Of a DNA stretch of 64,000 bases, positions 1 to 64,000 are shown in pieces. The DNA comes from Spirochaetales bacterium. GTDB taxonomy: Bacteria > Spirochaetota > Spirochaetia > Treponematales > Treponemataceae. Every line of letters starts with the position of its first letter. Position 1 is the first letter of the stretch. The notes beneath the pieces are model-generated. The model did no database searches, was not told where the DNA came from, and saw nothing but the letters and a program-made list of their open reading frames with translations. The stretch is taken from assembly GCA_030540405.1 (NCBI GenBank), contig JAUNWH010000007.1, positions 1-64,000 of the forward strand, written 5' to 3'. The position numbers were made by a program, and so were the translations under genes.

Positions 1-96
1 GTTAGGAAGTATTCCTTCAGAAATTAGATTTAACAAATATTCAAACTGTAAAAAAACAATTCAAGAAAAACGGAATGCGCTCCGATATATAAATTA

Positions 97-180
97 CCAG
101 GTGTTCAATTTATCCCCTCCCACCCATTGGAGCCTGGATGCCAAAAGGCATGGCCGGTGTAAAAGCCGGTCTTTTTATTT
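97..180 (+). ncRNA. Candidate small structured RNA ending in an intrinsic terminator
   Basis: No reading frame covers this stretch. Three hairpins follow in a row. The first pairs CCAGG (97-101) and TTCAA (104-108) with TTGGA (127-131) and CCTGG (133-137), leaving a C-rich loop at 109-126. The second is ATGCC-AAAA-GGCAT (138-151). The third pairs GGCCGG (152-157) with CCGGTC (166-171) and is followed by a T-rich tail, so it is a terminator. An A/T-rich -10-like box (TATATA/TATAAA, 86-93) would start transcription near 97-100, at the first stem; no good -35 is visible. The CCCCTCC in the loop resembles an anti-Shine-Dalgarno sequence. It could instead be the tail of an upstream transcript. No known RNA family was recognised. 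Confidence 0.4.
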
Positions 181-190
181 TAAAGACAGT

Positions 191-219
191 TTGCTTTTTT
201 AATGCAATTGGATTATCAT
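191..219 (+). promoter_or_regulatory. Sigma-70-type promoter of the trpR-like gene
   Basis: TTGCTT (191-196), a 17-base spacer and TATCAT (214-219). It lies after the terminator at 152-180 and ends 16 bases before the start codon, leaving room for the GAGG ribosome site at 227-230. Confidence 0.55.
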
Positions 220-235
220 TCTTTTAGAGGTAAAA

Positions 236-535
236 ATGCCAGAAACAAAAAACAGCCAGAACGATCAAATTAAGGAAATATGCATGCTTCTTTCAAAAAT
301 TCAAGACGAAAATCTTATATTCGATTTTTTCGGCTGTCTTTTTACAAAGTCTGAGTTGAAAGATTTTTCCAAGAGATGGAGTCTTGTAAAGGAGCTTGAC
401 GAAGGAACAACCCAGCGCGAGATTGCAAAAAAGTATAATTTGTCTTTGTGCAACATTACGAGAGGTTCAAGAGAAATGAAAAAGGAAAATTCAGCGTTCC
501 AAAAAGTTCTTACCCTCTTGAAATCGCTGAAATAA
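236..535 (+). CDS. TrpR/YerC-like helix-turn-helix repressor
   Basis: A 99-residue all-helical protein of the Trp repressor superfamily (TrpR / YerC-YecD group). The line LFTKSELKDFSKRWSLVKEL (about 35-54) matches the family core, and the helix-turn-helix is TQREIAKKYNLSLCNITRGS (about 59-78). E. coli TrpR binds tryptophan and represses trp and aro genes; many members of the YerC group have no proven ligand, so tryptophan binding here is only a possibility. A GAGG site 5 bases before the ATG supports the start. It has its own promoter after a terminator and is followed at once by a palindromic repeat, so it is probably monocistronic. Targets are unknown. The aroF promoter in this window is a candidate, but no operator match was found there. 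Confidence 0.8.
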   Translation: MPETKNSQNDQIKEICMLLSKIQDENLIFDFFGCLFTKSELKDFSKRWSLVKELDEGTTQREIAKKYNLSLCNITRGSREMKKENSAFQKVLTLLKSLK

Positions 536-554
536 CAACGAATACTTATGTCCC

Positions 555-588
555 CTACAGATTCCCGTGTCAAGCACGAGAATGACAG
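555..588. repeat. Partial copy of a palindromic repeat element
   Basis: ATTCCCGTG (561-569), loop TCAAG, CACGAGAAT (575-583), then GAC. It is a near-perfect hairpin with one mismatch. Its reverse complement has the same GTCATT...GGCTTGAC/TGCTTGAC...GAATCT plan as the larger element at 42365-42466. It lies directly behind the trpR-like stop codon and may act as an mRNA 3' end, although there is no T-tract. Confidence 0.5.
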
Positions 589-630
589 TTAAGAAGCCGT
601 TTTTATCGAAACTGCTTTTTTTATTTCGCT

Positions 631-1344
631 CTAGTTCTTGTTTATAATTTTTGTCTGGGCTTTTCCTGTTGCAATTTCAATAAAGCGCACAAAAAGCGAA
701 ACCTTGTTGTCTTCGTTCAAGTTTTTCCAGATTGAATTTGCAGTTTCTTCTATAGAAGTTCCGTCCAGTTCCAAAAGCTCAGGCTCGCCTTCAAAGCTAG
801 GAAGAGGATTTCCGTTCTGCATATAAGTGTGAATGTAGCGGCCGATTCCTGCGCGCGGATTTTCATAGTCAAAAGTGTACCTATTTACAGAAGATTCGTT
901 TCCGCAGTCGCTCTTTAAAATCGACATTGAAAAATTAAAGCTTCCGTTTTCAACTTCAAGCAATGCTGAAATGCGCGGAGTAAAATTCGGAGAGTCCGGC
1001 TCAAACTTTCTTGACTGCAATGATTTTTCAAAGCTAAGTCCATTTTTAAGTCCGTCATAAACTGTGTCTGTCTGGTCGCCGTTTGTTACAATTGTCTTGG
1101 CTCCAAGAATTTTTACAGGCGCATAAATTATAAGGCTTGGGTCTGTAAGTTTTGAAGGGTCAAACGCCTGTGTGCGGATTCCGTCTCCGTCTTCCACAAA
1201 AATTCTATTGCGGCTGTTTTCGCTTCTTCCCATAATCCAATAGGCAGAAACCGCGTATTTTCCGTCGGCGGATTTTCCTACAATAATTCCGCGTCCAGGA
1301 TATTCGTTTTTAGAAAGAGCCTCTTTCAATGTTTTTTGAATCAT
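631..1344 (-). CDS. IMP cyclohydrolase-like protein (PurO family)
   Basis: A 237-residue protein resembling the archaeal-type IMP cyclohydrolase PurO. Members close the ring of FAICAR to give IMP, the last step of purine synthesis, as an alternative to the C-terminal activity of PurH. The diagnostic start YPGRGIIVGKS (about 15-25), then AYWIMGRSENSRNRIF (about 34-49), and the later NPRAGIGRYIHTY (about 161-173) fit the family. A GGAGG site sits 6 bases before the ATG. It is a single minus-strand gene between the palindromic repeat and a divergent isomerase gene. Whether the bacterial version has this activity cannot be told from sequence alone. The family assignment is fairly secure, the reaction less so. 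Confidence 0.72.
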   Translation of the reverse strand: MIQKTLKEALSKNEYPGRGIIVGKSADGKYAVSAYWIMGRSENSRNRIFVEDGDGIRTQAFDPSKLTDPSLIIYAPVKILGAKTIVTNGDQTDTVYDGLKNGLSFEKSLQSRKFEPDSPNFTPRISALLEVENGSFNFSMSILKSDCGNESSVNRYTFDYENPRAGIGRYIHTYMQNGNPLPSFEGEPELLELDGTSIEETANSIWKNLNEDNKVSLFVRFIEIATGKAQTKIINKN

Positions 1345-1363
1345 AATTCCTCCGAATAAACTT

Positions 1364-1369
1364 AGTATA
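1364..1369 (-). promoter_or_regulatory. Extended -10 promoter of the PurO-like gene
   Basis: On the minus strand TGCTATACT forms an extended -10 (TG, one base, TATACT), 19 bases before the start codon. The -35 region is weak, as is usual for extended -10 promoters. Confidence 0.5.
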
Positions 1370-1474
1370 GCATGAAATAAAAAGTTTGTGTATTGAAAGG
1401 CAAAACGCGCGCAAAAATTTTATGAAGCCACTAAAAACTAACTGCAAAGTGATTTTTTACAGAAGAGCTTTACA

Positions 1475-1503
1475 TTGACACTTGTATTTTACAATGATAA
1501 AAT
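1475..1503 (+). promoter_or_regulatory. Consensus promoter of the isomerase gene
   Basis: TTGACA (1475-1480), 17-base spacer, TAAAAT (1498-1503). Transcription would begin near 1510, leaving about 35 bases before the ATG at 1545. Confidence 0.7.
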
Positions 1504-1544
1504 AGTTTCACTTCTATTTATATATAAAAAGGATGAATCTTCTT

Positions 1545-3062
1545 ATGGATCAAGAAAACAAAATCACTGAACAGAAAACAAAAAAAGACAGTTCAAAAAT
1601 CGGAGCTGTAATCATACTTGTAATTTCGGCGCTGGTATTTCTTCCCTTTGGAGCTAGCGCAGTTTTCCAGTCAATTTTCAACAAGCAAAAGGCAAGCAAT
1701 TTTGGCTCTTATAATGGAAAAAATATAACTTACGAGCCTGGCTCAGACTTCTATATCGCGGTTTCAAATCTTGCGCAGTCATATCAGGCTAGCGGCTACA
1801 AAGTTGATGAAAATTCATACTACCGCATTATGAGAGAAGCTTTTTATCAGACTGTGATCAACATGGCGTTCACTGACTCAGTAAAAAAATCAGGCTACAT
1901 AGTTCCAAAAGAAGCTGTAAACAGATTCGTAATCGAAAGATTCACAGATCCTTCAACAGGAAAATTCTCACAGAAGGCTTACAATCAGACAAGCGCAGTT
2001 GAACTTGAAAAACTAAGAAAGGACATTGAAGGCAACCTTGTTTACAGACGCTATTTCTACGACTTGTTCGGAACTGACAATTCAGATTCGTTCAACGGCG
2101 CTCCATTGTACGGACTTAAAAGAAGCGGCGCGGAAAAGAAATTCCTTGCTTCAATGGGAGCAGAAAAACATTCATTTGACACAGTCGCATTCAGCACATC
2201 AAACTTTCCAAAAGAAGAAGCTGTAAAATTCGGAAAAGAAAACGCTGAAAAATTTATCAAGTACGATCTTTCCGTAATTACTGTTGACGATGAGCAGGAA
2301 GCAAAGGCTCTCTTAAAGCAGATAAATGGAAACGAAATTACATTTGCAGATGCCGCAAGCGAAAAATCCCAGAAATATTATTCTGACGCAGAAGGAAAAA
2401 ATGCAGGCGCATACCGCTATCAAATTGAAAACATGCTTGACAACGTGGATTCACTTGCAGAGCTTGAAAAACTTCAGAAAGATGAAATCAGCGCAGTTAT
2501 AAAAACAAAACGCGGATATTCAATATTCAAGTGCGACGGTTCTGTAGCTGCAGCGGATTTTGAAGACAGCGCAGTTCAGGACGCAGTTCTTGGCTACATA
2601 AACTCAAACGAAAAAAGCTACATTGAAAACTACTTCCTTGAAATTGCAGAAAACTTTGTTTCAGAAGCTGCTATTTCAAGTTTTGACAGCGCATGCAAAA
2701 AATTCAATGTGGAAAAATCAGAAGTTCAGCCTTTCCCTGTAAATTACGGAAGCTCTAGCATTTACTCTTCTGTTTCTGAAACTGGACCGCTTGCAAGAAT
2801 CGCTTCAAATGAAGAAGCCTACAAAACAGCATTCTCCTTAAAGCAGGACGAAATCAGCTCGCCGTTTATTCTTGGTTCAAATATCGTTGTTCTTAAATGC
2901 ACAGGAATTCAGACTGAAGAAGTGGAAGATGCAAGCGAAACAGAAATCCGCAACGCAGACTTAAACACAGCAAATTCCGCTCTTTTTGCAAATCCAAAAG
3001 TTGTAGATAATTTCTTTGCAACTTACATTACTCTCATGAGTGAAAACAAAAACAGGAAATAA
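1545..3062 (+). CDS. Membrane-anchored SurA/PpiD-like peptidyl-prolyl isomerase
   Basis: A 505-residue protein with a short charged cytoplasmic end, one hydrophobic segment (AVIILVISALVFLPFGASAV) and a large extracytoplasmic part. The early region has the look of a SurA N-terminal chaperone domain. The middle, from YDLSVITVDDEQEAKALL to RGYSIFKCDGS, reads as a parvulin-type (PpiC) rotamase fold. Proteins of this build fold exported proteins at the periplasmic face of the inner membrane. The ATG at 1533 abuts the AAGGA site, so the ATG at 1545, 12 bases from it, is preferred. The next gene starts 2 bases after the stop codon. The exact isomerase residues are not clear, so activity is inferred. 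Confidence 0.75.
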   Translation: MDQENKITEQKTKKDSSKIGAVIILVISALVFLPFGASAVFQSIFNKQKASNFGSYNGKNITYEPGSDFYIAVSNLAQSYQASGYKVDENSYYRIMREAFYQTVINMAFTDSVKKSGYIVPKEAVNRFVIERFTDPSTGKFSQKAYNQTSAVELEKLRKDIEGNLVYRRYFYDLFGTDNSDSFNGAPLYGLKRSGAEKKFLASMGAEKHSFDTVAFSTSNFPKEEAVKFGKENAEKFIKYDLSVITVDDEQEAKALLKQINGNEITFADAASEKSQKYYSDAEGKNAGAYRYQIENMLDNVDSLAELEKLQKDEISAVIKTKRGYSIFKCDGSVAAADFEDSAVQDAVLGYINSNEKSYIENYFLEIAENFVSEAAISSFDSACKKFNVEKSEVQPFPVNYGSSSIYSSVSETGPLARIASNEEAYKTAFSLKQDEISSPFILGSNIVVLKCTGIQTEEVEDASETEIRNADLNTANSALFANPKVVDNFFATYITLMSENKNRK

Positions 3063-3063
3063 A

Positions 3064-4692
3064 TTGAACGAATCAGTTCAGGAGAAGCCCCGTCTGGTAA
3101 ATGCCGGCCAGGGCTTTTCTGTTTTAAAGACAGTAGAATACAAGTGCCGCTTTTTATATTCAAAGTACAATCCTGCGAAGGCAATTGAAACTTACATAGA
3201 CAAAATGCAGGTTTTGAGCGGAACTCTCATAATTGCCTGCTCTCCTCTTCTTTGGTACGGAATTGAAAAATTAAAATCGCTTCTGCCGGAAAATTGTGAA
3301 ATCATCGCGCTGGAAAATGACGAGAACCTTTTTGAACTTGCAATGCAAAACAACAGCGCAAACGTTCCGTTGTTTAAACTAAGTGAAGGCAGAAAAATAG
3401 ATTCATTTGTAAGAACCCTTTGCAAGGGCGGAAGCATAAAGCGCGCATTAAAGATTGACTTTAGTGCGGGAGTAAGCTTTGCAAAAGAAAAGTTTGATTT
3501 TACAGCCAATGCAATAAGTGAAGTAATCGCCACATTTTGGAAAAACAGAATTACACTTGTAAAATTCGGGCGGCTTTTTTCCAAGAATTTTTTAAGGAAC
3601 ATTGCGCGTCTTGAAAAATCAAAAATATTGGAAGATGTTGCAAAGACAGTTTCAAAGCCATTGCTTGTTTTGGGCGCAGGCGAAGGACTGGACAGCTTGC
3701 CGTATTCAAATTTCAGTCCAAGTGACTTTTTTATAATTGCAGTTGATGCCGCATTGTCTCCATTGCTAGCAAGAAAAATAATGCCGGATGCGGTTGTTAC
3801 AATGGAAAGCCAGCTTGCAATCGAGAAAGCATTTTTAGATGCAAAGAACAAGAAAATTCTTTTGTTTGCAGATTTGTGCGCAAGACCTGAAGCCACAAAA
3901 ATTCTTGGCGGAAATACAATCTGGTTTGCAACAAAATATGCTGATGGAATTTTTTTTGACAATCTAAAAAAAGAAAGCGTCATTAGAAGTTTTATTGAGC
4001 CAATGGGTTCTGTTGGGCTTGCGGCAACATATATTGCGCTAAAGCTTAGAAGCAGTTTTTCTGTTCCTGTTTTTGTTGCAGGCTTGGACTTTAGCTATTC
4101 AATAGGAACAACGCACGCAAAAAGCACTATGGCTTTAAAGCAGCGTTTTATAACTTCAGGCAGGCTTGCTCCACTAGAAAACTATGATGCGGCTTTTTCT
4201 ATAGCGGCGAAAACTGTCATTTCAAAAAACGGAAAAAAAATATGCAGCACAAAAATCCTTTTGCAGTACGCCCAGCAGTTCAAGCTGATGTTCCAAAATG
4301 AAAAAAATCTTTTTGACTGCTCAAGCACAGGAATAAATCTTGGAATACCACAAACCAGCCTTTTTACAATACAAGAAAATCCGTCAAAAGAAAAATGCAA
4401 ATCACACAAAAATGTTTCAAACTTCTGTGAAAAAGAAAAAAGAAAGCTTGAAGAACTTAGAAGCCTGCTTTCAGATGGGGAAAAGTCGCCTTTTAGAAAT
4501 AATTCATCTAAAGAAATTTCTCTTAGCGAGCAGATAAAAAAACTTGCGGAAGAACGAGAATATCTTTTTCTGCATTTTCCTGATGGCTACGCATTCAAAA
4601 TGGAGCAGTCATTTTTAAAAAGAATCAGGGCAGAAACAGATTTTTTTATAAAGCAGCTTGAAATCGCCATAAGGGAGAACAAGCCGCTTTAG
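3064..4692 (+). CDS. DUF115 / MptE-like protein (motility-associated)
   Basis: About 542 residues. The middle carries the DUF115 / 6-hydroxymethylpterin diphosphokinase MptE-like fold: LLVLGAGEGLDSLPY, then FIIAVDAALSPLLARKIMPD and AVVTMESQL, a Rossmann-like domain, followed by FVAGLDFSYSIG. In Campylobacter and spirochaetes related proteins sit near motility genes and are linked to flagellin glycosylation; that role is only a possibility here. The C-terminus is helical and charged. A TTG at 3064 has AGGA 6 bases upstream and follows the preceding stop by one base; a GTG at 3040 overlapping the previous gene is an alternative. It is convergent with lepA, 3 bases apart. Confidence 0.65.
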   Translation: MNESVQEKPRLVNAGQGFSVLKTVEYKCRFLYSKYNPAKAIETYIDKMQVLSGTLIIACSPLLWYGIEKLKSLLPENCEIIALENDENLFELAMQNNSANVPLFKLSEGRKIDSFVRTLCKGGSIKRALKIDFSAGVSFAKEKFDFTANAISEVIATFWKNRITLVKFGRLFSKNFLRNIARLEKSKILEDVAKTVSKPLLVLGAGEGLDSLPYSNFSPSDFFIIAVDAALSPLLARKIMPDAVVTMESQLAIEKAFLDAKNKKILLFADLCARPEATKILGGNTIWFATKYADGIFFDNLKKESVIRSFIEPMGSVGLAATYIALKLRSSFSVPVFVAGLDFSYSIGTTHAKSTMALKQRFITSGRLAPLENYDAAFSIAAKTVISKNGKKICSTKILLQYAQQFKLMFQNEKNLFDCSSTGINLGIPQTSLFTIQENPSKEKCKSHKNVSNFCEKEKRKLEELRSLLSDGEKSPFRNNSSKEISLSEQIKKLAEEREYLFLHFPDGYAFKMEQSFLKRIRAETDFFIKQLEIAIRENKPL

Positions 4693-4695
4693 TTT

Positions 4696-6501
4696 TTAAG
4701 AATCTTCTTTTTCCTTTAAGACAGCAAGGAATGCGCTCTGCGGAAGCTCCACGTTTCCTGCCATAAGCATTCTCTTTTTTCCGGCTTTTTGCTTTTCAAG
4801 AAGCTTGCGTTTTCTTGTTACGTCTCCGCCGTAGCATTTTGCAAGAACATCTTTTCTAACAGGATTTACAGTTTCTCTTGCAATTATTTGGCTTCCGATT
4901 GCACCCTGGATTGCGACTTTAAACTGCTGCCGGGCAATTTCTCCTTTTAGTCGTTCACAGACAACTTTTGCGCGTTCAACAGCACTCGGTCTGTAGCAAA
5001 GCTGAGCCAACGCGTCAACAGGTTTTGAATTTATTAGAATATCAATTTTTATCAAGTCGGTCGGTCGGTAGTCTATAACTTCATAGTCAAAGCTTGCATA
5101 TCCGCGGCTATAAGATTTAAGCTTATCATAAAAATCAAAAAGAACTTCAGAAAGCGGCATTTCATAAGTAAGCTCAACACGCTTTTCATCAAGGTACTGC
5201 ATATTTTTTTGTGTTCCGCGCTTTAGACGGCAAAGTTCCATGATAGAGCCAAGATACTCTGCAGGAGTGATTATTGAAGCTTTTATGTAAGGCTCTTGCG
5301 AAGACTCAATTTTTCCTTCAGGATAGTCAGCAGGATTGTCTACAAAAATTTCTTCATGGCCGGGAATCTTTACTTTGTACTTTACGCTTGGAGCAGTAAA
5401 AATTACAATTTGGTCAAAGTCCCTCTCAAGACGCTCCTGGATTATTTCCAAATGAAGCAATCCCAAAAAGCCGCATCTAAAGCCGTTTCCAAGCGCAAGG
5501 GAATTATCCTTCTCATAAATAAGAGACGCATCATTAAGCTTAAGTTTTTCCATTGCCTCTTTGAGCTCTTCGTAGTCATTTGAATCAATCGGGTAAATTG
5601 AAGAGAATACAACAGGCTTTACTTCCTTGAATCCTGGCAAAGGAGAAGCGGCCGGCTTTGAAGCAAGAGTCACAGTGTCGCCAACGCTTACATCGCTTAC
5701 AGTTTTTATTCCGGCAATAATGTAGCCAACGTCTCCAGCTTCAAGAACACCAGTTTCTTCATACTTAATTTTGAAAACGCCAACTTGTTCCACTTTATAG
5801 TCAGTGCTGTTGCTCATAAAGCGGATTATGTCGCCAGTTTTTACGCGTCCTTCCATAACTCTCAAATGGACAATAACACCGCGGTACTCATCGTAATGGC
5901 AGTCAAAAATCAAAGCCTGAAGCGGCGCATTCACATCACCTTTTGGCGGCGGAAACTTTGTAACAATGGCTTCAAGCAAATCATCAATTCCTTCTCCTGT
6001 TTTCGCGCTTACAAGCTGAGCTTCAGAAGATTCAAGTCCCAAGTCATGGTCGATTTGTTTTTTTACAGATTCAACATCCGCGCTTGCAAGATCAATTTTA
6101 TTTATGACAGGAACAATTGTCAGGTCGTGTTCCATTGCCATGTAAAGGTTGCTTACGGTCTGGCTTTCAACACCTTGAGTAGCATCAATAAGAAGCAAAG
6201 CGCCTTCACAAGAAGCAATCGCGCGGCTTACTTCATAGCTAAAGTCAACATGTCCCGGAGTGTCAACAAAATTCAGCTCGTAGTCATGTCCGTCTTTTGC
6301 CTTGTACGGAATTGTAACAGCCTGGCTTTTTATTGTAATTCCACGCTCGCGCTCAATATCCATGTTGTCAAGAATTTGATTTTTCATCTGGCGGTCTTCA
6401 ACAATTTTTGCTTTTTGAATAAGCCTGTCCGCCAAAGTTGATTTTCCATGATCAATGTGCGCTGTAATACAAAAATTCCGCTTATACTTTAATTCTGTCA
6501 T
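4696..6501 (-). CDS. lepA: Elongation factor 4 (LepA)
   Basis: A full-length 601-residue translational GTPase. The P-loop AHIDHGKSTLADRL is near residues 14-27, the switch motif RERGITIKSQAV near 52-63, DTPGHVDF near 78-85 and NKID near 133-136. The LepA-specific C-terminal domain is intact (GGDVTRKRKLLEKQKAGKKR). EF4 binds stalled or mis-translocated ribosomes and influences elongation and biogenesis. It lies 26 bases downstream of the HtrA-like gene and is probably the last gene of the tilS transcript. An AAGGA site precedes the ATG. Confidence 0.97.
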   Translation of the reverse strand: MTELKYKRNFCITAHIDHGKSTLADRLIQKAKIVEDRQMKNQILDNMDIERERGITIKSQAVTIPYKAKDGHDYELNFVDTPGHVDFSYEVSRAIASCEGALLLIDATQGVESQTVSNLYMAMEHDLTIVPVINKIDLASADVESVKKQIDHDLGLESSEAQLVSAKTGEGIDDLLEAIVTKFPPPKGDVNAPLQALIFDCHYDEYRGVIVHLRVMEGRVKTGDIIRFMSNSTDYKVEQVGVFKIKYEETGVLEAGDVGYIIAGIKTVSDVSVGDTVTLASKPAASPLPGFKEVKPVVFSSIYPIDSNDYEELKEAMEKLKLNDASLIYEKDNSLALGNGFRCGFLGLLHLEIIQERLERDFDQIVIFTAPSVKYKVKIPGHEEIFVDNPADYPEGKIESSQEPYIKASIITPAEYLGSIMELCRLKRGTQKNMQYLDEKRVELTYEMPLSEVLFDFYDKLKSYSRGYASFDYEVIDYRPTDLIKIDILINSKPVDALAQLCYRPSAVERAKVVCERLKGEIARQQFKVAIQGAIGSQIIARETVNPVRKDVLAKCYGGDVTRKRKLLEKQKAGKKRMLMAGNVELPQSAFLAVLKEKEDS

Positions 6502-6527
6502 TTTTATTCCTTTTTTTCTGTTTAGTT

Positions 6528-8192
6528 TTAAAAATAATACGGACTGTCCAGTCCTGCTGAAAATCCGAGGCTCACATCAAGATAGCCGTTTTTTCTTTTC
6601 TTTGCGTAAAGCTTTATGTATGCGGCTTCTTTTTCCGGGCTAAAATCAATTCCAAGAAGCTCGATAGGATCATTTTCGCTGAATCCAGTTTCATCCGCAA
6701 CAGAGCCTTTTATAATTTTTACTATAGAATATTTTTTCTTATTTGAAGGAGAAACTCTTACCATCTTCATTCCGAACATCGGATAAAAAGAATTTTCAAG
6801 TGAATCACGTTTAAAAAATTCATAGCCTGGAGACGACGGACGTTTTTCAAGATAAACAATTTTTTCAGATTCAATTCCATCCGAAGAAAAAATTCCAAGT
6901 TTTGTTATAATTCCAGAAGGCTGTTTCATAAACGCAATCTGCAAATCCGCAAGCGAATTAATTTTCTCGCCATTAACGGAAAGCACAACATCATCTTCTT
7001 TAATTCCTGCACGGTCTGCGCTTCCGCCCGGCAAAACATAAAAAACGGCAACACCTTCATTCTTTGCGCCTGAACCTGGAAGCCGCTTTGTCTTTCCATA
7101 AGAAGAAACCCAAGGATGCTCGCGCTCGCCTCCATTAAACAAAAACGGAAGCTCATTTTTTAAGTATTCAACTGGAATTGCAAAGTTAAGTCCCTGAAAA
7201 TTCTGAACTCCGGCAAAAACAACAGCCTGAACCCTTCCCTTTTCATCAATCAAAGGTCCGCCGGAATTTCCGCTGTTAATAGCCGCATCAACTTGAAAAA
7301 CAGTTCCAGCCGTAAAAAGCTGCCTGTCCGTTGAAGAAATTATTCCGCTTGTCAAAGTTTTTTCCAATCCCAAAGGAGAGCCAATTGCATAAACTTTATC
7401 GCCCACAGAAAGGTCGCTGCTAGAACCAAGAGCAAAAACATAAGGCGCATCGATTTCAGTTTTTAAAAGAGCCAAATCCAAAGTCTTGTCATATCCAACA
7501 ACTTTTGCAGGAATTCTAGTATCTGGATCTTCCGCAAGTTTTATATACAGCCTTGAAAATCCTTCATATTTTTTGTCAACCATGTCAGCTATAACGTGAT
7601 GATTTGTTACAATATATCCGTCTTTTGAAATAAAAAAGCCGCTTCCCAAAACAGCATCCGCATATCCGATTCCACGCTGAATTTTTATTCCCTTGTCAAC
7701 AAAAACAGTTACCGTTCCTTTTATCATGTCGGAAACACTTGCATTTGAAACAGAAGGAACAGAACTTCCCGGAACATTTTTGTAAGCTAAAGTTTCCAGT
7801 TCGTTTTTTGACTTTGAAATTAAATTCAATTCGGAATATCCTGCTGCTTCCAAAGACAAATAATATCCAAGCGCATCAAAATATTTTTTTTCATCTATAG
7901 CACGAATGCAAGATTCCAGGCAAATTTTAATTGTCTGCTCAAAAATCTGCTTGCATTTTTCATTTGAAGAAATTTTATCATACAAAAGTTTTGCACGCCA
8001 CAAAGATTTTATTTCATTTTCCTTTGAAAGTTTTTCAATAAGATCGATTTCAATGTCAACTGCGCGTTCTTCACTGTAATCAACAGGAACAAAAATTTCA
8101 CTGCCGCCTTTTATTGTTCCGCAGGAAAAAACAAGCAGAACACAACCAATCACAAAAAACAAACTAAAAAGTTTTTTAATTTTTATTTTCAT
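6528..8192 (-). CDS. HtrA/DegP-like serine protease lipoprotein with PDZ domain
   Basis: 554 residues. The start is a lipoprotein signal peptide with lipobox VFSC (Cys24). A 120-residue helical region comes before the trypsin-like domain. The catalytic triad is visible: His199 in TNHHVI, Asp239 in TLDLALLK and Ser310 in NSGNSGGPL. A PDZ domain follows near 370-450 (GSADRAGIKEDDVVLSVNG), and a second PDZ-like segment is possible near 470-515. DegP/DegS-type enzymes degrade misfolded envelope proteins. A lipid anchor and the extra N-terminal helical domain are unlike classical DegP. It overlaps the upstream secreted-protein gene by 17 bases, suggesting coupled translation. Confidence 0.88.
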   Translation of the reverse strand: MKIKIKKLFSLFFVIGCVLLVFSCGTIKGGSEIFVPVDYSEERAVDIEIDLIEKLSKENEIKSLWRAKLLYDKISSNEKCKQIFEQTIKICLESCIRAIDEKKYFDALGYYLSLEAAGYSELNLISKSKNELETLAYKNVPGSSVPSVSNASVSDMIKGTVTVFVDKGIKIQRGIGYADAVLGSGFFISKDGYIVTNHHVIADMVDKKYEGFSRLYIKLAEDPDTRIPAKVVGYDKTLDLALLKTEIDAPYVFALGSSSDLSVGDKVYAIGSPLGLEKTLTSGIISSTDRQLFTAGTVFQVDAAINSGNSGGPLIDEKGRVQAVVFAGVQNFQGLNFAIPVEYLKNELPFLFNGGEREHPWVSSYGKTKRLPGSGAKNEGVAVFYVLPGGSADRAGIKEDDVVLSVNGEKINSLADLQIAFMKQPSGIITKLGIFSSDGIESEKIVYLEKRPSSPGYEFFKRDSLENSFYPMFGMKMVRVSPSNKKKYSIVKIIKGSVADETGFSENDPIELLGIDFSPEKEAAYIKLYAKKRKNGYLDVSLGFSAGLDSPYYF

Positions 8193-10293
8193 TTTCTATT
8201 AAAATTCCAAAGTCAAATTTTTCAATGCGGATACAAAGCACCGACTGCGTTTCATTTTCAACCGTAATCATAGAAAAGCCTTGAACATTTTTTTTGTCAA
8301 GCTCTGATTTTGCATTTTTTGCCAGCACAGAATATTTTTCAGAATCAAAAGAATTATTTTTTAAGAGCCAGTAAAAATTTGAATCAGCATCTTTATAAAC
8401 AAAAAATTCTTCTTTGCCATTCGTCACTTTCTGCGGAACATTATTTTCAAATCTTACAACAACAAGATTTTTTTCTGGAACTGTATAGAACATCGACTCT
8501 TCTGAAATTCCGTCTGGATAAACAACATGGCGGACATTCCATTTGCCATCTCCGTCTGTATCCCAAGAAGAAATTTTTCCGTTGTTCTCCAAATATTCTT
8601 CAGTAAAATCAGGAACAGTATCTTTGTCTCTGTCAATCTGAATCATCTTAAGATAAAATTCCGCATTTTCAGCTGGAAGTCCAAAAAGATTTTTTACAAT
8701 CTGCCGCTCATCTTCAAGCGAATGAAAATTCATTTTTTTATCTGAATCAACTGAATAAAATTCTGTGGCTTCAAAAATTCCGTCTTTATCAAAATCAACA
8801 GTTCTTAAAACCGGAATATTATTTTCAAAATGCGCCTGAGCATAAAGCGTGCCGTCAGCTGAATAATACAACGCCTGCTGAATATTTCCATTTAAAAGAA
8901 CAAAGCGAATTTTTTCATTTGAAGAAGTTGTAATTTCAAAGTCAGAAGCAGAATCAAGAAGCTTGGCAACATTTAATTTTTGCTCATCATTTTTTACAGC
9001 TGGAATAAAAAAAGCAAAGCCAAGTTTTTCTAAAATTTCAGAATCGCGCTCAATCAAAACTGGAGACCACTTCAATGTCTCTGGAACAAAATTAAATCTT
9101 TCAACTGGAATTTTTTCTTGAAGAAACTCTGCATAATTTAAATACGGAAAGTTTGCCCAGGAAAAATTCATTTTCCTTTCTCTGCAATATCCAGAAATTG
9201 GCGTTCCAAAGTCGCACATAACATTCCATTCAAGCTCGCCGTCTTGATTTTTATCAAATGAAATTTCTTGAGGCCGCCCACGTGAAAATTTTACAGCTAA
9301 ATTTTCAATTCCGTCTTTGTCAGTATCAAAAGAAAATGAACCAGAAAAAGCTTCAAGCCGCTCCCTTACATTATCGCAAGAATCATTTTCTGAAAGCTGC
9401 AAAATAAAATCTTTAAAAATCTCGTAGTCAATTTTTTCATCTGCAAAGTTAAAAATGTAATCAACAGCATCCTGCTCGCTGATAAGATTTTCATTTAAAG
9501 CTTCCTTGGCATAAAGCGGATGTTTAAAACCTTTTGCATTGAAAGACTCTAAAATTCTATTTTTATTTTCACCGGAAGAAAACAAAGCGGAATAAATTTC
9601 AAGTTCTGAATTTTCAGGTTCACGCTGCAAATAAAAATCCAGCTGCGAAACAAAAAATGAAGCAAGTCTTTTTACAGTTGCGTCAGAATCTTTTGGATTT
9701 TCATTTTTAAAAAACACAATCGGAAACCTTTTGTCAGAAGGATATATTCTTCTTGCGCCGTCAATTTTATTTCTTGCCTTAGAAACAGAAGCAGAATCGT
9801 TCAATCTGTAAAGACATTTTATTCTAATCAGCTCTGAATCGGACGAATACAAAAACGGCTGACTGTCCAAAACGTTCAATGCCTCGGACATTTTTCCAGT
9901 ATCACAAAGAATATCCGCATATAAAAGGCGCGCATTGTCGCGGTTGTAATTTGACCAGTTGTCATTTCTTATTGCATTTTCAATCAACGGAAGAACCGCA
10001 GATTTTGTTTTTCCCAAAGCATTTTCAGAAACAGCATACAAATACCACAAGTCCGAAATTGAATCATCGTACGCAATTCCGAAGCAAGCCTGGCTTTTTG
10101 CAGCTTCCCAGTTTTTTTCAAAAATATAATTTGAAGCGGTTTCCAAACAACGCAAGGCGGTTTTCTTATTTGCAAGTTTAGAATTTTCATTTTCAGCAAA
10201 AGAAAAATTTATAAAATTCAAAAAGGCAAAAATAAATAAAATTCTTTTTAAAATATGCAGCGATTTCAATTTTTTATCCTGTTGCATTTTCAT
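8176..10293 (-). CDS. Secreted protein with TPR-like N-terminus and calcium-type Asp loops
   Basis: 705 residues, not recognised as a named family. A signal peptide (IFAFLNFINFSFAEN) is followed by helical TPR-like stretches to about residue 310. The rest is beta-rich and carries five aspartate loops of the DxDxDG kind: DTDKDG (323-328), DKNQDG (347-352), DFDKDG (500-505), DRDKDT (554-559) and DTDGDG (578-583). Such loops bind calcium in EF-hand, dockerin and thrombospondin type 3 proteins, so calcium binding is a fair inference. The start overlaps the tilS stop as ATGA, and the end overlaps the HtrA-like protease gene by 17 bases, so the two envelope proteins are probably made together. Confidence 0.7.
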   Translation of the reverse strand: MKMQQDKKLKSLHILKRILFIFAFLNFINFSFAENENSKLANKKTALRCLETASNYIFEKNWEAAKSQACFGIAYDDSISDLWYLYAVSENALGKTKSAVLPLIENAIRNDNWSNYNRDNARLLYADILCDTGKMSEALNVLDSQPFLYSSDSELIRIKCLYRLNDSASVSKARNKIDGARRIYPSDKRFPIVFFKNENPKDSDATVKRLASFFVSQLDFYLQREPENSELEIYSALFSSGENKNRILESFNAKGFKHPLYAKEALNENLISEQDAVDYIFNFADEKIDYEIFKDFILQLSENDSCDNVRERLEAFSGSFSFDTDKDGIENLAVKFSRGRPQEISFDKNQDGELEWNVMCDFGTPISGYCRERKMNFSWANFPYLNYAEFLQEKIPVERFNFVPETLKWSPVLIERDSEILEKLGFAFFIPAVKNDEQKLNVAKLLDSASDFEITTSSNEKIRFVLLNGNIQQALYYSADGTLYAQAHFENNIPVLRTVDFDKDGIFEATEFYSVDSDKKMNFHSLEDERQIVKNLFGLPAENAEFYLKMIQIDRDKDTVPDFTEEYLENNGKISSWDTDGDGKWNVRHVVYPDGISEESMFYTVPEKNLVVVRFENNVPQKVTNGKEEFFVYKDADSNFYWLLKNNSFDSEKYSVLAKNAKSELDKKNVQGFSMITVENETQSVLCIRIEKFDFGILIENENKN

Positions 10294-11633
10294 TTTACAA
10301 TCCAGTCTTTAAAGCCAAAAAGACTTCCCCACACACAGCAAATTTCCTGACAAATATTTTGAATCAGCGGAATCGAATTTCTCATCTTTCCAGTTTTCCA
10401 GTCATCCAAAATTTTTGAAACCTGCCTAAAAGAACCGTCCGCATTTTTCACAAAGTCGTCCGGCTGCCTGCTTCTAAAAACAAACGGAAATTTTAAATTT
10501 TTCAAGCAAATCTCAGACAAGTCAGTTCTTAAAAAAATTTTATCATCATGCGAAAAAACTTCAAAAGAAATTTGTCCAGCTTGATAAATTCCATTTTTTT
10601 CTATTATAACAAAAAAACCGCTTTCTGTCGCTACTTTTCTTTTCTTTTGAATTAAAAACCTTCCGCTGCAAAATGAAAATTCAAGGCCGCCGCATTCTGA
10701 ACGGCCGTCATTTTCAAAACATCCAGAAGCCAAGTTGGATACAAAGGCATAAGGAATTCTTTCGGAAGCTTTTACAAAATCGATTCCTTTAAAAATTATT
10801 CTGATTTTTATTGCAAGCGGAAGTGAAGAAAATTTTTCAGCATCAAATGAGAATTTTTCATTTTCAAATTTGCAGTCAATCTTTAAAAGCTCCTGTTCAG
10901 TAAAAAAAGAAAGAGCCTCATTTTCCGCGCGACTTTTTTCAGCCAAAGAAAAGACTGCATTTTGCCAGCCTGAAAATTCATTGTCTAAAAAAGGAACAAG
11001 CCTATTTCGGATTCGATTTCTAAAAATTTGATTGTCAAAATTCGTGCGGTCAGTTCTAAAATTTACATTTTGCAACTGAAGATATTTTTCAATTTCAGTT
11101 CTGGAAATATTTAAAAGCGGACGGATAAATTTTCCCCGCGTCATTGGAATTCCGCAAAGATTCGGAGAGCCTTGCAAAAAGCGCATGGCAAGAGTTTCTA
11201 TCTGATCATTTTTATTGTGGGCAAGGCACAAAAAAGAAATTTTTTCAGTTTCTATGAAATCTGAAAATTTTTCATAACGAATTTTTCTAGCGGCATCTTC
11301 AACGGAAGTTTTAAAATTTTTTGCAAGAGAAAAAATTTCGCCTGGAGCAATATTATAACGAACGCATTTTACGCCAAGAGAACGGCAGATGGATTCAACA
11401 TAATCGGCATCAGCAGAACTTTCCACGCTGCTTCTGATGTTGTGATTCACAGTAACAGCCTTCACTTGAATATTTAAAATTTTTTTCAACGCAACAAGAA
11501 GCGAAATTGAATCAGCTCCGCCAGAAACTGCAACTCCGGCGCAACTGCAAGATTCAAGATTTGTCTTTAGCTCGGCAAGGCACAAGTTTAAATTTTCCAA
11601 AACCTTAGCCTGAAAATCCAAAATAAATTCCAT
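10290..11633 (-). CDS. tilS: tRNA(Ile)-lysidine synthase
   Basis: 447 residues. The N-terminal PP-loop ATPase motif AVSGGADSISLLVAL defines the family, followed by LAHNKNDQIETLAMRFLQGS. TilS converts C34 of the CAU-anticodon tRNA-Ile to lysidine, so that it reads AUA. The C-terminal part is weakly conserved, as in other TilS. An in-frame codon at 11681 lies inside the rplY terminator hairpin, so the ATG at 11633 (starting MEFILDFQAKV) is chosen; the ribosome site there is poor (ACGAG). It is the first gene after that terminator, followed by the Asp-loop protein, the protease and lepA. Confidence 0.93.
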   Translation of the reverse strand: MEFILDFQAKVLENLNLCLAELKTNLESCSCAGVAVSGGADSISLLVALKKILNIQVKAVTVNHNIRSSVESSADADYVESICRSLGVKCVRYNIAPGEIFSLAKNFKTSVEDAARKIRYEKFSDFIETEKISFLCLAHNKNDQIETLAMRFLQGSPNLCGIPMTRGKFIRPLLNISRTEIEKYLQLQNVNFRTDRTNFDNQIFRNRIRNRLVPFLDNEFSGWQNAVFSLAEKSRAENEALSFFTEQELLKIDCKFENEKFSFDAEKFSSLPLAIKIRIIFKGIDFVKASERIPYAFVSNLASGCFENDGRSECGGLEFSFCSGRFLIQKKRKVATESGFFVIIEKNGIYQAGQISFEVFSHDDKIFLRTDLSEICLKNLKFPFVFRSRQPDDFVKNADGSFRQVSKILDDWKTGKMRNSIPLIQNICQEICCVWGSLFGFKDWIVK

Positions 11634-11658
11634 ACTCGTAAGACTAAAAAAAACACAA

Positions 11659-11690
11659 CAAAAAATCCCCCTGCAAAACACAGAGGGATT
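11659..11690 (-). terminator. Intrinsic terminator after rplY
   Basis: On the minus strand ATCCCTCTG pairs with CAGGGGGAT around a 7-base loop and is followed by five Ts. Only about 26 bases separate its end from the tilS start, so tilS depends on read-through or on a promoter overlapping the hairpin. Confidence 0.8.
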
Positions 11691-11736
11691 TTATTCAGAA
11701 ATTAAAAAATCTCATAATACGATTTTAAAAAACTGA

Positions 11737-12291
11737 TTATTTTTTTGGAGGTGCAATCGAAACAACAAGAGCTGCAGGATCAGAAAGAACTTCAATTTTA
11801 TCACCAAGGTTAAAATCAGCAATTGTAAATTTCTGTCCAATATCAAGCTTTGAAACGTCAGCTGAAATAAATTCAGGCAAATCCTGTGGAAGAGCCTTTA
11901 TTTTAATTTCAGGAACGTGCTTAACCATGAATCCACCTTTAAGAACTCCAGCAGCAGTTCCAGAATAACGAATCTTGTAAACATAAGCAAATTTCTTCTG
12001 ACCGCTTACAATGTGGAAATCAGCATGAAGAGATTTGTCAGTCTTAATATCGTATTCTGTATCTTTTATAAATGCCTTGTTTTCAACACCGTCAATTTTC
12101 AAAACAACAAGTGTAGTTTTTGTAATTGATCTCCATGCTTTTGAAAATTCATTGGCATCAATTTCAAGCATAAAGGATTCACCTTTTTCATTGTATGCAA
12201 CTGCCGGCATTTTTCCCTGTGCACGAAGTTTTTTTGCATATTTTTTTCCTGATTCCGTGCGTGTTGTTGCATTAATAACAAACTGTTCCAT
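11737..12291 (-). CDS. rplY: 50S ribosomal protein L25 / Ctc
   Basis: 184 residues, the long Ctc form: an N-terminal 5S rRNA-binding L25 domain (TRTESGKKYAKKLRAQGKMP near 10-29) and a C-terminal TL5-like beta domain (about 95-184). It binds 5S rRNA in the central protuberance; in Bacillus, Ctc is a general stress protein. A strong AAGGAG site lies 7 bases before the ATG. The gene follows tRNA-Gln by 38 bases in the same direction and ends in a good terminator, so it probably shares a transcript with tRNA-Gln and spoVG. Confidence 0.93.
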   Translation of the reverse strand: MEQFVINATTRTESGKKYAKKLRAQGKMPAVAYNEKGESFMLEIDANEFSKAWRSITKTTLVVLKIDGVENKAFIKDTEYDIKTDKSLHADFHIVSGQKKFAYVYKIRYSGTAAGVLKGGFMVKHVPEIKIKALPQDLPEFISADVSKLDIGQKFTIADFNLGDKIEVLSDPAALVVSIAPPKK

Positions 12292-12329
12292 TTTTAGAAC
12301 TCCTTACAAATTTTAAAATATGTATAAAA

Positions 12330-12402
12330 CTGGGACGGCTGGACTCGAACCAGCGGAATGATGGCACCAAAAGCCATTGTCTTACCACTTGACGACGTCC
12401 CA
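12330..12402 (-). tRNA. tRNA-Gln (anticodon TTG)
   Basis: A full cloverleaf reads on the minus strand: acceptor TGGGACG with CGTCCCA and discriminator G; D arm GTC/GAC; anticodon arm ATGGC/GCCAT with loop TTTTGGT, giving anticodon TTG; T arm GCTGG/CCAGC with loop TTCGAGT. The 3' CCA is not encoded. It lies between spoVG and rplY, all in one direction. Confidence 0.95.
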
Positions 12403-12423
12403 AAATATATGTGGACTAAAAAC

Positions 12424-12702
12424 TTATTCTTCAGAAGAACCAGTTTCTATATGTCTCGCATTATATTCTTCAAGAATTTTGGACTGAATCGCATTGCGAA
12501 AGTCCGGGCTGATTGGATGAGCAACATCCTTGTACTCACCATTTGCAGTCTTACGGCTTGGCATTGCAATAAAAAGCCCAGAAGATCCTTCGATAATTTT
12601 TACATTATGAACAACAAAGCAGTCGTCAAATGTAACAGTAACATAAGCCTTTAGCTTTCCTTCGCCTTCAACTTTGCGGATCCGAACATCTGTAATCTGC
12701 AT
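12424..12702 (-). CDS. spoVG: SpoVG family protein
   Basis: 92 residues matching SpoVG along the whole length: [20 protein letters not shown] at the start and [20 protein letters not shown] in the middle. SpoVG is a site-specific nucleic-acid-binding protein; in Borrelia it binds DNA and RNA and affects gene expression, and in Firmicutes it acts in septation and virulence control. A GGGAAG site precedes the ATG. It has its own promoter in the gap behind ispE and is followed by tRNA-Gln and rplY. Confidence 0.95.
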
Positions 12703-12719
12703 AACAATCTTCCCTCTTT

Positions 12720-12748
12720 ATAATAAAAATCTATAAAATCCCAAGCAA
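12720..12748 (-). promoter_or_regulatory. Promoter of spoVG
   Basis: On the minus strand TTGCTT (12748-12743), 17-base spacer, TATTAT (12725-12720), then a GGGAAG ribosome site and the ATG at 12702. Confidence 0.55.
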
Positions 12749-12797
12749 ACGCCTTTGATTTTCATTTATCAAGCCATAAAGCTTGCATTTTATTATA

Positions 12798-13685
12798 TCA
12801 GCCGCCTAAACAAAGCGCAAGATTGAATTCTTTTTCAAGAAGAACTTTCGCTTTTAAAGCCGTTTCTTTTTTTTCAAAAATGCCGAACACAGTCGAACCA
12901 GAACCGCTCATGTCAGCAAAATCTGCGCCACAAGACTTGATCTTAACCAAAGCTTCAGCAATTCCTGCGTATTTCTTTGAAACAGGAACTGTAAAATCAT
13001 TTTTAAAGCTCCAGTTTTTTACAGGCAGATTGTAAATTTCTTCAAGTGAAATTTTATTCCGCTTATTTTCCAAATCAAGAGTTTCATCTACAAGAGCATA
13101 AGCATCTTTTGTAGGAACGCTGACATTTGGAAAAACCAAAAGCACAGAAAAATCACTTCTATGCTGTATCTGCCTAACTTTTTCTCCTCGGCCTTCAACT
13201 ACAGCTGCAAAAGGCTCAAACTTGCTGAACCGTTTTCCGTCCTGCGCAGAAAGTGCATAAGTAAAGAAAAAAACATCGCTTCCGACTTTTCCTGCAATTG
13301 CAGAAAGAGAATCAATGCCAAGACCGATTTTAAATAGATTGTTTACGGATTGAATAAAAGAAGAAGCATCACTTGAGCCGCCCCCCAATCCACCGCCGGC
13401 AGGAATCCTTTTCTTAATCGAAACATGGACACCTGAATCTATGCCAGTCAGCACGCAGAAAGCTTTGTACGCCGCAGTTATTGTATTTTGCTCTGGAAGC
13501 TCCATTCCAAAAGACTCAACTATGCAAGTATTTTTTTTATCAGTTTTAGAAACACAAATTTCATCAAACAAACCAACTGTTGTAAAAATACTATGCAATT
13601 CGTGATAACCGTCTGCACGCTTCGGAAAAATTTCAAGTCCAAGATTTATTTTCGCAGGTGCTAAAACAGTTATACTGTCAGACAT
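12798..13685 (-). CDS. ispE: 4-diphosphocytidyl-2-C-methyl-D-erythritol kinase
   Basis: 295 residues, a GHMP kinase of the non-mevalonate isoprenoid pathway that phosphorylates CDP-methylerythritol. The start motif ITVLAPAKINLGLEIFPKRA carries the family Lys/Asn, and the ATP-binding glycine loop is PAGGGLGGGSSDASSF. The C-terminal GHMP motif DMSGSGSTVFGIF is also present. An upstream TTG at 13691 lies only 2 bases from the -10 box, so the ATG at 13685 is taken. With 8 bases between the -10 box and this ATG the message would be leaderless or nearly so. The order ispE-spoVG-tRNA-Gln-rplY resembles other bacteria. Confidence 0.95.
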   Translation of the reverse strand: MSDSITVLAPAKINLGLEIFPKRADGYHELHSIFTTVGLFDEICVSKTDKKNTCIVESFGMELPEQNTITAAYKAFCVLTGIDSGVHVSIKKRIPAGGGLGGGSSDASSFIQSVNNLFKIGLGIDSLSAIAGKVGSDVFFFTYALSAQDGKRFSKFEPFAAVVEGRGEKVRQIQHRSDFSVLLVFPNVSVPTKDAYALVDETLDLENKRNKISLEEIYNLPVKNWSFKNDFTVPVSKKYAGIAEALVKIKSCGADFADMSGSGSTVFGIFEKKETALKAKVLLEKEFNLALCLGG

Positions 13686-13693
13686 ACACAAAC

Positions 13694-13723
13694 ATTATAG
13701 TGCTTAATTTTATTCCTTGTCAA
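13694..13723 (-). promoter_or_regulatory. Promoter of ispE, predicted leaderless
   Basis: On the minus strand TTGACA (13723-13718), 18-base spacer, TATAAT (13699-13694). Both boxes are consensus. Only 8 bases lie between the -10 box and the ATG at 13685, and no ribosome site is present. Confidence 0.7.
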
Positions 13724-13772
13724 TAAGAAGAATCGAATTATGTATGTTTCTTTGTAAAAAAATAAAATTCAA

Positions 13773-13801
13773 TTGACAAAAACATAACAGTATTTTACTC
13801 T
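13773..13801 (+). promoter_or_regulatory. Promoter of the acidic-protein gene
   Basis: TTGACA (13773-13778), 17-base spacer, TACTCT (13796-13801). It is divergent from the ispE promoter. Confidence 0.6.
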
Positions 13802-13852
13802 TTGTATGAGGATTTGTCAGCGGCAAACTAAATTACAAAAAGGAATATAGCA

Positions 13853-14146
13853 ATGCTCAATGACGACGATGTTGAATTTTCATCAATGACTGGGTTTTCT
13901 TATGAAGACGATGATTTTTCAGAAGAAATGTCTGATGACAATTTTGACGATGATTTCGAAGATGACGAATATGAAGATGATTTCGAGGATGATTTCCTAG
14001 AAGAGTCTGACAATTACGATGAGCCTTATGACGATCAAGAGCCGGAAGACGGATACGACAACAGAATCCACGGATTTGACGATGGATTTTATAATGATGA
14101 AGAAGAAATAGAAGAGGATTCAGATCCTGCTGACATGAAAGGTTAA
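13853..14146 (+). CDS. Very acidic small protein, function unknown
   Basis: 97 residues, of which 47 are Asp or Glu by direct count, against one Lys and one Arg. Short units such as DDDFEDDEYEDDFEDDF recur through the middle, and aromatic residues (Phe, Tyr) are spaced between the acidic runs. No signal peptide or membrane segment. It is flanked by a consensus-type promoter, an AAAAAGGA ribosome site 10 bases before the ATG and a strong terminator, so it is a real single-gene unit. Proteins of this kind can be histone or RNA-polymerase mimics, chaperone tails or metal buffers; nothing here chooses between them. Confidence 0.7.
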   Translation: MLNDDDVEFSSMTGFSYEDDDFSEEMSDDNFDDDFEDDEYEDDFEDDFLEESDNYDEPYDDQEPEDGYDNRIHGFDDGFYNDEEEIEEDSDPADMKG

Positions 14147-14154
14147 ATTTACAA

Positions 14155-14199
14155 AAGCATTGGTTGGATTTCAGTTGTCTTGCCAATGCTTTTTTTTAT
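14155..14199 (+). terminator. Intrinsic terminator after the acidic-protein gene
   Basis: AGCATTGG (14156-14163) pairs with CCAATGCT (14183-14190), followed by a run of Ts. The A-rich 5' flank could also let it act weakly on the minus strand, where the HD-domain gene ends at 14236. Confidence 0.85.
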
Positions 14200-14235
14200 A
14201 TAAATAGTTTTTTTTATTTCAACAACAAATTTTTT

Positions 14236-15453
14236 TCAGTCTATAAATTCATGGAATAGTTTTTTTGCATCGATTCCGTTGATAATTTTTCCATCGTCAT
14301 AAACTTTCAAAAGATTTGCTTTTCCATCTGTAAGCTGCTGGCTCGTTATTCCGTAGCGAATAGAAAGTCCGGCTTCAAGCAACGCAGAATAATGGTCGGC
14401 GACACGAACCAACCTGCCGTCCACTGGATTATATTTGTCTTCATTGAATGCGGAATTCAACTCTTCAAAACTTACAGGAAGCACACAGCCGTCAAAAACG
14501 CACCTGTTCATAAATTCATCGCTAGTAAAATAAAGTATTTCATCGCAATAAAATTTTTCCATGAGCGGAACAAGTTCTTTGGAAACAATTTTATCTTCAA
14601 TGTCTTTTACAATCGCAGGAAGTCCGTCGGTCGCTCTTTTTACAGGCGAAATTATATCGCGCGTAACACTTTCAGGCAAATCGTGAAAAAGCCCGGAAAA
14701 AAAATTGTTGTAAAGACGTTTTGAGCACATTTTCACACCAGAATCCCGGCACAAAAGCAAAGTCAAAATCGCAACAAAAAAGCAATGTCCAAGAACTGAA
14801 GTCCGCGGCACTCTCGGAGTTTGATTCCATCTTGTCTGAAAACGAAGCTGCTCAATGCGCATCAAAAATTCAAACGGTTTTTGCTTTGTAATTAAAAGCT
14901 GAAGTCCGCGCAAATCAAGGTATTTTTGCAAGTCGGCATTGAGTTCTTTTCGAATTGAGTCAAGACGCTCGGTTTCATTCACCGGAGAAATCATTTCAAG
15001 CTCACGCAAAGTTGAATATTTATGCGCCGCCCGGAAAATTTTCACAGTAAGAGGAAGCTCTTTTTTTTCAGCGGAAAAACTGCTTAAATCCTTCAAATAA
15101 AATTCAAATTTTTTATAAAGCTCCTTATCGTCAATTAAATCCTTGTAACGTTCCAAAACCCAGTCGTTAAGACGCGCGTATTCTTCTGGATATTCATTTT
15201 TGATAAGAGTCTGAACCGGGCTTTTTATATCGCAAAGCTGAATTTTTCTGAGCAAATCAAAAAGGCTCGCATAAATCAGCCATTCCCAGTCAATTTTTGC
15301 GTCTAGATTTTCTTCATATTTTGCAATTATGTACGCAACGACAGTTTTTTCAGCGTGCTTGTCCATTTCGATTATTTCAAAAGGACGAACCAAATCGTTC
15401 CAGCGTTCAATAGAAAATGCTTCGAAAATTTTCAGCGTAAATTCTTTTTTCAT
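14236..15453 (-). CDS. HD-domain phosphohydrolase-like protein
   Basis: 405 residues. The C-terminal half has an HD metal-dependent phosphohydrolase domain (YfbR-like): VLGHCFFVAILTLLLCRDSG gives the first His, FFSGLFHDLPESVTRDIISP gives the paired His-Asp, and VRVADHYSALLEAGLS the last Asp. YfbR-type enzymes act on deoxynucleotides, but the substrate here is unknown. The N-terminal 190 residues are helical and have no clear match. The ATG shares a base with the stop of the upstream gene (TAATG), so translation is coupled to the helical protein and recN. Confidence 0.8.
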   Translation of the reverse strand: MKKEFTLKIFEAFSIERWNDLVRPFEIIEMDKHAEKTVVAYIIAKYEENLDAKIDWEWLIYASLFDLLRKIQLCDIKSPVQTLIKNEYPEEYARLNDWVLERYKDLIDDKELYKKFEFYLKDLSSFSAEKKELPLTVKIFRAAHKYSTLRELEMISPVNETERLDSIRKELNADLQKYLDLRGLQLLITKQKPFEFLMRIEQLRFQTRWNQTPRVPRTSVLGHCFFVAILTLLLCRDSGVKMCSKRLYNNFFSGLFHDLPESVTRDIISPVKRATDGLPAIVKDIEDKIVSKELVPLMEKFYCDEILYFTSDEFMNRCVFDGCVLPVSFEELNSAFNEDKYNPVDGRLVRVADHYSALLEAGLSIRYGITSQQLTDGKANLLKVYDDGKIINGIDAKKLFHEFID

Positions 15454-16253
15454 TATTTTGAGCTTCCGGCTTTTACGTCGGCTTCCATTTTAGTTTTCCA
15501 AACAAGAGCTTTTTTTCTTATGTTTTCGGATTCTGTGTTGTCGCCAAGAGCCATTGCAATTCTTCTGTTTGCAATAAGAAGATTTATCGCCATCCGCATA
15601 TCGTCAAGCCGTCGGGAAGCAAGTTCGTAACGGTCTCGGTATTCCATCGCGCATTTATCCAAAAGGCTACGCAAAAGCCTGATGTAAGTTACAGTTGTTT
15701 CGTAAACTGGAGAATTGTGGTCAAAATAATCTTTGCAAGCCTGCTTCATGTCTATGAAATTTTTTGCAACAACAGTATGACGGCCACGCATTTCAACAAA
15801 GGACTCTTTCCATTTTGAATTTTCACCAAAGGCTTCAACGAGAAGGTCAATTGCAAGTCCGATTTTTTTTACAATGTCAAGTTTTCTTCCGACTGGAACA
15901 AAAGCAACAGAAACCAAATGGCTTTCCAAATCAGAAAACGGGCAGTCAACAATATTTGTAACAAGCTCTTCAAGATAAATTATAGACTTATAAATTGACT
16001 TTCTGGCATCGTTAAGAGTGTCGTTGTTTTTTGTTTCAAGCATTTCAAGCGATATGCTGTTTATGCTCATCTGCAAGGTCGCAGTGTAAATCATTTCCTC
16101 GCAAAGAAAAATTTTCTTTTCTTCAATTCCTTCCTTCGCGCTTCTAAGGGCAAAAGATTCATCCTTTTCTTTTTTCAGGCAATCGTTGATTTTTTCTTTT
16201 ATAGGTCGGACTCTTTCATTAAATTCTTTTCGCAACTCATCTGATATAGCCAT
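15453..16253 (-). CDS. Conserved helical protein, function unknown
   Basis: 266 residues, almost all alpha-helical and charged, without signal peptide or membrane segment. Coiled-coil stretches lie at about 5-60 and 195-235 (ELASRRLDDMRMAINLLIAN). It is not recognised as a named family. Start and stop both overlap the neighbours as TAATG, with recN upstream and the HD protein downstream, so the three are made from one message. A cytoplasmic role near DNA repair or nucleotide metabolism is suggested only by this context. Confidence 0.6.
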   Translation of the reverse strand: MAISDELRKEFNERVRPIKEKINDCLKKEKDESFALRSAKEGIEEKKIFLCEEMIYTATLQMSINSISLEMLETKNNDTLNDARKSIYKSIIYLEELVTNIVDCPFSDLESHLVSVAFVPVGRKLDIVKKIGLAIDLLVEAFGENSKWKESFVEMRGRHTVVAKNFIDMKQACKDYFDHNSPVYETTVTYIRLLRSLLDKCAMEYRDRYELASRRLDDMRMAINLLIANRRIAMALGDNTESENIRKKALVWKTKMEADVKAGSSK

Positions 16254-17950
16254 TACCTTCCTCCGAATTTTTGCAGCATGGCAGCTGCATGTTCAAGCGA
16301 CTGTGAAGAATCTGAATCTCCAGACAACATTCTCGCAATTTCTTTTACGCGTTCTTCTCCAGAAACTGCAAAAATATTTGAGGCTGTTGTATTTCCTTCC
16401 ACGCCTTTTTGAATCTTAATTTGATTATCGGCATAAACTGCAATGCTCGCAAGATGTGTTATGCAAAGAATCTGCTTTTTTTCCGCAAGCTTTTTCATGT
16501 GGCTTCCAACTGAAACCGCAACTTCTCCGCCGATTCCAGTATCAATTTCATCAAAAACAAGAGTTCCCGCCAAATCTCCATCTGAAAGAATTGTCTTTAA
16601 GGCAAGCATTACACGGCTAAGCTCACCGCCAGATGCGATTTTTGCAAGCGGATTCAAAGGAGAACCTGGATTTGCGCTGATTAAAAATTCAATGTTGTCC
16701 ATTCCGTAAGGACCGCATTTTTGCTCAACCGCATTTCCTTCTTTTTCTGTAAGCCCAACGCGGAATTTTGTGTCTTTCATTCCAAGGCTGCAAAGAATTT
16801 TTTCCACATCAAGCGACATTTTTTCCGCAGCGGATTTTCTTTTTTCACTAAGCGATTTTGCAAGAATATAAACTTTTTTTTCAAGCTCTGAAATTTCTTT
16901 TTCCAATGCCGATTTATCCAAAGTTGAACCGCCAAGCTCTTCAAGCTGCCTAGAAGCATTTTCAGCATAAGAGAGAAGATCGGCGACAGATGAATTTCGT
17001 CCCGTATACTTTTGCTTTAATTTAAAAATAAGCTCAAGACGCTCCTGAACTTGCTCAAGACGCTCCGGGTCAAAAACAAGAGAACTTGCGTATCGTCTAA
17101 ATTCGTCCGCAATGTCGTCAATTTCGTAAAATGCAGACTGAAGCCGGCTTTCAAGAGATTCAAGATCTTTGTCAGAATCCAAGGCTTTTGACGCAGTTCC
17201 GCATATTTTTTTCAGCAGAAAAATAATTCCACTCTCACCTTCGCCTTCAAAAGCGGAATTTATTTCTTCAATATCAGCGTAGAGTTTTTCAAATGATGAC
17301 AATCTGTTTTCTTCTGCTTCAAGTTCCTCGTCTTCTCCAGCTTTTAAATTTGCATCGGAAATTTCAGAAACCGCAAAATTCAGCATATCAATTTTTGCAT
17401 TTCGCTCAGATTCATTGCTGTTTAGATTTTCAAGAATTTTTCTTTTTTCAACAAGCTGATTATAAATTGAAGTAAATGACGAAACTTCACCAACAATTCC
17501 AGCGTAAATATCAAGATAACGGCGATGCTCGGAAACTTTCATAAGCGACTGCTGCTCATGCTGCCCGTGAATGTCAACAAGAAATGCAGAAAAGTCAGAA
17601 AGAAGTGCTCTTGTTACAGGAGTTCCGCCAATCCAGGCTGAAGATTTTCCATTGTCGCGGATAACCCGCCGGATTATTATGCGGTTTTCTTCGGATTCAA
17701 TTCCGTGCTCGTCAAGCCAAGAAAAAGTCTCTTTGTTTTCAAGGAAAAATACGCCGGAAACTTGGGCTTCATGGCAGCCAGCGCGAATTTGTTCTGTGCC
17801 GGATTTTCCGCCGAGCAAAAAGGCAAGGCTTCCAATGAGAATTGATTTTCCAGCTCCGGTTTCACCGCTTAAAACAGTAAAGCCTTTTTCAAATTCGATA
17901 TGCGCGCTTTCAATAAGAGCAAAATTTTTTATATCAAGTTCTTCAAGCAC
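16253..17950 (-). CDS. recN: DNA repair protein RecN
   Basis: 565 residues, an SMC-like ATPase that acts in recombination repair of double-strand breaks. Walker A is GETGAGKSILIGSLAF near 30-45; two long coiled-coil arms fill about 150-380; the ABC signature is LASGGELSRVMLALK and Walker B is TLVFDEIDTGIGG. The C-terminal D-loop/His region QILCITHLASIAVYAD is intact. It overlaps nadK by 8 bases, an order (nadK/ppnK then recN) common in bacteria. Confidence 0.96.
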   Translation of the reverse strand: MLEELDIKNFALIESAHIEFEKGFTVLSGETGAGKSILIGSLAFLLGGKSGTEQIRAGCHEAQVSGVFFLENKETFSWLDEHGIESEENRIIIRRVIRDNGKSSAWIGGTPVTRALLSDFSAFLVDIHGQHEQQSLMKVSEHRRYLDIYAGIVGEVSSFTSIYNQLVEKRKILENLNSNESERNAKIDMLNFAVSEISDANLKAGEDEELEAEENRLSSFEKLYADIEEINSAFEGEGESGIIFLLKKICGTASKALDSDKDLESLESRLQSAFYEIDDIADEFRRYASSLVFDPERLEQVQERLELIFKLKQKYTGRNSSVADLLSYAENASRQLEELGGSTLDKSALEKEISELEKKVYILAKSLSEKRKSAAEKMSLDVEKILCSLGMKDTKFRVGLTEKEGNAVEQKCGPYGMDNIEFLISANPGSPLNPLAKIASGGELSRVMLALKTILSDGDLAGTLVFDEIDTGIGGEVAVSVGSHMKKLAEKKQILCITHLASIAVYADNQIKIQKGVEGNTTASNIFAVSGEERVKEIARMLSGDSDSSQSLEHAAAMLQKFGGR

Positions 17951-18797
17951 GTGGACCTCCTGACCAGTTTAGTTTGCTCTGCAATGCTGAAAAAAATTTT
18001 TCCTGCGTAGAACAAATAAGCCTTGCCCGAAATTCTGGTATTTTCAAAATCAAAACATCGCCTTCTTTCAACTCAAAATCAATCTGACCATCGCAAGTTA
18101 AAGAAGCGTCTGATCGGCTGCTCATCAAAGTTATTACAATTTCGCCCTTTTCTCCAAAAACCAAAGGTCTTGCAGACAAACTGAAAGAACTCACAGGCGT
18201 CAAAACCAAAGCTGAAAGTTCAGGCTCCACAATCGGTCCACCAGCAGCAGCAGAATAAGCAGTAGAACCAGTTGGAGTTGAAACAATTATTCCGTTCGTT
18301 TTAAAAGGCCCTAAAAGAGCGTGGTTGTAAGCCACATTTAAATTTACAAGATGCGAAGAAGGACAGCTTGAAATAACACAGTCATTCATTCCGCAGCATC
18401 TGAAAACTGTTTTTCCATTTCTCAAAACTTCACATTGAACAAGAGAACGGCTGCTTACGTAGCATTTTTCTTTTAAGAAAAGTTCCAGTTCTTTTTTCCA
18501 ATTGTCTTTTGGAACTGCGGCAATAAAACCAAACTCTCCTAAATTTATCGGAAAAACAGGAATTCCCAAAGGAGCGCATCCACGGCAGGCAAATAAAACA
18601 GTTCCGTCGCCTCCCAAAGTTACAACAAAATCATAGCCTGAAAAATCAATGTCAAGAATTTTTGAGCGGACTTCTTTTCCGTCATACAGAAAAAGCGAAT
18701 TTTCAATATTTTCTTTTTTCAAAAACGTTGAAATTTCATTTCCCAAAAGCCCGGCGTTTTCCTTAAAAGAATTAGCTATGATAAGACATTTTTTCAT
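17943..18797 (-). CDS. nadK: NAD kinase
   Basis: 284 residues. It phosphorylates NAD to NADP. The diagnostic GGDGTVLFA motif is in VVTLGGDGTVLFACRGC, followed by INLGEFGFIA and by NGIIVSTPTGSTAYSAAAGG, the second nucleotide-binding motif. Earlier in-frame codons up to 18905 lie within the upstream gene; the ATG at 18797 overlaps its stop as ATGA and starts MKKCLIIANSF, a typical NadK beginning. The C-terminus overlaps recN. Confidence 0.95.
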   Translation of the reverse strand: MKKCLIIANSFKENAGLLGNEISTFLKKENIENSLFLYDGKEVRSKILDIDFSGYDFVVTLGGDGTVLFACRGCAPLGIPVFPINLGEFGFIAAVPKDNWKKELELFLKEKCYVSSRSLVQCEVLRNGKTVFRCCGMNDCVISSCPSSHLVNLNVAYNHALLGPFKTNGIIVSTPTGSTAYSAAAGGPIVEPELSALVLTPVSSFSLSARPLVFGEKGEIVITLMSSRSDASLTCDGQIDFELKEGDVLILKIPEFRARLICSTQEKFFSALQSKLNWSGGPRA

Positions 18798-19870
18798 GGC
18801 AAAGAAGACAATACCTTTACAATCTGAGCCGCATCTTTTTGGCCCAGCCGAGGATACAATGGAAACAACGCGCAACGCAGCAAAAGTGAATTCGCGCAAA
18901 TACATTCAGAAGAAAGTACTTCCTGCTTAAGAGCAATTATAGAATTTTCAAAAGCCTGGCGAATTTCAATATTTTTTTTCTGCGCATAAGATTTTACATC
19001 TTTAAATCCAGAATTCAAGACTAAAGGAAATGAATAAATTGTAGAGCCATCTTCCGTCGCACGCAAAAAAGTTTTATGTCGGCCAGACATCACAGCCCTT
19101 GAAAACAAGGCAAACAGTTCGCGTCTTGTTTTTTCATTCCGTGAAAATTCCTTTAACTCAACAAGCGCCAAAGCTGCATTCATGTCAGGCAAAATATCTG
19201 TAGAAGGAGATTCATCCGCAATATGCTTTAAAACTGTCCACTCACGGCGATTTGGAGCTATAAGCAACGCACCTCCGCCAGAAGTTACAATGTCCCGGTC
19301 TTCCATTCCAAGAATAGCGTAAAGGCCGTACATTCCGGCTTTTTTTCCTACAGAAACTTTCTGCTCTTCGCCTTCTTTTTTTTCAGGCTGTTCTTCAGCA
19401 GGATATGTTGCAAAAACCGACTGTGAAATATCTTCAACTATAGGAATTCCAAGCTCCAAAAATGATTTGATTTCAGGAAGAATTCCCATTGTTTCATTTA
19501 AAATCAAAAGCCGGCCGCCATTTTTTATGCATTTTTCAACAGACTCAACTGTTACAATTCCTGTTTCCTCGCAAACATCAGCAGCAAGAACTTTATATCC
19601 CAATTTTTCCGCAGTAAGCAGCTGATAAGACGGAGCAAGCGCGCTTACAATAACTCCGCTTTCTTTAGGCAGATCCAAGGCTTTAAAAATGTATTCCAAT
19701 GCAATCGCAGGACTTCTTAAGGCAACCGCTCCATCAAATCCAATCAGCTCTTTTGCAGCCTGAACGAGCCTTGTGTTCATTTCGCCAGGTCCGATTTTTT
19801 CATCAACCATGCAAGTAAGAACAGCTTCCATTTCTTTGCGGCGGATTGTAGAACTATAAGTATGAATCAT
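18794..19870 (-). CDS. Degenerate DegT/DnrJ-type aminotransferase-like protein
   Basis: 358 residues with the fold-type I layout of DegT/DnrJ/EryC1/StrS sugar aminotransferases: an N-terminal helical lead-in, GAVALRSPAIALEYIFKAL near 47-65, VEDISQSVFATYP (the PLP-contacting Asp) and KAGMYGLYAILGMEDR leading to DIVTSGGGALL. In true members the Schiff-base lysine lies 5-7 residues before this glycine run; here the positions hold Glu-Asp-Arg-Asp and no Lys. It is therefore probably not an aminotransferase and may be a binding or structural protein. It is located between cheW and nadK and coupled to nadK by an ATGA overlap. Confidence 0.7.
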   Translation of the reverse strand: MIHTYSSTIRRKEMEAVLTCMVDEKIGPGEMNTRLVQAAKELIGFDGAVALRSPAIALEYIFKALDLPKESGVIVSALAPSYQLLTAEKLGYKVLAADVCEETGIVTVESVEKCIKNGGRLLILNETMGILPEIKSFLELGIPIVEDISQSVFATYPAEEQPEKKEGEEQKVSVGKKAGMYGLYAILGMEDRDIVTSGGGALLIAPNRREWTVLKHIADESPSTDILPDMNAALALVELKEFSRNEKTRRELFALFSRAVMSGRHKTFLRATEDGSTIYSFPLVLNSGFKDVKSYAQKKNIEIRQAFENSIIALKQEVLSSECICANSLLLRCALFPLYPRLGQKDAAQIVKVLSSLP

Positions 19871-19983
19871 TTTAAATTCCTTAAAACAAAATATTCACAG
19901 AAACAATAATCCTATTTCCGCACAAAAGCAAATAAAGCGGACAAAAGAGAAAGTGTTCTGAGAAAAACAAGCATGAACAGAAA

Positions 19984-20475
19984 TCAGACTGCTTCCGGCT
20001 CAAGAATTTTCTGAAGTTCCTTTGCACTGAACAATCTGCGTGTATCAAGAATAATAAGATAATTATTTTCCTGACGAACCACACCATGAATATATTCAGT
20101 TCCAATTCCGCTAAGCATCTGTGGCGGCGGTTTGATTTCATCGCCCTGAACAGGAACAACACGCGCAATTCTATCTATAATAATTCCGATTTTATTTCCT
20201 TCAATATCAAGAATAATAAATCCGCCTTCATCCTCACCGATTTCGTCATCTGAAGCCTTCGCCATTTTCTTGATATAAAATCTTTTATGCAGATTTATTA
20301 TGGGAATGACTTCTCCGCGCAAATTTATAATACCTTCAACATAAAAAGGAGCATTCGGAATAGGTCGCACATTTTGAATCTTAACGATTTCCTTGACATC
20401 CATAATGTCCACACCATAAAGCTCATCTCCAAGCTGAAAAGTTACAAGCTGCAACAATGTATCTTCATCTGCCAT
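19984..20475 (-). CDS. cheW: Chemotaxis coupling protein CheW
   Basis: 163 residues. CheW couples chemoreceptors to the CheA kinase. The family core is clear: LVTFQLGDELYGVDIMDVKE, then VRPIPNAPFYVEGIINLRGE and VIPIINLHKRF. An upstream in-frame codon exists at 20496, but the ATG at 20475 has a strong GGGAG site 6 bases before it and is preferred. An acidic insert (ASDDEIGEDEGG) lies in the middle. It is followed 113 bases later by the DegT-like gene; that gap shows nothing clear apart from an AAGGAA ribosome site. Confidence 0.95.
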   Translation of the reverse strand: MADEDTLLQLVTFQLGDELYGVDIMDVKEIVKIQNVRPIPNAPFYVEGIINLRGEVIPIINLHKRFYIKKMAKASDDEIGEDEGGFIILDIEGNKIGIIIDRIARVVPVQGDEIKPPPQMLSGIGTEYIHGVVRQENNYLIILDTRRLFSAKELQKILEPEAV

Positions 20476-20544
20476 AGATTTCTCCCATGAATCCATAAAG
20501 ATTTTAAAGCTAACGCTTCTATTATTTTAATTCATAAAACAATT

Positions 20545-21306
20545 CTAGTCTACTACAAATAAAGACAAAACGTCTACTTTTGAAATTCCTGCGCTTTTCA
20601 AAATTTCACAGCAACTTTCAATGGTAACGCCCGTCGTCAAAACGTCATCAATTAAAAGCACTTGTTCCGGCAAAGAATTTTCAGAGCAAAGCCGCTTCAA
20701 AAGTTTTGACTCTGTATAAATTTTTCCTTTAGAAGACAAACGCTTTTTTCTGTCCAATTTTTTCTGCTGAATTTTTTCAGTGCGCTCCAAAAGCTTTAGA
20801 ACTTTATAGCCAAATTTCACTTTAAGAATTTCAGAAAGCTCTTCAATTTGATCCCAGCCCCTTGATTTTATTTTTCCAGGACGAGGCGGAACAGGAACAA
20901 TGAAAATATTTTCTGAAATCCTTTTTTTAATTACTGAATTGCAAATTTCAGCAAATAAAAGCGAAAGACTTCTTTGGTTCTGCATTTTCCATTCAAACAA
21001 AAGAGTTTTTGCCCAAAGTCTGTAAGGAAAAACAGGAACAACTTTATCTGAATTTTTAAGAATGCGCTCCTCACGGCAAGACATGCAGATTTCATCTTCA
21101 CTGATTAAAGATTTTCCGCAGATACGGCACTTTTCGCAATGAGAATTTTCCGCTTCATAATAAAGTTTTTTAGAACACGAAATGCAAACTTTTCCATTGA
21201 AAGTAGAATTCCCGCAGACACAGCATTTTCCATTTCCAAACATGAAGTTTAAAACAAGCATTGCGAAACGCTTAAAATCATAAATTGTAAATTTTCTAAA
21301 AGCCAT
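20545..21306 (-). CDS. ComF family phosphoribosyltransferase-like protein
   Basis: 253 residues from the ATG at 21306. The N-terminus has two zinc-type Cys clusters (CCVCG...CISC and CEKCRICG...CMSC), as usual for ComF. The C-terminal half is a type I phosphoribosyltransferase fold with the PRPP loop VLLIDDVLTTGVTIESC. ComF is needed for DNA uptake in competent bacteria; in others its role is unclear. A TTG at 21351, 5 bases after the mutS stop, would give a longer N-terminus; neither start has a good ribosome site. Probably co-transcribed with mutS. Confidence 0.85.
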   Translation of the reverse strand: MAFRKFTIYDFKRFAMLVLNFMFGNGKCCVCGNSTFNGKVCISCSKKLYYEAENSHCEKCRICGKSLISEDEICMSCREERILKNSDKVVPVFPYRLWAKTLLFEWKMQNQRSLSLLFAEICNSVIKKRISENIFIVPVPPRPGKIKSRGWDQIEELSEILKVKFGYKVLKLLERTEKIQQKKLDRKKRLSSKGKIYTESKLLKRLCSENSLPEQVLLIDDVLTTGVTIESCCEILKSAGISKVDVLSLFVVD

Positions 21307-21356
21307 CAATATATGATTACGCAGAAAATAAAAAAAATGCAGTTTTCGCAAAAAAA

Positions 21357-23960
21357 TTATTTTTCAGCCAGACTTTTTTTCCATCGTAAAATATTTTGCA
21401 ACGCCGCCATGGGAGTCATATTGTCAATATCGCAAGAAAGAATTTCGTCAAGCACAAGTTCCTCTTCTGAAAACAACGAGCCTGAAAAAATTTCAACTTT
21501 AGTTTTTGAAACTTCTTCTATTTCAGTTTCTGGAATTATAACGGACGCATCTCCTTGAATTTTTTCCAAGATTTTTCCTGCGCGCTCAATAACAGATTCT
21601 GGAATTCCTGCAAGCCGCGCAACATGAATTCCGTAACTGTTTTCGCTTGAACCTTCAACAACTTTTCTAAGGAAAACAATATCGCTGCCGTTTTCTGCAA
21701 CTGCCATGCAAAGCCTTTTTAGCGATTTATGTTCCAGCCTTGTAAGCTCGTGATAATGCGTTGCAAAAAAAGTCTTGCACTTCAAAGTATTTAAAAGATA
21801 TTCGCTTACGGCCCAGGCAATTGAAAGCCCATCTTCAGTGCTGGTTCCACGTCCCACTTCATCCATTATAACAAGAGAATTTTTTGTTGCGGAACGAAGT
21901 ATTCTTGCGGTTTCCGTCATTTCAACAAGAAAAGTCGATTCACCGCGCGCAAGATTATCGCTAGCTCCAACACGGCAAAAAATCCTGTCAACAATTCCAA
22001 TCTTCGCTTCATCAGCAGGAACAAAACTTCCAGTCTGGGCAAGAAGCGCAATGAGAGCATTCTGACGCAAAAATGTGCTTTTTCCCGCCATGTTCGGACC
22101 AGTAATCAAAGCAAACGATGCGAAATTTTCAGGCTCAGAACCGCAAAGAGAAACATCATTCGGAACAAATTCTCCTGCAGGAAGATGACGTTCAACAACA
22201 GGATGCCTTCCGTTTTTAACAGAAAATTCCAAACTGTCTGGCAAAATTTGCGGACGGTTCCAATTGTAAAGAATTGCTGATTCCGCAAAAGAACATACAA
22301 CGTCAACGTAAGCGATTTTTTTTGCAGCCTGCTGAAGATACGGAATATATTTTTTTAGTTTGTTTCTAACTTCAATAAAAAGATCATGCTCAAGCTCAAG
22401 AATTTTTGCGCCGGATTCATTTAAAGAATTTTCAAGTTCCTGAAGCTTTTCAGTTGTATAACGCTCAGCATTTAAAAGTGTCCTGCGCATAATAAAATGC
22501 GGCGGAATTTTATCAAGCTTGCCTTTTGTAACTTCTATAAAATACCCAAGGTTGCCAGTGCTTTTTATTTTTAAATTCTGAATTCCAGTTTTTTCCTTTT
22601 CTGATTCAATGTATTCTTCAAGAATTCCATTAAAATCGTTTCGCACTTTTTTCCAGTAGTCAAGTTCTTCCGACCAGCCGTCTTTTATAATCCGTCCTTC
22701 TGTAAAAACTGTAGCTGGATCTTCCGCAATTGAATTTTCTATAAGATCAATAATTTTTTGCGCGGAATCTTTTTCAGGCATGGAAAAATCGTAGCGTTCC
22801 AAAACAACCTGCGACTTCAGCCAGAATTTTAAACTTGCTTTTAAAGCCTGCAAATCTTTCGCATGAGCCCTGTCCATTGCAATTCTTCCAGCCAGCCGCT
22901 CAACGTCAAGAATTCCGTCAAGATTTTCCCGTACACAATGAAGCAAGTTTCTGTCTTTTACAAAAAGTTCAACGTGGTTCTGTCTTGAATTTATTTCATT
23001 TTCATTTGTAAGCGGAAAAGAAAGCCAGGAACGCAAAAGGCGGCTTCCCATTGCAGTTTTTGTATTGCTCACAGATTCAAGCAAAGTATAACTAGAAGTT
23101 CCGTCTCGCAAATTAAAAGTGATTTCAAGATTCCGGCGAGAAGAATCATCAATTATTACAAACTGTGAATCTTGATAAACTGAAATTCCTGAAATATGCG
23201 AAACAGGAGCGTTTGTAGTTTTTTCTATATAATCAAGAAGAAATCCCGCTGGAGGAACTTCTGGACTTTCTTTTGTAAGTGAAAACGAATTCAGATTCGC
23301 AACTTTAAATTGCTTTACAAGATGCTCATAATTTTTTTCAGCATTGAAGTGCCATTCAGGATACCAGGAAACAGATGCAACTGAAATTGTTTCAAGGATA
23401 GTTTGAATTTCCTTGTTGCTTTTTAAACTCTCAGGAAGAATTATTTCTTTTGGGCTGCATCTTCCAAGTTCCTTAGAAACATTTTCTGCAAATTTAGATT
23501 CAGGAAATTTTGTAGCCCGGAATTCTCCAGTCGTTACATCAATGTAAGCAAGACCTGCAAATCCGCCGGAAATAAAAATGGAAGCAAGAAAATTATTTGA
23601 GCCGCCATCAAGATATTCACTTTCAACAGCAGTTCCCGGGGTTACAACTTCAACAACTTTGCGCTCTGTAAGTCCGCGTTTTGCAACTTCGCCAACCTGC
23701 TCGGCAACCGCAACTTTTTTTCCCATCCGAAGCAACCGCGCGATATAGCCTTTTGCAGAATGATACGGAATGCCGCACATAGGATTGTCGCCCTTATGTG
23801 TCAATGTAAGATTCAAAAGCCGCGAAACTTCAAGCGCATCTTCATTGAACATTTCATAAAAATCCCCTAGCCTAAAAAACAAAACATCGTTCGGATGCTG
23901 CTTTTTTATTCCAAGATACTGTGTAATAACCGGGGTTTCTTCTGCCATTTTTTGCTCCAA
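21357..23960 (-). CDS. mutS: DNA mismatch repair protein MutS
   Basis: 867 residues, full length. The mismatch-binding N-terminal domain carries the Phe-x-Glu motif in FRLGDFYEMFNEDA; the ATPase domain has Walker A TGPNMAGKSTFLRQNAL, then SFVPADEAKIGIVDRIFCR and ESTFLVEMTE, Walker B SLVIMDEVGRGTSTEDG and FFATHYHELT. It recognises mismatches and recruits MutL. It follows ompH in the conserved tamB-bamA-ompH-mutS order known in T. pallidum. Confidence 0.97.
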   Translation of the reverse strand: MEQKMAEETPVITQYLGIKKQHPNDVLFFRLGDFYEMFNEDALEVSRLLNLTLTHKGDNPMCGIPYHSAKGYIARLLRMGKKVAVAEQVGEVAKRGLTERKVVEVVTPGTAVESEYLDGGSNNFLASIFISGGFAGLAYIDVTTGEFRATKFPESKFAENVSKELGRCSPKEIILPESLKSNKEIQTILETISVASVSWYPEWHFNAEKNYEHLVKQFKVANLNSFSLTKESPEVPPAGFLLDYIEKTTNAPVSHISGISVYQDSQFVIIDDSSRRNLEITFNLRDGTSSYTLLESVSNTKTAMGSRLLRSWLSFPLTNENEINSRQNHVELFVKDRNLLHCVRENLDGILDVERLAGRIAMDRAHAKDLQALKASLKFWLKSQVVLERYDFSMPEKDSAQKIIDLIENSIAEDPATVFTEGRIIKDGWSEELDYWKKVRNDFNGILEEYIESEKEKTGIQNLKIKSTGNLGYFIEVTKGKLDKIPPHFIMRRTLLNAERYTTEKLQELENSLNESGAKILELEHDLFIEVRNKLKKYIPYLQQAAKKIAYVDVVCSFAESAILYNWNRPQILPDSLEFSVKNGRHPVVERHLPAGEFVPNDVSLCGSEPENFASFALITGPNMAGKSTFLRQNALIALLAQTGSFVPADEAKIGIVDRIFCRVGASDNLARGESTFLVEMTETARILRSATKNSLVIMDEVGRGTSTEDGLSIAWAVSEYLLNTLKCKTFFATHYHELTRLEHKSLKRLCMAVAENGSDIVFLRKVVEGSSENSYGIHVARLAGIPESVIERAGKILEKIQGDASVIIPETEIEEVSKTKVEIFSGSLFSEEELVLDEILSCDIDNMTPMAALQNILRWKKSLAEK

Positions 23961-23972
23961 ATTTCAGACCAT

Positions 23973-24009
23973 TGCCTGAATGAAAATTCAAAGGCAGGTT
24001 TTTATTTTT
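23973..24009 (+). terminator. Terminator-like hairpin facing against the operon
   Basis: TGCCTGAAT (23973-23981) pairs with ATTC and AGGCA (23986-23996), followed by a T-rich tail (GGTTTTTATTTTT). Read on the plus strand it looks like an intrinsic terminator, yet all genes around it run on the minus strand, where no T-tract follows the stem. Confidence 0.45.
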
Positions 24010-24015
24010 ATAAAA

Positions 24016-24549
24016 TTACATAAGTCCAAGTTGCGAAATAACTTGATCTGTAATATCAACAGAAGAACTGTACCACAAAATTGCGTTTGACTCCTGAAGA
24101 TTTAAAATCATGCTGTAGCCGCCAGTTTCCGCAACACGAGCAAGCGTATCATAAAGTTTTTTGTAGAAACTGTTATTTTCCTGAAGTGATTTCTTCAAAG
24201 ACTCAAGCTCTATGTTTTTTGCATTTGTATATTCGTTTATAAAATCTGATTTTTTTGTAATCTGCGCTTCAATTTTCATAGCTTCTGTGTCATTGCCTTT
24301 GCGTTCAAATTCTATTTTCTGATCATTTAAACGCTGAAGTTCTGCAACAAGACGATCGATTTCTCTTTTAAATTCTTCTTTTTTATTTTCGTAATTTCTT
24401 ACAGGAGCTGAATTTCTAAAATATGCCTGATAAACTTTTGCAGTATCTACAACAGCAAATTTCGTAATCTGCTGCGCAAATGAAAACGCCGCTGAAAAAA
24501 TTCCAAGCAAAGCAAAAACAGCAATTCTTTTTGTAAAAAAAACTTTCAT
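24016..24549 (-). CDS. OmpH/Skp family periplasmic chaperone
   Basis: 177 residues. A signal peptide (FALLGIFSAAFSFAQQ) is followed by the OmpH start FAVVDTAKVYQAYF and a long charged coiled coil (about 50-130) that forms the tentacles of Skp-like trimers. Skp holds unfolded outer-membrane proteins on their way to BamA. Its position just behind bamA fits this role. The beta-rich C-terminus (YSMILNLQESNAILWYS) completes the head domain. Weak sequence identity is normal in this family. Confidence 0.9.
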   Translation of the reverse strand: MKVFFTKRIAVFALLGIFSAAFSFAQQITKFAVVDTAKVYQAYFRNSAPVRNYENKKEEFKREIDRLVAELQRLNDQKIEFERKGNDTEAMKIEAQITKKSDFINEYTNAKNIELESLKKSLQENNSFYKKLYDTLARVAETGGYSMILNLQESNAILWYSSSVDITDQVISQLGLM

Positions 24550-24588
24550 AAAAACTCCAATTAATTTTAAATTTCCGGCGAAAAAAAA

Positions 24589-27066
24589 CTAGCGGTTTGT
24601 CATGCTGAAGGAAAGAACGAAATTCCAGTTTTTTCTCCAGCTGTAATCTCCGTCTCCGTCCTGATCAGTGAACACAGGAGAACCGTCTTTGATCTTAAAT
24701 GTGTTTGCGAACAACAGGCGCAAAGGGAACTGCTGAATAGAAAATCTAAAGCTCGGACCAAAACTAAAGTACCAGTCATCTTCTTTTAAATTAAAGAACT
24801 GGTAAGGCTCATCTGTAATTGCAACTGCATCGCCCCAAAGGTCAAGTGAGAAAATTCCTGGAATCACAGGCATTCTAAGTTCAAGTGAGTTGCACCACAA
24901 AGCTTTTCCGCGTCCTTTGTCTGAATTGTAAATTGTCCATCCGCGTCCATTGAACATTCCGTCTATATAAAGCTGGTTGTTCTTTTTTATTGTTGAATCC
25001 AAAGCCGAGAACTGGAATGAAAGTCCAGAATATCCCATAAGAACAAGCTTCAAGGCCCAGCTATCTGTTATAGGTTTATTTACAAGAGTAAAATATTTTT
25101 CAGCCTTTGTGTCTGTGCGCAAATAGAATTCTGTTTCTCCCCAGTCAGGAGCAAAAGGCAAAAATCCTTCATGCATAAGTCCGTACCAAGAAAGACGCTG
25201 GCTTGCAAACCATCCGCTTGAAGGATCCCATGAAATGTTTCTTCCGTCCATAGAAAATGAAGTCCAAATAGAATTACGAGGCTCCCAGTTATCCGAATAC
25301 TGGCTTATTGAAGTATCATAAGGAATCCAAAGCGAATCATCATAAAGGTTATTAATAAGACTGCTTGTAACGCCGCCAGAAAGTGTAAGAATCGCAAAGT
25401 TCGGAGTCCAGCGATGACCTAAAGAAAGTCCAAGGCTAAACTGATTCTGCTCATACTGCATATAATAATAGTCATTGTCAATGTCGCCGCTCGGAAGGAT
25501 TTTGTCTCTTAAAGCATAATTGTTTGAATGAGAATAACTAAGCGAAATATTTGTGCTTATAGGCCTGTTGAAAAGCCAGTTCTGTCCATAACTTAAAGAA
25601 ACTGACTGCTCATTTGTGGAAAGTGTTGTTCCAATAGAAGCAAGTTTTCCTTCGCCGAAAATATTTGAATCCTGAATTCTTGCAGTAAGCGCAATCGGAA
25701 TTTCTCCAGGATCTGAAACTCCGCTGAACGTAAAGCCAAAGTCAAGAGAAGTCGTACTCTGCTCTTCCACAGTGAAAACAATATCAACAAGATTTTCTTC
25801 TGAGCCTTGAAGAACTTCCGGGGAAACAGCAGAAAAATACTGAAGGTTGTAAAGATTTCTCATTCCGTTTGAAATTTTTGCATTTGAAAAAATATCGCCT
25901 TCTTCAATCGGAATTTCACGGCGGATGACAAAATCCTTTGTTTTTTCATTTCCTTTTATAAGAATATTTTCAATGTGGCTACGCGGATTTTCTTGAATTC
26001 TGATTGTATACGAAATAACTTTGGATTCCGCATCTTTATTTATATCAGTTGCAAATCTGTTTGAAGTGTAGCCGTTTTCATAATACAAGTTCTGGATATT
26101 CATTCTTGTTTCTTGAAATTTTGTTTCGTTGTAAACCGCGCCAGTTTTCAGGGTAACGAGATTTTCAAGTTCTTCTGTTGTAAAAACATGGTTTCCGTCA
26201 AAAGTAATTCCACCGAAGTTATACTGAATTCCTTCCTGAATTTCAAAAGTTATTTCAATTTCCTCGCGGTTCTTTTTTTCATTGTACGAAGTTTGTTGAT
26301 CAATATTTACAACTTTCGCATCTGCATATCCACGGTTCTGATAATAAGCAACAATCGCTCTGGAATCCGCAGACAAAGACGATTCTTGAAACGAGCCTTT
26401 CTTAAAAAGTCCTGCTTCTTTTAATGAGATTTTTCCTTTGAGAGTTTTTGAAGAAACAACTTGATTTCCTGCAAAGTCAATGCTTTTTACAACTGTTTGC
26501 CGGCCTTCCCTAATTTTGAAAGTAACATAAGCTCCGTCGTCGCGCATTTCAAAAGAAGATTCTACAGAAATTTTTGTATAGCCTTTTTCAATGTAATAAT
26601 TTCTGATAGCTCTTTCATCTTCAAGAACTTTGCTTTCTACAAAAATGTCTTTTGCCTTTAAGGAAATTTTTGACTTTAAATCAGCGTCATGAATGTATCT
26701 GTTCCCGTCAAAATTCAGCTTAATGACAACAGGACGCTCAACAACGCTCAATATAAGATTTACAGTTTTTCCGTTGTCGGCATTTTTGGCAGCCTTGATT
26801 TCAACATCATCAAAATATTCAAGGGAAAAAACTCTGTCATAAAGCTCGCTGATTAAATCGTCAGAAAACGGCTTGCTTATAAAACTACTTGTAACGCCGT
26901 CCAAGTCGCCTTGCTTTACATTTTTCAAATTGTCAAAAACTATATTTTTTATAGGCTTTCCATAAAACCAGTCTTCCGAATCTGCCTGAGAAAAAACAGG
27001 AGCAGCAGAAAAAATCGCCGCAACACAAAAAACAGCAAACACAAAAAAAGTGTTCTTAATGCGCAT
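24589..27066 (-). CDS. bamA: Outer-membrane assembly factor BamA (Omp85)
   Basis: 825 residues. A signal peptide (VAAIFSAAPVFSQ) is followed by five POTRA-like repeats to about residue 430, each rich in GN.V.../...L.. motifs such as VKSIDFAGNQVVSSKTLKGK. A 16-strand barrel fills the rest (FTFSGVSDPGEIPIALTARI onward). The RGRG-type lid motif appears as DGMFNGRGWTIYNS, and the C-terminus is a beta strand ending MTNR rather than the usual aromatic. BamA inserts barrel proteins into the outer membrane. T. pallidum TP0326 is the known counterpart. It lies 21 bases behind tamB. Confidence 0.95.
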   Translation of the reverse strand: MRIKNTFFVFAVFCVAAIFSAAPVFSQADSEDWFYGKPIKNIVFDNLKNVKQGDLDGVTSSFISKPFSDDLISELYDRVFSLEYFDDVEIKAAKNADNGKTVNLILSVVERPVVIKLNFDGNRYIHDADLKSKISLKAKDIFVESKVLEDERAIRNYYIEKGYTKISVESSFEMRDDGAYVTFKIREGRQTVVKSIDFAGNQVVSSKTLKGKISLKEAGLFKKGSFQESSLSADSRAIVAYYQNRGYADAKVVNIDQQTSYNEKKNREEIEITFEIQEGIQYNFGGITFDGNHVFTTEELENLVTLKTGAVYNETKFQETRMNIQNLYYENGYTSNRFATDINKDAESKVISYTIRIQENPRSHIENILIKGNEKTKDFVIRREIPIEEGDIFSNAKISNGMRNLYNLQYFSAVSPEVLQGSEENLVDIVFTVEEQSTTSLDFGFTFSGVSDPGEIPIALTARIQDSNIFGEGKLASIGTTLSTNEQSVSLSYGQNWLFNRPISTNISLSYSHSNNYALRDKILPSGDIDNDYYYMQYEQNQFSLGLSLGHRWTPNFAILTLSGGVTSSLINNLYDDSLWIPYDTSISQYSDNWEPRNSIWTSFSMDGRNISWDPSSGWFASQRLSWYGLMHEGFLPFAPDWGETEFYLRTDTKAEKYFTLVNKPITDSWALKLVLMGYSGLSFQFSALDSTIKKNNQLYIDGMFNGRGWTIYNSDKGRGKALWCNSLELRMPVIPGIFSLDLWGDAVAITDEPYQFFNLKEDDWYFSFGPSFRFSIQQFPLRLLFANTFKIKDGSPVFTDQDGDGDYSWRKNWNFVLSFSMTNR

Positions 27067-27087
27067 AAAATAAAATCCTCTATATCG

Positions 27088-30000
27088 TTAGAATGATACA
27101 CGCCATGACAGTGTAATAGAAGTTGCCTGTGTCCACGATTGCTGGAGCTCGCCCAAGTCAGGAGCAAAATTCCATCTTATGTTGGCAAAAGGCGCTTCAA
27201 ATTCCAAACCGATTTCCGGCTGAAAAACAAGACCGTTGCCAGAAACTCCGCCAGAATCAACTTTAGTCTTGTCATAAGTCCAATGCAGCAAAGCATCAGC
27301 ATAAATGTCATTGCCGAAGTATTTACCAATATAAACAGTCGAATTGTCAAATAAGTTACCAATTATAGAATTATTATCAGAAGCTCTGTTCATATTGAGT
27401 CCCTGCATAATTGAATTCTGCAGGATAGTGGTTCTGACAGAAAATATATCAAAATTACTCAAATCACGCAATGCACTTTCAATTTTTCTAAGAAGTGTAA
27501 CTTGAACTCCATAATCGCCTGCCGCAACAAGAAAGTTTCCGACAGAAGACGCATCGCCAGAAGCAATCTGCCCCAAAATTCCCATAATTTCATTTTCAGA
27601 TTTTGCAGGACTAGAAGAAAGAACCGCATTGAATCTTGAAATATTTTGAGAAATTGCGGAAAGTGTGATTGTAACAGGATCGCCGTTTGTGTCGTGCTCA
27701 CGAGTTTCTGCACGTACAGTTATAACAGGATCAAATTTATTCTGTGTTTCATCCAAAATCAGCTGACCTTGCTTAAGATAAAAGTTCCGGCTTAAATACG
27801 AGACCTCTCCACCACGCAAGACAATATCGCCTTTTATTCCCCAAAGTCCAGTCGCAGTATCAGCATTTACAGAAATTGGAGTTGACGGAGCAACAAGGCT
27901 TCTAACCAGCGGATTTATCGCAATCTGAACTTTTCTTCCAATCATCAAATCCAAGTTTATTGAAAAGTCAATGTCGTTTGACGCGGCAGGCTTTTTCTTC
28001 TGAGTAAAATCAGATGCATTCATGGAAACTGAAAGCTCAGCGTTTCGCAAGCCAACAGAACCGTTCAAGCTGACAGAACGATCTTCCATAACAAGAGAAG
28101 CATCTACAGAAGTGTAGCCTTTTATTCTAAAGTACGAAACTTTTGAGTCAATCGGAATATCCCCGTCTTCCAAAGTTGCAAGGTTCAGTTCAAGAGTTCC
28201 AAGCGACCATCTGTCCAAGGAAACGACCGCATTTGCAGCAAGAATTCCGTCCTTGATTTTAAAGTTTGTTTCTGGGATTGAAATTTCTTCCTGAGAAAAA
28301 TCCACATTCATTTCGGCACTTGTAAAATGATCTGGAACAAACTGCGGAAGATTAAAGTCAACATCAGAAACAACAAACCGTCCGTCCAAGTCAGGATCTG
28401 TTATGACTCCAGATAAATTTAAATTTCCTTCAACAATTGCAGAATATATAGAAAAAAGTTTTGTATTAAAAATACGGGCGCACCTTGAAACGTCCCAAAA
28501 TATATTTTCAAAATCAAGATCAACAATTTGTTTTTTTACGCTTCCGTTCAAATCAAAATGAAGAGGCTTGGCTTTTCCAACAGAAAAACTGATTTTTCCA
28601 TCATCAAGAATTTCTCCAAACGCACCGAGGTTTTCGTCAGTAATAATATCAAATCTTCCAGGAGAGCGGATTACGGAAAATTTAAATGGAACAAAATCTG
28701 TAATAAGCTCGCTTTCAACAGAAGCAAAAGTTGTTTCAACTGAATATGCTTCCGGAAAAAAGCCTTCTGGATTTTCAGAAAGATTTGAAAGCGCAAGCTC
28801 AATTCCTGTTTCAATTTTCTTTTCTCCAGCATGAGCCCTTGCTTTTAACGAAGCAGTTCCGTCAAAAGTTTCAAAGTCAACATTTGAAGAAACAGAATCT
28901 ATCTGAAAATTTTTCCATGAAATGTCCGCACTTGAAATTGTAAAAATATTTTCTATTAAAGAAGCTTCTGCCGATGCCGTCAAATTTGAACCGCCAAGCA
29001 AGAGTGAAGAATCTATTAATTTTGCAGACAAATATGGATTCTCAAAAGTTCCGCTTGCAGACAATTCCGCATTTAAAACATTATTTTCATTTTGCCTCAA
29101 AAGGAAACGGCTAAAAGGAAACGACTCGATTTTTGCTCCTGCCGAAAAATAAAAGTCACGTTTTAAATTGTCTGCTGAAAAAATTTCTCTCATAGGATTT
29201 GTAAGCTCAACCTGAAAAGAAATTCTTTCAGAACTTTTTGAATCTTTCAATTGAACAGACAAAGTTGAACTATCAAAAATTTTTTCATTTATATTCCAAA
29301 AAGCATATCCTTCACCTTCCAATTGCGCAAAAGAATCTTTGTAAACAACGCTAGAAGCAAGGAAACTTTTTTCATTTATCTCGCCTTTTATGGAAAGTTC
29401 TGGCTTCAAACGGAATTTCCCAGAAAGTTCAGAAGCGGAAAAATTTTCAATAAAAAAGTTCCAGTCATCTTTTGATAAAACTGAAAAATTAGAATCCAAA
29501 GAAAATGCAACCGTAAAATCATTTACAGAAACAGGCAAGTCTTTAAAACGCAAAGAGCCGTCTATAAAGTTTTTAAAGTCAACAGCGACATCAAGACCGT
29601 AGTCTCCAGAAATATTCAGCCAGTCTCCAAAAACAAAAAGTCCGTTAAATGCATAAGGAATTGAATTTAAACTAAAATCAGAAGAAAATGTCATCTGGCT
29701 TTTTGGAAATTCCACGTCAAGACCGCCAGATGCGCTAAATGAATTTTTCCCATAAATCAAATCAGCCTTGCTTACTTGAACAGAAGTTCCTAATTTTCCG
29801 CCTGCGCCATCAACAGACAAAAGCAAAACTTCTCTGTCTTTTTTTGTGTTGGCAAAAATCGCAAGCGGAGAATTGTAATTGTAATCTTTAAAATCTGTGG
29901 CAAAATAGGCTTCAATATTTGAAATATAAGGCTCTGAAATTTCAACAACTTTGTTTAAAACATTTTTTCCATTTTTTTCCGTAAAAAAAGCACCAGTCTT

Positions 30001-31491
30001 AACTCCTGTTTCAACAAAGAAATTTTTCAATTCAGCAGAAGCCTGAAGATACATATTTTTTCCAAGCTGAAGACTTCCGCTCGCATTTACTCTGCCTGGT
30101 TCGCCGTATTCAAGATGAGAATAATCGCTAGCTTCAAACACAAGCTCAATAGACATTCCAAGCGATGAATATCCTTGAAAAGCTGTAAAGCAACTGTAAT
30201 CTCCAAAATATAGTTGCGGAATAAAAAAATCAAACCCCTTGTCTTTTCGCGGCTCAAAAAAAATTTCACCGGAAATTTTATTTCCATTAAAAAAAGCGTA
30301 ATGCTCAAGATTCAAATATCCAGAAGGCTGAAGTTTTGGAATATAAAAAGAACCTTCAAAAGTTCCCTGAACAACTCCGCCAGATGCAGAAATTTTTTTT
30401 ACATTTATATCAGTATTATTTCCAGAAGCTTCAACATTTAAAATTTGCGTATTTTCTGAAAATCGCTTAGGTAAGGAAAAAAAAGTTCTTGACTGCCAAT
30501 TATATTTTAACGATTTTAAATCAAATGAAAATTCTGAATCAGTTGAAAGAATAGTTCCTCTAAAAAAATTCGCAACAGGATGAAGTTTTTGAGTTCTAAC
30601 AACTTTTAGCGGATCAAAAGAATTTGACTTTAACTTTGCTAAAATTTTTTTTGAACTAGCATCAAAAGAAATCATCGTGGAAAAAGGAAAAACTTCACGA
30701 ACAGAAAATATTTCAATCTTAGGACTTTTATAAGCCGCAAGAAATTCAAGTTTCCGAAGAGAAATATCAGCCTTAGAATAATTATCAAGTTTTACAGTGC
30801 ATGAACTTCCAGAAATAGAATTTAAAATTCGTCCGTTCAAGCCAAAAGTCGTTCCAAAACTTCTTTTGCCAAAATAAAACAAGAAATTTCCTTCTGACTT
30901 TAACCAAGCATCAACAGCGTTTTCGTTTTTTCCAAAATAAAAATCTTTTAATGACAAAGAAAAACTTTTATTTTCCGCAGTAAAATTTAATTTAAGATTT
31001 TTTATCTGAACATCAAGAGGAAGAATAAAGGCAATTTTTTTTACCAAGTATTCAACTTTCTCAAAAGAAATTTCAGCTGAATTATATTTCTCTTCCGAAA
31101 CAGTTTTTGCAGGATTTTTTTTTCTTTCAATATTTACAGAAGCATCTTTTAGAAAAAGTTTTTCAAACGCATTTTCAAAATCGCCTTTTAGAATTTTTGG
31201 CAAACTGAAATAAACATAAATTTTATTTACAAAAATAATTTGCTGCCCATTTTTTGAGTCCGAAACCTCTATACCTTTTATGCAGATTTTTGATAGAATG
31301 GACGGCGATAAAGATTTGTATGAAATCTTCATGCCAGTATTTTTTTCAAGTTCCAGCACAATTTTTTTCTCATAGCTTCTGATTGCTCCGTCAACTTTGC
31401 TATAAACAGGTTTCATCGCAGCAACAAAAGACGCAGCTATTAAGAGAAAAATAAGAATGCCAATGCTTGTCTTTAACACTTTAGATTTCAT
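27088..31491 (-). CDS. tamB: TamB-like translocation and assembly module protein
   Basis: 1467 residues. One N-terminal membrane anchor (GILIFLLIAASFVAAMKP) is followed by a very long repetitive beta-strand region, the hydrophobic groove of AsmA/TamB-type bridging proteins. The last 350 residues match the conserved TamB domain (formerly DUF490), including GLWGIKGDIVLRGGEVSYLS and the C-terminal strand ITLSWRVSF. Such proteins span the periplasm and are tied to barrel assembly and to lipid transport. It is first in the minus cluster and diverges from tmk; T. pallidum TP0325 occupies the same place before bamA. The divergent gap is only 75 bases. Confidence 0.9.
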   Translation of the reverse strand: MKSKVLKTSIGILIFLLIAASFVAAMKPVYSKVDGAIRSYEKKIVLELEKNTGMKISYKSLSPSILSKICIKGIEVSDSKNGQQIIFVNKIYVYFSLPKILKGDFENAFEKLFLKDASVNIERKKNPAKTVSEEKYNSAEISFEKVEYLVKKIAFILPLDVQIKNLKLNFTAENKSFSLSLKDFYFGKNENAVDAWLKSEGNFLFYFGKRSFGTTFGLNGRILNSISGSSCTVKLDNYSKADISLRKLEFLAAYKSPKIEIFSVREVFPFSTMISFDASSKKILAKLKSNSFDPLKVVRTQKLHPVANFFRGTILSTDSEFSFDLKSLKYNWQSRTFFSLPKRFSENTQILNVEASGNNTDINVKKISASGGVVQGTFEGSFYIPKLQPSGYLNLEHYAFFNGNKISGEIFFEPRKDKGFDFFIPQLYFGDYSCFTAFQGYSSLGMSIELVFEASDYSHLEYGEPGRVNASGSLQLGKNMYLQASAELKNFFVETGVKTGAFFTEKNGKNVLNKVVEISEPYISNIEAYFATDFKDYNYNSPLAIFANTKKDREVLLLSVDGAGGKLGTSVQVSKADLIYGKNSFSASGGLDVEFPKSQMTFSSDFSLNSIPYAFNGLFVFGDWLNISGDYGLDVAVDFKNFIDGSLRFKDLPVSVNDFTVAFSLDSNFSVLSKDDWNFFIENFSASELSGKFRLKPELSIKGEINEKSFLASSVVYKDSFAQLEGEGYAFWNINEKIFDSSTLSVQLKDSKSSERISFQVELTNPMREIFSADNLKRDFYFSAGAKIESFPFSRFLLRQNENNVLNAELSASGTFENPYLSAKLIDSSLLLGGSNLTASAEASLIENIFTISSADISWKNFQIDSVSSNVDFETFDGTASLKARAHAGEKKIETGIELALSNLSENPEGFFPEAYSVETTFASVESELITDFVPFKFSVIRSPGRFDIITDENLGAFGEILDDGKISFSVGKAKPLHFDLNGSVKKQIVDLDFENIFWDVSRCARIFNTKLFSIYSAIVEGNLNLSGVITDPDLDGRFVVSDVDFNLPQFVPDHFTSAEMNVDFSQEEISIPETNFKIKDGILAANAVVSLDRWSLGTLELNLATLEDGDIPIDSKVSYFRIKGYTSVDASLVMEDRSVSLNGSVGLRNAELSVSMNASDFTQKKKPAASNDIDFSINLDLMIGRKVQIAINPLVRSLVAPSTPISVNADTATGLWGIKGDIVLRGGEVSYLSRNFYLKQGQLILDETQNKFDPVITVRAETREHDTNGDPVTITLSAISQNISRFNAVLSSSPAKSENEIMGILGQIASGDASSVGNFLVAAGDYGVQVTLLRKIESALRDLSNFDIFSVRTTILQNSIMQGLNMNRASDNNSIIGNLFDNSTVYIGKYFGNDIYADALLHWTYDKTKVDSGGVSGNGLVFQPEIGLEFEAPFANIRWNFAPDLGELQQSWTQATSITLSWRVSF

Positions 31492-31566
31492 AAAAAATCT
31501 CGCTTATATTTTAACAGAAAACATTATTTGAGGAAATGCCCGACTTTAGGCAACGGAGCTGATTAT

Positions 31567-32211
31567 ATGGTTTTAGAAAATTTTATTGTGTTCGAAGGAA
31601 TTGACGGAGCAGGAACAACAACTCAGCTAGAAGTTTTAAAATCGAAAACTCCACAATTTTTATTTACAGCAGAACCAACATCTTCGGAAACTGGAAAATT
31701 TCTTCGTAAAATGCTCAAGGGAGAAATCCAAGTTACAAATGAAACAGCCGCCTATATTTTTGCCGCAGACAGAAATGAACACATAAACGGAAACTATATA
31801 ATAGAAGAAAACAAACTAATCACAGGAGTAAAATCCGCCTGTGAAAAAGGAAAAATTGTTGTGAGCGACCGCTACTTTTTTTCAAGCCTCGCATATCAAA
31901 GCATAAACTGCTCTCCAGAAATTCCACGGACGTTGAATAAATTTTTTCCATTGCCGCGTCTTCTATTCTTTTTTGACATCGAGCCAGAAATTTCACTAAA
32001 AAGAATTTCATCAAGAGGGCAAAAAGAAATTTATGAAAAAATAGACTTTCTAAAAAAGACAAAAGAAGAATACGAAAAAGTTCTTATGGAATACGATGGA
32101 ACAGAAACCGGAAAAGGAATGAAAATAGTCCGCATAGACGCAACGCTTGACAAGGAAAAAATCAGCCAGCAAATTGAAAAAGAAATAAATTCAATTTACA
32201 AAATATTCTAA
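31567..32211 (+). CDS. tmk: Thymidylate kinase-like protein with altered P-loop
   Basis: 214 residues. The family start is FIVFEGIDGAGTTTQLEVLK, followed by the substrate motif TAEPTSSETGKFLRKML, the DRYFFSSLAYQ motif and the lid region SLKRISSRGQKEIYEKIDF. It phosphorylates dTMP to dTDP. The P-loop normally reads GxDGxGKST/GKTT; here the invariant Lys is Thr (GAGTTTQ). The ATG at 31567 has GGAG 8 bases upstream, better than the TTG at 31528. It diverges from tamB and is followed by a secreted protein gene. Confidence 0.87.
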   Translation: MVLENFIVFEGIDGAGTTTQLEVLKSKTPQFLFTAEPTSSETGKFLRKMLKGEIQVTNETAAYIFAADRNEHINGNYIIEENKLITGVKSACEKGKIVVSDRYFFSSLAYQSINCSPEIPRTLNKFFPLPRLLFFFDIEPEISLKRISSRGQKEIYEKIDFLKKTKEEYEKVLMEYDGTETGKGMKIVRIDATLDKEKISQQIEKEINSIYKIF

Positions 32212-32243
32212 AAACAGCAGGCATTTTATCCGATATTCAAAGG

Positions 32244-32873
32244 GTGAAAAAGTCTTTTTTTAAAGCAACCAAAATTTTATTCTTGATTCTCATTACGTTT
32301 CTTTTTTCAGCAGAAAGAACCAATGCTTACATGGTTAAATACAAAGAAGATTTTTACAAGCTTTACCACGTTCATTACCAGCAGCAACCTGACGACTGCA
32401 TAGAAAATATTTACTGGCTGGAAAAAGCTGCTAAAGCAGATTTTTGCAATCCGCTGTATGCATACACAAAAATTGAAAATGAGCTTCAATGGGAAAAATA
32501 CCGCTATCTTTTTCAAATGCACTTGAATTTAAAATTAATAGAACAGCACTTGCGCCTTGGACGAATTTACGATAAAAATGCCGCCTATTTTTACGACGCT
32601 CCTTGGAAAGATGAATATTTGCGCAATCTTGAAAAAGCAAAAACTTGCTATGAAGCAGGATACATTTACTGGCAGGAAGCATCGCTTTGGGCTGAAAAAG
32701 CAAACGTTGGAAAATTCAAATTCTTATTTTTGACAGGAATTCAAAACTGGGAAGATGAACGGGAACGAATAAACTCAGGTTCTTTAGATTATAAAAAAAC
32801 TTTGGATCGTGAACTAAAAAGACTTAACAAAGTTATAGACGATTTAAAATCAATGGAAACGAAAAGCTACTAG
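32244..32873 (+). CDS. Secreted helical protein, function unknown
   Basis: 209 residues, not recognised. A signal peptide (ILFLILITFLFSAERTNA) leads into a helical, aromatic-rich mature part with many Tyr and Trp residues and a charged coiled-coil end (TLDRELKRLNKVIDDLKSM). The start codon is a GTG directly behind AAAGG, a cramped ribosome site, 32 bases after the tmk stop. It is probably read with tmk. A periplasmic structural or solute-binding helper role is possible, but nothing specific can be said. Confidence 0.6.
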   Translation: MKKSFFKATKILFLILITFLFSAERTNAYMVKYKEDFYKLYHVHYQQQPDDCIENIYWLEKAAKADFCNPLYAYTKIENELQWEKYRYLFQMHLNLKLIEQHLRLGRIYDKNAAYFYDAPWKDEYLRNLEKAKTCYEAGYIYWQEASLWAEKANVGKFKFLFLTGIQNWEDERERINSGSLDYKKTLDRELKRLNKVIDDLKSMETKSY

Positions 32874-32888
32874 CTTTTAAAATACCAA

Positions 32889-32917
32889 TTCACTATCCAT
32901 TTTAAATCTGATATACT
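32889..32917 (+). promoter_or_regulatory. Promoter of rqcH, predicted leaderless
   Basis: TTCACT (32889-32894), 17-base spacer, TATACT (32912-32917). Seven bases separate the -10 box from the ATG at 32925, and no Shine-Dalgarno is present. Confidence 0.6.
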
Positions 32918-32924
32918 TTGCAAA

Positions 32925-34376
32925 ATGTCCTTAAACTGCAATGAAATAAATTTAATATTGAGCGAACTCAACATTGAAGGCTCCTTTATACAAGAAATAA
33001 TCCAGCCGGGTTATGACACAGTTTCATTTAAAATTGTCGGAAAAGCAGAACCTTGCAATATTGTAATTTGCACATCGCCTCAATCATGCAGAATAAACAA
33101 AACAAATTTAAAATCTCCTAAAAATGAAAAGCCGTTAAGATTCAATGAGTTTTTAAAATCACGTGTTCAGGGAATGAGAATCAACTCATGCAAGCAGCTA
33201 GGACTTGACCGAATTGTAAAATTCGATGTTTCAACATGGAAAGACAGGCTTTTTATTTATGCCAGGCTTTGGTCAAATGCGGCAAATATTATTGTAACAG
33301 ATGAAAATGGAAAAATTCTTGACTGCTTGTACCGCCGGCCTACAAAAGGCGAAGTTACGGGCGGACTTTTTATTCCGCAAGAGAAAATCCCAACAGAAGA
33401 AGAAGAAAAAGAACTTTCACTTCAAAAATTTCCTATAAGAACATTTGACACTGACGATTTTTTCAAAGGCAAAGAAACACTTTCATTCAATGAAAAAATC
33501 AATTTGTATTACACAGAATGCGCTGGAAAACTTTCAAGAGAAAGCCTCCTTGTTCAAGCCGAAAAATGGTACAATGTAAAACGAAGCAAAATGGAAAATG
33601 CGCTTCAGCATCTTATAGAAAAGAAATCAGAATTTGAAAATGCAGGAAAGCTAAAACACACTGGAGACTTGATTCTTTCATTCGCAACCCAAATCAAAGG
33701 CTCTTACTTAGATTGCACGGACTACAACACAGGCGAGCAACTTCACATCAGGCTGAATGAAAAACTAAGTCCGCAGGAAAACGCCGCATCTTATTATGAG
33801 CAATACAAAAAAGCCGTGTCTGGAATAGAGTCTCTTGAACACGACATCGAACTTGCAAAAAAAGCAATCGCTTCACTTGATGAAGAATACAATCGGATAA
33901 TTTCAGAAAAAAATACTCTAAAGATTGAACAGCTTCTTAGGCATGACACAAAGCCAAAACAGCAGATTCAAAAAAAACATCCTGGACTTCATTATGAAAT
34001 TAACGGCTGGACAATAATCGTTGGCAGAAACTCTTCTGAAAATGACGAGCTTTTAAGGCATACTGTAAAAGGACAAGATATGTGGCTTCATACAAGAGAT
34101 TATGCCGGCGGATATGTTTTTATAAAGGCACAAAAAAACAAAACCATTCCTCTTGAGATTCTTCTTTACGCAGGAAACCTTGCGGTCTATCATTCAAAAG
34201 CAAGAAAAAACAAACAGGCAGATTTATACTATACGCAGGTAAAATTTTTGCGCCGGGCAAAAAACGGTCCAAAAGGCCTTGTGCTTCCAACTCAGGAAAA
34301 AAACTTGTTTATAAAAATCGATGATGAAAAATTAAAACGCCTTGATGAAATTGAAAAGGCAAGCGCAATTCTATAG
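32925..34376 (+). CDS. RqcH / NFACT ribosome quality-control protein
   Basis: 483 residues of the NFACT family (often named fibronectin-binding protein A). The N-terminal NFACT-N domain contains the Asp-Arg pair of RqcH in GLDRIVKFDVS. A coiled coil lies near 275-340 and the NFACT-R (DUF814) domain near 350-470 (GWTIIVGRNSSENDELL, then DMWLHTRDYAGGYVFIK). Bacterial RqcH binds split 50S subunits with stuck nascent chains and adds alanine tails. At 483 residues it is shorter than the roughly 570 of Bacillus RqcH, mostly in the middle. metF follows 21 bases on. Confidence 0.85.
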   Translation: MSLNCNEINLILSELNIEGSFIQEIIQPGYDTVSFKIVGKAEPCNIVICTSPQSCRINKTNLKSPKNEKPLRFNEFLKSRVQGMRINSCKQLGLDRIVKFDVSTWKDRLFIYARLWSNAANIIVTDENGKILDCLYRRPTKGEVTGGLFIPQEKIPTEEEEKELSLQKFPIRTFDTDDFFKGKETLSFNEKINLYYTECAGKLSRESLLVQAEKWYNVKRSKMENALQHLIEKKSEFENAGKLKHTGDLILSFATQIKGSYLDCTDYNTGEQLHIRLNEKLSPQENAASYYEQYKKAVSGIESLEHDIELAKKAIASLDEEYNRIISEKNTLKIEQLLRHDTKPKQQIQKKHPGLHYEINGWTIIVGRNSSENDELLRHTVKGQDMWLHTRDYAGGYVFIKAQKNKTIPLEILLYAGNLAVYHSKARKNKQADLYYTQVKFLRRAKNGPKGLVLPTQEKNLFIKIDDEKLKRLDEIEKASAIL

Positions 34377-34397
34377 AATAGAAAACCGAGGAATCAA

Positions 34398-35270
34398 ATG
34401 ACAATATCTAAAATTCTTGAACAAAAAAAGACGCTTCTATCATTTGAAGTTTTTCCGCCAAAGCAGCAGGCAAATTTTGAAAATACAGTTAATGCGGCAA
34501 AAGAGCTTTGCAATCTGAATCCTGACTTTATAAGCGTAACTTATGGAGCCGGAGGAACAACCAGAGAAAACACAGTTGAAATAGCCTCCAAGATTTTATC
34601 ATTTGGGACACCAGCCCTCGCGCACCTTACTTGCGTTGGAAACACAATTGACGAAGCTAAAAATATAATATCTCAAATGAAGAAAAATGGAATTGAAAAT
34701 GTCCTTGCATTGAGAGGAGACATTCCGCAGGGAATTTCAAACCCATTAAGCAAAGAACTTGAGCACGCGAATGTCCTTGCAAAAATCTTAAAGGATGAAG
34801 GCTTTTGCGTTGGAGGAGCCTGTTATCCAGAAGGACACCCGGAAAGCCATAACAGACAAGAAGACATAGACAATCTAAAATACAAAATAGATGCCGGCGT
34901 TGACTTTCTTACAACACAAATGTTTTTTGACAACAATATGCTCTACAGCTATCTCTACCAAATTCAATCAAAGGGAATTCGTGTTCCGGTTTTTGCAGGA
35001 ATCATGCCGATTACAAACAGCAACCAAGTTTCAAAAATGGTGAAACTTTCATCTGCATATATTCCGGCAAAGCTTCTTTCTATTTGCGACCGTTTTTCTG
35101 AAAATCCAGAGGCAATGCGCCAGGCAGGAATTGCTTATGCAACAGACCAGATTATAGACCTTATTTCAAACGGGGTAAGAGGCATCCATATTTATACAAT
35201 GAACAAGCCTTCTGTTGCCCAAGAAATTTATAGAAACGTTGATAAAATTATTTCCGCAACAAACAGCTAG
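34398..35270 (+). CDS. metF: Methylenetetrahydrofolate reductase
   Basis: 290 residues, a flavoprotein that reduces 5,10-methylene-THF to 5-methyl-THF, the methyl donor of MetH. The family start LLSFEVFPPKQQANFENTV is followed by DFISVTYGAGGTTRENTVEI (substrate/FAD site) and NVLALRGDIPQG. GAGGT and the downstream QMFFDN are intact. A GAGGA ribosome site precedes the ATG. It is followed 15 bases later by metH, so the two consecutive steps of methyl transfer share one message. Confidence 0.96.
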   Translation: MTISKILEQKKTLLSFEVFPPKQQANFENTVNAAKELCNLNPDFISVTYGAGGTTRENTVEIASKILSFGTPALAHLTCVGNTIDEAKNIISQMKKNGIENVLALRGDIPQGISNPLSKELEHANVLAKILKDEGFCVGGACYPEGHPESHNRQEDIDNLKYKIDAGVDFLTTQMFFDNNMLYSYLYQIQSKGIRVPVFAGIMPITNSNQVSKMVKLSSAYIPAKLLSICDRFSENPEAMRQAGIAYATDQIIDLISNGVRGIHIYTMNKPSVAQEIYRNVDKIISATNS

Positions 35271-35285
35271 CAAAAGGAGATTCTC

Positions 35286-37859
35286 TTGAGCGAATTTAAA
35301 AATTTTCTATTTAATAAAATACAAAAACGTGAGCCTGTTTTTTTTGACGGCGGAATGGGAACAATGATTCAAAAAACTCCAGGTCTTTCCTACTCTATTC
35401 CAGAAGACTTGAATTTTTACAATCCAGAAGCAATAAAAGAAATCCACAAAAAATATATACAAGCAGGAAGCAACATTTGCACCACAAACACATTCGGAGC
35501 AAATCCTATCAAGCTTGAAAATGCATCTCATTCAGCACAAGAATTTATTGAAAAAGGAATTGCTCTGGTAAAAGAAGCAATCGCTGAATGCAAAAAACAA
35601 AACGAAAACATAAACTGCTTTACCGCATGGGATTCAAGTCAGATTGGAAAACTTCTTGAACCAAACGGGCCTCTTACATTTGATGAAGCATATAACTCAT
35701 ACAAAGCAGCCGCCATTGCCGCTGAAAAAGCAGGCGCGGATCTTGCAATAATTGAAACAATGAGCGACCTTTATGAAGTAAAAGCCGCAGTCCTTGCAAT
35801 CAAAGAAAATACAAATCTTTCTGTCATAACAACAATGACATTCCAGCCAAACTTTAGAACTTTAACAGGAGCAGACGTTCTTACTTGCGTAACTTACCTT
35901 GAATCTCTGCACGTTGACGTTCTTGGTTTTAATTGCGGCGGAAGCCTTGAAGAAGACATTGAGCTTGCAAACCAATTCTGCAAATATTCACACATTCCAA
36001 TTCTTTCCCAGCCAAATGCAGGGCTTCCAGAAGTTATAAACGGAAAAGATGTGTTCAAGGTAACTCCAGAAGAATTCACAAATGCACAGGAAAAAATCCT
36101 TGAATCTGGAGTTTCAATTTTTGGAGGATGCTGCGGAACAACTCCAGACCATATAAAAACAATGACAGAAAAGCTTTCAGAAAAAAAACTGAAGGAAAAC
36201 AAAGAAAAGTTCCAGTCATTTGTCTGTTCCTACAACAAAACTGTTCAGGCAGGAGGAGTTGCAGGACCTGTAATCATCGGCGAGCGCATAAATCCAACTG
36301 GAAAAAAGAAATGCAAGGAAGCGCTCCAGAACAACGATATGCAGTTCATTATTGACGAAGCAGACAGCCAGATAAATTCAGGCGCGCATATTCTTGATAT
36401 AAACGTCGGACTTCCTGGAATAAATGAAAAAGAAATGATGCTTCAAGCGGTGAAGTCAGTACAGAAAATTTTCAATACACCGCTGCAAATCGACTCAAGC
36501 GAAAGTGATGTTTTGGAATACGCATTGAGATATTACAATGGAAAAGCTCTTGTAAACAGCGTCAATGGAAAGCAAGAAGTCATGGACAAAGTTTTTCCGC
36601 TAATAAAGCATTACGGAGGTGCTGTTGTCGCGCTTTGCATAGACGAAGACGGAATTTCCCCGACTGCGGAAGGAAGAGTAAGAGTTGCAGAAAAAATAAT
36701 TCAGGAAGCCGCTAAATACGAAATACCTGTAAGAGACATTTTTATTGACACACTCACACTGACTGTAAGCTCAGAACAAAAAGCATCGCTTGAAACTGTA
36801 AAAGCAATCAGAATCTTAAAAGAAAAATTCGGAAAAGAAGGAATCCAGTTTGTTCTTGGAGTTTCTAACATTTCATTTGGACTTCCAAGAAGAGATATTA
36901 TAAACTCAAGATTTTTTATGCTTGCACTTGAAGCAGGGCTTAGCGCGGCAATTATAAATCCGGCAAGCGTTCCGATGATGGATACCTACAGAGCTTACAG
37001 AGCTCTTGGATGCTTTGATGAAAACTGCCTTGACTACATTCAGACTTACACAGGAACTCTTGATCCTACAACTGAAAAATCTCGCCAGAAGATTCTTTCG
37101 GATGCAGTCAATGATGGAACTATTTCAATTCAAATAAACGGAACGCCTATCGCATCTCCTAAAAAAGAAGCAGAAAAAAAAAACACCTTAACTGAAACTA
37201 GCGGCACAGAAAAAACTTCAGAAGAAAAGGAGCTTATACAAATAATTGAAAAAGGCTTCAAGGACAAGGCATCAGATGCAACAGCCAGGCTTCTTGAAAA
37301 AAATGATCCTGTAAAAATAATTGACAACTGCATAGTTCCAGCACTCGACAACGTAGGAAAAGACTTTGAAACCGGGAAAAAATTCCTTCCGCAGCTTTTG
37401 CTTAGCGCAGAAACAGTGGGCAATTCATTTCTTAAAATAAAAGAAACACTTGCAGCTTCAGGAAAAGAGCAGGAAGAAAAAGGAACTATAGCAATTGCAA
37501 CGGTCTTTGGCGATATTCATGATATTGGAAAAAATATCGTCAAGGCAATGCTTGAAAACTATGGCTACAAAGTAATCGACCTTGGAAAAAATGTTCCGGC
37601 AGAAACAGTTGTAAAAACAGTTATAGAAAATAAAATCAAACTTGTAGGCTTAAGCGCGCTAATGACTACAACGGTCACTAATATGGAAGAAACTATAAAC
37701 CAGCTTCATAAAGCGTTAAAAGAAAATAATTTGGAATGTAAAATTGTAGTAGGTGGCGCAGTTTTAACACCAGACTATGCAAAAAAAATCGGAGCTGACT
37801 TCTATGCAAAAGATGCAATGGAAACAGTATCAGCAGCAAAGGAAGTTTTTGGAAAATGA
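35286..37859 (+). CDS. metH: Cobalamin-dependent methionine synthase lacking the reactivation domain
   Basis: 857 residues. Domains in order: homocysteine S-methyltransferase (about 1-300, zinc Cys in FGGCCGTTPDH), pterin-binding domain (about 325-600, GPVIIGERINPTGKK), a linker with Lys/Glu/Thr-rich sequence, then a cobalamin cap and B12-binding domain (about 650-857) with the axial His in GDIHDIGKNIVKAMLENYG. E. coli MetH has about 1227 residues; the C-terminal AdoMet-binding reactivation domain is missing, as in several anaerobes. The start is a TTG with a strong AAGGAG site 7 bases upstream. It overlaps the next gene as ATGA. Confidence 0.94.
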   Translation: MSEFKNFLFNKIQKREPVFFDGGMGTMIQKTPGLSYSIPEDLNFYNPEAIKEIHKKYIQAGSNICTTNTFGANPIKLENASHSAQEFIEKGIALVKEAIAECKKQNENINCFTAWDSSQIGKLLEPNGPLTFDEAYNSYKAAAIAAEKAGADLAIIETMSDLYEVKAAVLAIKENTNLSVITTMTFQPNFRTLTGADVLTCVTYLESLHVDVLGFNCGGSLEEDIELANQFCKYSHIPILSQPNAGLPEVINGKDVFKVTPEEFTNAQEKILESGVSIFGGCCGTTPDHIKTMTEKLSEKKLKENKEKFQSFVCSYNKTVQAGGVAGPVIIGERINPTGKKKCKEALQNNDMQFIIDEADSQINSGAHILDINVGLPGINEKEMMLQAVKSVQKIFNTPLQIDSSESDVLEYALRYYNGKALVNSVNGKQEVMDKVFPLIKHYGGAVVALCIDEDGISPTAEGRVRVAEKIIQEAAKYEIPVRDIFIDTLTLTVSSEQKASLETVKAIRILKEKFGKEGIQFVLGVSNISFGLPRRDIINSRFFMLALEAGLSAAIINPASVPMMDTYRAYRALGCFDENCLDYIQTYTGTLDPTTEKSRQKILSDAVNDGTISIQINGTPIASPKKEAEKKNTLTETSGTEKTSEEKELIQIIEKGFKDKASDATARLLEKNDPVKIIDNCIVPALDNVGKDFETGKKFLPQLLLSAETVGNSFLKIKETLAASGKEQEEKGTIAIATVFGDIHDIGKNIVKAMLENYGYKVIDLGKNVPAETVVKTVIENKIKLVGLSALMTTTVTNMEETINQLHKALKENNLECKIVVGGAVLTPDYAKKIGADFYAKDAMETVSAAKEVFGK

Positions 37860-38800
37860 AAGAAGAGAACCTAAAGTACAAGTTCAAAATTAAAAATGCA
37901 AAGAAGCCTGCACAAAAGAAAATCAAAAAGACTCTAGGAAGAACATTAAAAAGCTTTAATGTACTATATGCCTACGCAATGTTCATTTTTCACTGGACAG
38001 GTTTAAAATATTTTGCAATTTTTATTTTAAATGTAATACAAAAATTCTTTATAGTTCAGTATCTTGAAAAGTTCCACATAATGCACATTCCTGTAAAAAG
38101 AGTAGACCACAAGCTGGATTTAAAAATTCCATTCAAGCCGGAATTCGCACAATGTTATCTTGACTTTGTAAACTACTGGATTCGTCCTATGTGCATGACG
38201 ATGAAACGTTACGGAAGCTTTGAAGGAATCAAGCTCAGCGCAGAATACGTTCGCTACATGATTATGCTTTACAAGGAAGCATACAAAATTTATTCGCATT
38301 GCCTTACAACAACATCACGCCCAAAGCCAACAACAAAAGCATCAAAAGGCATTCAGTTTTGGGATCCGCATTATCTTTGCGTGCCAAGCTTGCACATTGC
38401 AATTGTTGTTCTTACAATCGGATTTTATAAAATGCTTTTTGAACGTGAAGAATTTACAGAACCAGAAAAAGAACAATGGAACAGCGAGCTTTACACTCAC
38501 GGAATAGAAATTGCAGAATCAGTTTTATACATGAAGCAGCATAGTGTAAACTGCATTTCTGCGGCAATATACATGGTAACAAAAACCGCGCCAGAGCTTT
38601 TAACAGAAAAAATGTCCATTGAATTTATTGACTCAATGTTTAAAGATTCCATTTATGTTGAAAAATCCGACTCAAAAGAAATTACAAGCTACATAAAGGA
38701 AATGTACAAAAATTTAATGGGGCAAAGCGAAAACCTCGATGACTGGACAGTTCCGCTTAAAGAATGGCTAAAAAATTATCAAAGCCAAGCGCAAAATTAA
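37856..38800 (+). CDS. Membrane protein with a possible PAP2/AUR1-like active site
   Basis: 314 residues, basic at the start, with a hydrophobic stretch near 50-70 (FAIFILNVIQKFFIVQYL) and others around 180-195. Not recognised as a named family. HYLCVPSLHIAIVVLTIGFY resembles the PSxH motif of the PAP2 lipid phosphatase and inositol-phosphoceramide synthase group, and MKQHSVNCISAAIY could be the second histidine motif. Both are loose matches. It starts inside the metH stop (ATGA), so it is translated with metH, although no link to methionine is evident. A lipid phosphatase or phosphotransferase is a guess. Confidence 0.5.
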   Translation: MKEENLKYKFKIKNAKKPAQKKIKKTLGRTLKSFNVLYAYAMFIFHWTGLKYFAIFILNVIQKFFIVQYLEKFHIMHIPVKRVDHKLDLKIPFKPEFAQCYLDFVNYWIRPMCMTMKRYGSFEGIKLSAEYVRYMIMLYKEAYKIYSHCLTTTSRPKPTTKASKGIQFWDPHYLCVPSLHIAIVVLTIGFYKMLFEREEFTEPEKEQWNSELYTHGIEIAESVLYMKQHSVNCISAAIYMVTKTAPELLTEKMSIEFIDSMFKDSIYVEKSDSKEITSYIKEMYKNLMGQSENLDDWTVPLKEWLKNYQSQAQN

Positions 38801-38818
38801 AATGCAAAAATAAAAAAG

Positions 38819-39610
38819 CTACTTTGATGAAATTTTCATAAGCTTCAAGCGGCCTTTTATTTCAACAGACTCTCCAGGCTCAAATGCAAAAATATCTTCC
38901 GCATTTGCAGTAAGTCCGTTTACAGTTCCGCTTCCCTCAATCACAAAGCCAAGAACTATATCACGAGGATTTTTATTGCCGAGAGCATTTTCTATTTTTG
39001 AAGAATAAAAATTTTCAACATTGATTTCCTCAAGAGAAAAGTACGGGCAAGAAAACGCCCCAGGGAAAGGCATAATTTTTCTTACACTGCTGTCTTTTAT
39101 GCAGGCAATTCCTTTTTCTACATGGCACTCTCTTCCGCGCCCCCAGTCGTACAATCTGTAAGTAATATCGCTTGACTGCTGAACTTCCAAAAGACGCAAG
39201 CCGCCACAGATTGCATGGACAGTTCCAGCCGGAATATAAATAAAATCTCCAGCCTTGACCTTTTCATAGCGCAGGCAGTCCTGCAAAGAATTCGCTTCAA
39301 TAGCTTTTCTAAGCTCGCTCGCACTATAAACTCCGTTCAATCCGTAGACAAGCTCCGTGCCTTCTTTTGCAGAAAGAACATACCAGCATTCTGTTTTTCC
39401 GCGGCAGCGCTCATAAAGAGCAGCTTTTTCATCATCAGGATGAACCTGAACGCTCAAAGTTTTGTCGGCCTGAATAACTTTTACCAAAAGAGGATAATCG
39501 CCGCCACACAACTCAAAGAAATCCTTTTGAAATCCATTTTTATGCGTGGAAGCGATCCAGTTTTCATAGCCCCAAATTTTTTCAGACTTTATAGCGTTCA
39601 GTTTTCTCAT
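38819..39610 (-). CDS. manA: Type I mannose-6-phosphate isomerase
   Basis: 263 residues. It interconverts fructose-6-phosphate and mannose-6-phosphate. Zinc ligands are visible in LSVQVHPDDEKAALYERCRG and in IYIPAGTVHAICGGLRLLEV, where the second His motif and Glu lie. It is shorter than the E. coli enzyme but of usual size for the compact bacterial class (about 260-320). The ATG directly follows the stop of the upstream nucleotidyltransferase gene, so the pair probably makes an activated sugar together. Confidence 0.9.
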   Translation of the reverse strand: MRKLNAIKSEKIWGYENWIASTHKNGFQKDFFELCGGDYPLLVKVIQADKTLSVQVHPDDEKAALYERCRGKTECWYVLSAKEGTELVYGLNGVYSASELRKAIEANSLQDCLRYEKVKAGDFIYIPAGTVHAICGGLRLLEVQQSSDITYRLYDWGRGRECHVEKGIACIKDSSVRKIMPFPGAFSCPYFSLEEINVENFYSSKIENALGNKNPRDIVLGFVIEGSGTVNGLTANAEDIFAFEPGESVEIKGRLKLMKISSK

Positions 39611-40519
39611 TTAATGCTCCCAAAGCTTTGCAGGATAATATCCGTCTTCAATCTTCTTTGCAATTTCTTGCTTTACAATCTCGCGGTCCTCTGGATAAGT
39701 CATTCCAAACCACTTTTCAGAAGAAGTAAAGAATTTTATGCTGCCTTCGCCGTTCTTTACAATGTCGCTAGCCGCAACTGGCAGTAACGCTTCCGCTTTT
39801 AGCTCTCCAATTGAAGAAGATTTAAAATTGTCCCAATATTTATGGAAACGCTCAAATGCCTTCAAGCTGAATCCAAAGAAATTCATGCTTACCCATTCTT
39901 TTCCTGTAAACGGAATTTCCTTGCCGTCAAGCTCGCTTATAATCCCATCGCCTTTGTAGCTAATTTTTGTATTTTCAACAATCGACTCAAGATAGCCGTC
40001 TTTTACAGAACAAACTCCGCGGCTAACAGAACCGCTTTTGCTCATGGTGTTTCCAAGAACGTAACCGACCATTGCATGCTCAGGAGAATCAGGGCTTATA
40101 GACGAAAGATATTTTCCCAAAGTTGCAAATGCTTCTCTGCCATAATAGTCATCGCTATTTATTACAGCAAACGGAGCGTTTATCTTTTCTTCAGCGCAAA
40201 GAACAGCATGAATCGTTCCCCAAGGCTTTGTGCGCGCAGAAGATTTTTCTGCCTCGCCTGCAGTCAAAAGAGAATCATGTGTCTGAAAAACATATTCCGC
40301 GTCAAAATTACGGGCAACTCTGTCAAAAAGCCGCTCCCTAAAGTCTTTTTCAATGTCAGGACGGATTACAAATACAACTTTTCCAAACCCGCTTTTTTTA
40401 GCATCGAAAGTCGCAAAGTCCAAAAGACACTCGCCATGCTGACCTACAGAATCAATCTGCTTAACCCCACCGTAACGGCTTCCCATTCCAGCTGCAAGAA
40501 CCAACAATACAGGTTTCAT
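39611..40519 (-). CDS. NDP-sugar pyrophosphorylase-like nucleotidyltransferase
   Basis: 302 residues of the nucleotidyltransferase family that makes NDP-sugars from NTP and a sugar-1-phosphate. The start VLLVLAAGMGSRYGGVKQID holds the nucleotide-binding loop, and PFAVINSDDYYGREAF carries the metal-binding Asp-Asp. The exact sugar and base cannot be read from sequence; being coupled to manA makes mannose-1-phosphate guanylyl transfer one option and glucose-1-phosphate uridylyl transfer another. A GGGAG site lies upstream of the ATG. Confidence 0.8.
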   Translation of the reverse strand: MKPVLLVLAAGMGSRYGGVKQIDSVGQHGECLLDFATFDAKKSGFGKVVFVIRPDIEKDFRERLFDRVARNFDAEYVFQTHDSLLTAGEAEKSSARTKPWGTIHAVLCAEEKINAPFAVINSDDYYGREAFATLGKYLSSISPDSPEHAMVGYVLGNTMSKSGSVSRGVCSVKDGYLESIVENTKISYKGDGIISELDGKEIPFTGKEWVSMNFFGFSLKAFERFHKYWDNFKSSSIGELKAEALLPVAASDIVKNGEGSIKFFTSSEKWFGMTYPEDREIVKQEIAKKIEDGYYPAKLWEH

Positions 40520-40586
40520 TTCTCATTCTCCCGTTAATTTAAATTTTTATACTTAAAGATACTTATCGATTTTTAGCTATAAAAAG

Positions 40587-41288
40587 CTATGCAGTAACAG
40601 CCTCAAGCGCAATTTTCATCATGTTTGTAAAAGTAACCTGACGCTCTTCTGCGGAAGTTTCGCCGCCCAAAAGAATATGGTCGCTAACAGTAAGAACTGC
40701 CAAAGCCTTTCTCTTGAATTTTGCAGCAAGCGTATAAAGCTCCGCGGCTTCCATTTCTACGCCCATGACTCCATACTCTGCCCAAAGCTTCCAGTTTTCC
40801 TTTGGATCGTAAAACATATCGCTTGAAACACAAAGCCCTACATTCGGCTTTATGCCGATTTTTTCAGCAGCAGAATAAGCCTTTGTAAGAAGCTCAAAGT
40901 CCGCAACAGGAGCAAAATGAAGTCCGTTGAACCTCATTGTATTCAGCCCGGAATCTGAACACGCGCCTTCCGCAAGAATAACATCTCTAAGCGCAATATT
41001 TTTTTGCACAGCCCCGCAAGTTCCAACACGCACAGCTTTCTGCACATTGTAAAACTGAAAAAGCTCATTTACATAAATAGAAAGCGAAGGCTGTCCCATT
41101 CCAGTTCCCTGAACAGAAACTCTTTTTCCATTATAAAGCCCTGTAAATCCATACATTCCGCGGACTTCATTATAGCACTTGGCATCCTGCAAGAAATTTT
41201 CAGCAATAAACTTAGCTCTAAGAGGATCACCAGGAAGCAAAACTGCCTCTGCGATGTCTCCTTCTTTTGCATTAATATGTGTACTCAT
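40587..41288 (-). CDS. deoD: Purine-nucleoside phosphorylase, DeoD type
   Basis: 233 residues. It phosphorolyses purine ribo- and deoxyribonucleosides. The start [20 protein letters not shown], then [20 protein letters not shown] and the [15 protein letters not shown] motif are typical of the hexameric DeoD class. An earlier in-frame codon at 41327 lies upstream of the promoter, so the ATG at 41288 is chosen. With the -10 box only 7 bases away it is probably leaderless. apt lies just upstream, giving a purine-salvage pair with separate promoters. Confidence 0.95.
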
Positions 41289-41295
41289 ACTTAGA

Positions 41296-41301
41296 ATTAT
41301 A
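41296..41301 (-). promoter_or_regulatory. Extended -10 of deoD, predicted leaderless
   Basis: On the minus strand TGTTATAAT is an extended -10 with a perfect TATAAT (41301-41296). Seven bases lie between it and the ATG at 41288. The -35 is poor, and no ribosome site is visible. Confidence 0.55.
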
Positions 41302-41354
41302 ACATAAATTTTTATAAAACGATACAAAAATCATATAATCGGCAGAAGAAAGGC

Positions 41355-41891
41355 TTACTCAGACTGATAATTTACAAGAGTTGTAACATTAAGATCTTCA
41401 AGCTTTTTCTGATAATTCAAGAAAGGAAGCCCTATAACGCCAAAGACATCCGTTGCCTTAGCACCGCCCTGCTCTATCAAATTTGCAGCCGCCTTTAAAG
41501 TTCCGCCGGTTGCAATAAGGTCATCAACCAAAAGAATATTCTGACCTTTTGAAATATCGGCAGTATGGACTTCTATTTCAGCAGTGCCGTACTCAAGCTC
41601 ATATTTACAAGTATATGTTTTTCCGGGAAGTTTCCCTTTTTTGCGAATCAAAATAAGAGGAATTCCCATTGCCTGGGCGAAAGGTGCAGCAAATACAAAT
41701 CCGCGCGACTCAATTCCAGCTACAGCATCAATCCTTTTATCCTTATAGAGCTCCACCATACGCTCAATTGTATAGCGGAATGCTTCCGGATGGCGAAGAA
41801 CTCCTGTTATATCATAAAACAAAACGCCTTTTTTAGGAAAATCAGGCACGCGGCCAATTACTTTATCAAGAACCTCAAAATCTTTATTCAT
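41355..41891 (-). CDS. apt: Adenine phosphoribosyltransferase
   Basis: 178 residues. It converts adenine and PRPP into AMP. The family features are DFPKKGVLFYDITGVLRHPE near the start, GIESRGFVFAAPFAQAMGIP, and the PRPP-binding loop ILLVDDLIATGGTLKAAANL. The ATG at 41891 has GGAG 5 bases before it; an earlier in-frame codon at 41978 lies above the promoter and is not used. deoD follows 66 bases downstream in the same direction. Confidence 0.95.
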   Translation of the reverse strand: MNKDFEVLDKVIGRVPDFPKKGVLFYDITGVLRHPEAFRYTIERMVELYKDKRIDAVAGIESRGFVFAAPFAQAMGIPLILIRKKGKLPGKTYTCKYELEYGTAEIEVHTADISKGQNILLVDDLIATGGTLKAAANLIEQGGAKATDVFGVIGLPFLNYQKKLEDLNVTTLVNYQSE

Positions 41892-41910
41892 ATTTACTCC
41901 AGAGTTTTTT

Positions 41911-41939
41911 ATTATAAACTGAATACAGGCAAAATGCAA
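41911..41939 (-). promoter_or_regulatory. Promoter of apt
   Basis: On the minus strand TTGCAT (41939-41934), 17-base spacer, TATAAT (41916-41911). It is followed by a GGAG site and the ATG at 41891, so this message has a normal leader. Confidence 0.65.
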
Positions 41940-41949
41940 ATATGAGTTT

Positions 41950-42320
41950 ACTGACAGGCTATTGACAAATTGGTGCATAAGCTATAGCAACATTATGTCA
42001 ATAAGCTATAGAGAATAATGCACATAGACTATGTAGCGTTATCTATATAAGCTATTAAGAACATCACTGACAGACTGTATATAGGTTAACTATACAGTCT
42101 ATGTACAGCATTACAGATAACTTATATATAAATATCAAATACAGACTGTCTATGCAGTATACGAATAGACTATATATGAATATTGCATATAGACTGACTG
42201 TGAGTAATGCGGATAGACTGTCAGCAGATATGTGTACTGACTGTCGACAAATATGCCGACAGTCAGTACGTAACACTGTGGACTGTCAGTACCACTATGC
42301 CGGTACTGTAAATATTTGAC
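41950..42320. repeat. Degenerate 23-24 bp tandem array with inverted, hairpin-forming units
   Basis: About 16 units follow one another with cores near 41956, 41979, 42003, 42026, 42049, 42072, 42095, 42119, 42143, 42167, 42191, 42215, 42238, 42260, 42280 and 42302: a period of 23-24, shrinking to about 20-22 at the right end. The core is close to ATAGACTGT or ATAAGCTAT. Some units are inverted, giving perfect hairpin arms: AGACTGTATA/TATACAGTCT (42072-42100), GTACTGACTGTCG/CGACAGTCAGTAC (42234-42269) and CAGTACC/GGTACTG (42287-42308). The left units are more decayed. It lies between the divergent apt and SH3 genes. Because 24 is a multiple of three, both strands have open frames with an 8-residue period, but these look accidental. 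Confidence 0.8.
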
Positions 42321-42364
42321 TCTTCCATAATTATATACCCTTAATTTCGAGTTTTATAATTTTA

Positions 42365-42466
42365 TGTCATTATCGGGCTTAACCCGATAATCTATTGAAA
42401 ATTTCCAACAGATTCCTGACCAAGTTTACTACTTAAACATCGCAGTGTCTTAGCACGGGAATGACA
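42365..42466. repeat. Palindromic repeat element, about 100 bp
   Basis: The ends are inverted copies, TGTCATT (42365-42371) and AATGACA (42460-42466). Inside are the perfect hairpin ATTATCGGG-CTTAA-CCCGATAAT (42369-42391) and the imperfect pair ATCTATTG/CAACAGAT. Shorter relatives occur at 555-588 and 57028-57066. Together with the array to its left this fills the only gene-free gap longer than 300 bases; the remainder (42321-42364, 42467-42507) shows nothing clear. Confidence 0.65.
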
Positions 42467-42507
42467 CTTAAATTACTGTTCTTATCAAAAGTCGGCATTC
42501 AGGCTAT

Positions 42508-42535
42508 TTAACACAAACTGTTACAATGCTATACT
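42508..42535 (+). promoter_or_regulatory. Promoter of the SH3-M48-cyclase operon, predicted leaderless
   Basis: TTAACA (42508-42513), 16-base spacer, TATACT (42530-42535). The start codon at 42543 is 7 bases beyond. A GAGG at 42538-42541 is only one base from the ATG, too close to serve as a ribosome site. Confidence 0.55.
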
Positions 42536-42542
42536 TTGAGGC

Positions 42543-43019
42543 ATGAGTAAAATCAAAATTATTTTTTTATCAGTTATGGCGCTGAATATTTCTTCTGCAT
42601 TCGCCGCAGAACCAAAGCCTCAGTATGTGCAGGTGGATTCAGCAATTGTCAGAGTCAAGGCGTCACAGTTTGCATCTAGCACAGGAACTTTAAAGCTTGG
42701 CGATAAAGTCAAAGTTACTTCAAAAGGAAAATCCTGGTCTTGCATTTCATCTGAGGATGGAAAAATTGCAGGCTGGCTTCCAAATTCGTCTTTAACAACA
42801 AAAAAGCTGATTGTAAATGTAAGTGGAAAAACTTCCGCAAATGCAAAAGAGCTTGGGCTTGCAGGAAAAGGAATGGACAAGGCATTTGAAAAAGTTTACA
42901 GCCAGGCAAGCGAAATTTCATTTGCTCAAGTTGATAAAATTGAAGCAAATGCTTGCTCAGAAAAAGACGCAATTGCCTTTATAAAAGAAGGCCAGCTCAA
43001 TGCAGGAGGTGAAGAATAA
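42543..43019 (+). CDS. Secreted SH3-domain protein
   Basis: 158 residues. A signal peptide (KIIFLSVMALNISSAFA) is followed by a bacterial SH3 domain: QVDSAIVRVKASQFASS, then LKLGDKVKVTSK and KIAGWLPNSSL (about 30-90). Such domains bind peptides or cell wall. The C-terminal 60 residues are helical and not recognised. Its stop shares a base with the ATG of the metalloprotease gene (TAATG), so the two products are tightly linked and may meet in the periplasm. Confidence 0.8.
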   Translation: MSKIKIIFLSVMALNISSAFAAEPKPQYVQVDSAIVRVKASQFASSTGTLKLGDKVKVTSKGKSWSCISSEDGKIAGWLPNSSLTTKKLIVNVSGKTSANAKELGLAGKGMDKAFEKVYSQASEISFAQVDKIEANACSEKDAIAFIKEGQLNAGGEE

Positions 43020-43960
43020 TGAAAAAGTTATTTAAGAAAATTCTTTGCATTTGCATTCTTTCATCAATTTCTCTAGCCGTATTTCCCACTGATATTTTTG
43101 GAGCATTAAACAAAGTCAACTCCGCTGTTCAAAAAGGCCAGAATGTAAAGAAAACTATTGAGCAAGCCAGTAGCACAGTTGAATCAATTGACAGAGCTGC
43201 TGAGCCTATTACAACGCAGGATTCATATTTTATCGGAAGAGCTGTTGCATCAAATGTGCTAACTGAATACAAGCTTTACACGGCATCTCCAAAAGCAACT
43301 GCTTATGTTAATAAAATTTGCAAAGCAATCACAATGAATTCCGACACTCCAAAAATCTACAAGGATTATTGCGTTGCGATTATTGATTCAGATGAAATCA
43401 ATGCGCTTTCTACAAGCGGCGGACACATTTTTATTACGACAGAAATTTTGAAATGCTGCAATTCAGAAGATGAGCTAGCTGCAATCATCGCGCATGAAAT
43501 TGCCCACATTCAGCTTAAACATGCAACCACAGCAATCAAGACTGTAAGAACAACAGAAGCAATCTCAAATTCCGCAACAATGGCAAAAAACTACACAAAG
43601 CAGTTTTCAAATCTCAATCAAGAGGAAAAGCAGTCTGCGGATTTTCTTACCAGTTCCAGTATTTCCATGATGAACATCATTACAGAAACTGGATATACAA
43701 AAGGCCAGGAATTCAAAGCTGATGAGAAAGCAGTTTCGCTTATGGCAGACGCAGGCTATGAGCCAAACGCCTTGACTGATGTCTTGAAAATGCTCAAGAC
43801 AAAAAGCAGCGGTGAAGATTCAGGCTGGGGAAAAACTCATCCAAAGCCAGAGACCAGAATCAACAGCGTGCAAAAAGCTCTTAAAAACTTTACTTTCACA
43901 GGCATCTCAAGAGATGTCCGCCAGTCAAGATTTGAAAACGCTTTGGCAGGAATAAAATAA
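43019..43960 (+). CDS. M48 family metalloprotease
   Basis: 313 residues, exported through an N-terminal hydrophobic signal (ILCICILSSISLAVFPTD). The zinc site is His159-Glu160-x-x-His163 in AAIIAHEIAHIQLKH, with the third ligand Glu231 in EFKADEKAV. This BepA/LoiP-like build, without the several membrane segments of HtpX, suggests a periplasmic quality-control protease. HPKPETRINSV near the end is typical of the family. It is coupled by TAATG overlaps on both sides, to the SH3 protein and to the adenylyl cyclase. Confidence 0.9.
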   Translation: MKKLFKKILCICILSSISLAVFPTDIFGALNKVNSAVQKGQNVKKTIEQASSTVESIDRAAEPITTQDSYFIGRAVASNVLTEYKLYTASPKATAYVNKICKAITMNSDTPKIYKDYCVAIIDSDEINALSTSGGHIFITTEILKCCNSEDELAAIIAHEIAHIQLKHATTAIKTVRTTEAISNSATMAKNYTKQFSNLNQEEKQSADFLTSSSISMMNIITETGYTKGQEFKADEKAVSLMADAGYEPNALTDVLKMLKTKSSGEDSGWGKTHPKPETRINSVQKALKNFTFTGISRDVRQSRFENALAGIK

Positions 43961-46101
43961 TGAAACAAAAACATAAGCTTTGGGCAAGAGCCATAATCAT
44001 TGCCATTTCAAGCATTCTGATAACTTTAGTTTTTCACTTTTTAGGATTATTCAATGCTTTTGAAAACAAATCCTATGATCTTCGCATGATAAACTCAGCA
44101 AAATACAAGCAACCTTGCGAAGAAATATGTTTAATTATTGTTGATCAGGAAAGCATTGACTGGGCAAAAGAAAAGTACAACTGGTCATGGCCTTGGCCTA
44201 GAGAAGCTTATGGAAGAATGATTGATTTTATTTCAGCAGGAAATCCTAAGGCAATCGCATTTGATATTCTTTACACAGAGCCTTCTGTATATGGAGAAGA
44301 TGATGACATTGCTTTAGGCATGGCGGAAGCAAGGAGCAAAAAAGTTATCCAGACATTTTTTTATTCCGCAGACGACTATGGAAAAACTTTAATGCCTGTA
44401 AAGCCAATCAATGACAATGCCGCTCTTTTAGGAAACATTACAAGCGCAAAAGACAGCGATGACATTATCCGCCGCACTCGTCTTTTCGACACATTCAATG
44501 AAACTGAATATCCCACTCTTGGACTTGCTCCTCTTTTTCTAAGCGAGGAAAAGCCTGATTATTCTTCTATTCCTGTACTGGGCAACAACACAGCCCTGTT
44601 GCGCTTTACAAAATCCATTGACGATTATTTTCCATACATCGCAAAAGACATTCTTGAAAGCCATGAGCTTTGGCTGCAAGGAAAAGAAGGTGTTTTATCT
44701 CCAGAGGATTTCAATGACCTTTACATTTTCTGCGCATATTATGCTCCGGGACTTTTTGACATCTGTTCAACGCCTGTCTCTCAAGTTTATCCGGGAGTTG
44801 GAATCCATATTACAACTTTGGACAATTACCTTACAGAGAGCTTTATAAAAAAAGTTCCATTCTGCATTTCTCTTTTGTGGCTGATTGCGCTTGCATTCTT
44901 TGCATCTTTGTTTGCTGTCATAAGTGAAAAAATTTCTCCACGGTTTTCTGCTGTTTTTATTTCAGTGGGAATATTTGCAGGAATCTCAGTTTCAATTTTT
45001 GTACCTGTAATTTTGTTCAACAACGGAATTTGGCTTTTAATGATTGCGCCTTTGTTTGCTTTTCTTATTTCAGAAATGGCAAGCGTTGTTGTAAGTTTGT
45101 CTGTAGAAGGAAAACAAAAACGATTTATCCGTTCTGCGTTCAGCCAATGCCTTTCAAAAGACGTCGTAAATCAAATTATAAACGACTCTTCTTCATTTAC
45201 ATTGGGAGGAAAGGAATTTGAAATGTCGGCGATTTTTACAGACATTCAAAAGTTTTCTTCCTTTAGCGAACTGCTCACAGCAAAAGAACTTGGATGCCTT
45301 CTAAACTTTTATCTTACAAAAATGTCCGACATCATAATTGACGAAAAAGGAACTGTTGATAAATACGAGGGAGATGCTATTGTTGCTCTTGTAGGCGCGC
45401 CAGTTGCAATGCCAGATCATGCAATTCACGCTTGTGCCGCCGCAATAGAAATTAAAAAAGCAGAGCAAGTAATGAATCAAGATATTATTCGATATTCCAA
45501 AAATCCTAAGCCTTCATGGATGGAAGAAGCTTTGTATTCTGCATTTAAAACTCTTGTTACAAACAACAAGACAATTTTTACTAGAATCGGAATTAATTCT
45601 GGCGAAATGATTGCGGGCTACTTTGGCTCAGAAAAGAAGAAGAATTACACAATGATGGGCAACAATGTAAACCTTGCTTCCCGTCTTGAAGGTGTCAACA
45701 AGCAGTATCACACAAATGGAATTCTTATTAGCCAAAGCACTAAAGAACTGCTTGGCGACAGATTTGTTGTGCGTTCTCTTGACCGTGTTCGGGTTGTAAA
45801 CATCAACACACCGATTGGACTTTATGAACTGATTGAAGAAAAATCCTTTGCCTCTCCAGAGCTTCTTGATTATATGCAGAACTGGGAAAGTGCAATGGCA
45901 GAATTCAACAAAAAAAATTACACAAAAGCTAAAGAATTGTTTTCTTCACTTGCAGAAAAAAACAGCAAAGACAATGTAGCAAAATATTACATTCATCTTC
46001 TTGACAACTATTTTCTTAAAGGAACTTTCCCAAAAGAATCTGATAGTGAAGGAGTTGAATTCAATCCAGACGATGGGGTTTTCAAACTGCTTCAGAAGTA
46101 A
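43960..46101 (+). CDS. CHASE2-domain class IIIb adenylyl cyclase
   Basis: 713 residues. A membrane segment (about 10-30), an extracytoplasmic CHASE2 sensor domain (about 35-295), three more membrane segments (about 300-375) and a class III cyclase domain (about 415-600). Metal-binding Asp428 and Asp472, substrate Lys468, and Asn571/Arg575 in NNVNLASRLE are present. The purine-selecting position usually Asp is Thr564 (NYTMMGN), the mark of class IIIb adenylyl cyclases. A TPR-like tail (about 635-690) follows. It probably makes cAMP in response to an envelope signal. It lies with the SH3 and M48 genes, and only 30 bases separate it from the convergent tyrA. Confidence 0.9.
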   Translation: MKQKHKLWARAIIIAISSILITLVFHFLGLFNAFENKSYDLRMINSAKYKQPCEEICLIIVDQESIDWAKEKYNWSWPWPREAYGRMIDFISAGNPKAIAFDILYTEPSVYGEDDDIALGMAEARSKKVIQTFFYSADDYGKTLMPVKPINDNAALLGNITSAKDSDDIIRRTRLFDTFNETEYPTLGLAPLFLSEEKPDYSSIPVLGNNTALLRFTKSIDDYFPYIAKDILESHELWLQGKEGVLSPEDFNDLYIFCAYYAPGLFDICSTPVSQVYPGVGIHITTLDNYLTESFIKKVPFCISLLWLIALAFFASLFAVISEKISPRFSAVFISVGIFAGISVSIFVPVILFNNGIWLLMIAPLFAFLISEMASVVVSLSVEGKQKRFIRSAFSQCLSKDVVNQIINDSSSFTLGGKEFEMSAIFTDIQKFSSFSELLTAKELGCLLNFYLTKMSDIIIDEKGTVDKYEGDAIVALVGAPVAMPDHAIHACAAAIEIKKAEQVMNQDIIRYSKNPKPSWMEEALYSAFKTLVTNNKTIFTRIGINSGEMIAGYFGSEKKKNYTMMGNNVNLASRLEGVNKQYHTNGILISQSTKELLGDRFVVRSLDRVRVVNINTPIGLYELIEEKSFASPELLDYMQNWESAMAEFNKKNYTKAKELFSSLAEKNSKDNVAKYYIHLLDNYFLKGTFPKESDSEGVEFNPDDGVFKLLQK

Positions 46102-46131
46102 ATTGTTTTGTTGCTAGACGGTTGTCAAACT

Positions 46132-47025
46132 CTACGCTTTTACTTCTATACGGCTCATGGAAATACGTTTTTCTCGGACATTTTCGAGGTAAAACTTCAA
46201 GGAAGAAGCATCGCTTTTTTCTATAAAACTTTTTAGCTCATTCAGGGATTTTTCAAAGTTTTCAATGTGAAGCAGAAGCTCTTTTTTATTTGCAAGAAAA
46301 AGTTCTGTCCACAAAGGCGCATTAATCATGGCGATTCTAGTTAAATCTTCAAAACTTCCGCCTCCAAAAGCCGTTATCTTGGAATCTTCCGCACTGTCAA
46401 CAAGCGCGCTCGCAATGACATGGCAAAGCTGGGAAGTAAACGCAATTTTATGGTCGTGAACAAAAGCATCAGTTTCTACAATCTGAGTAAATCCCATAAG
46501 AGAAATAAGTTGCTTAAAAAGTTCTAAGTTTTCAACCTTGTTCTGCTTGAGCGGCATTAAAATATAATTGTGATTTTTAAAAATTGAACCGCAGGAATTT
46601 GCATAGCCTTCCTTTTCACTGCCAGCCATCGGATGTCCAGGAATAAAATCAAATCCGCCGGAAAGAATTTCATTCAAATGCGAAAATATTTCAGACTTGA
46701 CTCCGCTTATGTCCGTTACAATTGAGCCGGGCTTAAAACTGTCTTTGTGCTGAATTAAAAATTCCAAAGTCGCATGAGGATAAAGGCACACAAAAACAAA
46801 ATCGCACTGGCAAAGCATAGAGCCAACTTCGCCAATAAGAAAAGTTTCGTCCGCAATGTGCTGTTCCCGCGCCAAGAAAAGGGATGCTTCGTTTATATCC
46901 GCAGCAAGAATTCTTCCGTTGGCAGAAGAAACAGAAAGCACATTTTCCCTGATTGCCTTTCCAAGAGAGCCGCCCATAAGTCCGAATCCAACAATTCCAT
47001 AAGTCAAGTCTGATAAATTTTTCAA
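46132..47025 (-). CDS. tyrA: Prephenate dehydrogenase
   Basis: 297 residues. It oxidises prephenate to 4-hydroxyphenylpyruvate on the way to tyrosine. The Rossmann loop GIVGFGLMGGSLGKAIRE lies at the start, and the catalytic/substrate region GHPMAGSEKEGYANSC and VHDHKIAFTSQLCHVIASAL follow. No ACT domain is present, so feedback by tyrosine must act elsewhere, for instance on AroF or through the leader. It is the second gene after aroF, 66 bases downstream, with a large hairpin between. No terminator is seen before the convergent cyclase gene. Confidence 0.94.
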   Translation of the reverse strand: MKNLSDLTYGIVGFGLMGGSLGKAIRENVLSVSSANGRILAADINEASLFLAREQHIADETFLIGEVGSMLCQCDFVFVCLYPHATLEFLIQHKDSFKPGSIVTDISGVKSEIFSHLNEILSGGFDFIPGHPMAGSEKEGYANSCGSIFKNHNYILMPLKQNKVENLELFKQLISLMGFTQIVETDAFVHDHKIAFTSQLCHVIASALVDSAEDSKITAFGGGSFEDLTRIAMINAPLWTELFLANKKELLLHIENFEKSLNELKSFIEKSDASSLKFYLENVREKRISMSRIEVKA

Positions 47026-47047
47026 TTTGAAATCCTTATATTGTGAG

Positions 47048-47093
47048 CTGCCGGAACTTCATTTTTTTTATGAAGCATCCGGCAGTTTTTTTT
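47048..47093 (+). terminator. Strong hairpin between aroF and tyrA with a T-tract on the plus side
   Basis: CTGCCGGA (47048-47055) and CTTCAT pair with ATGAAG and TCCGGCAG (47078-47085), followed by eight Ts (47086-47093) in the plus direction. On the minus strand, the direction of aroF-tyrA, no T-tract follows. It therefore looks like a terminator for plus-strand transcripts coming through tyrA from the cyclase operon. For aroF-tyrA mRNA it could act as a processing or stability hairpin. Confidence 0.6.
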
Positions 47094-48126
47094 ACATAGT
47101 TTTTCCTTCAACAGCAGCGTATTTTCCAAGCTTAACCATAAGTTCTTCAAACTGGCTAGGAGGAAGCTGCTGGCTTGCATCGCTCCAGGCTTTTTCAGGG
47201 CAGCAGTGAACTTCAATTTCAAGTCCATCAGCACCAGCTGCAACAGCAGACTGGGCAAGAGTTCCAACCATCCATCTGATTCCACAGGCATGGCTTGGGT
47301 CAATTACAACCGGCAAGTGTGAAACTTTATGCAAATAAGGAACTGCGCTTACATCAAGGCAGTTGCGTGTGTAGCCGTCATAAGTTCTGATTCCGCGTTC
47401 GCAAAGAATAACATTTTCGTTTCCGTTGGCCATTATGTATTCCGCGCTCATCAAAAGCTCGTTGATTGTTCCAGAAAGACCGCGCTTGAGCAAAACAGGC
47501 TTGTTGAATTTTCCAAGCTCCTTCAAAAGGTCAAAGTTCTGAAAGTTTCTTGCGCCAACTTGAATCAAGTCAACATTTTCAAAATTCTTAAGCTCGCTGA
47601 TTGCCATAAGTTCTGTGCAGATTGGAAGTCCTGTTTCTTTCTTTGCTTTTTCAAGAAGCTTTATGCCTTCTTTTCCAAGTCCCTGAAAGCTATAAGGCGA
47701 AGTTCTTGGCTTGTATGCGCCGCCACGTAAAATTCTTGCTCCGGCTTTTTTTACAGCAAACGCAGCATCCATAATCTGACCTTCAGTTTCAACGGCGCAT
47801 GGTCCTGCAATTACAGGAACAGTTTTTCCGTCTCCAATTTTACATTCAATAACGCCGCTCTGTCCTGCTCCGATGCGAACAACTGTGTTTTCCGGATGGA
47901 ATGAACGGCTTGCCATTTTGTATGGTGCGCTGACACGTTCTGCGGTTTCAACTATATCATTTGCAAGAAAATCCTCTGGAACAAGCTTTGAAGTGTCGCC
48001 CAGAAGACCAATTATTGTCTTGTCCACTCCAGTTGAAATATGAACGCCAAGACCTTTCTGCTTAACTTCTTCAACAAACTCATTGATTGCCGGCTCTGAT
48101 GCGCCTTTCTTTAAAATCACTATCAT
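47092..48126 (-). CDS. aroF: DAHP synthase with regulatory N-terminal domain
   Basis: 344 residues, the first enzyme of aromatic synthesis, joining PEP and erythrose-4-phosphate. The N-terminal 70 residues (IVILKKGASEPAINEFVEEV onward) form the ferredoxin-like domain of Thermotoga-type Ibeta DAHP synthases, which binds Tyr or Phe for feedback inhibition. The catalytic barrel shows VIAGPCAVETEGQI, RGGAYKPRTSPYSFQG, QVGARNFQNFDLL and PVVIDPSHACG. A GGAGG site 7 bases before the ATG at 48126 fixes the start; an upstream codon at 48159 lies at the terminator. It is preceded by an attenuation leader and followed by tyrA. Confidence 0.96.
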   Translation of the reverse strand: MIVILKKGASEPAINEFVEEVKQKGLGVHISTGVDKTIIGLLGDTSKLVPEDFLANDIVETAERVSAPYKMASRSFHPENTVVRIGAGQSGVIECKIGDGKTVPVIAGPCAVETEGQIMDAAFAVKKAGARILRGGAYKPRTSPYSFQGLGKEGIKLLEKAKKETGLPICTELMAISELKNFENVDLIQVGARNFQNFDLLKELGKFNKPVLLKRGLSGTINELLMSAEYIMANGNENVILCERGIRTYDGYTRNCLDVSAVPYLHKVSHLPVVIDPSHACGIRWMVGTLAQSAVAAGADGLEIEVHCCPEKAWSDASQQLPPSQFEELMVKLGKYAAVEGKTM

Positions 48127-48157
48127 ACAAAAACCTCCAAAATTTAAATCTCCGGGC

Positions 48158-48187
48158 AAAAAAAGAACCTTCCACTGCGGAAGGCTC
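48158..48187 (-). terminator. Attenuator terminator before aroF
   Basis: On the minus strand GAGCCTTCC (48187-48179) pairs with GGAAGGTTC (48173-48165), nine pairs with one G-U, around the loop GCAGT, followed by seven Ts (48164-48158). It lies between the leader peptide and the aroF ribosome site, so it must be bypassed for aroF expression. Its 5' arm and loop (48183-48176) are fully complementary over 8 bases to 48248-48241 inside the leader reading frame, the antiterminator partner. Confidence 0.85.
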
Positions 48188-48221
48188 CATTATTTTACCA
48201 GTTATACGGCAAACACAATGC

Positions 48222-48238
48222 TCGCTATTATCTAGCGA
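48222..48238 (-). promoter_or_regulatory. Stop-codon hairpin of the aroF leader
   Basis: TCGCTA-GATAA-TAGCGA on the minus strand, six pairs, containing the TAG stop of the leader peptide. It is nested between the two arms of the antiterminator (48248-48241 with 48183-48176). A terminating ribosome would melt it and cover the first antiterminator arm. Confidence 0.65.
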
Positions 48239-48336
48239 AACTTCCGCAAGGCACGAGAAAACCAATAAAAGCTAAAGTAAAGGTAAGCCAACGATGAGAT
48301 ATTGATAATCACTGCCCAACGAGTTGTGTTTTTCAT
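48232..48336 (-). CDS. Aromatic-rich leader peptide controlling aroF-tyrA
   Basis: A 34-codon frame read on the minus strand, too short for most gene finders. Residues 18-26 are YLYFSFYWF, seven of nine aromatic; Trp7 and Phe33 add two more. The rest is basic (end SRALRKFR). As in the E. coli trp and phe leaders, a ribosome short of charged Tyr, Phe or Trp tRNA should stall here. Stalling near codons 20-26 leaves 48248-48241 free to pair with 48183-48176 and prevents the terminator; reaching the stop covers that arm and lets the terminator form. The ATG is 7 bases from a perfect promoter -10 spacing, without a ribosome site, so translation is probably leaderless. Confidence 0.85.
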   Translation of the reverse strand: MKNTTRWAVIINISSLAYLYFSFYWFSRALRKFR

Positions 48337-48343
48337 AGTAAAA

Positions 48344-48372
48344 AATATATCATGCAAAACTGATACTGTCAA
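48344..48372 (-). promoter_or_regulatory. Consensus promoter of the aroF leader
   Basis: On the minus strand TTGACA (48372-48367), 17-base spacer, TATATT (48349-48344). Transcription should begin at or within a few bases of the leader ATG (48336). A weak ACATT/AATGT hairpin with a short T run just upstream may end the metY-tautomerase message. Confidence 0.8.
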
Positions 48373-48395
48373 CAAAAACATTTTTAAATGTCCAT

Positions 48396-48623
48396 CTACA
48401 TTGTATAGCCAGGCTTTACAAAAACAGTTTTATTGTCTGGGTCTACAATCTTGTCAAAAATACGCTCTTTCCATTCATCCTGCGGAACGTCTTCTACAGA
48501 AACAGAAAAATGCTCGATTCCTCTGCCAAGCTCTTTACTCGCTGCTTTTGCAAGTTTTTCTGCAAGATTCTTCTTGATTTCGTCATTTCTTCCGGGAAAC
48601 ATCTGAACTGTAATATGCGGCAT
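48396..48623 (-). CDS. 4-oxalocrotonate tautomerase-like protein
   Basis: 75 residues with the Pro2 that becomes the catalytic N-terminal proline after Met removal (MPHITVQMFPGRNDEIKKNL). It has the beta-alpha-beta tautomerase fold; KAASKELGRGIEHFSVSVED fits the middle. Family members move double bonds in keto-enol acids or have related activities; the natural substrate here is unknown. A GGAGG site overlaps the very end of metY, whose stop is one base upstream, so the pair is translationally coupled. A link to sulfur amino acid intermediates is a guess from context. Confidence 0.82.
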   Translation of the reverse strand: MPHITVQMFPGRNDEIKKNLAEKLAKAASKELGRGIEHFSVSVEDVPQDEWKERIFDKIVDPDNKTVFVKPGYTM

Positions 48624-48624
48624 T

Positions 48625-49911
48625 TTAAACCTCCAGTGCCTGTGTTAAATCACCAATTATATCATTTACATTTTCAACGCCAACAGAAAGCCTTACCATA
48701 TCCGGCAAAACTCCAGCAGACTTCAGCTCTTCGTCGGACATCTGCCTGTGAGTTGAACTTGCAGGATGAAGAACACAAGTCCTGCTGTCCGCAACGTGCG
48801 TTGCAATCATTGCAAGCTTAAGGTTAGACATGAATTTTTCAGCAGCTTGCCTTCCGCCTTTTACTCCAAAAGAAATAACTCCGCAAGTTCCATTCGGCAT
48901 ATATTTTTTTGCAAGCTCATAATATTTGTTTCCTTTTAGTCCGGGATAATTTACCCAAGAAACATTTTTATGCGACTGAAGGAACTCTGCAATCTTCAAG
49001 GCGTTTTCACAATGGCGGGCAACACGAAGCGGCAAAGATTCAAGTCCAAGATTTAAAAAGTAAGCATTCATCGGAGACTGAACAGAGCCAAAGTCTCTCA
49101 TAAGCTGAACAGTTGCCTTTGTGATAAACGCGCCTTCTTTTCCAAATTTTTTTGCATAGACCACGCCATGATAGCTTTCATCTGGAGTACAAAGTCCAGG
49201 AAACTTCTGAGCATTTGCAAGCCAGTCAAATTTTCCAGAATCAACAATCGCGCCGCCAATAGTCGCATCATGTCCGTCCATATATTTTGTTGTGGAATGG
49301 GTTACAATGTCTGCGCCCCATTCAAACGGACGGCAATTCACTGGAGTTGCAAAAGTATTGTCTACGATAAGCGGAATTCCGTGGCTGTGCGCCGCTTTTG
49401 CAAAACGCTCAATGTCAAAAACAATCAAAGCTGGATTCGCAATCGTTTCGCCAAAAACTGCTTTTGTGTTCGGTTTAAAAGCCGCATTAAGTTCCTCTTC
49501 TGAACATTCAGGATCTACAAAAGTAAAGTCAATTCCCATCTTGCGCATTGTAACATTGAACAAATTGAAAGTTCCGCCGTAAATTGTAGAAGAAACAACG
49601 ACATGGTCGCCTGCGCTTGCAATATTGAAAACCGCAAAAAAGTTTGCAGCCTGGCCGGAAGAAGTAAGCATGGCGGCAGTTCCGCCTTCAAGAGCGGAAA
49701 TTTTCGCAGCCACATAATCATTCGTAGGATTCTGAAGCCTGCTGTAAAAATAGCCTGAAGCCTCAAGGTCAAAAAGCTTTCCCATTGATTCGCTTGTGTC
49801 ATATTTAAAGGTTGTGCTTTGAACAATAGGAATCATTCTAGGCTCGCCGTTTTTTGGCTCATAGCCTGCGTGAATGCATTTTGTTTCAATTCCATTCTGA
49901 AAATCTTTCAT
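48625..49911 (-). CDS. metY: O-acetylhomoserine sulfhydrylase-type PLP enzyme
   Basis: 428 residues, of the Cys/Met metabolism PLP family. The PLP lysine is in VTHSTTKYMDGHDATIGG, and the family start KCIHAGYEPKNGEPRMIPIV and LTSSGQAANFFAVFNIASAG are clear. It joins O-acetylhomoserine and sulfide (or methanethiol) to give homocysteine (or methionine). Together with metF and metH this gives a route to methionine in the window. GAGG lies 11 bases before the ATG. It follows the exoribonuclease gene by 35 bases and precedes the tautomerase. Confidence 0.92.
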   Translation of the reverse strand: MKDFQNGIETKCIHAGYEPKNGEPRMIPIVQSTTFKYDTSESMGKLFDLEASGYFYSRLQNPTNDYVAAKISALEGGTAAMLTSSGQAANFFAVFNIASAGDHVVVSSTIYGGTFNLFNVTMRKMGIDFTFVDPECSEEELNAAFKPNTKAVFGETIANPALIVFDIERFAKAAHSHGIPLIVDNTFATPVNCRPFEWGADIVTHSTTKYMDGHDATIGGAIVDSGKFDWLANAQKFPGLCTPDESYHGVVYAKKFGKEGAFITKATVQLMRDFGSVQSPMNAYFLNLGLESLPLRVARHCENALKIAEFLQSHKNVSWVNYPGLKGNKYYELAKKYMPNGTCGVISFGVKGGRQAAEKFMSNLKLAMIATHVADSRTCVLHPASSTHRQMSDEELKSAGVLPDMVRLSVGVENVNDIIGDLTQALEV

Positions 49912-49946
49912 TTAATATATACCTCAATATTTTTTGTGAAAAAAAA

Positions 49947-51890
49947 CTAGCTTATAATTTCAAATTCAACCTGCTGCTCAGTAAGCTCAATTTTCCTTAC
50001 TTTTATTTTCACCACATCATTAAGCTCTGTTTTTTCAGGACACGGCATAAAGGTTTCAATTGCAAGAGAAGGAATTGAAAAAAGAGGAAGCTTCATTCCT
50101 TTGTCAACGCATACAGCCTCACCTGTCCAGCCGGGATTTTGCAAAAGATAAACAAGCGTCCAGTGCATATTGCTTTTTCGTTCAGCTTTGTGCGCCGCCT
50201 GAGCACCGGCATCACCTTCTGAAATTCGCATAAGCATAGTGTCCTTGTCCAGGAGTTTCCTCTTATCCAGAAAAGCTCTCAATTGAATATGCGCAATCAA
50301 GTCTCCGTAGCGGCGCAAAGGGCTTGTAACCTGACTGTACATATTAAGTCCCAAAGCACAGTGCATTCCAGGAGTTACTCCGACAGACCTTTTTCTCATG
50401 CATCTTCTAAGCCTAAACTGACCCGCAAGACCTTCTGGAATATCGTCTGGAATTACAGGAGCTTCCTGGCTTATAAACGGAAACGGAATCTGATTTTTGA
50501 AAGCGAATTTTGCGGCTCCTTCTCCAGCTAAAAGCATCATCTCACGGATCATTTCTGAGCTTTTAGGATGAACAAGCGGTTCTATCGAAACTTTTTTTGT
50601 TTCAGGCTCAACTGAAATATGGACTTCCGGCATTGAAATCTGAACAGCCCCAGACTTTTTGCGGCGTTCCACATTTTTCCATGCTATAGAAAAAAGAGGC
50701 TTTAGATCTTCACTTTCCATAAGCTCGTCAGCCTGCTCATAAGAAAGACGTTTTACTTTTATAAGCGTTTTAAAAACGGAACAGTCTTCAATTGCGCCAT
50801 TTTCATCAAGAAGAATTCTAAAAGACAAGGCACGGCTTTTTTCCTTTAGTCCAAGCGCATAATCTTCAAGGCAGCTTTCACACAGCATTCTGGCAGCTCC
50901 TTCTGGAATATAAAGAGTCGCCCCTCTTGCGCGCGCATTTTTATCAATAGGAGAATCAGGCTGAACCGTAGACGCAGGATCTGCAATATGAACCCAAAGA
51001 TATTTTCCGTCAAAGGCAACGGCATCGTCCGGGTCAGTTGACCAGGCATTGTCGATTGCATAAGAAACACAGTCAAGTTCAAGCCTTTCCTCTTCTGGCG
51101 GAGAATCAAGGGAATCTGACGCTGATTTTGTGGAAAGCCCCCAGCGCAAAGGATACGGATTGCGTGTGATGTCCCAAAGTCCTGTATCAAGTAAAAGTTT
51201 ATGCGCACGCTCTGGAGTTTCCTTTAATCCGGCATCATGCATAGTGCGGCTTTTGTCTGTTTTTCCAAGCGCAAGAGCTTCCACATCGCCTATAAAAACA
51301 GAATCCTCCGGCAAAAGCTTTCCAGTTTTTAAACGCTGAATAAATTCTGAGCGCAGTTCGGCTTCTTTTTCCTTTTCACCGGCTTTTTTTACAAGGGAAT
51401 CAATTTCTTGCTGAGGACGAACTGTAAACGCAATTTTTCCGTCCAGCTGTTCCTTTAAAACCTGGCTAAAATAAACAGTATTCTTTAAAGCGCAGTAAAG
51501 TCCCCAAGCCTCGTCAGTTTTTACCTCTCCTCTAAAAAGCGAAACCAACTCATTAAAAGGATAAACATCCCCGGAAGATTCGCCCGACAAAAGCTCATAG
51601 CAGTCTTTTATCTGAAGAAAAATTTCATTTGTCTGCTCAAGATTGTAAATATCAGCCGCTGAAGGACATTTTTCCGCAGCAAATTTCAACACACATTCAA
51701 GAGAAGAAATCGGACCTTCATTCAGCAAGAGAATATCCTTTGCGCGGACATTCAGAGTGTCATAAACAGCAGGTTTTGTGGCAGTTGCGGGCACAGACTG
51801 GAATTTTATAGAAAACTTATTATTTTCAGCAACAGAAAGGACAACAGCAGCAGTATTTTTATATATAACAAGTGAGTTAGCTTTTATCAT
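49947..51890 (-). CDS. RNB-domain 3'-5' exoribonuclease (RNase II/R family)
   Basis: 647 residues. The RNB catalytic core is VSYAIDNAWSTDPDDAVAFD (the metal-binding Asp cluster), then WVHIADPASTVQPDSPIDKN and ARGATLYIPEGAARML. MYSQVTSPLRRYGDLIAHIQ gives the RNB end motif. The N-terminal region (about 1-230) lacks obvious cold-shock domains of E. coli RNase R and resembles the shorter spirochaete/plastid-type version. A C-terminal S1-like strand set is possible. It degrades RNA from the 3' end. It is first in a run with metY. Confidence 0.9.
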   Translation of the reverse strand: MIKANSLVIYKNTAAVVLSVAENNKFSIKFQSVPATATKPAVYDTLNVRAKDILLLNEGPISSLECVLKFAAEKCPSAADIYNLEQTNEIFLQIKDCYELLSGESSGDVYPFNELVSLFRGEVKTDEAWGLYCALKNTVYFSQVLKEQLDGKIAFTVRPQQEIDSLVKKAGEKEKEAELRSEFIQRLKTGKLLPEDSVFIGDVEALALGKTDKSRTMHDAGLKETPERAHKLLLDTGLWDITRNPYPLRWGLSTKSASDSLDSPPEEERLELDCVSYAIDNAWSTDPDDAVAFDGKYLWVHIADPASTVQPDSPIDKNARARGATLYIPEGAARMLCESCLEDYALGLKEKSRALSFRILLDENGAIEDCSVFKTLIKVKRLSYEQADELMESEDLKPLFSIAWKNVERRKKSGAVQISMPEVHISVEPETKKVSIEPLVHPKSSEMIREMMLLAGEGAAKFAFKNQIPFPFISQEAPVIPDDIPEGLAGQFRLRRCMRKRSVGVTPGMHCALGLNMYSQVTSPLRRYGDLIAHIQLRAFLDKRKLLDKDTMLMRISEGDAGAQAAHKAERKSNMHWTLVYLLQNPGWTGEAVCVDKGMKLPLFSIPSLAIETFMPCPEKTELNDVVKIKVRKIELTEQQVEFEIIS

Positions 51891-51957
51891 GCTGAAAGTT
51901 TACAATAAAAAAAAAGCAATTACAATAAAGATTGTTGTGGCTGATTCTATAATGGCA

Positions 51958-51991
51958 TAAAAAAACACCGCCAGAATTGCTCTAGCGGTGT
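51958..51991 (-). terminator. Intrinsic terminator after the ABC ATPase gene
   Basis: On the minus strand ACACCGCTAGA pairs with TCTGGCGGTGT around GCAAT, followed by a run of Ts. It ends the ABC ATPase message upstream of the RNB gene. Confidence 0.85.
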
Positions 51992-52041
51992 CCAAGGCTA
52001 CAAGTTTTCAAGCCAGATTATGCAAGCTTGAAGAACGTGGC

Positions 52042-53247
52042 TTATTTTCTGATTTCAGAACCGATTGCTACTTTGTAGCCAACTTCGCCTGTAATAGCGT
52101 TCTTGAGCCATGGAGCAGAAATCTTGTCTGCTTCACAGATGTTGATTTCCTTGCTCTGATCCTCTGGATTCTTAGCAAAGAATTTGCATCTTTCCATTGC
52201 TGGCTTAAAGTTTACAGTTTCACCAATCTTAAAGTCTCCCTTAGAAGAAGCCTGTACACGTGCAACAATGCTCTGTGTCTTTGTAGAAAGGAAGAGGTGT
52301 GTCTCTGCACCAAGAGGCTCTTTGTTAGAAACTTTCATCTGCATATTGTTTTCTGCAGCTGGAGCTTCTGAGTAAACAAGGTCTTCTGGACGTACACCGA
52401 AGTAAACTTCTTTGCCTACATAGTCTTTAAGAGAAGCCTGCTGTTCTGCTGTTGGAACAACTGTGAATGTGCCTTCATCAGCAACAATCTTGTCGCCTTC
52501 TTTCTTGATTGTAACAGAAAGGAAGTTCATTGGAGGAGTTCCAATAAATCCTGCAACAAATTTATTGATTGGGTGATTGTACAAATAGAGAGGCTCACCA
52601 ATCTGCTGTACGTGGCCATCTTTCATAACAACGATTTTTGTACCCATTGTCATAGCCTCAATCTGGTCGTGAGTAACATAAATCATTGTAGCATTAAGTC
52701 TCTGGTGCAAACCTGCGATTTCTCCACGCATTGTAACACGGAGCTTTGCATCAAGGTTAGAAAGAGGCTCGTCAAACAAGAATACTTTAGGGTTGCGGAC
52801 AATTGCGCGTCCTACTGCAACACGCTGTCTCTGTCCACCAGAAAGAGCCTTTGGTTTGCGGTCCAAGTACTGTGTAAGACCAAGAATATTTGCAGCTTCA
52901 TCAACACGGCGTTTAATTTCACCTTTGTCCATCTTGCGGATCTTAAGTCCGAAAGCCATGTTGTCATATACTGTCATGTGAGGATAAAGAGCATAGTTCT
53001 GGAAAACCATCGCAATGTTTCTGTCTTTTGGCGGAACATCGTTCATAAGTTCGCCGTCAATAAGAAGCTCGCCTTCAGAAATTTCTTCCAAACCTGCAAC
53101 CATGCGAAGAGTTGTTGACTTTCCACATCCAGACGGACCTACGAATACACAGAAGTCGCGGTCTTCAATAACAATGTTGGCATTTTCTACAGCCTGAACA
53201 TTTCCGTCGTAAATCTTACCGATTCCTTTTAATTCTACCTTTGCCAC
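52042..53247 (-). CDS. Sugar ABC transporter ATPase (UgpC/MsmK/MalK type)
   Basis: 401 residues. Walker A is GPSGCGKSTTLRMVAGLEE near 38-56, Q-loop MVFQNYALYPHMTVYDN, signature LSGGQRQRVAVGRAI, Walker B VFLFDEPLSNLDAK and the H-loop YVTHDQIEAM. The C-terminal 130 residues form the regulatory OB-type domain of MalK-like ATPases (YFGVRPEDLVYSE). Such ATPases are often shared by several sugar importers, and no permease or binding-protein gene lies nearby, which fits that use. The start is a GTG with GGAGG 7 bases before. It has its own promoter and terminator. Confidence 0.93.
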   Translation of the reverse strand: MAKVELKGIGKIYDGNVQAVENANIVIEDRDFCVFVGPSGCGKSTTLRMVAGLEEISEGELLIDGELMNDVPPKDRNIAMVFQNYALYPHMTVYDNMAFGLKIRKMDKGEIKRRVDEAANILGLTQYLDRKPKALSGGQRQRVAVGRAIVRNPKVFLFDEPLSNLDAKLRVTMRGEIAGLHQRLNATMIYVTHDQIEAMTMGTKIVVMKDGHVQQIGEPLYLYNHPINKFVAGFIGTPPMNFLSVTIKKEGDKIVADEGTFTVVPTAEQQASLKDYVGKEVYFGVRPEDLVYSEAPAAENNMQMKVSNKEPLGAETHLFLSTKTQSIVARVQASSKGDFKIGETVNFKPAMERCKFFAKNPEDQSKEINICEADKISAPWLKNAITGEVGYKVAIGSEIRK

Positions 53248-53280
53248 TTTCGGCCTCCTAAGGGATTATGTTATGCAACA

Positions 53281-53309
53281 ATTATAAATTCAAAAAGTAT
53301 AGAAGTCAA
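53281..53309 (-). promoter_or_regulatory. Promoter of the ABC ATPase gene
   Basis: On the minus strand TTGACT (53309-53304), 17-base spacer, TATAAT (53286-53281), followed by GGAGG and the GTG at 53247. Confidence 0.7.
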
Positions 53310-53340
53310 ACAAATTCTTTAAAGAAATTCAGTTTTTTTT

Positions 53341-53871
53341 TCAGCCTACAGCACCGTTTTTGTAAACTTTGGCTTCAACAAACTTTCCGTCCGCGCCAAT
53401 TTTCTTTCCATCGATTTCAACAAATCCGTCTTTTGTATAAAGATTGAACGAAAAGAATTTATCCGGCTTTACATAGCAATATTTTTCAGCAGGAGCTTCA
53501 AATCCTTCCGGCTCAAGAATAGTTCCTGGCTCAAACTGAGGCGCAAAAAGAACTTCGCAAGTTTCGTGGTCGTCAACATTCGGATCAGAGGCCGCAAGCA
53601 GCATTCCGTTGCTTCTGACTCCGCGGAAATTTGCAGGCTTTAAGTTGTAAACAATAACGATTGTTTTTCCCAAAAGCTCTTCCGGCTTATAAAATGGCAC
53701 AATAGAACTCACAATTTGTCTAGGCTCTTCGTCTCCGTCGTTCAATGTAAGTATATATAGAAGACTTCCGCCAGGATGCTGCTCAACTTTTTCTATGCGC
53801 GCCGCCTTTAAAATAACGCGGTTTCTGAACTGCTCTGCCTCTGAAAGCACGTTTTCTTCATTTTCTTCCAT
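53341..53871 (-). CDS. Stand-alone tRNA-binding OB-fold domain protein
   Basis: 176 residues. ARIEKVEQHPGGSLLYILTL, then IVIVYNLKPANFRGVRSNGM and LLAASD match the EMAP-II/Arc1-type tRNA-binding domain found at the C-terminus of methionyl-tRNA synthetase and in CsaA/YgjH. Here the domain stands alone with an extra 60-residue tail. It may help a synthetase hold tRNA or act as a chaperone. GAGG lies 10 bases before the ATG at 53871; an upstream in-frame codon at 53922 is less likely. The gap to the divergent chemoreceptor gene has the promoter described below. Confidence 0.8.
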   Translation of the reverse strand: MEENEENVLSEAEQFRNRVILKAARIEKVEQHPGGSLLYILTLNDGDEEPRQIVSSIVPFYKPEELLGKTIVIVYNLKPANFRGVRSNGMLLAASDPNVDDHETCEVLFAPQFEPGTILEPEGFEAPAEKYCYVKPDKFFSFNLYTKDGFVEIDGKKIGADGKFVEAKVYKNGAVG

Positions 53872-54006
53872 AAATATAATACCTCGCTTTATGTTTTTAT
53901 ATAAAATACAGATTAAATTCAAAAGAATATCAGGTCAAGCCCGTTAATGGCAGTAAAATATAAAACTCGAATTTTCAGGATAAATAAACAAAAAAAGATT
54001 TTTAAG

Positions 54007-54034
54007 TTGAAATAAAAAAATTCTAATGTATAAT
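54007..54034 (+). promoter_or_regulatory. Promoter of the chemoreceptor gene
   Basis: TTGAAA (54007-54012), 16-base spacer, TATAAT (54029-54034) preceded by TG (extended -10). GGAGG at 54047-54051 and ATG at 54057 follow. Confidence 0.7.
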
Positions 54035-54056
54035 TTATAACAAATTGGAGGCCGTC

Positions 54057-56150
54057 ATGTCTTTAATGAAAAAAACTCTTCTATTTTCGTCTGTATTTTT
54101 CCTTTTAATTTGTTTTATTTCGCTTTTTACTTACAGCATTGCAAAGAACAAAATCGGGCGGAAGAATATTTCGCAGAACATCAGGACGGAGCTTAGCACT
54201 GACCAACTTATGCTTGAGTCTTCGGTGAACAAGGACATCACTCTTGCCCTTCAGATGGCGCGCTCGCCTGTAATTTCAAATTATTTCCGGAACGTTTCGG
54301 ACGAGAGGCTCAAGAAGCCTGCCTTTGACGAGATGGCGGCCTACGGAAAGGCTTTTTCTTCCGGCATAAATTTCTGGATAAACGACACGGACCACTTTTT
54401 CTACTTCGGGGACGAATATTCATACACTCTTGATCCGGACAAGCCTGAAAGCTACTGGTACAACATGACCCTTTACGAAACTGAAACTTACAATTTCAAC
54501 ATAAACTACAATCCGGACGTAAACGAAACCTGCCTTTGGGTGAACGCTCCTGTTTTTTCTGCGGACAAAAAGCCTGTGGGAGTTGTGGGAACAGGAATCA
54601 TTTTGGACTCATTTCTTGACTCTGTTTACAAGACTGTGAGCGGCGGCGGAAACGGCCAGCTTTTCTTCTTCAACAGCCTCGGAGAAATTACCGGAGCGGA
54701 AGACAAGTCGCTTGTAAGCCAGAAGGCGCTTGTAAAAGACCAGCTCGGCGGACTTTATGAAAAAATCGAAGGCTCGCTTGAGGACTACAAGAACGGACAA
54801 GTTTACACTTTCAGCTCCGGCGACTCGGAGTACGGACTTTGCTATGTGAGCGTTCTTGACTGGTATCTTGTTCGCTGCATGGACGTTTCTTCTGGAATCG
54901 CAACAGAAAGCTCGCTTGTTGCAATGCTTTCGATGTTCATAATCGGAATGCTCGTTGTCTCTTGCCTGTACACGCTTTTCATCTCGCTGATTCTAAAGCC
55001 TCTTTCAATGCTCCGCGAATCCATGAACAAAATTGCGGAAGGAGACTTCACTGAAAAATTCAGCTACAAAAAGAAAGACGAAATCGGAAGCCTTGCCGGA
55101 AGCCTCTTGCGCATAACGGCGACCGTGAATTCTCTCATAAACGGAATAACGGAAAAGGCAGAATACGTTCACGACACGAACAACCTTCAGCAGAAGAATT
55201 TCGACTCGGGAAAGGAAAAGTCCGCGGCGATTGTCTCAGAGCTTGACGGAATGAAGACTTCAGTTTCGGAGCAGCAGGAAATGATTCAGAGCGCATCCGA
55301 GACAATTGAAAAGACGGCGGAAAGACTAAAAGGATTCGGAAGCATAATCAGGACGCAGATTTCTGACATCGAGGAATCCGGCGAGCAGATAAGGCAGCTT
55401 CTGGATTCGGTTGAGTCGGTTGACAAAATTAGAAAGTTCACGATTGAGAACATGGGGCTTCTTTCTTCCGCTTCGGAAAAGGGAAACTTGCACATCAAGC
55501 AGGTTTCGGAAACTGTTCAGCAGATTTCAAACGACACTGAAAAGCTTCTTGAGACGAACAAAATCATCTCTTCGATTTCAGACCAGACAAACCTTCTTGC
55601 CATGAACGCGGCGATTGAGGCGGCTCATGCGGGAAAGGCTGGCGACGGTTTTGCGGTTGTTGCTCAGGAAATCAGGAAGCTTTCTGAAAAAACTCACGCG
55701 CAGTCGGAGAACGTTGCGAAGGTTATCGGCGGAATCATCGATTCGGTTCAGCATGTCGTTGAGGTTTCAGCTGTAACAAGCCAGATTTTCTCGGACATCG
55801 TGAAGCAGTTTTCCGCAGTTGACTCGGACTTCAAGGAGATGTCGGGCATAATCGAAAATGAAAATGCTCTGAACATTTCGGTTGCGGAAAAGCTAAAGGC
55901 ACTGTCTTCCGGCTCGGCTTCGGTTTCCAGCGGATTTTCTGACATGGAAAAGGATACTTCGAGCATTTCAGCGGCAATGGAGAAAGTTACGCAGCGCACA
56001 ACGGAACTTGTAATGAGCGTAGAAGCAATTTCAGAAAGCGCGCTTGCCATAAACACGCAGCTCAAGGAAGTTTCAAGCCTCGCGAACAAGTCCGTGGAGC
56101 AGATTCAAACCCTTGCAGATTCGCTTGAAGTGTATAAAATAGAGAAATGA
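54057..56150 (+). CDS. Methyl-accepting chemotaxis protein
   Basis: 697 residues. Membrane segment (about 8-28), periplasmic dCache-type sensor domain (about 35-280), second membrane segment ([20 protein letters not shown] region, about 285-310), HAMP domain ([19 protein letters not shown]) and the signalling hairpin with the highly conserved tip [20 protein letters not shown] and [15 protein letters not shown]. It senses an unknown ligand and controls CheA through CheW. The start at ATG 54057 has GGAGG 5 bases upstream. Codon and base use are visibly richer in G+C than the neighbours: one 60-base line counted by eye had 29 G+C against 22 in the next gene. That suggests recent gene conversion, duplication or transfer. 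Confidence 0.95.
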
Positions 56151-56218
56151 ATGTAAGATAAAACAACTGAAATAACGTTTGCTTTATCTGCATTGACTTT
56201 TATAGGAGCAAAATAAAA

Positions 56219-57007
56219 ATGAAAAAACTTAAACTTTTTACGGCATTTCTGTCATTTGCAACATTGGCTTTTTTTGGCTGCAAATCAAAGGATGCAAAGC
56301 AAATTGAAGGCGACTGGAATCTTGTTCAGTACAAAATTGGAGAAAAGAAAATTGAATTTTCATGCGCCACAATTTCCATTTTGCAAGATGAAAACTTGAA
56401 CATTAAAGTGTCAGGATTTTCCGGCGTAAATTCTTTTTCTGGTCTTTACAAAGCAAGTGGAAAAAAACTCCGTGCAGAACCTGGATTTATTTCTACAAAA
56501 ATGATGGGCGGTAAAGAAGACATGGAATTTGAAAGGCTCTTTTTAAATTCCGCAGTAGGATCTGACAGCTGGAAAATAAAAATGCAGGACGGAAAAATTC
56601 TTTTGTGCATTTATAATTCAACAGAAAATTCCGAGCTTGTTTTTGCGAAGGCTTCTATAAAAGATGCAAACTGGACATTGGCTGCAATTCTAAAAAATGG
56701 CGGAGTTCAAAGCATAGACGCAGACAAATCAGAACTGCCTACGCTCTCTTTCAATGAAGAAAACAAAGCTTCTGGTTTTTCAGGCGTAAATTATTACACA
56801 ATGGATTACACTCTTGATGAGGCAGCAAAAAAACTTTCGTTCACGCTTGGAACTTCAACATTGATGGCTTCGGGAAGCAAAGAAGCGCAGGAACTTGAGC
56901 AGCAGTTTTATATCAACCTAGATCAGACTGCAACTTATTCGCTTTTTGAAAACACACTTACGCTCCGCTCGAAAGACGGAAAAACCCTTTTGGAATTCAT
57001 AAAGTAA
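56219..57007 (+). CDS. Lipoprotein with two META (HslJ-like) domains
   Basis: 262 residues. A lipoprotein signal peptide ends in the lipobox AFFGC (Cys21). Two META/HslJ-type domains follow in tandem: the first at about 30-140 (GDWNLVQYKIGEKKIEF, SGFSGVNSFSGLY), the second at about 150-260 (DANWTLAAILKNGGVQ, SGFSGVNYYTMDY). The repeated SGFSGVN is a clear mark of duplication. In E. coli, HslJ is a heat-inducible outer-membrane protein tied to novobiocin resistance; the role here is unknown. An AGGAG site precedes the ATG. Confidence 0.88.
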   Translation: MKKLKLFTAFLSFATLAFFGCKSKDAKQIEGDWNLVQYKIGEKKIEFSCATISILQDENLNIKVSGFSGVNSFSGLYKASGKKLRAEPGFISTKMMGGKEDMEFERLFLNSAVGSDSWKIKMQDGKILLCIYNSTENSELVFAKASIKDANWTLAAILKNGGVQSIDADKSELPTLSFNEENKASGFSGVNYYTMDYTLDEAAKKLSFTLGTSTLMASGSKEAQELEQQFYINLDQTATYSLFENTLTLRSKDGKTLLEFIK

Positions 57008-57027
57008 TTTTTTCAACTATTCAATTA

Positions 57028-57066
57028 TCATTCCTGTACAATTCAACTGAATAACACGGGAATGAC
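57028..57066. repeat. Partial copy of the palindromic repeat element
   Basis: TCATTCCTGT (57028-57037) and ACACGGGAATGA (57054-57065) form an imperfect inverted pair with the same ends (TCATT, AATGAC) as the element at 42365-42466. It lies between the META lipoprotein stop and the aroB promoter. Confidence 0.45.
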
Positions 57067-57103
57067 TTTTCAGCAAAAATCATTTTCAAAATTTCAACGG
57101 GGT

Positions 57104-57132
57104 TTGCTTCCATTTACAAAATGCAGTAAACT
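57104..57132 (+). promoter_or_regulatory. Promoter of aroB, predicted leaderless
   Basis: TTGCTT (57104-57109), 17-base spacer, TAAACT (57127-57132). Six bases lie between the -10 box and the ATG at 57139, with no ribosome site. Confidence 0.55.
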
Positions 57133-57138
57133 GTAGCA

Positions 57139-58287
57139 ATGGATATTTCACCAATAGATAGTTTTGAACTTTTATTTCCTGAAAATTCAGGCTTTGACAA
57201 AACTGACATTCTTTTTTACAGCGGAAAAAACGACCTATGTAGCCTTTACCTTTCCGCAGAAAACAAGCGCAACAGGCTTTTCGTCACTGACACAAACATC
57301 GCTCCTTTATGCGCAGATTTTATTGCACATTTTACAGATGAAAATGCAAACAACATAAAAGCTCCTTCTATTTTCAAAAAAGAAAATGACACGCTTTGCA
57401 TTCTTGGCGCAGGAGAAAAATTCAAGACAATAGAAAATGTCCTTGAAATTGTGAGAGCGGCTTTAAACTCCAACTTCAACAGGAACTGTCTTTTTGTTGC
57501 AATCGGAGGTGGAGTTTTAAGCGACATGACAGGCTTTGCCGCTTCGATGTTCAAGCGCGGAGTTGACGTTGAGTTTGTTCCGACAACTTTGCTTTCTGAT
57601 GTTGATGCTTCTATCGGCGGAAAAACTGGATGCGACTTTGACAGCTACAAAAACATGATTGGAGCTTTTTATCCTGCAAAAAAAATTCATATATGGAGTT
57701 CATTTATACAAAGCCTTCCACAGAATGAATTTCTTTCAGGACTTGGGGAAGTTGTAAAAACAGCTTTTCTTTTTTCTCCAGAATTGACAGAAATTTTAAA
57801 GACACAAAAAGCGCAAGTTATGAGCCGAGATGAAGAAGTTCTGCAAAAAATAATTTCAATCTGCGCAAAGGCAAAAGCAAAAACAGTGCATGAAGATTTT
57901 AAAGAAAAAGGAATCCGCGCATATTTAAATTACGGACATACTTTTGGACACGCGCTTGAAACTGTGGCAGGACTTGGAAAAATAAGCCACGGAGAAGCTG
58001 TTGTCTGGGGAATTGGAAGAGCGCTGGATCTTTCTTTAAGCAAAAAACTTTGCACTGATGAATTTGCTGAAGAATGCAAGAAAATTCTTTTTGACTACGG
58101 ATTCTGCACAGAGCCGATTCCGCAGATTGTAAAAGACATCCCAGATGCAACGCTTGCTTTAGTTTCTGCAATGCACAAAGACAAAAAAAATTCTGGAAGC
58201 TGCGTAAAAGTCATTCTTCAAAAAACAGAACAATCCACATTTATAACAGAAGTTCAAGACAAAGAAATTCTTGAGGTTTTAAAATGA
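57139..58287 (+). CDS. aroB: 3-dehydroquinate synthase
   Basis: 382 residues. It converts DAHP to 3-dehydroquinate, the step after AroF. NAD-binding and active-site motifs are present: IGGGVLSDMTGFAASMFKRG, then VPTTLLSDVDASIGGKTGCD and KNMIGAFYPA, with metal ligands in SGLGEVVKTAFL and NYGHTFGHALETV. The start lies too near its -10 box for a normal leader, so it is probably read leaderless. It overlaps the cysteine desulfurase gene as ATGA. It is 9 kb away from aroF-tyrA and lacks a similar leader peptide. Confidence 0.96.
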   Translation: MDISPIDSFELLFPENSGFDKTDILFYSGKNDLCSLYLSAENKRNRLFVTDTNIAPLCADFIAHFTDENANNIKAPSIFKKENDTLCILGAGEKFKTIENVLEIVRAALNSNFNRNCLFVAIGGGVLSDMTGFAASMFKRGVDVEFVPTTLLSDVDASIGGKTGCDFDSYKNMIGAFYPAKKIHIWSSFIQSLPQNEFLSGLGEVVKTAFLFSPELTEILKTQKAQVMSRDEEVLQKIISICAKAKAKTVHEDFKEKGIRAYLNYGHTFGHALETVAGLGKISHGEAVVWGIGRALDLSLSKKLCTDEFAEECKKILFDYGFCTEPIPQIVKDIPDATLALVSAMHKDKKNSGSCVKVILQKTEQSTFITEVQDKEILEVLK

Positions 58288-59462
58288 TTTCATCAAAGCA
58301 TTATTTTGACTGGGCTGCAACCGCTCCAAACGATGAAGAAATTTTAACTAAAGCGCTAAAATATTCTATGGAGCATTGGGGAAACCCTTCAAGCATTCAC
58401 AAAGCCGGAACAGATGCAAAAGCCGCATTGGAAAAAGCAAGAAAAAGAGCAGCCCAAGCTTTAGGTGTAAATGCAGAAAATATTTTTTTTACTTCAGGCG
58501 GAACAGAAGGAGACCACATTGCGCTTCTTTCTGTTTTAAGCCGACCACAAAAAGGAAGCGTTGTATTAAGTTCCATTGAGCATCCAGCTCTGCGTGAAAT
58601 GGCAAAGTCAATGCAAAACTGCGGCTGGAAAGTTATAAATGTGAATCCAGATAAAAATGGAATTGTTTCTGCTCAAAGCATTTCTGATGCGCTTCAGGAA
58701 GACACGGCATTTGTTTCTGTAATGGCGGTAAATAATGAAACCGGCGCAATTCAGCCTATTTATGAAATCGCAAAAATTATTGAAGAAAAAACAAAAGGAA
58801 AGCGAAAGCCATTTTTTCACGTTGACTGTGTTCAGGCAGCAGGAAAAATTCCGCTGAACTTAAAGGTAAGCGGAATTGATTCAGCTTCATTCAGCGCGCA
58901 TAAAATTGGCGGACCAAGAGGAATTGGAATCCTTTATCTTGCAAAAGAATTTAATTCATTTTTAAAAGGCGGTGGACAGGAAAAAACTGTAAGAAGCGGA
59001 ACTGAAAATCTTTTTGGCGCAGAGGCATTTTCTCTTTGCCTTGAAAAATATTTTATTTCAGAAAGAAACGCTTCCGCTGAAAAAAGATTTGAGCAGCAAA
59101 AAATTCTTACAGCAAATTTCATAAAAAAACTAAAAGAAATAAAAGGCTGCGTGATAATTCCGCATTGCCGTGAAGATGAAAAATTTGAAGCAAACTTTTC
59201 TCCTTGGGTTGTTCAAGCTGCATTTCCAGGAATTCCAGGACAAGTCATGGAGCGTGCACTAAGTGAAAAAGGATTTTTCATTTCAACAGGAAGCGCATGT
59301 TCGTCTTCACACAAAGGCCGGCCAGTTCTTGACACAATGCAGTTAAGCCCAAAAGAAAAAGAAAGCGCGGTAAGATTCAGCTTTGGATTTTCAACTGAAG
59401 AAGAAAGCATGAACGAATTAATCAAAGAACTGAAAAATATTTGCAGCCAGTTTTTGCAATGA
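58284..59462 (+). CDS. Cysteine desulfurase (NifS/IscS family)
   Basis: 392 residues. The start YFDWAATAPNDEEILTKALK, then IFFTSGGTEGDHIALLSVLS, FHVDCVQAAGKIPL and the PLP lysine in DSASFSAHKIGGPRGIGIL are typical. The catalytic Cys is in ISTGSACSSSHKG, with the short CSS loop. It takes sulfur from cysteine for Fe-S clusters or thiolated tRNA. No IscU-like scaffold or iron-sulfur regulator is near. Coupling to aroB by ATGA is unusual but has no obvious meaning. Confidence 0.92.
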   Translation: MISSKHYFDWAATAPNDEEILTKALKYSMEHWGNPSSIHKAGTDAKAALEKARKRAAQALGVNAENIFFTSGGTEGDHIALLSVLSRPQKGSVVLSSIEHPALREMAKSMQNCGWKVINVNPDKNGIVSAQSISDALQEDTAFVSVMAVNNETGAIQPIYEIAKIIEEKTKGKRKPFFHVDCVQAAGKIPLNLKVSGIDSASFSAHKIGGPRGIGILYLAKEFNSFLKGGGQEKTVRSGTENLFGAEAFSLCLEKYFISERNASAEKRFEQQKILTANFIKKLKEIKGCVIIPHCREDEKFEANFSPWVVQAAFPGIPGQVMERALSEKGFFISTGSACSSSHKGRPVLDTMQLSPKEKESAVRFSFGFSTEEESMNELIKELKNICSQFLQ

Positions 59463-59496
59463 AGATGCTTGCAATAAATTTTAAAATGCTGTAAAG

Positions 59497-59525
59497 TGCA
59501 AGGAGTCATATCCTGCATCTTTTTT
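59497..59525 (+). terminator. Bulged hairpin with T-tract before the PUR-domain gene
   Basis: TGCA-A-GGA (59497-59504) pairs with TCC-TGCA (59511-59517), followed by TCTTTTTT. It could end the aroB-desulfurase message or sit in the leader of the next gene. A possible promoter TTGCAA, 17 bases, TAAAGT (59470-59498) overlaps it. Confidence 0.5.
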
Positions 59526-59566
59526 GGTGCAAAAAAAAGCAAACTAAATTTTCAGGGAAGGACATT

Positions 59567-60007
59567 ATGGGAATTCGTGGAGAACTTTTTACAAATCAGG
59601 TAAACTTGGACAAACGTTCGTATTATTTCAATGTAAAAGAAAATCGCAATGGAGATGTTTTTCTTCAGATTGTTGAAAGCAAAATAAAAGATGGACAAGA
59701 TGAAAGACGCGACATTGTTGTTTTTGCAGATGATATGAAAAGCTTTTTGGGCGGAATGGACGAATCTTTAAGAGCTGTTGAAAAAATCCAGAAAGAGCGC
59801 GCAAAGCTCCGTGCAGAAAAAAAAGCTGCGAAAGAAGCAAAATATGCAGCAGGCGGAATGGCAGAAGAGAAGCCAGCAAAAAAAGTTTATCGCAGAAAAG
59901 GAGAAAGCCGCTTAGTTTCAGAAAGAAAAGCAGAGCGCAAGGAAATTTCAGGCAGACTTCATGTTGTTTCAAAAAGACAGCCTGACGCTGAAAAAACAGA
60001 ATACTAA
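59567..60007 (+). CDS. PUR-domain nucleic-acid-binding protein (BpuR-like)
   Basis: 146 residues. The first 80 (RGELFTNQVNLDKRSYYFNV, then IVVFADDMKSFLGGMDESLR) match the PUR-alpha-like DUF3276 fold. In Borrelia burgdorferi the homologue BpuR binds DNA and RNA and controls gene and its own expression. The tail is very basic, with Lys/Arg/Glu/Ala repeats (about 80-146), and may add affinity for nucleic acid. GGGAAGGA lies upstream of the ATG. The stop overlaps the convergent rnhB stop by 4 bases. Confidence 0.87.
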   Translation: MGIRGELFTNQVNLDKRSYYFNVKENRNGDVFLQIVESKIKDGQDERRDIVVFADDMKSFLGGMDESLRAVEKIQKERAKLRAEKKAAKEAKYAAGGMAEEKPAKKVYRRKGESRLVSERKAERKEISGRLHVVSKRQPDAEKTEY

Positions 60008-60603
60008 TATTTGAACGAAAGCCGCTGAATGGGAGACGGTCCTAAACAGCGGCAAATTTCTTTGTGCGCAGGAGTTGGGTAGCCTTTGTGCTTTGCATAC
60101 CCATACTCGGGATAGAGTTTATCATAATCAAGCATAATTTTATCACGCTGAACTTTTGCCAGAATGCTTGCAGCCATAACACAAGGAAATTTTGAATCAG
60201 CTTTTACAACTGCTTTTATATCAAGATTTTCATCAGCAAAAGGCAGAGCGTTTCCATCTACAATCACTTGCATGGAATTTTTACATTGCTCAAAATCAAG
60301 TCCATTTTTCTTGCACCAGGCAGGAAGTTTCATTCTCATCATATCAAAAGCAATTTTCATTGCCTTAAAATCAGCTTGAAGGATATTTATCTCATCGATT
60401 ATTTTTTCACTGACAATTCCAATTCCCCAGCAAGATTTTTCTCTTATAACATCAAATGCGGCTTCACGTTTTTTTTCAGAAAGTTTTTTGCTATCGTTTA
60501 AAATTTCCACAGGAAAATCAAAAGGCAAGAGAACACATCCAGCCGTAACAGGACCAGCCAAAGGACCTCTTCCCGCTTCATCGATTCCAACAAGAAAATC
60601 CAT
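60004..60603 (-). CDS. rnhB: Ribonuclease HII
   Basis: 199 residues. It cuts the RNA strand of RNA-DNA hybrids and excises ribonucleotides from DNA. The catalytic start FLVGIDEAGRGPLAGPVTAG, then LNDSKKLSEKKREAAF, and the second metal Asp in VVKADSKFPCVMAASILAKV are typical. The ATG at 60603 gives the family start; earlier in-frame codons up to 60663 lie within the upstream gene. It is convergent with the PUR gene, 4 bases overlapping, and is last of a minus-strand run. Confidence 0.95.
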   Translation of the reverse strand: MDFLVGIDEAGRGPLAGPVTAGCVLLPFDFPVEILNDSKKLSEKKREAAFDVIREKSCWGIGIVSEKIIDEINILQADFKAMKIAFDMMRMKLPAWCKKNGLDFEQCKNSMQVIVDGNALPFADENLDIKAVVKADSKFPCVMAASILAKVQRDKIMLDYDKLYPEYGYAKHKGYPTPAHKEICRCLGPSPIQRLSFKY

Positions 60604-60608
60604 AAAGC

Positions 60609-62684
60609 CTAAAATCCTTTTTGAATATTTTTTTCTGACACAACAGAATTTACATTGCTCCAAATTGGAGAACTTTTTTTAGTTGAATCGGAAAGTCTTG
60701 CATTAAATTCATTTTGAACAACTGAAGCATTTGCATTAAGAATTTGAATTCCGCGTCCCAATGTTCCAATCAAAGAAAAAGAGGAATCAGAGAAAGAACA
60801 AGTTCCGCCTGAAATTTTCACATTAAAACAAGATTCTGCAACTGATGTGAATCTTGAATTTTTACAGTTAACATTTGAGTTTTCAGAAGAAATTCCGCAA
60901 GCATAAGAATCAGCTTGAACTGTAAATCCAGAATTTTCAATCTGTGCTTTTGAATTTTCTAAATCAAGCAAACTGCCTTTTTTCAAGAACACTGCGGAAA
61001 ACTCACAGCTAGAAATTCCGACAGAAGAATTCTTTGCAAAAACAAGCGGAGAATTTTCAGCTTGTGATTTTTTTTCAATAATCAGATTTTCAAATTCAAC
61101 ATTTGCATTTGAAATTTTTAGAACAGAATTTTCCTTAAAACTCAAACTAGAGTCATGTCCTATAAAAGTGCAATCTTTGGAAATTAAAAATTCATTGTCA
61201 GGAATTTCAATATTTCCATAAATATGAAATCTAAGTTTTTTATTTGAAGACTTTAAAACAGAAATAAGCTGCTCAAAAGATTTAAACGGATTATCATAAG
61301 AACCGTCTTGGATTCCATTTTGTGAATTTGCAAAAAGATAATAATTAGTTTCATCAATAATTATTTTTTGCTCTGAAATTTCACTTTTATTCCCAGACGC
61401 ATCAACAGAATATGCGCAGACTTTATAAAACACTGCGTTTTTATCTGAGGACTTTAGAAAAATTTCATTGCCATTATACAAAGAAAAATTTTCAGGTTTT
61501 ATATTTTCAAATTCAGCCTGCACACTTTCTACAAATCCGTCTGGTATTTCAAAAGGCTTGCTCAAAGCATAAAAAATTTTAGCACCTGGCTCACTTGAAA
61601 TTCTGAAAAAAGATTTTTTTCTTGTAAGTTTTCCTACAGATGATGAAAAAATTTCTGGAGGTTCTGGCGGAAGCCTGTCTATAGAAAAATCAGCATCTAT
61701 TGTCCCCTGATAATTTCCATTGTAAAAAATTTTAAAGCAAGCGGAACTTTTCACATCTTCATTTTCAAACGCATCGGCATAAGCAAAAGAAGAATTTTTT
61801 TCAAATGTAAAATTTTCATTTCCATCTATAAAAAACTCAACAACACCATTTTTATTTTTTCTGGAAAGAACAGAAGGCCTTGCAGGAAGCTCGTATTCAA
61901 AAATTTTATTATCTGGATAAAATTCAACTGGCTGCCATGAAATTTTATGAGCATAATTTCTGTCAATAAAACTTGGCTCAGATGGCGATTTCCAGTTTTC
62001 ATCATCAATTCTGTAAATAAAATTTTTATCTTTAAAAGAAAAATCATTCCATTCTGAAATTTCAAACGGAACATTGTCAGCTTTTGCATCAGAAGTTTTT
62101 TCAGCAGGAATAACTTGGATTACAAAATGAAAAAAATTATTTCCTGTAAAATCAACTGCAAAGCAAGAAACAAAACGCTCTACAGAATTTTTACTTGAAA
62201 GAGAAAGCTTTGACTTTAAATATGGAGTTTTGGAATTTTCAAGAGAATACAAAAATTCAGATGGAATAAAAAAATCAGTTCCAGAAATATAAGGAACAAT
62301 AGGATTTTGATTTATTGAATTTATAAATTCCTTTGACTGAATGCTATATTCAACTCCTGAATTCTCTTCAACATTGTATTCAATTGTAAAATCTTTTCTT
62401 TCGCCATTTTGGGCAATTGATGTAATTTTTACAGTAACATCTCCAATCTGATCAATGAGAACAGGAGAATCATAAAAAAATCCAGAAACATAAGGATCGC
62501 TGCCTGTAAAAGAATAATAAACATCAGTGCCTTTTTCCAAATTTAAAACAAGAGCCTGCTTGTTTTTCCAAACTCCAGAAACTGGGCTCAAGATATTTTT
62601 TTCTTCAAAAGCAAAGAGTTTGCTAAAAGTAAAAAGCAAAAGAATACTTATAATTTTTTTTACAGACAATCGCGTTTTATTCAT
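60609..62684 (-). CDS. Secreted protein with chitobiase-like and beta-helix repeats
   Basis: 691 residues, no name recognised. After a signal peptide (IISILLLFTFSKLFAFEE), a chitobiase C-terminal-like beta domain lies at about 30-105 (GTDVYYSFTGSDPYVSGFF). Similar immunoglobulin-like segments follow (about 210-290, and YALSKPFEIPDGF near 380-440). From about residue 460 the sequence is a right-handed beta-helix of short turns rich in Asn and Ser (ISNANVEFENLIIEKKSQAE, LDLENSKAQIENSGF). Beta-helix proteins of this type bind or cleave polysaccharides or act as adhesins. Start 5 bases behind the phosphoribosyltransferase stop; no catalytic residues were identified. Confidence 0.72.
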   Translation of the reverse strand: MNKTRLSVKKIISILLLFTFSKLFAFEEKNILSPVSGVWKNKQALVLNLEKGTDVYYSFTGSDPYVSGFFYDSPVLIDQIGDVTVKITSIAQNGERKDFTIEYNVEENSGVEYSIQSKEFINSINQNPIVPYISGTDFFIPSEFLYSLENSKTPYLKSKLSLSSKNSVERFVSCFAVDFTGNNFFHFVIQVIPAEKTSDAKADNVPFEISEWNDFSFKDKNFIYRIDDENWKSPSEPSFIDRNYAHKISWQPVEFYPDNKIFEYELPARPSVLSRKNKNGVVEFFIDGNENFTFEKNSSFAYADAFENEDVKSSACFKIFYNGNYQGTIDADFSIDRLPPEPPEIFSSSVGKLTRKKSFFRISSEPGAKIFYALSKPFEIPDGFVESVQAEFENIKPENFSLYNGNEIFLKSSDKNAVFYKVCAYSVDASGNKSEISEQKIIIDETNYYLFANSQNGIQDGSYDNPFKSFEQLISVLKSSNKKLRFHIYGNIEIPDNEFLISKDCTFIGHDSSLSFKENSVLKISNANVEFENLIIEKKSQAENSPLVFAKNSSVGISSCEFSAVFLKKGSLLDLENSKAQIENSGFTVQADSYACGISSENSNVNCKNSRFTSVAESCFNVKISGGTCSFSDSSFSLIGTLGRGIQILNANASVVQNEFNARLSDSTKKSSPIWSNVNSVVSEKNIQKGF

Positions 62685-62689
62685 GGAAT

Positions 62690-63298
62690 TTATTCATCCT
62701 TAAAAATCGGTTCTAAAACTTCACGCAAATCAGGATAAGGCTTATAAAAATTTTCCTCAAGTTCCTCATGCGTAAGACCAACAAGCTCGTGGCTGTTATA
62801 GTTAATCCAAGTGTTTTCTTCAGGATTTGAAATTTCAAATTTTCTGCACCAATAGTCAGGCTGAATCGGAAGCTGCTCTTTCCATTTGTACACTTTATAA
62901 TCATGCACAACAATTTTTATATTTTCACGAGGAACGCCTCTTTCCAAAAGAATTCCAACCAGATAATTCAGAGTTCTGCCCGAATCAAAAATATCATCAA
63001 CGAGCATAATTTTATCGCCAGCACGAAGATAATCAGGGGAATAAGTCCAGCCGTCAATTCTAACTGCGGAATGTTGGGAAACATCAGTGTAGCTTCTTGC
63101 AACAACGGCAGCATACAAAACAGGCTTGTGATTTTTTAAAGCGACTTTGTAATACTCACTGATTACATTCGCCATATACGCGCCGCCACGCAAAGAAGTA
63201 TAAATAACATCAGGAACAAATTTGTCCTGCTGATAAATCTTATGAGCAAGTTTCAATGCATCGATTCTAACACTGTCATAGGGTAAAAATTCTTTCAT
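62690..63298 (-). CDS. Purine-type phosphoribosyltransferase
   Basis: 202 residues. The PRPP-binding motif is KIMLVDDIFDSGRTLNYLVG, and DVIYTSLRGGAYMANVISEY gives the other loop. This suits xanthine/hypoxanthine-guanine type enzymes of the Pfam Pribosyltran family. The base specificity cannot be told. AAGGAATTT precedes the ATG. apt and deoD in this window complete purine salvage. It shares its run with the beta-helix gene and rnhB. Confidence 0.85.
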   Translation of the reverse strand: MKEFLPYDSVRIDALKLAHKIYQQDKFVPDVIYTSLRGGAYMANVISEYYKVALKNHKPVLYAAVVARSYTDVSQHSAVRIDGWTYSPDYLRAGDKIMLVDDIFDSGRTLNYLVGILLERGVPRENIKIVVHDYKVYKWKEQLPIQPDYWCRKFEISNPEENTWINYNSHELVGLTHEELEENFYKPYPDLREVLEPIFKDE

Positions 63299-63317
63299 AT
63301 AAATTCCTTAATAAAAA

Positions 63318-63345
63318 TTATCCGCAGCAACGGATGAATAAAAGT
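63318..63345 (-). terminator. Weak terminator-like hairpin
   Basis: On the minus strand ATCCG-TTGCTG-CGGAT is followed by AATTTTTATT. A 5-pair stem is short. It lies in the gap between the edge-truncated gene and the phosphoribosyltransferase gene. Confidence 0.35.
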
Positions 63346-63379
63346 CTGCAACGCAAACTAATTTTTTTTCAGTTGAACT

Positions 63380-64000
63380 TTAAGACTCTCCTAGAGTTCT
63401 GCCTTTTAACTGCTGAAAAATTCCGCAGCCCAAAAGATAAAGTTCTCCATTTTCAATTTTTATTTTAGCAAGAAACCGGACAGGCTTTTCCATATCAACT
63501 GGAGGCGTTGGAGTTTTTTCAAAAACAACTTTCACAGTTCCACTTGACGAGCGTTTTTCTTCCGTCGGAATATAATCCACCAAAAGCATACAGCCCCAGG
63601 AACCGTCGCTTTTTTGATATTCATTTATAGCAGTGCCATCCCAAATCACATAGCAGTTCTGATAAAGCAGCGGATTTTCTTTTACTTCAAGATAAGAATA
63701 TTTGTCTTTTAAAGAACTGAATGTAGGCTCTTTAAAAAGCTCCGCCATCTCCAAGGATTTTTGCTTTATTGAATGAGCCGCATTGCTATTTAGAATTTTA
63801 TTAAGCTCAACTTGCGCTGCATTGTCCCGGCCTTCACCAAAATATTTTTTTGCAGAATTAAAAACAGAAGCAACCTGATTTTTTTCAAGCTTCACAGTAA
63901 AATCTTTTTCAGAAATATTTATCTGAAGAGGATTTTTTATTTCTTCCGTAGAAAGAGAAAACTTTGAATCAAACTCGGTGAGCGGCTTGTTAAATTTTTT
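63380..64000 (-). CDS. Protein of unknown function, start outside the window
   Basis: The frame stays open to the window edge: 35 codons precede the GTG at 63895, including TEFDSKFSLSTEEIKN, so the gene is cut at its 5' end and at least 206 residues remain. Not recognised. The visible part begins with a helical hairpin (VFNSAKKYFGEGRDNAAQVE), possibly TPR-like, and goes on to a beta-rich half (YVIWDGTAINEYQKSDGSWG, then LAKIKIENGELYLLGCGIF). The last segment resembles small beta-barrel or OB-like domains. Read with the phosphoribosyltransferase only if the weak hairpin between them is passed. Confidence 0.65.
   Translation of the reverse strand, partial: KKFNKPLTEFDSKFSLSTEEIKNPLQINISEKDFTVKLEKNQVASVFNSAKKYFGEGRDNAAQVELNKILNSNAAHSIKQKSLEMAELFKEPTFSSLKDKYSYLEVKENPLLYQNCYVIWDGTAINEYQKSDGSWGCMLLVDYIPTEEKRSSSGTVKVVFEKTPTPPVDMEKPVRFLAKIKIENGELYLLGCGIFQQLKGRTLGES

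Follow-up and report, generated by a model that had tools for sequence, protein, structure and literature searches.

The DNA considered here is an intergenic region within a window of 64,000 nucleotides (the whole stretch that was analysed), where a gene for an adenine phosphoribosyltransferase-like protein (apt) and an operon encoding an SH3-domain protein, an M48 peptidase and a CHASE2-nucleotide cyclase are divergently arranged. This location had been proposed by a sequence-only reading of the window, and the Pfam matches agree with it. Most of the gap between the two divergent promoters is occupied by a tandem array of short units, to the right of which lies a separate MITE-like insertion, a feature missing from that reading, as were the array class in the genus, the orthologues in sister species and their low divergence. 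The features are the following, both promoters being predicted by consensus match only.

41355-41891, minus strand: apt, adenine phosphoribosyltransferase-like protein (PF00156, Pfam)
41911-41940, minus strand: predicted apt promoter, TTTGCA-18-TATAAT
41943-42316, no strand assigned: tandem array, 16 units of 23-24 bp (EM register, autocorrelation, column-permutation fold test, orthologue lengths)
42072-42100, no strand assigned: perfect 10-pair hairpin of units 6-7, AGACTGTATA / TATACAGTCT (in the sequence and within predicted folds)
42234-42269, no strand assigned: perfect 13-pair hairpin, GTACTGACTGTCG / CGACAGTCAGTAC (in the sequence)
42287-42308, no strand assigned: perfect 7-pair hairpin of the right-end units, CAGTACC / GGTACTG (in the sequence)
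42332-42506, no strand assigned: 175-bp MITE-like dispersed element with a REP-like palindromic core, TTATCGGGCTTAACCCGATAA, between the array and the SH3 promoter
42508-42535, plus strand: predicted promoter of the SH3-M48-cyclase operon, TTAACA-16-TATACT, with TG before the -10 box
42543-43019, plus strand: SH3-domain protein, first gene of the operon (PF08239)
43019-43960, plus strand: M48 peptidase, same operon (Pfam)
43960-46101, plus strand: CHASE2-nucleotide cyclase, same operon (Pfam)

The array is a worn palindromic minisatellite and is non-coding. A motif search in both orientations finds its units head-to-tail at a spacing of 23 or 24 bp, and an EM register places their starts at 41943, 41966, 41990, 42013, 42036, 42059, 42083 and 42106 (units 1-8) and at 42130, 42154, 42178, 42202, 42225, 42248, 42271 and 42294 (units 9-16). 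Their consensus is approximately gAATATGCagATAGACTGTatA; its core, ATAGACTAT / GACTGTC, is near-palindromic and has either T or A in the middle (GACTGTC/GACAGTC), and a dyad core ATAGnCTAT recurs every 23-24 bp. Compared with dinucleotide shuffles, autocorrelation of the region has its top lags at 46 (z 3.9) and 23 (z 3.7), followed by 93 and 24 (down to z 2.5), and the number of shared 7-mers reaches 49 in direct orientation (16 expected) and 57 in inverted orientation (20 expected), about three times the shuffle mean for both alike. The initial claim of some 16 units with a period of 23-24 is borne out by these values, and the array withstands the two checks proposed along with it, autocorrelation at 23-24 and comparison with shuffled sequences, the latter both for inverted 7-mers and for folding (see below). 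A third proposed check, TRF, with default parameters does see the repeat, but only over about units 8-12 and reported as a 48-bp repeat. The units are about 50% alike throughout, with a per-unit mean identity of 0.41-0.55, units 4, 6, 10 and 11 having the highest values and units 15 and 16 the lowest. In this regard, the right end had been described as richer in G+C and composed of more similar units, with decayed units at the left; the higher G+C content of the right part stands, but the gradient of similarity is not supported, as the last two units have the lowest identity. Some units had also been read as flipped, whereas registers with a single orientation fit as well as mixed ones at widths 23-24, and nearly all units take one orientation in the motif search; their inverted look arises because the core is near-palindromic, with either T or A at its middle.

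The hairpins of 10, 13 and 7 pairs, on the other hand, are exactly as first described, and the 7-pair one is identical in the two sister species studied here, G145 and G021 (the window's own genome being G000). Predicted folding of the array as RNA is stronger than that of dinucleotide shuffles (z -5.1 for the plus and -6.4 for the minus strand) and also than that of column-permuted arrays, which retain tandem structure and composition (z -6.2 and -7.3, with 0 of 150 controls as low). When the order of the units is shuffled, little folding is lost, and 10 and 7 of 150 controls are as low. That the array folds better than column-permuted controls while unit order matters little indicates local palindromy of the units. 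Taken whole, the array shows no significant symmetry (p 0.13), and only its local hairpins are significant.

Several known systems were compared with the array and rejected. As already noted in the sequence-only reading, it is not CRISPR, for it lacks a constant repeat, nor convincingly coding, since a period of 23 shifts the frame and the ORFs span only 70-72 aa. The Nop5 domain (PF01798) of TIGR-Tas is absent in the genome itself and in 58 genomes of the genus, with positive controls. Phage or plasmid origin was rejected with no match save a weak one outside the array; in IMG/VR the array has no match, and the sole match to the pattern of CTTAGGAA, a family described below, sits in a coding sequence where there is no array. 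An HPt-like gene of another genome (G066) matches over 38 bp; the match is coding there and was judged to be due to chance. Moreover, BLAST and pattern searches found no other copy of the array in its genome; orthologous arrays are present in two sister species.

Arrays of the same geometry and different sequence are common elsewhere in Treponema. When 1.44 Mb of genus DNA, sampled without regard to arrays, was surveyed with TRF for non-coding arrays of at least 2.5 copies, periods peaked at 22 (7 arrays) and 23 (4 arrays), with multiples at 46, 66 and 69 and 1-2 arrays at each other period; these genus statistics describe sampled stretches, much of the blind sample and many of the surveyed arrays coming from one unusually array-rich genome (G218), and the outside control is 50 kb of E. 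coli only. In many arrays the best symmetry centres lie 11.0 or 11.5 bp apart, that is, half a period. Of 26 arrays, 14 are more symmetric than their column-permuted controls (p <= 0.05), among them every one of the nine CTTAGGAA arrays tested; palindromy of the TRF consensus units gives a Fisher p of 0.04, a test by consensus units being too weak. A search of 200 genomes of the genus for three GACWGTC cores at the spacing of the window found arrays of period 22-23 in four of them, several per genome, and the GACTGTC core is common to the window array and to arrays in G218, G076, G209 and G069. An argument for common ancestry from this core was rejected as weak, since 4 genomes were matched against 1-4 for control motifs. 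At three loci, L158 (19412-19620), L164 (11422-11607) and L170 (15113-15233), periods of 66, 69 and 46 are made of sub-units of 22-23 bp, and these are apparently higher-order forms of the class.

The best populated example is the family of CTTAGGAA, of 22 bp, which is dispersed in the window's own genome and in both sister species. G145, with its chromosome in one contig, has about nine loci, and G000 has many, most of them at contig ends (C4, C7, C8, C32, C36, C37, C41, C45, C52, C53, C60, C74, C79 and C81). Since contigs of G000 end in these arrays, the arrays break the assembly and their number there is uncertain. They have terminal inverted repeats, CTGAAGGAATACTT / AAGTATTCCTTCAG, with no leader or tail seen, and in the three genomes they are mostly within about 110 bp of the 3' end of a gene. 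One of them is contracted to approximately a single hairpin at the orthologous site of G021. Mirror-specific pairing of units was rejected for this family, as half-wise unit shuffles fold equally well.

Judged by anatomy, the nearest known system is BrickBuilt, a minisatellite-MITE of Porphyromonas gingivalis (Klein et al. 2015, PMC4596501), with REP/BIMEs next. In BrickBuilt, imperfect 23-nt units follow one another in tandem with no spacers and vary both inside an element and from one element to the next; the elements are strictly intergenic, with long predicted stem-loops and 19 dispersed loci, gain or lose whole units between strains, and have a leader and a tail segment with IS5-like terminal repeats (PMC4596501). 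The window array resembles them in its tandem units of 23-24 bp, in its intergenic position between apt and the SH3 gene and in its whole-unit turnover (16.0 versus 6.0 units), and the CTTAGGAA family in its similar number of dispersed loci. However, the window array occupies a single locus, though the CTTAGGAA family of the same genome is dispersed; no leader, tail or terminal inverted repeats were seen for it on reading its alignment with G145 and G021, the CTTAGGAA arrays having terminal repeats only; and the host belongs to another phylum. The window array is taken to work like a BrickBuilt element but is not classed as one, because dispersion and the leader and tail are lacking. REP sequences and BIMEs (bacterial interspersed mosaic elements) share with the Treponema arrays intergenic palindromic units in regular arrays of apparently alternating orientation and variable unit number, as well as a palindromy maintained through paired changes (PMC2817692), and differ from them in that the Treponema arrays have a shorter, strict period of 22-24 bp and sequences that vary between arrays. 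Mobilisation by RAYT was rejected, since the complete G145 has arrays and no match to the Y1/RAYT transposase (PF01797), of which G000 has one full and two partial matches; no REP tag GTAG or CGTC is visible by eye in the unit consensus. Ordinary bacterial minisatellites (VNTRs) are likewise tandem non-coding repeats differing in unit number, but here the units are palindromic, a period of 22-23 bp is common to unrelated sequences, and there are dispersed families with inverted termini. By its anatomy, the window array is probably a worn, single-locus member of an intergenic class of palindromic arrays with periods of 22-24 bp; the literature searched contained no description of this class in Treponema, and the class is of more interest than the single array.

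The 175-bp element recurs in G000 at C45:19115-19289 and C24:11790-12005, with a partial copy at C24:12293, and is also found in G145 and G021, its core TTATCGGGCTTAACCCGATAA being present in dozens of genomes of the genus. At three loci (the window, C24 of G000 and 528 kb of G145) a copy adjoins a 22-24 bp array. In relatives at L082, L083 and L084, the counterpart of 42543-46101 adjoins what reads as a carB-like gene instead of apt, which puts the array at a rearrangement junction; the array is absent in these relatives, and also at the apt and SH3 loci of more distant ones.

The length of the array is 373 bp in G000, 372 bp in G145 and 139 bp in G021, or 16.0, 16.0 and 6.0 units, a difference that is one of whole units gained or lost and that fits the amplification by slippage suggested initially. 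The preferred explanation, held with moderate confidence, is a palindromic minisatellite of the Treponema class, with whole-unit turnover driven by hairpins, that would serve as a structural spacer between promoters. The class would comprise intergenic palindromic arrays of 22-24 bp, some of them dispersed MITE-like elements with terminal inverted repeats, and the likely driver of turnover would be hairpins that form in single strands as the DNA replicates, with switches of template from one unit to another; this would also account for the flipped core centres and for double changes in the stems. At the apt/SH3 locus the array would most likely act as a spacer, through a cruciform in DNA or hairpins in run-through transcripts, a role suggested by what has been proposed for BIMEs and BrickBuilt and the least certain step of the explanation.

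A neutral relic, that is, a minisatellite grown by slippage, now decaying and functionless, whose low divergence from G145 reflects a recent regional exchange, is a possible but less probable alternative. G000 and G145 differ at 8 of the 373 array positions (2.1%) and at 286 of 2997 in the flanks (9.5%; Fisher p 8e-8), and the middle of the array (42000-42199) has no mismatch in 200 bp, which argues against a neutral relic. Yet every 100-bp bin between 41800 and 42500, a range that takes in the 175-bp element and the end of apt, falls below the flank divergence; because low divergence extends beyond the array, exchange of a short tract between these lineages could explain it as well as constraint could. 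G021, nearer to G000 in the flanking genes (94-97%) than G145 (about 92.5%), lacks most of the units and, at this site, the 175-bp element, which favours a neutral relic, and the low identity of the units, their variable number, the single locus and the lack of an array upstream of either apt or the SH3 gene in other relatives agree with it too. Against it, the end units are retained in all three species, and four of the eight differences from G145 amount to double changes at two base pairs of the 13-bp stem, where pairing is thus retained; in G021 a third pair of this stem is A-T (T-A in G000) and three other pairs are broken. Such paired changes are predicted by selection for pairing and by hairpin-templated copying alike. 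For other orthologous arrays, divergence in the array versus its flanks is 1.8 versus 4.5%, 2.2 versus 4.1% and 7.1 versus 6.9%, none significantly slower, and one further array diverges faster than its flanks (16.4 versus 6.8%).

An operator array, in which a dimeric protein would bind each near-palindromic core, about two helical turns apart, and co-regulate apt and the operon, is quite unlikely. The regular dyad core and its proximity to both promoters are consistent with it: 2 bp separate the array from the end of the predicted -35 box of apt, and in G021, where the MITE-like element is lacking, about 40 bp separate it from the -35 box of the operon. However, the core is very degenerate between units, no second place with the core array was found in the three related genomes, 10 of the 16 units are absent in G021 while both promoters are retained, and elsewhere the arrays of the class are unrelated in sequence and mixed in gene orientation. 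A structured non-coding RNA, made by transcription across the array with processing at its hairpins, is very improbable, for despite strong predicted folds on both strands, Rfam gives matches only below gathering scores, promoter-like sites in the region are no more numerous than in shuffles, unit order matters little for folding energy, and the short array of G021 folds no better than chance (z -0.8).

Beyond the preferred structural spacer, a bolder statement, which we consider speculative and rather unlikely as a whole, would define a class of Treponema elements by geometry instead of sequence, with a period of 22-24 bp and symmetry axes half a period (about one helical turn) apart, made and kept by hairpin template switching and in part mobile, the window array being an old member retained to serve structurally between two promoters. 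Should the class be real, genomes of Treponema would hold many small structural arrays varying in unit number, which could be typing markers and which break draft assemblies (about 14 contigs of the present genome begin or end in one family). The period of 22-23 bp common to unrelated sequences would point to a physical mechanism that makes palindromic minisatellites and could be tested at the bench. Two minor observations come from other genomes. In another family of the order (G155), a 22-bp array at L185 (13147-13206) has 2.7 copies of AAGTTAATATTGTTAACTT, a unit that is palindromic, which hints at an extension of the class outside the genus. A perfect CGAC tetranucleotide repeat of 21 copies is found at L176 (10178-10261) of G108.
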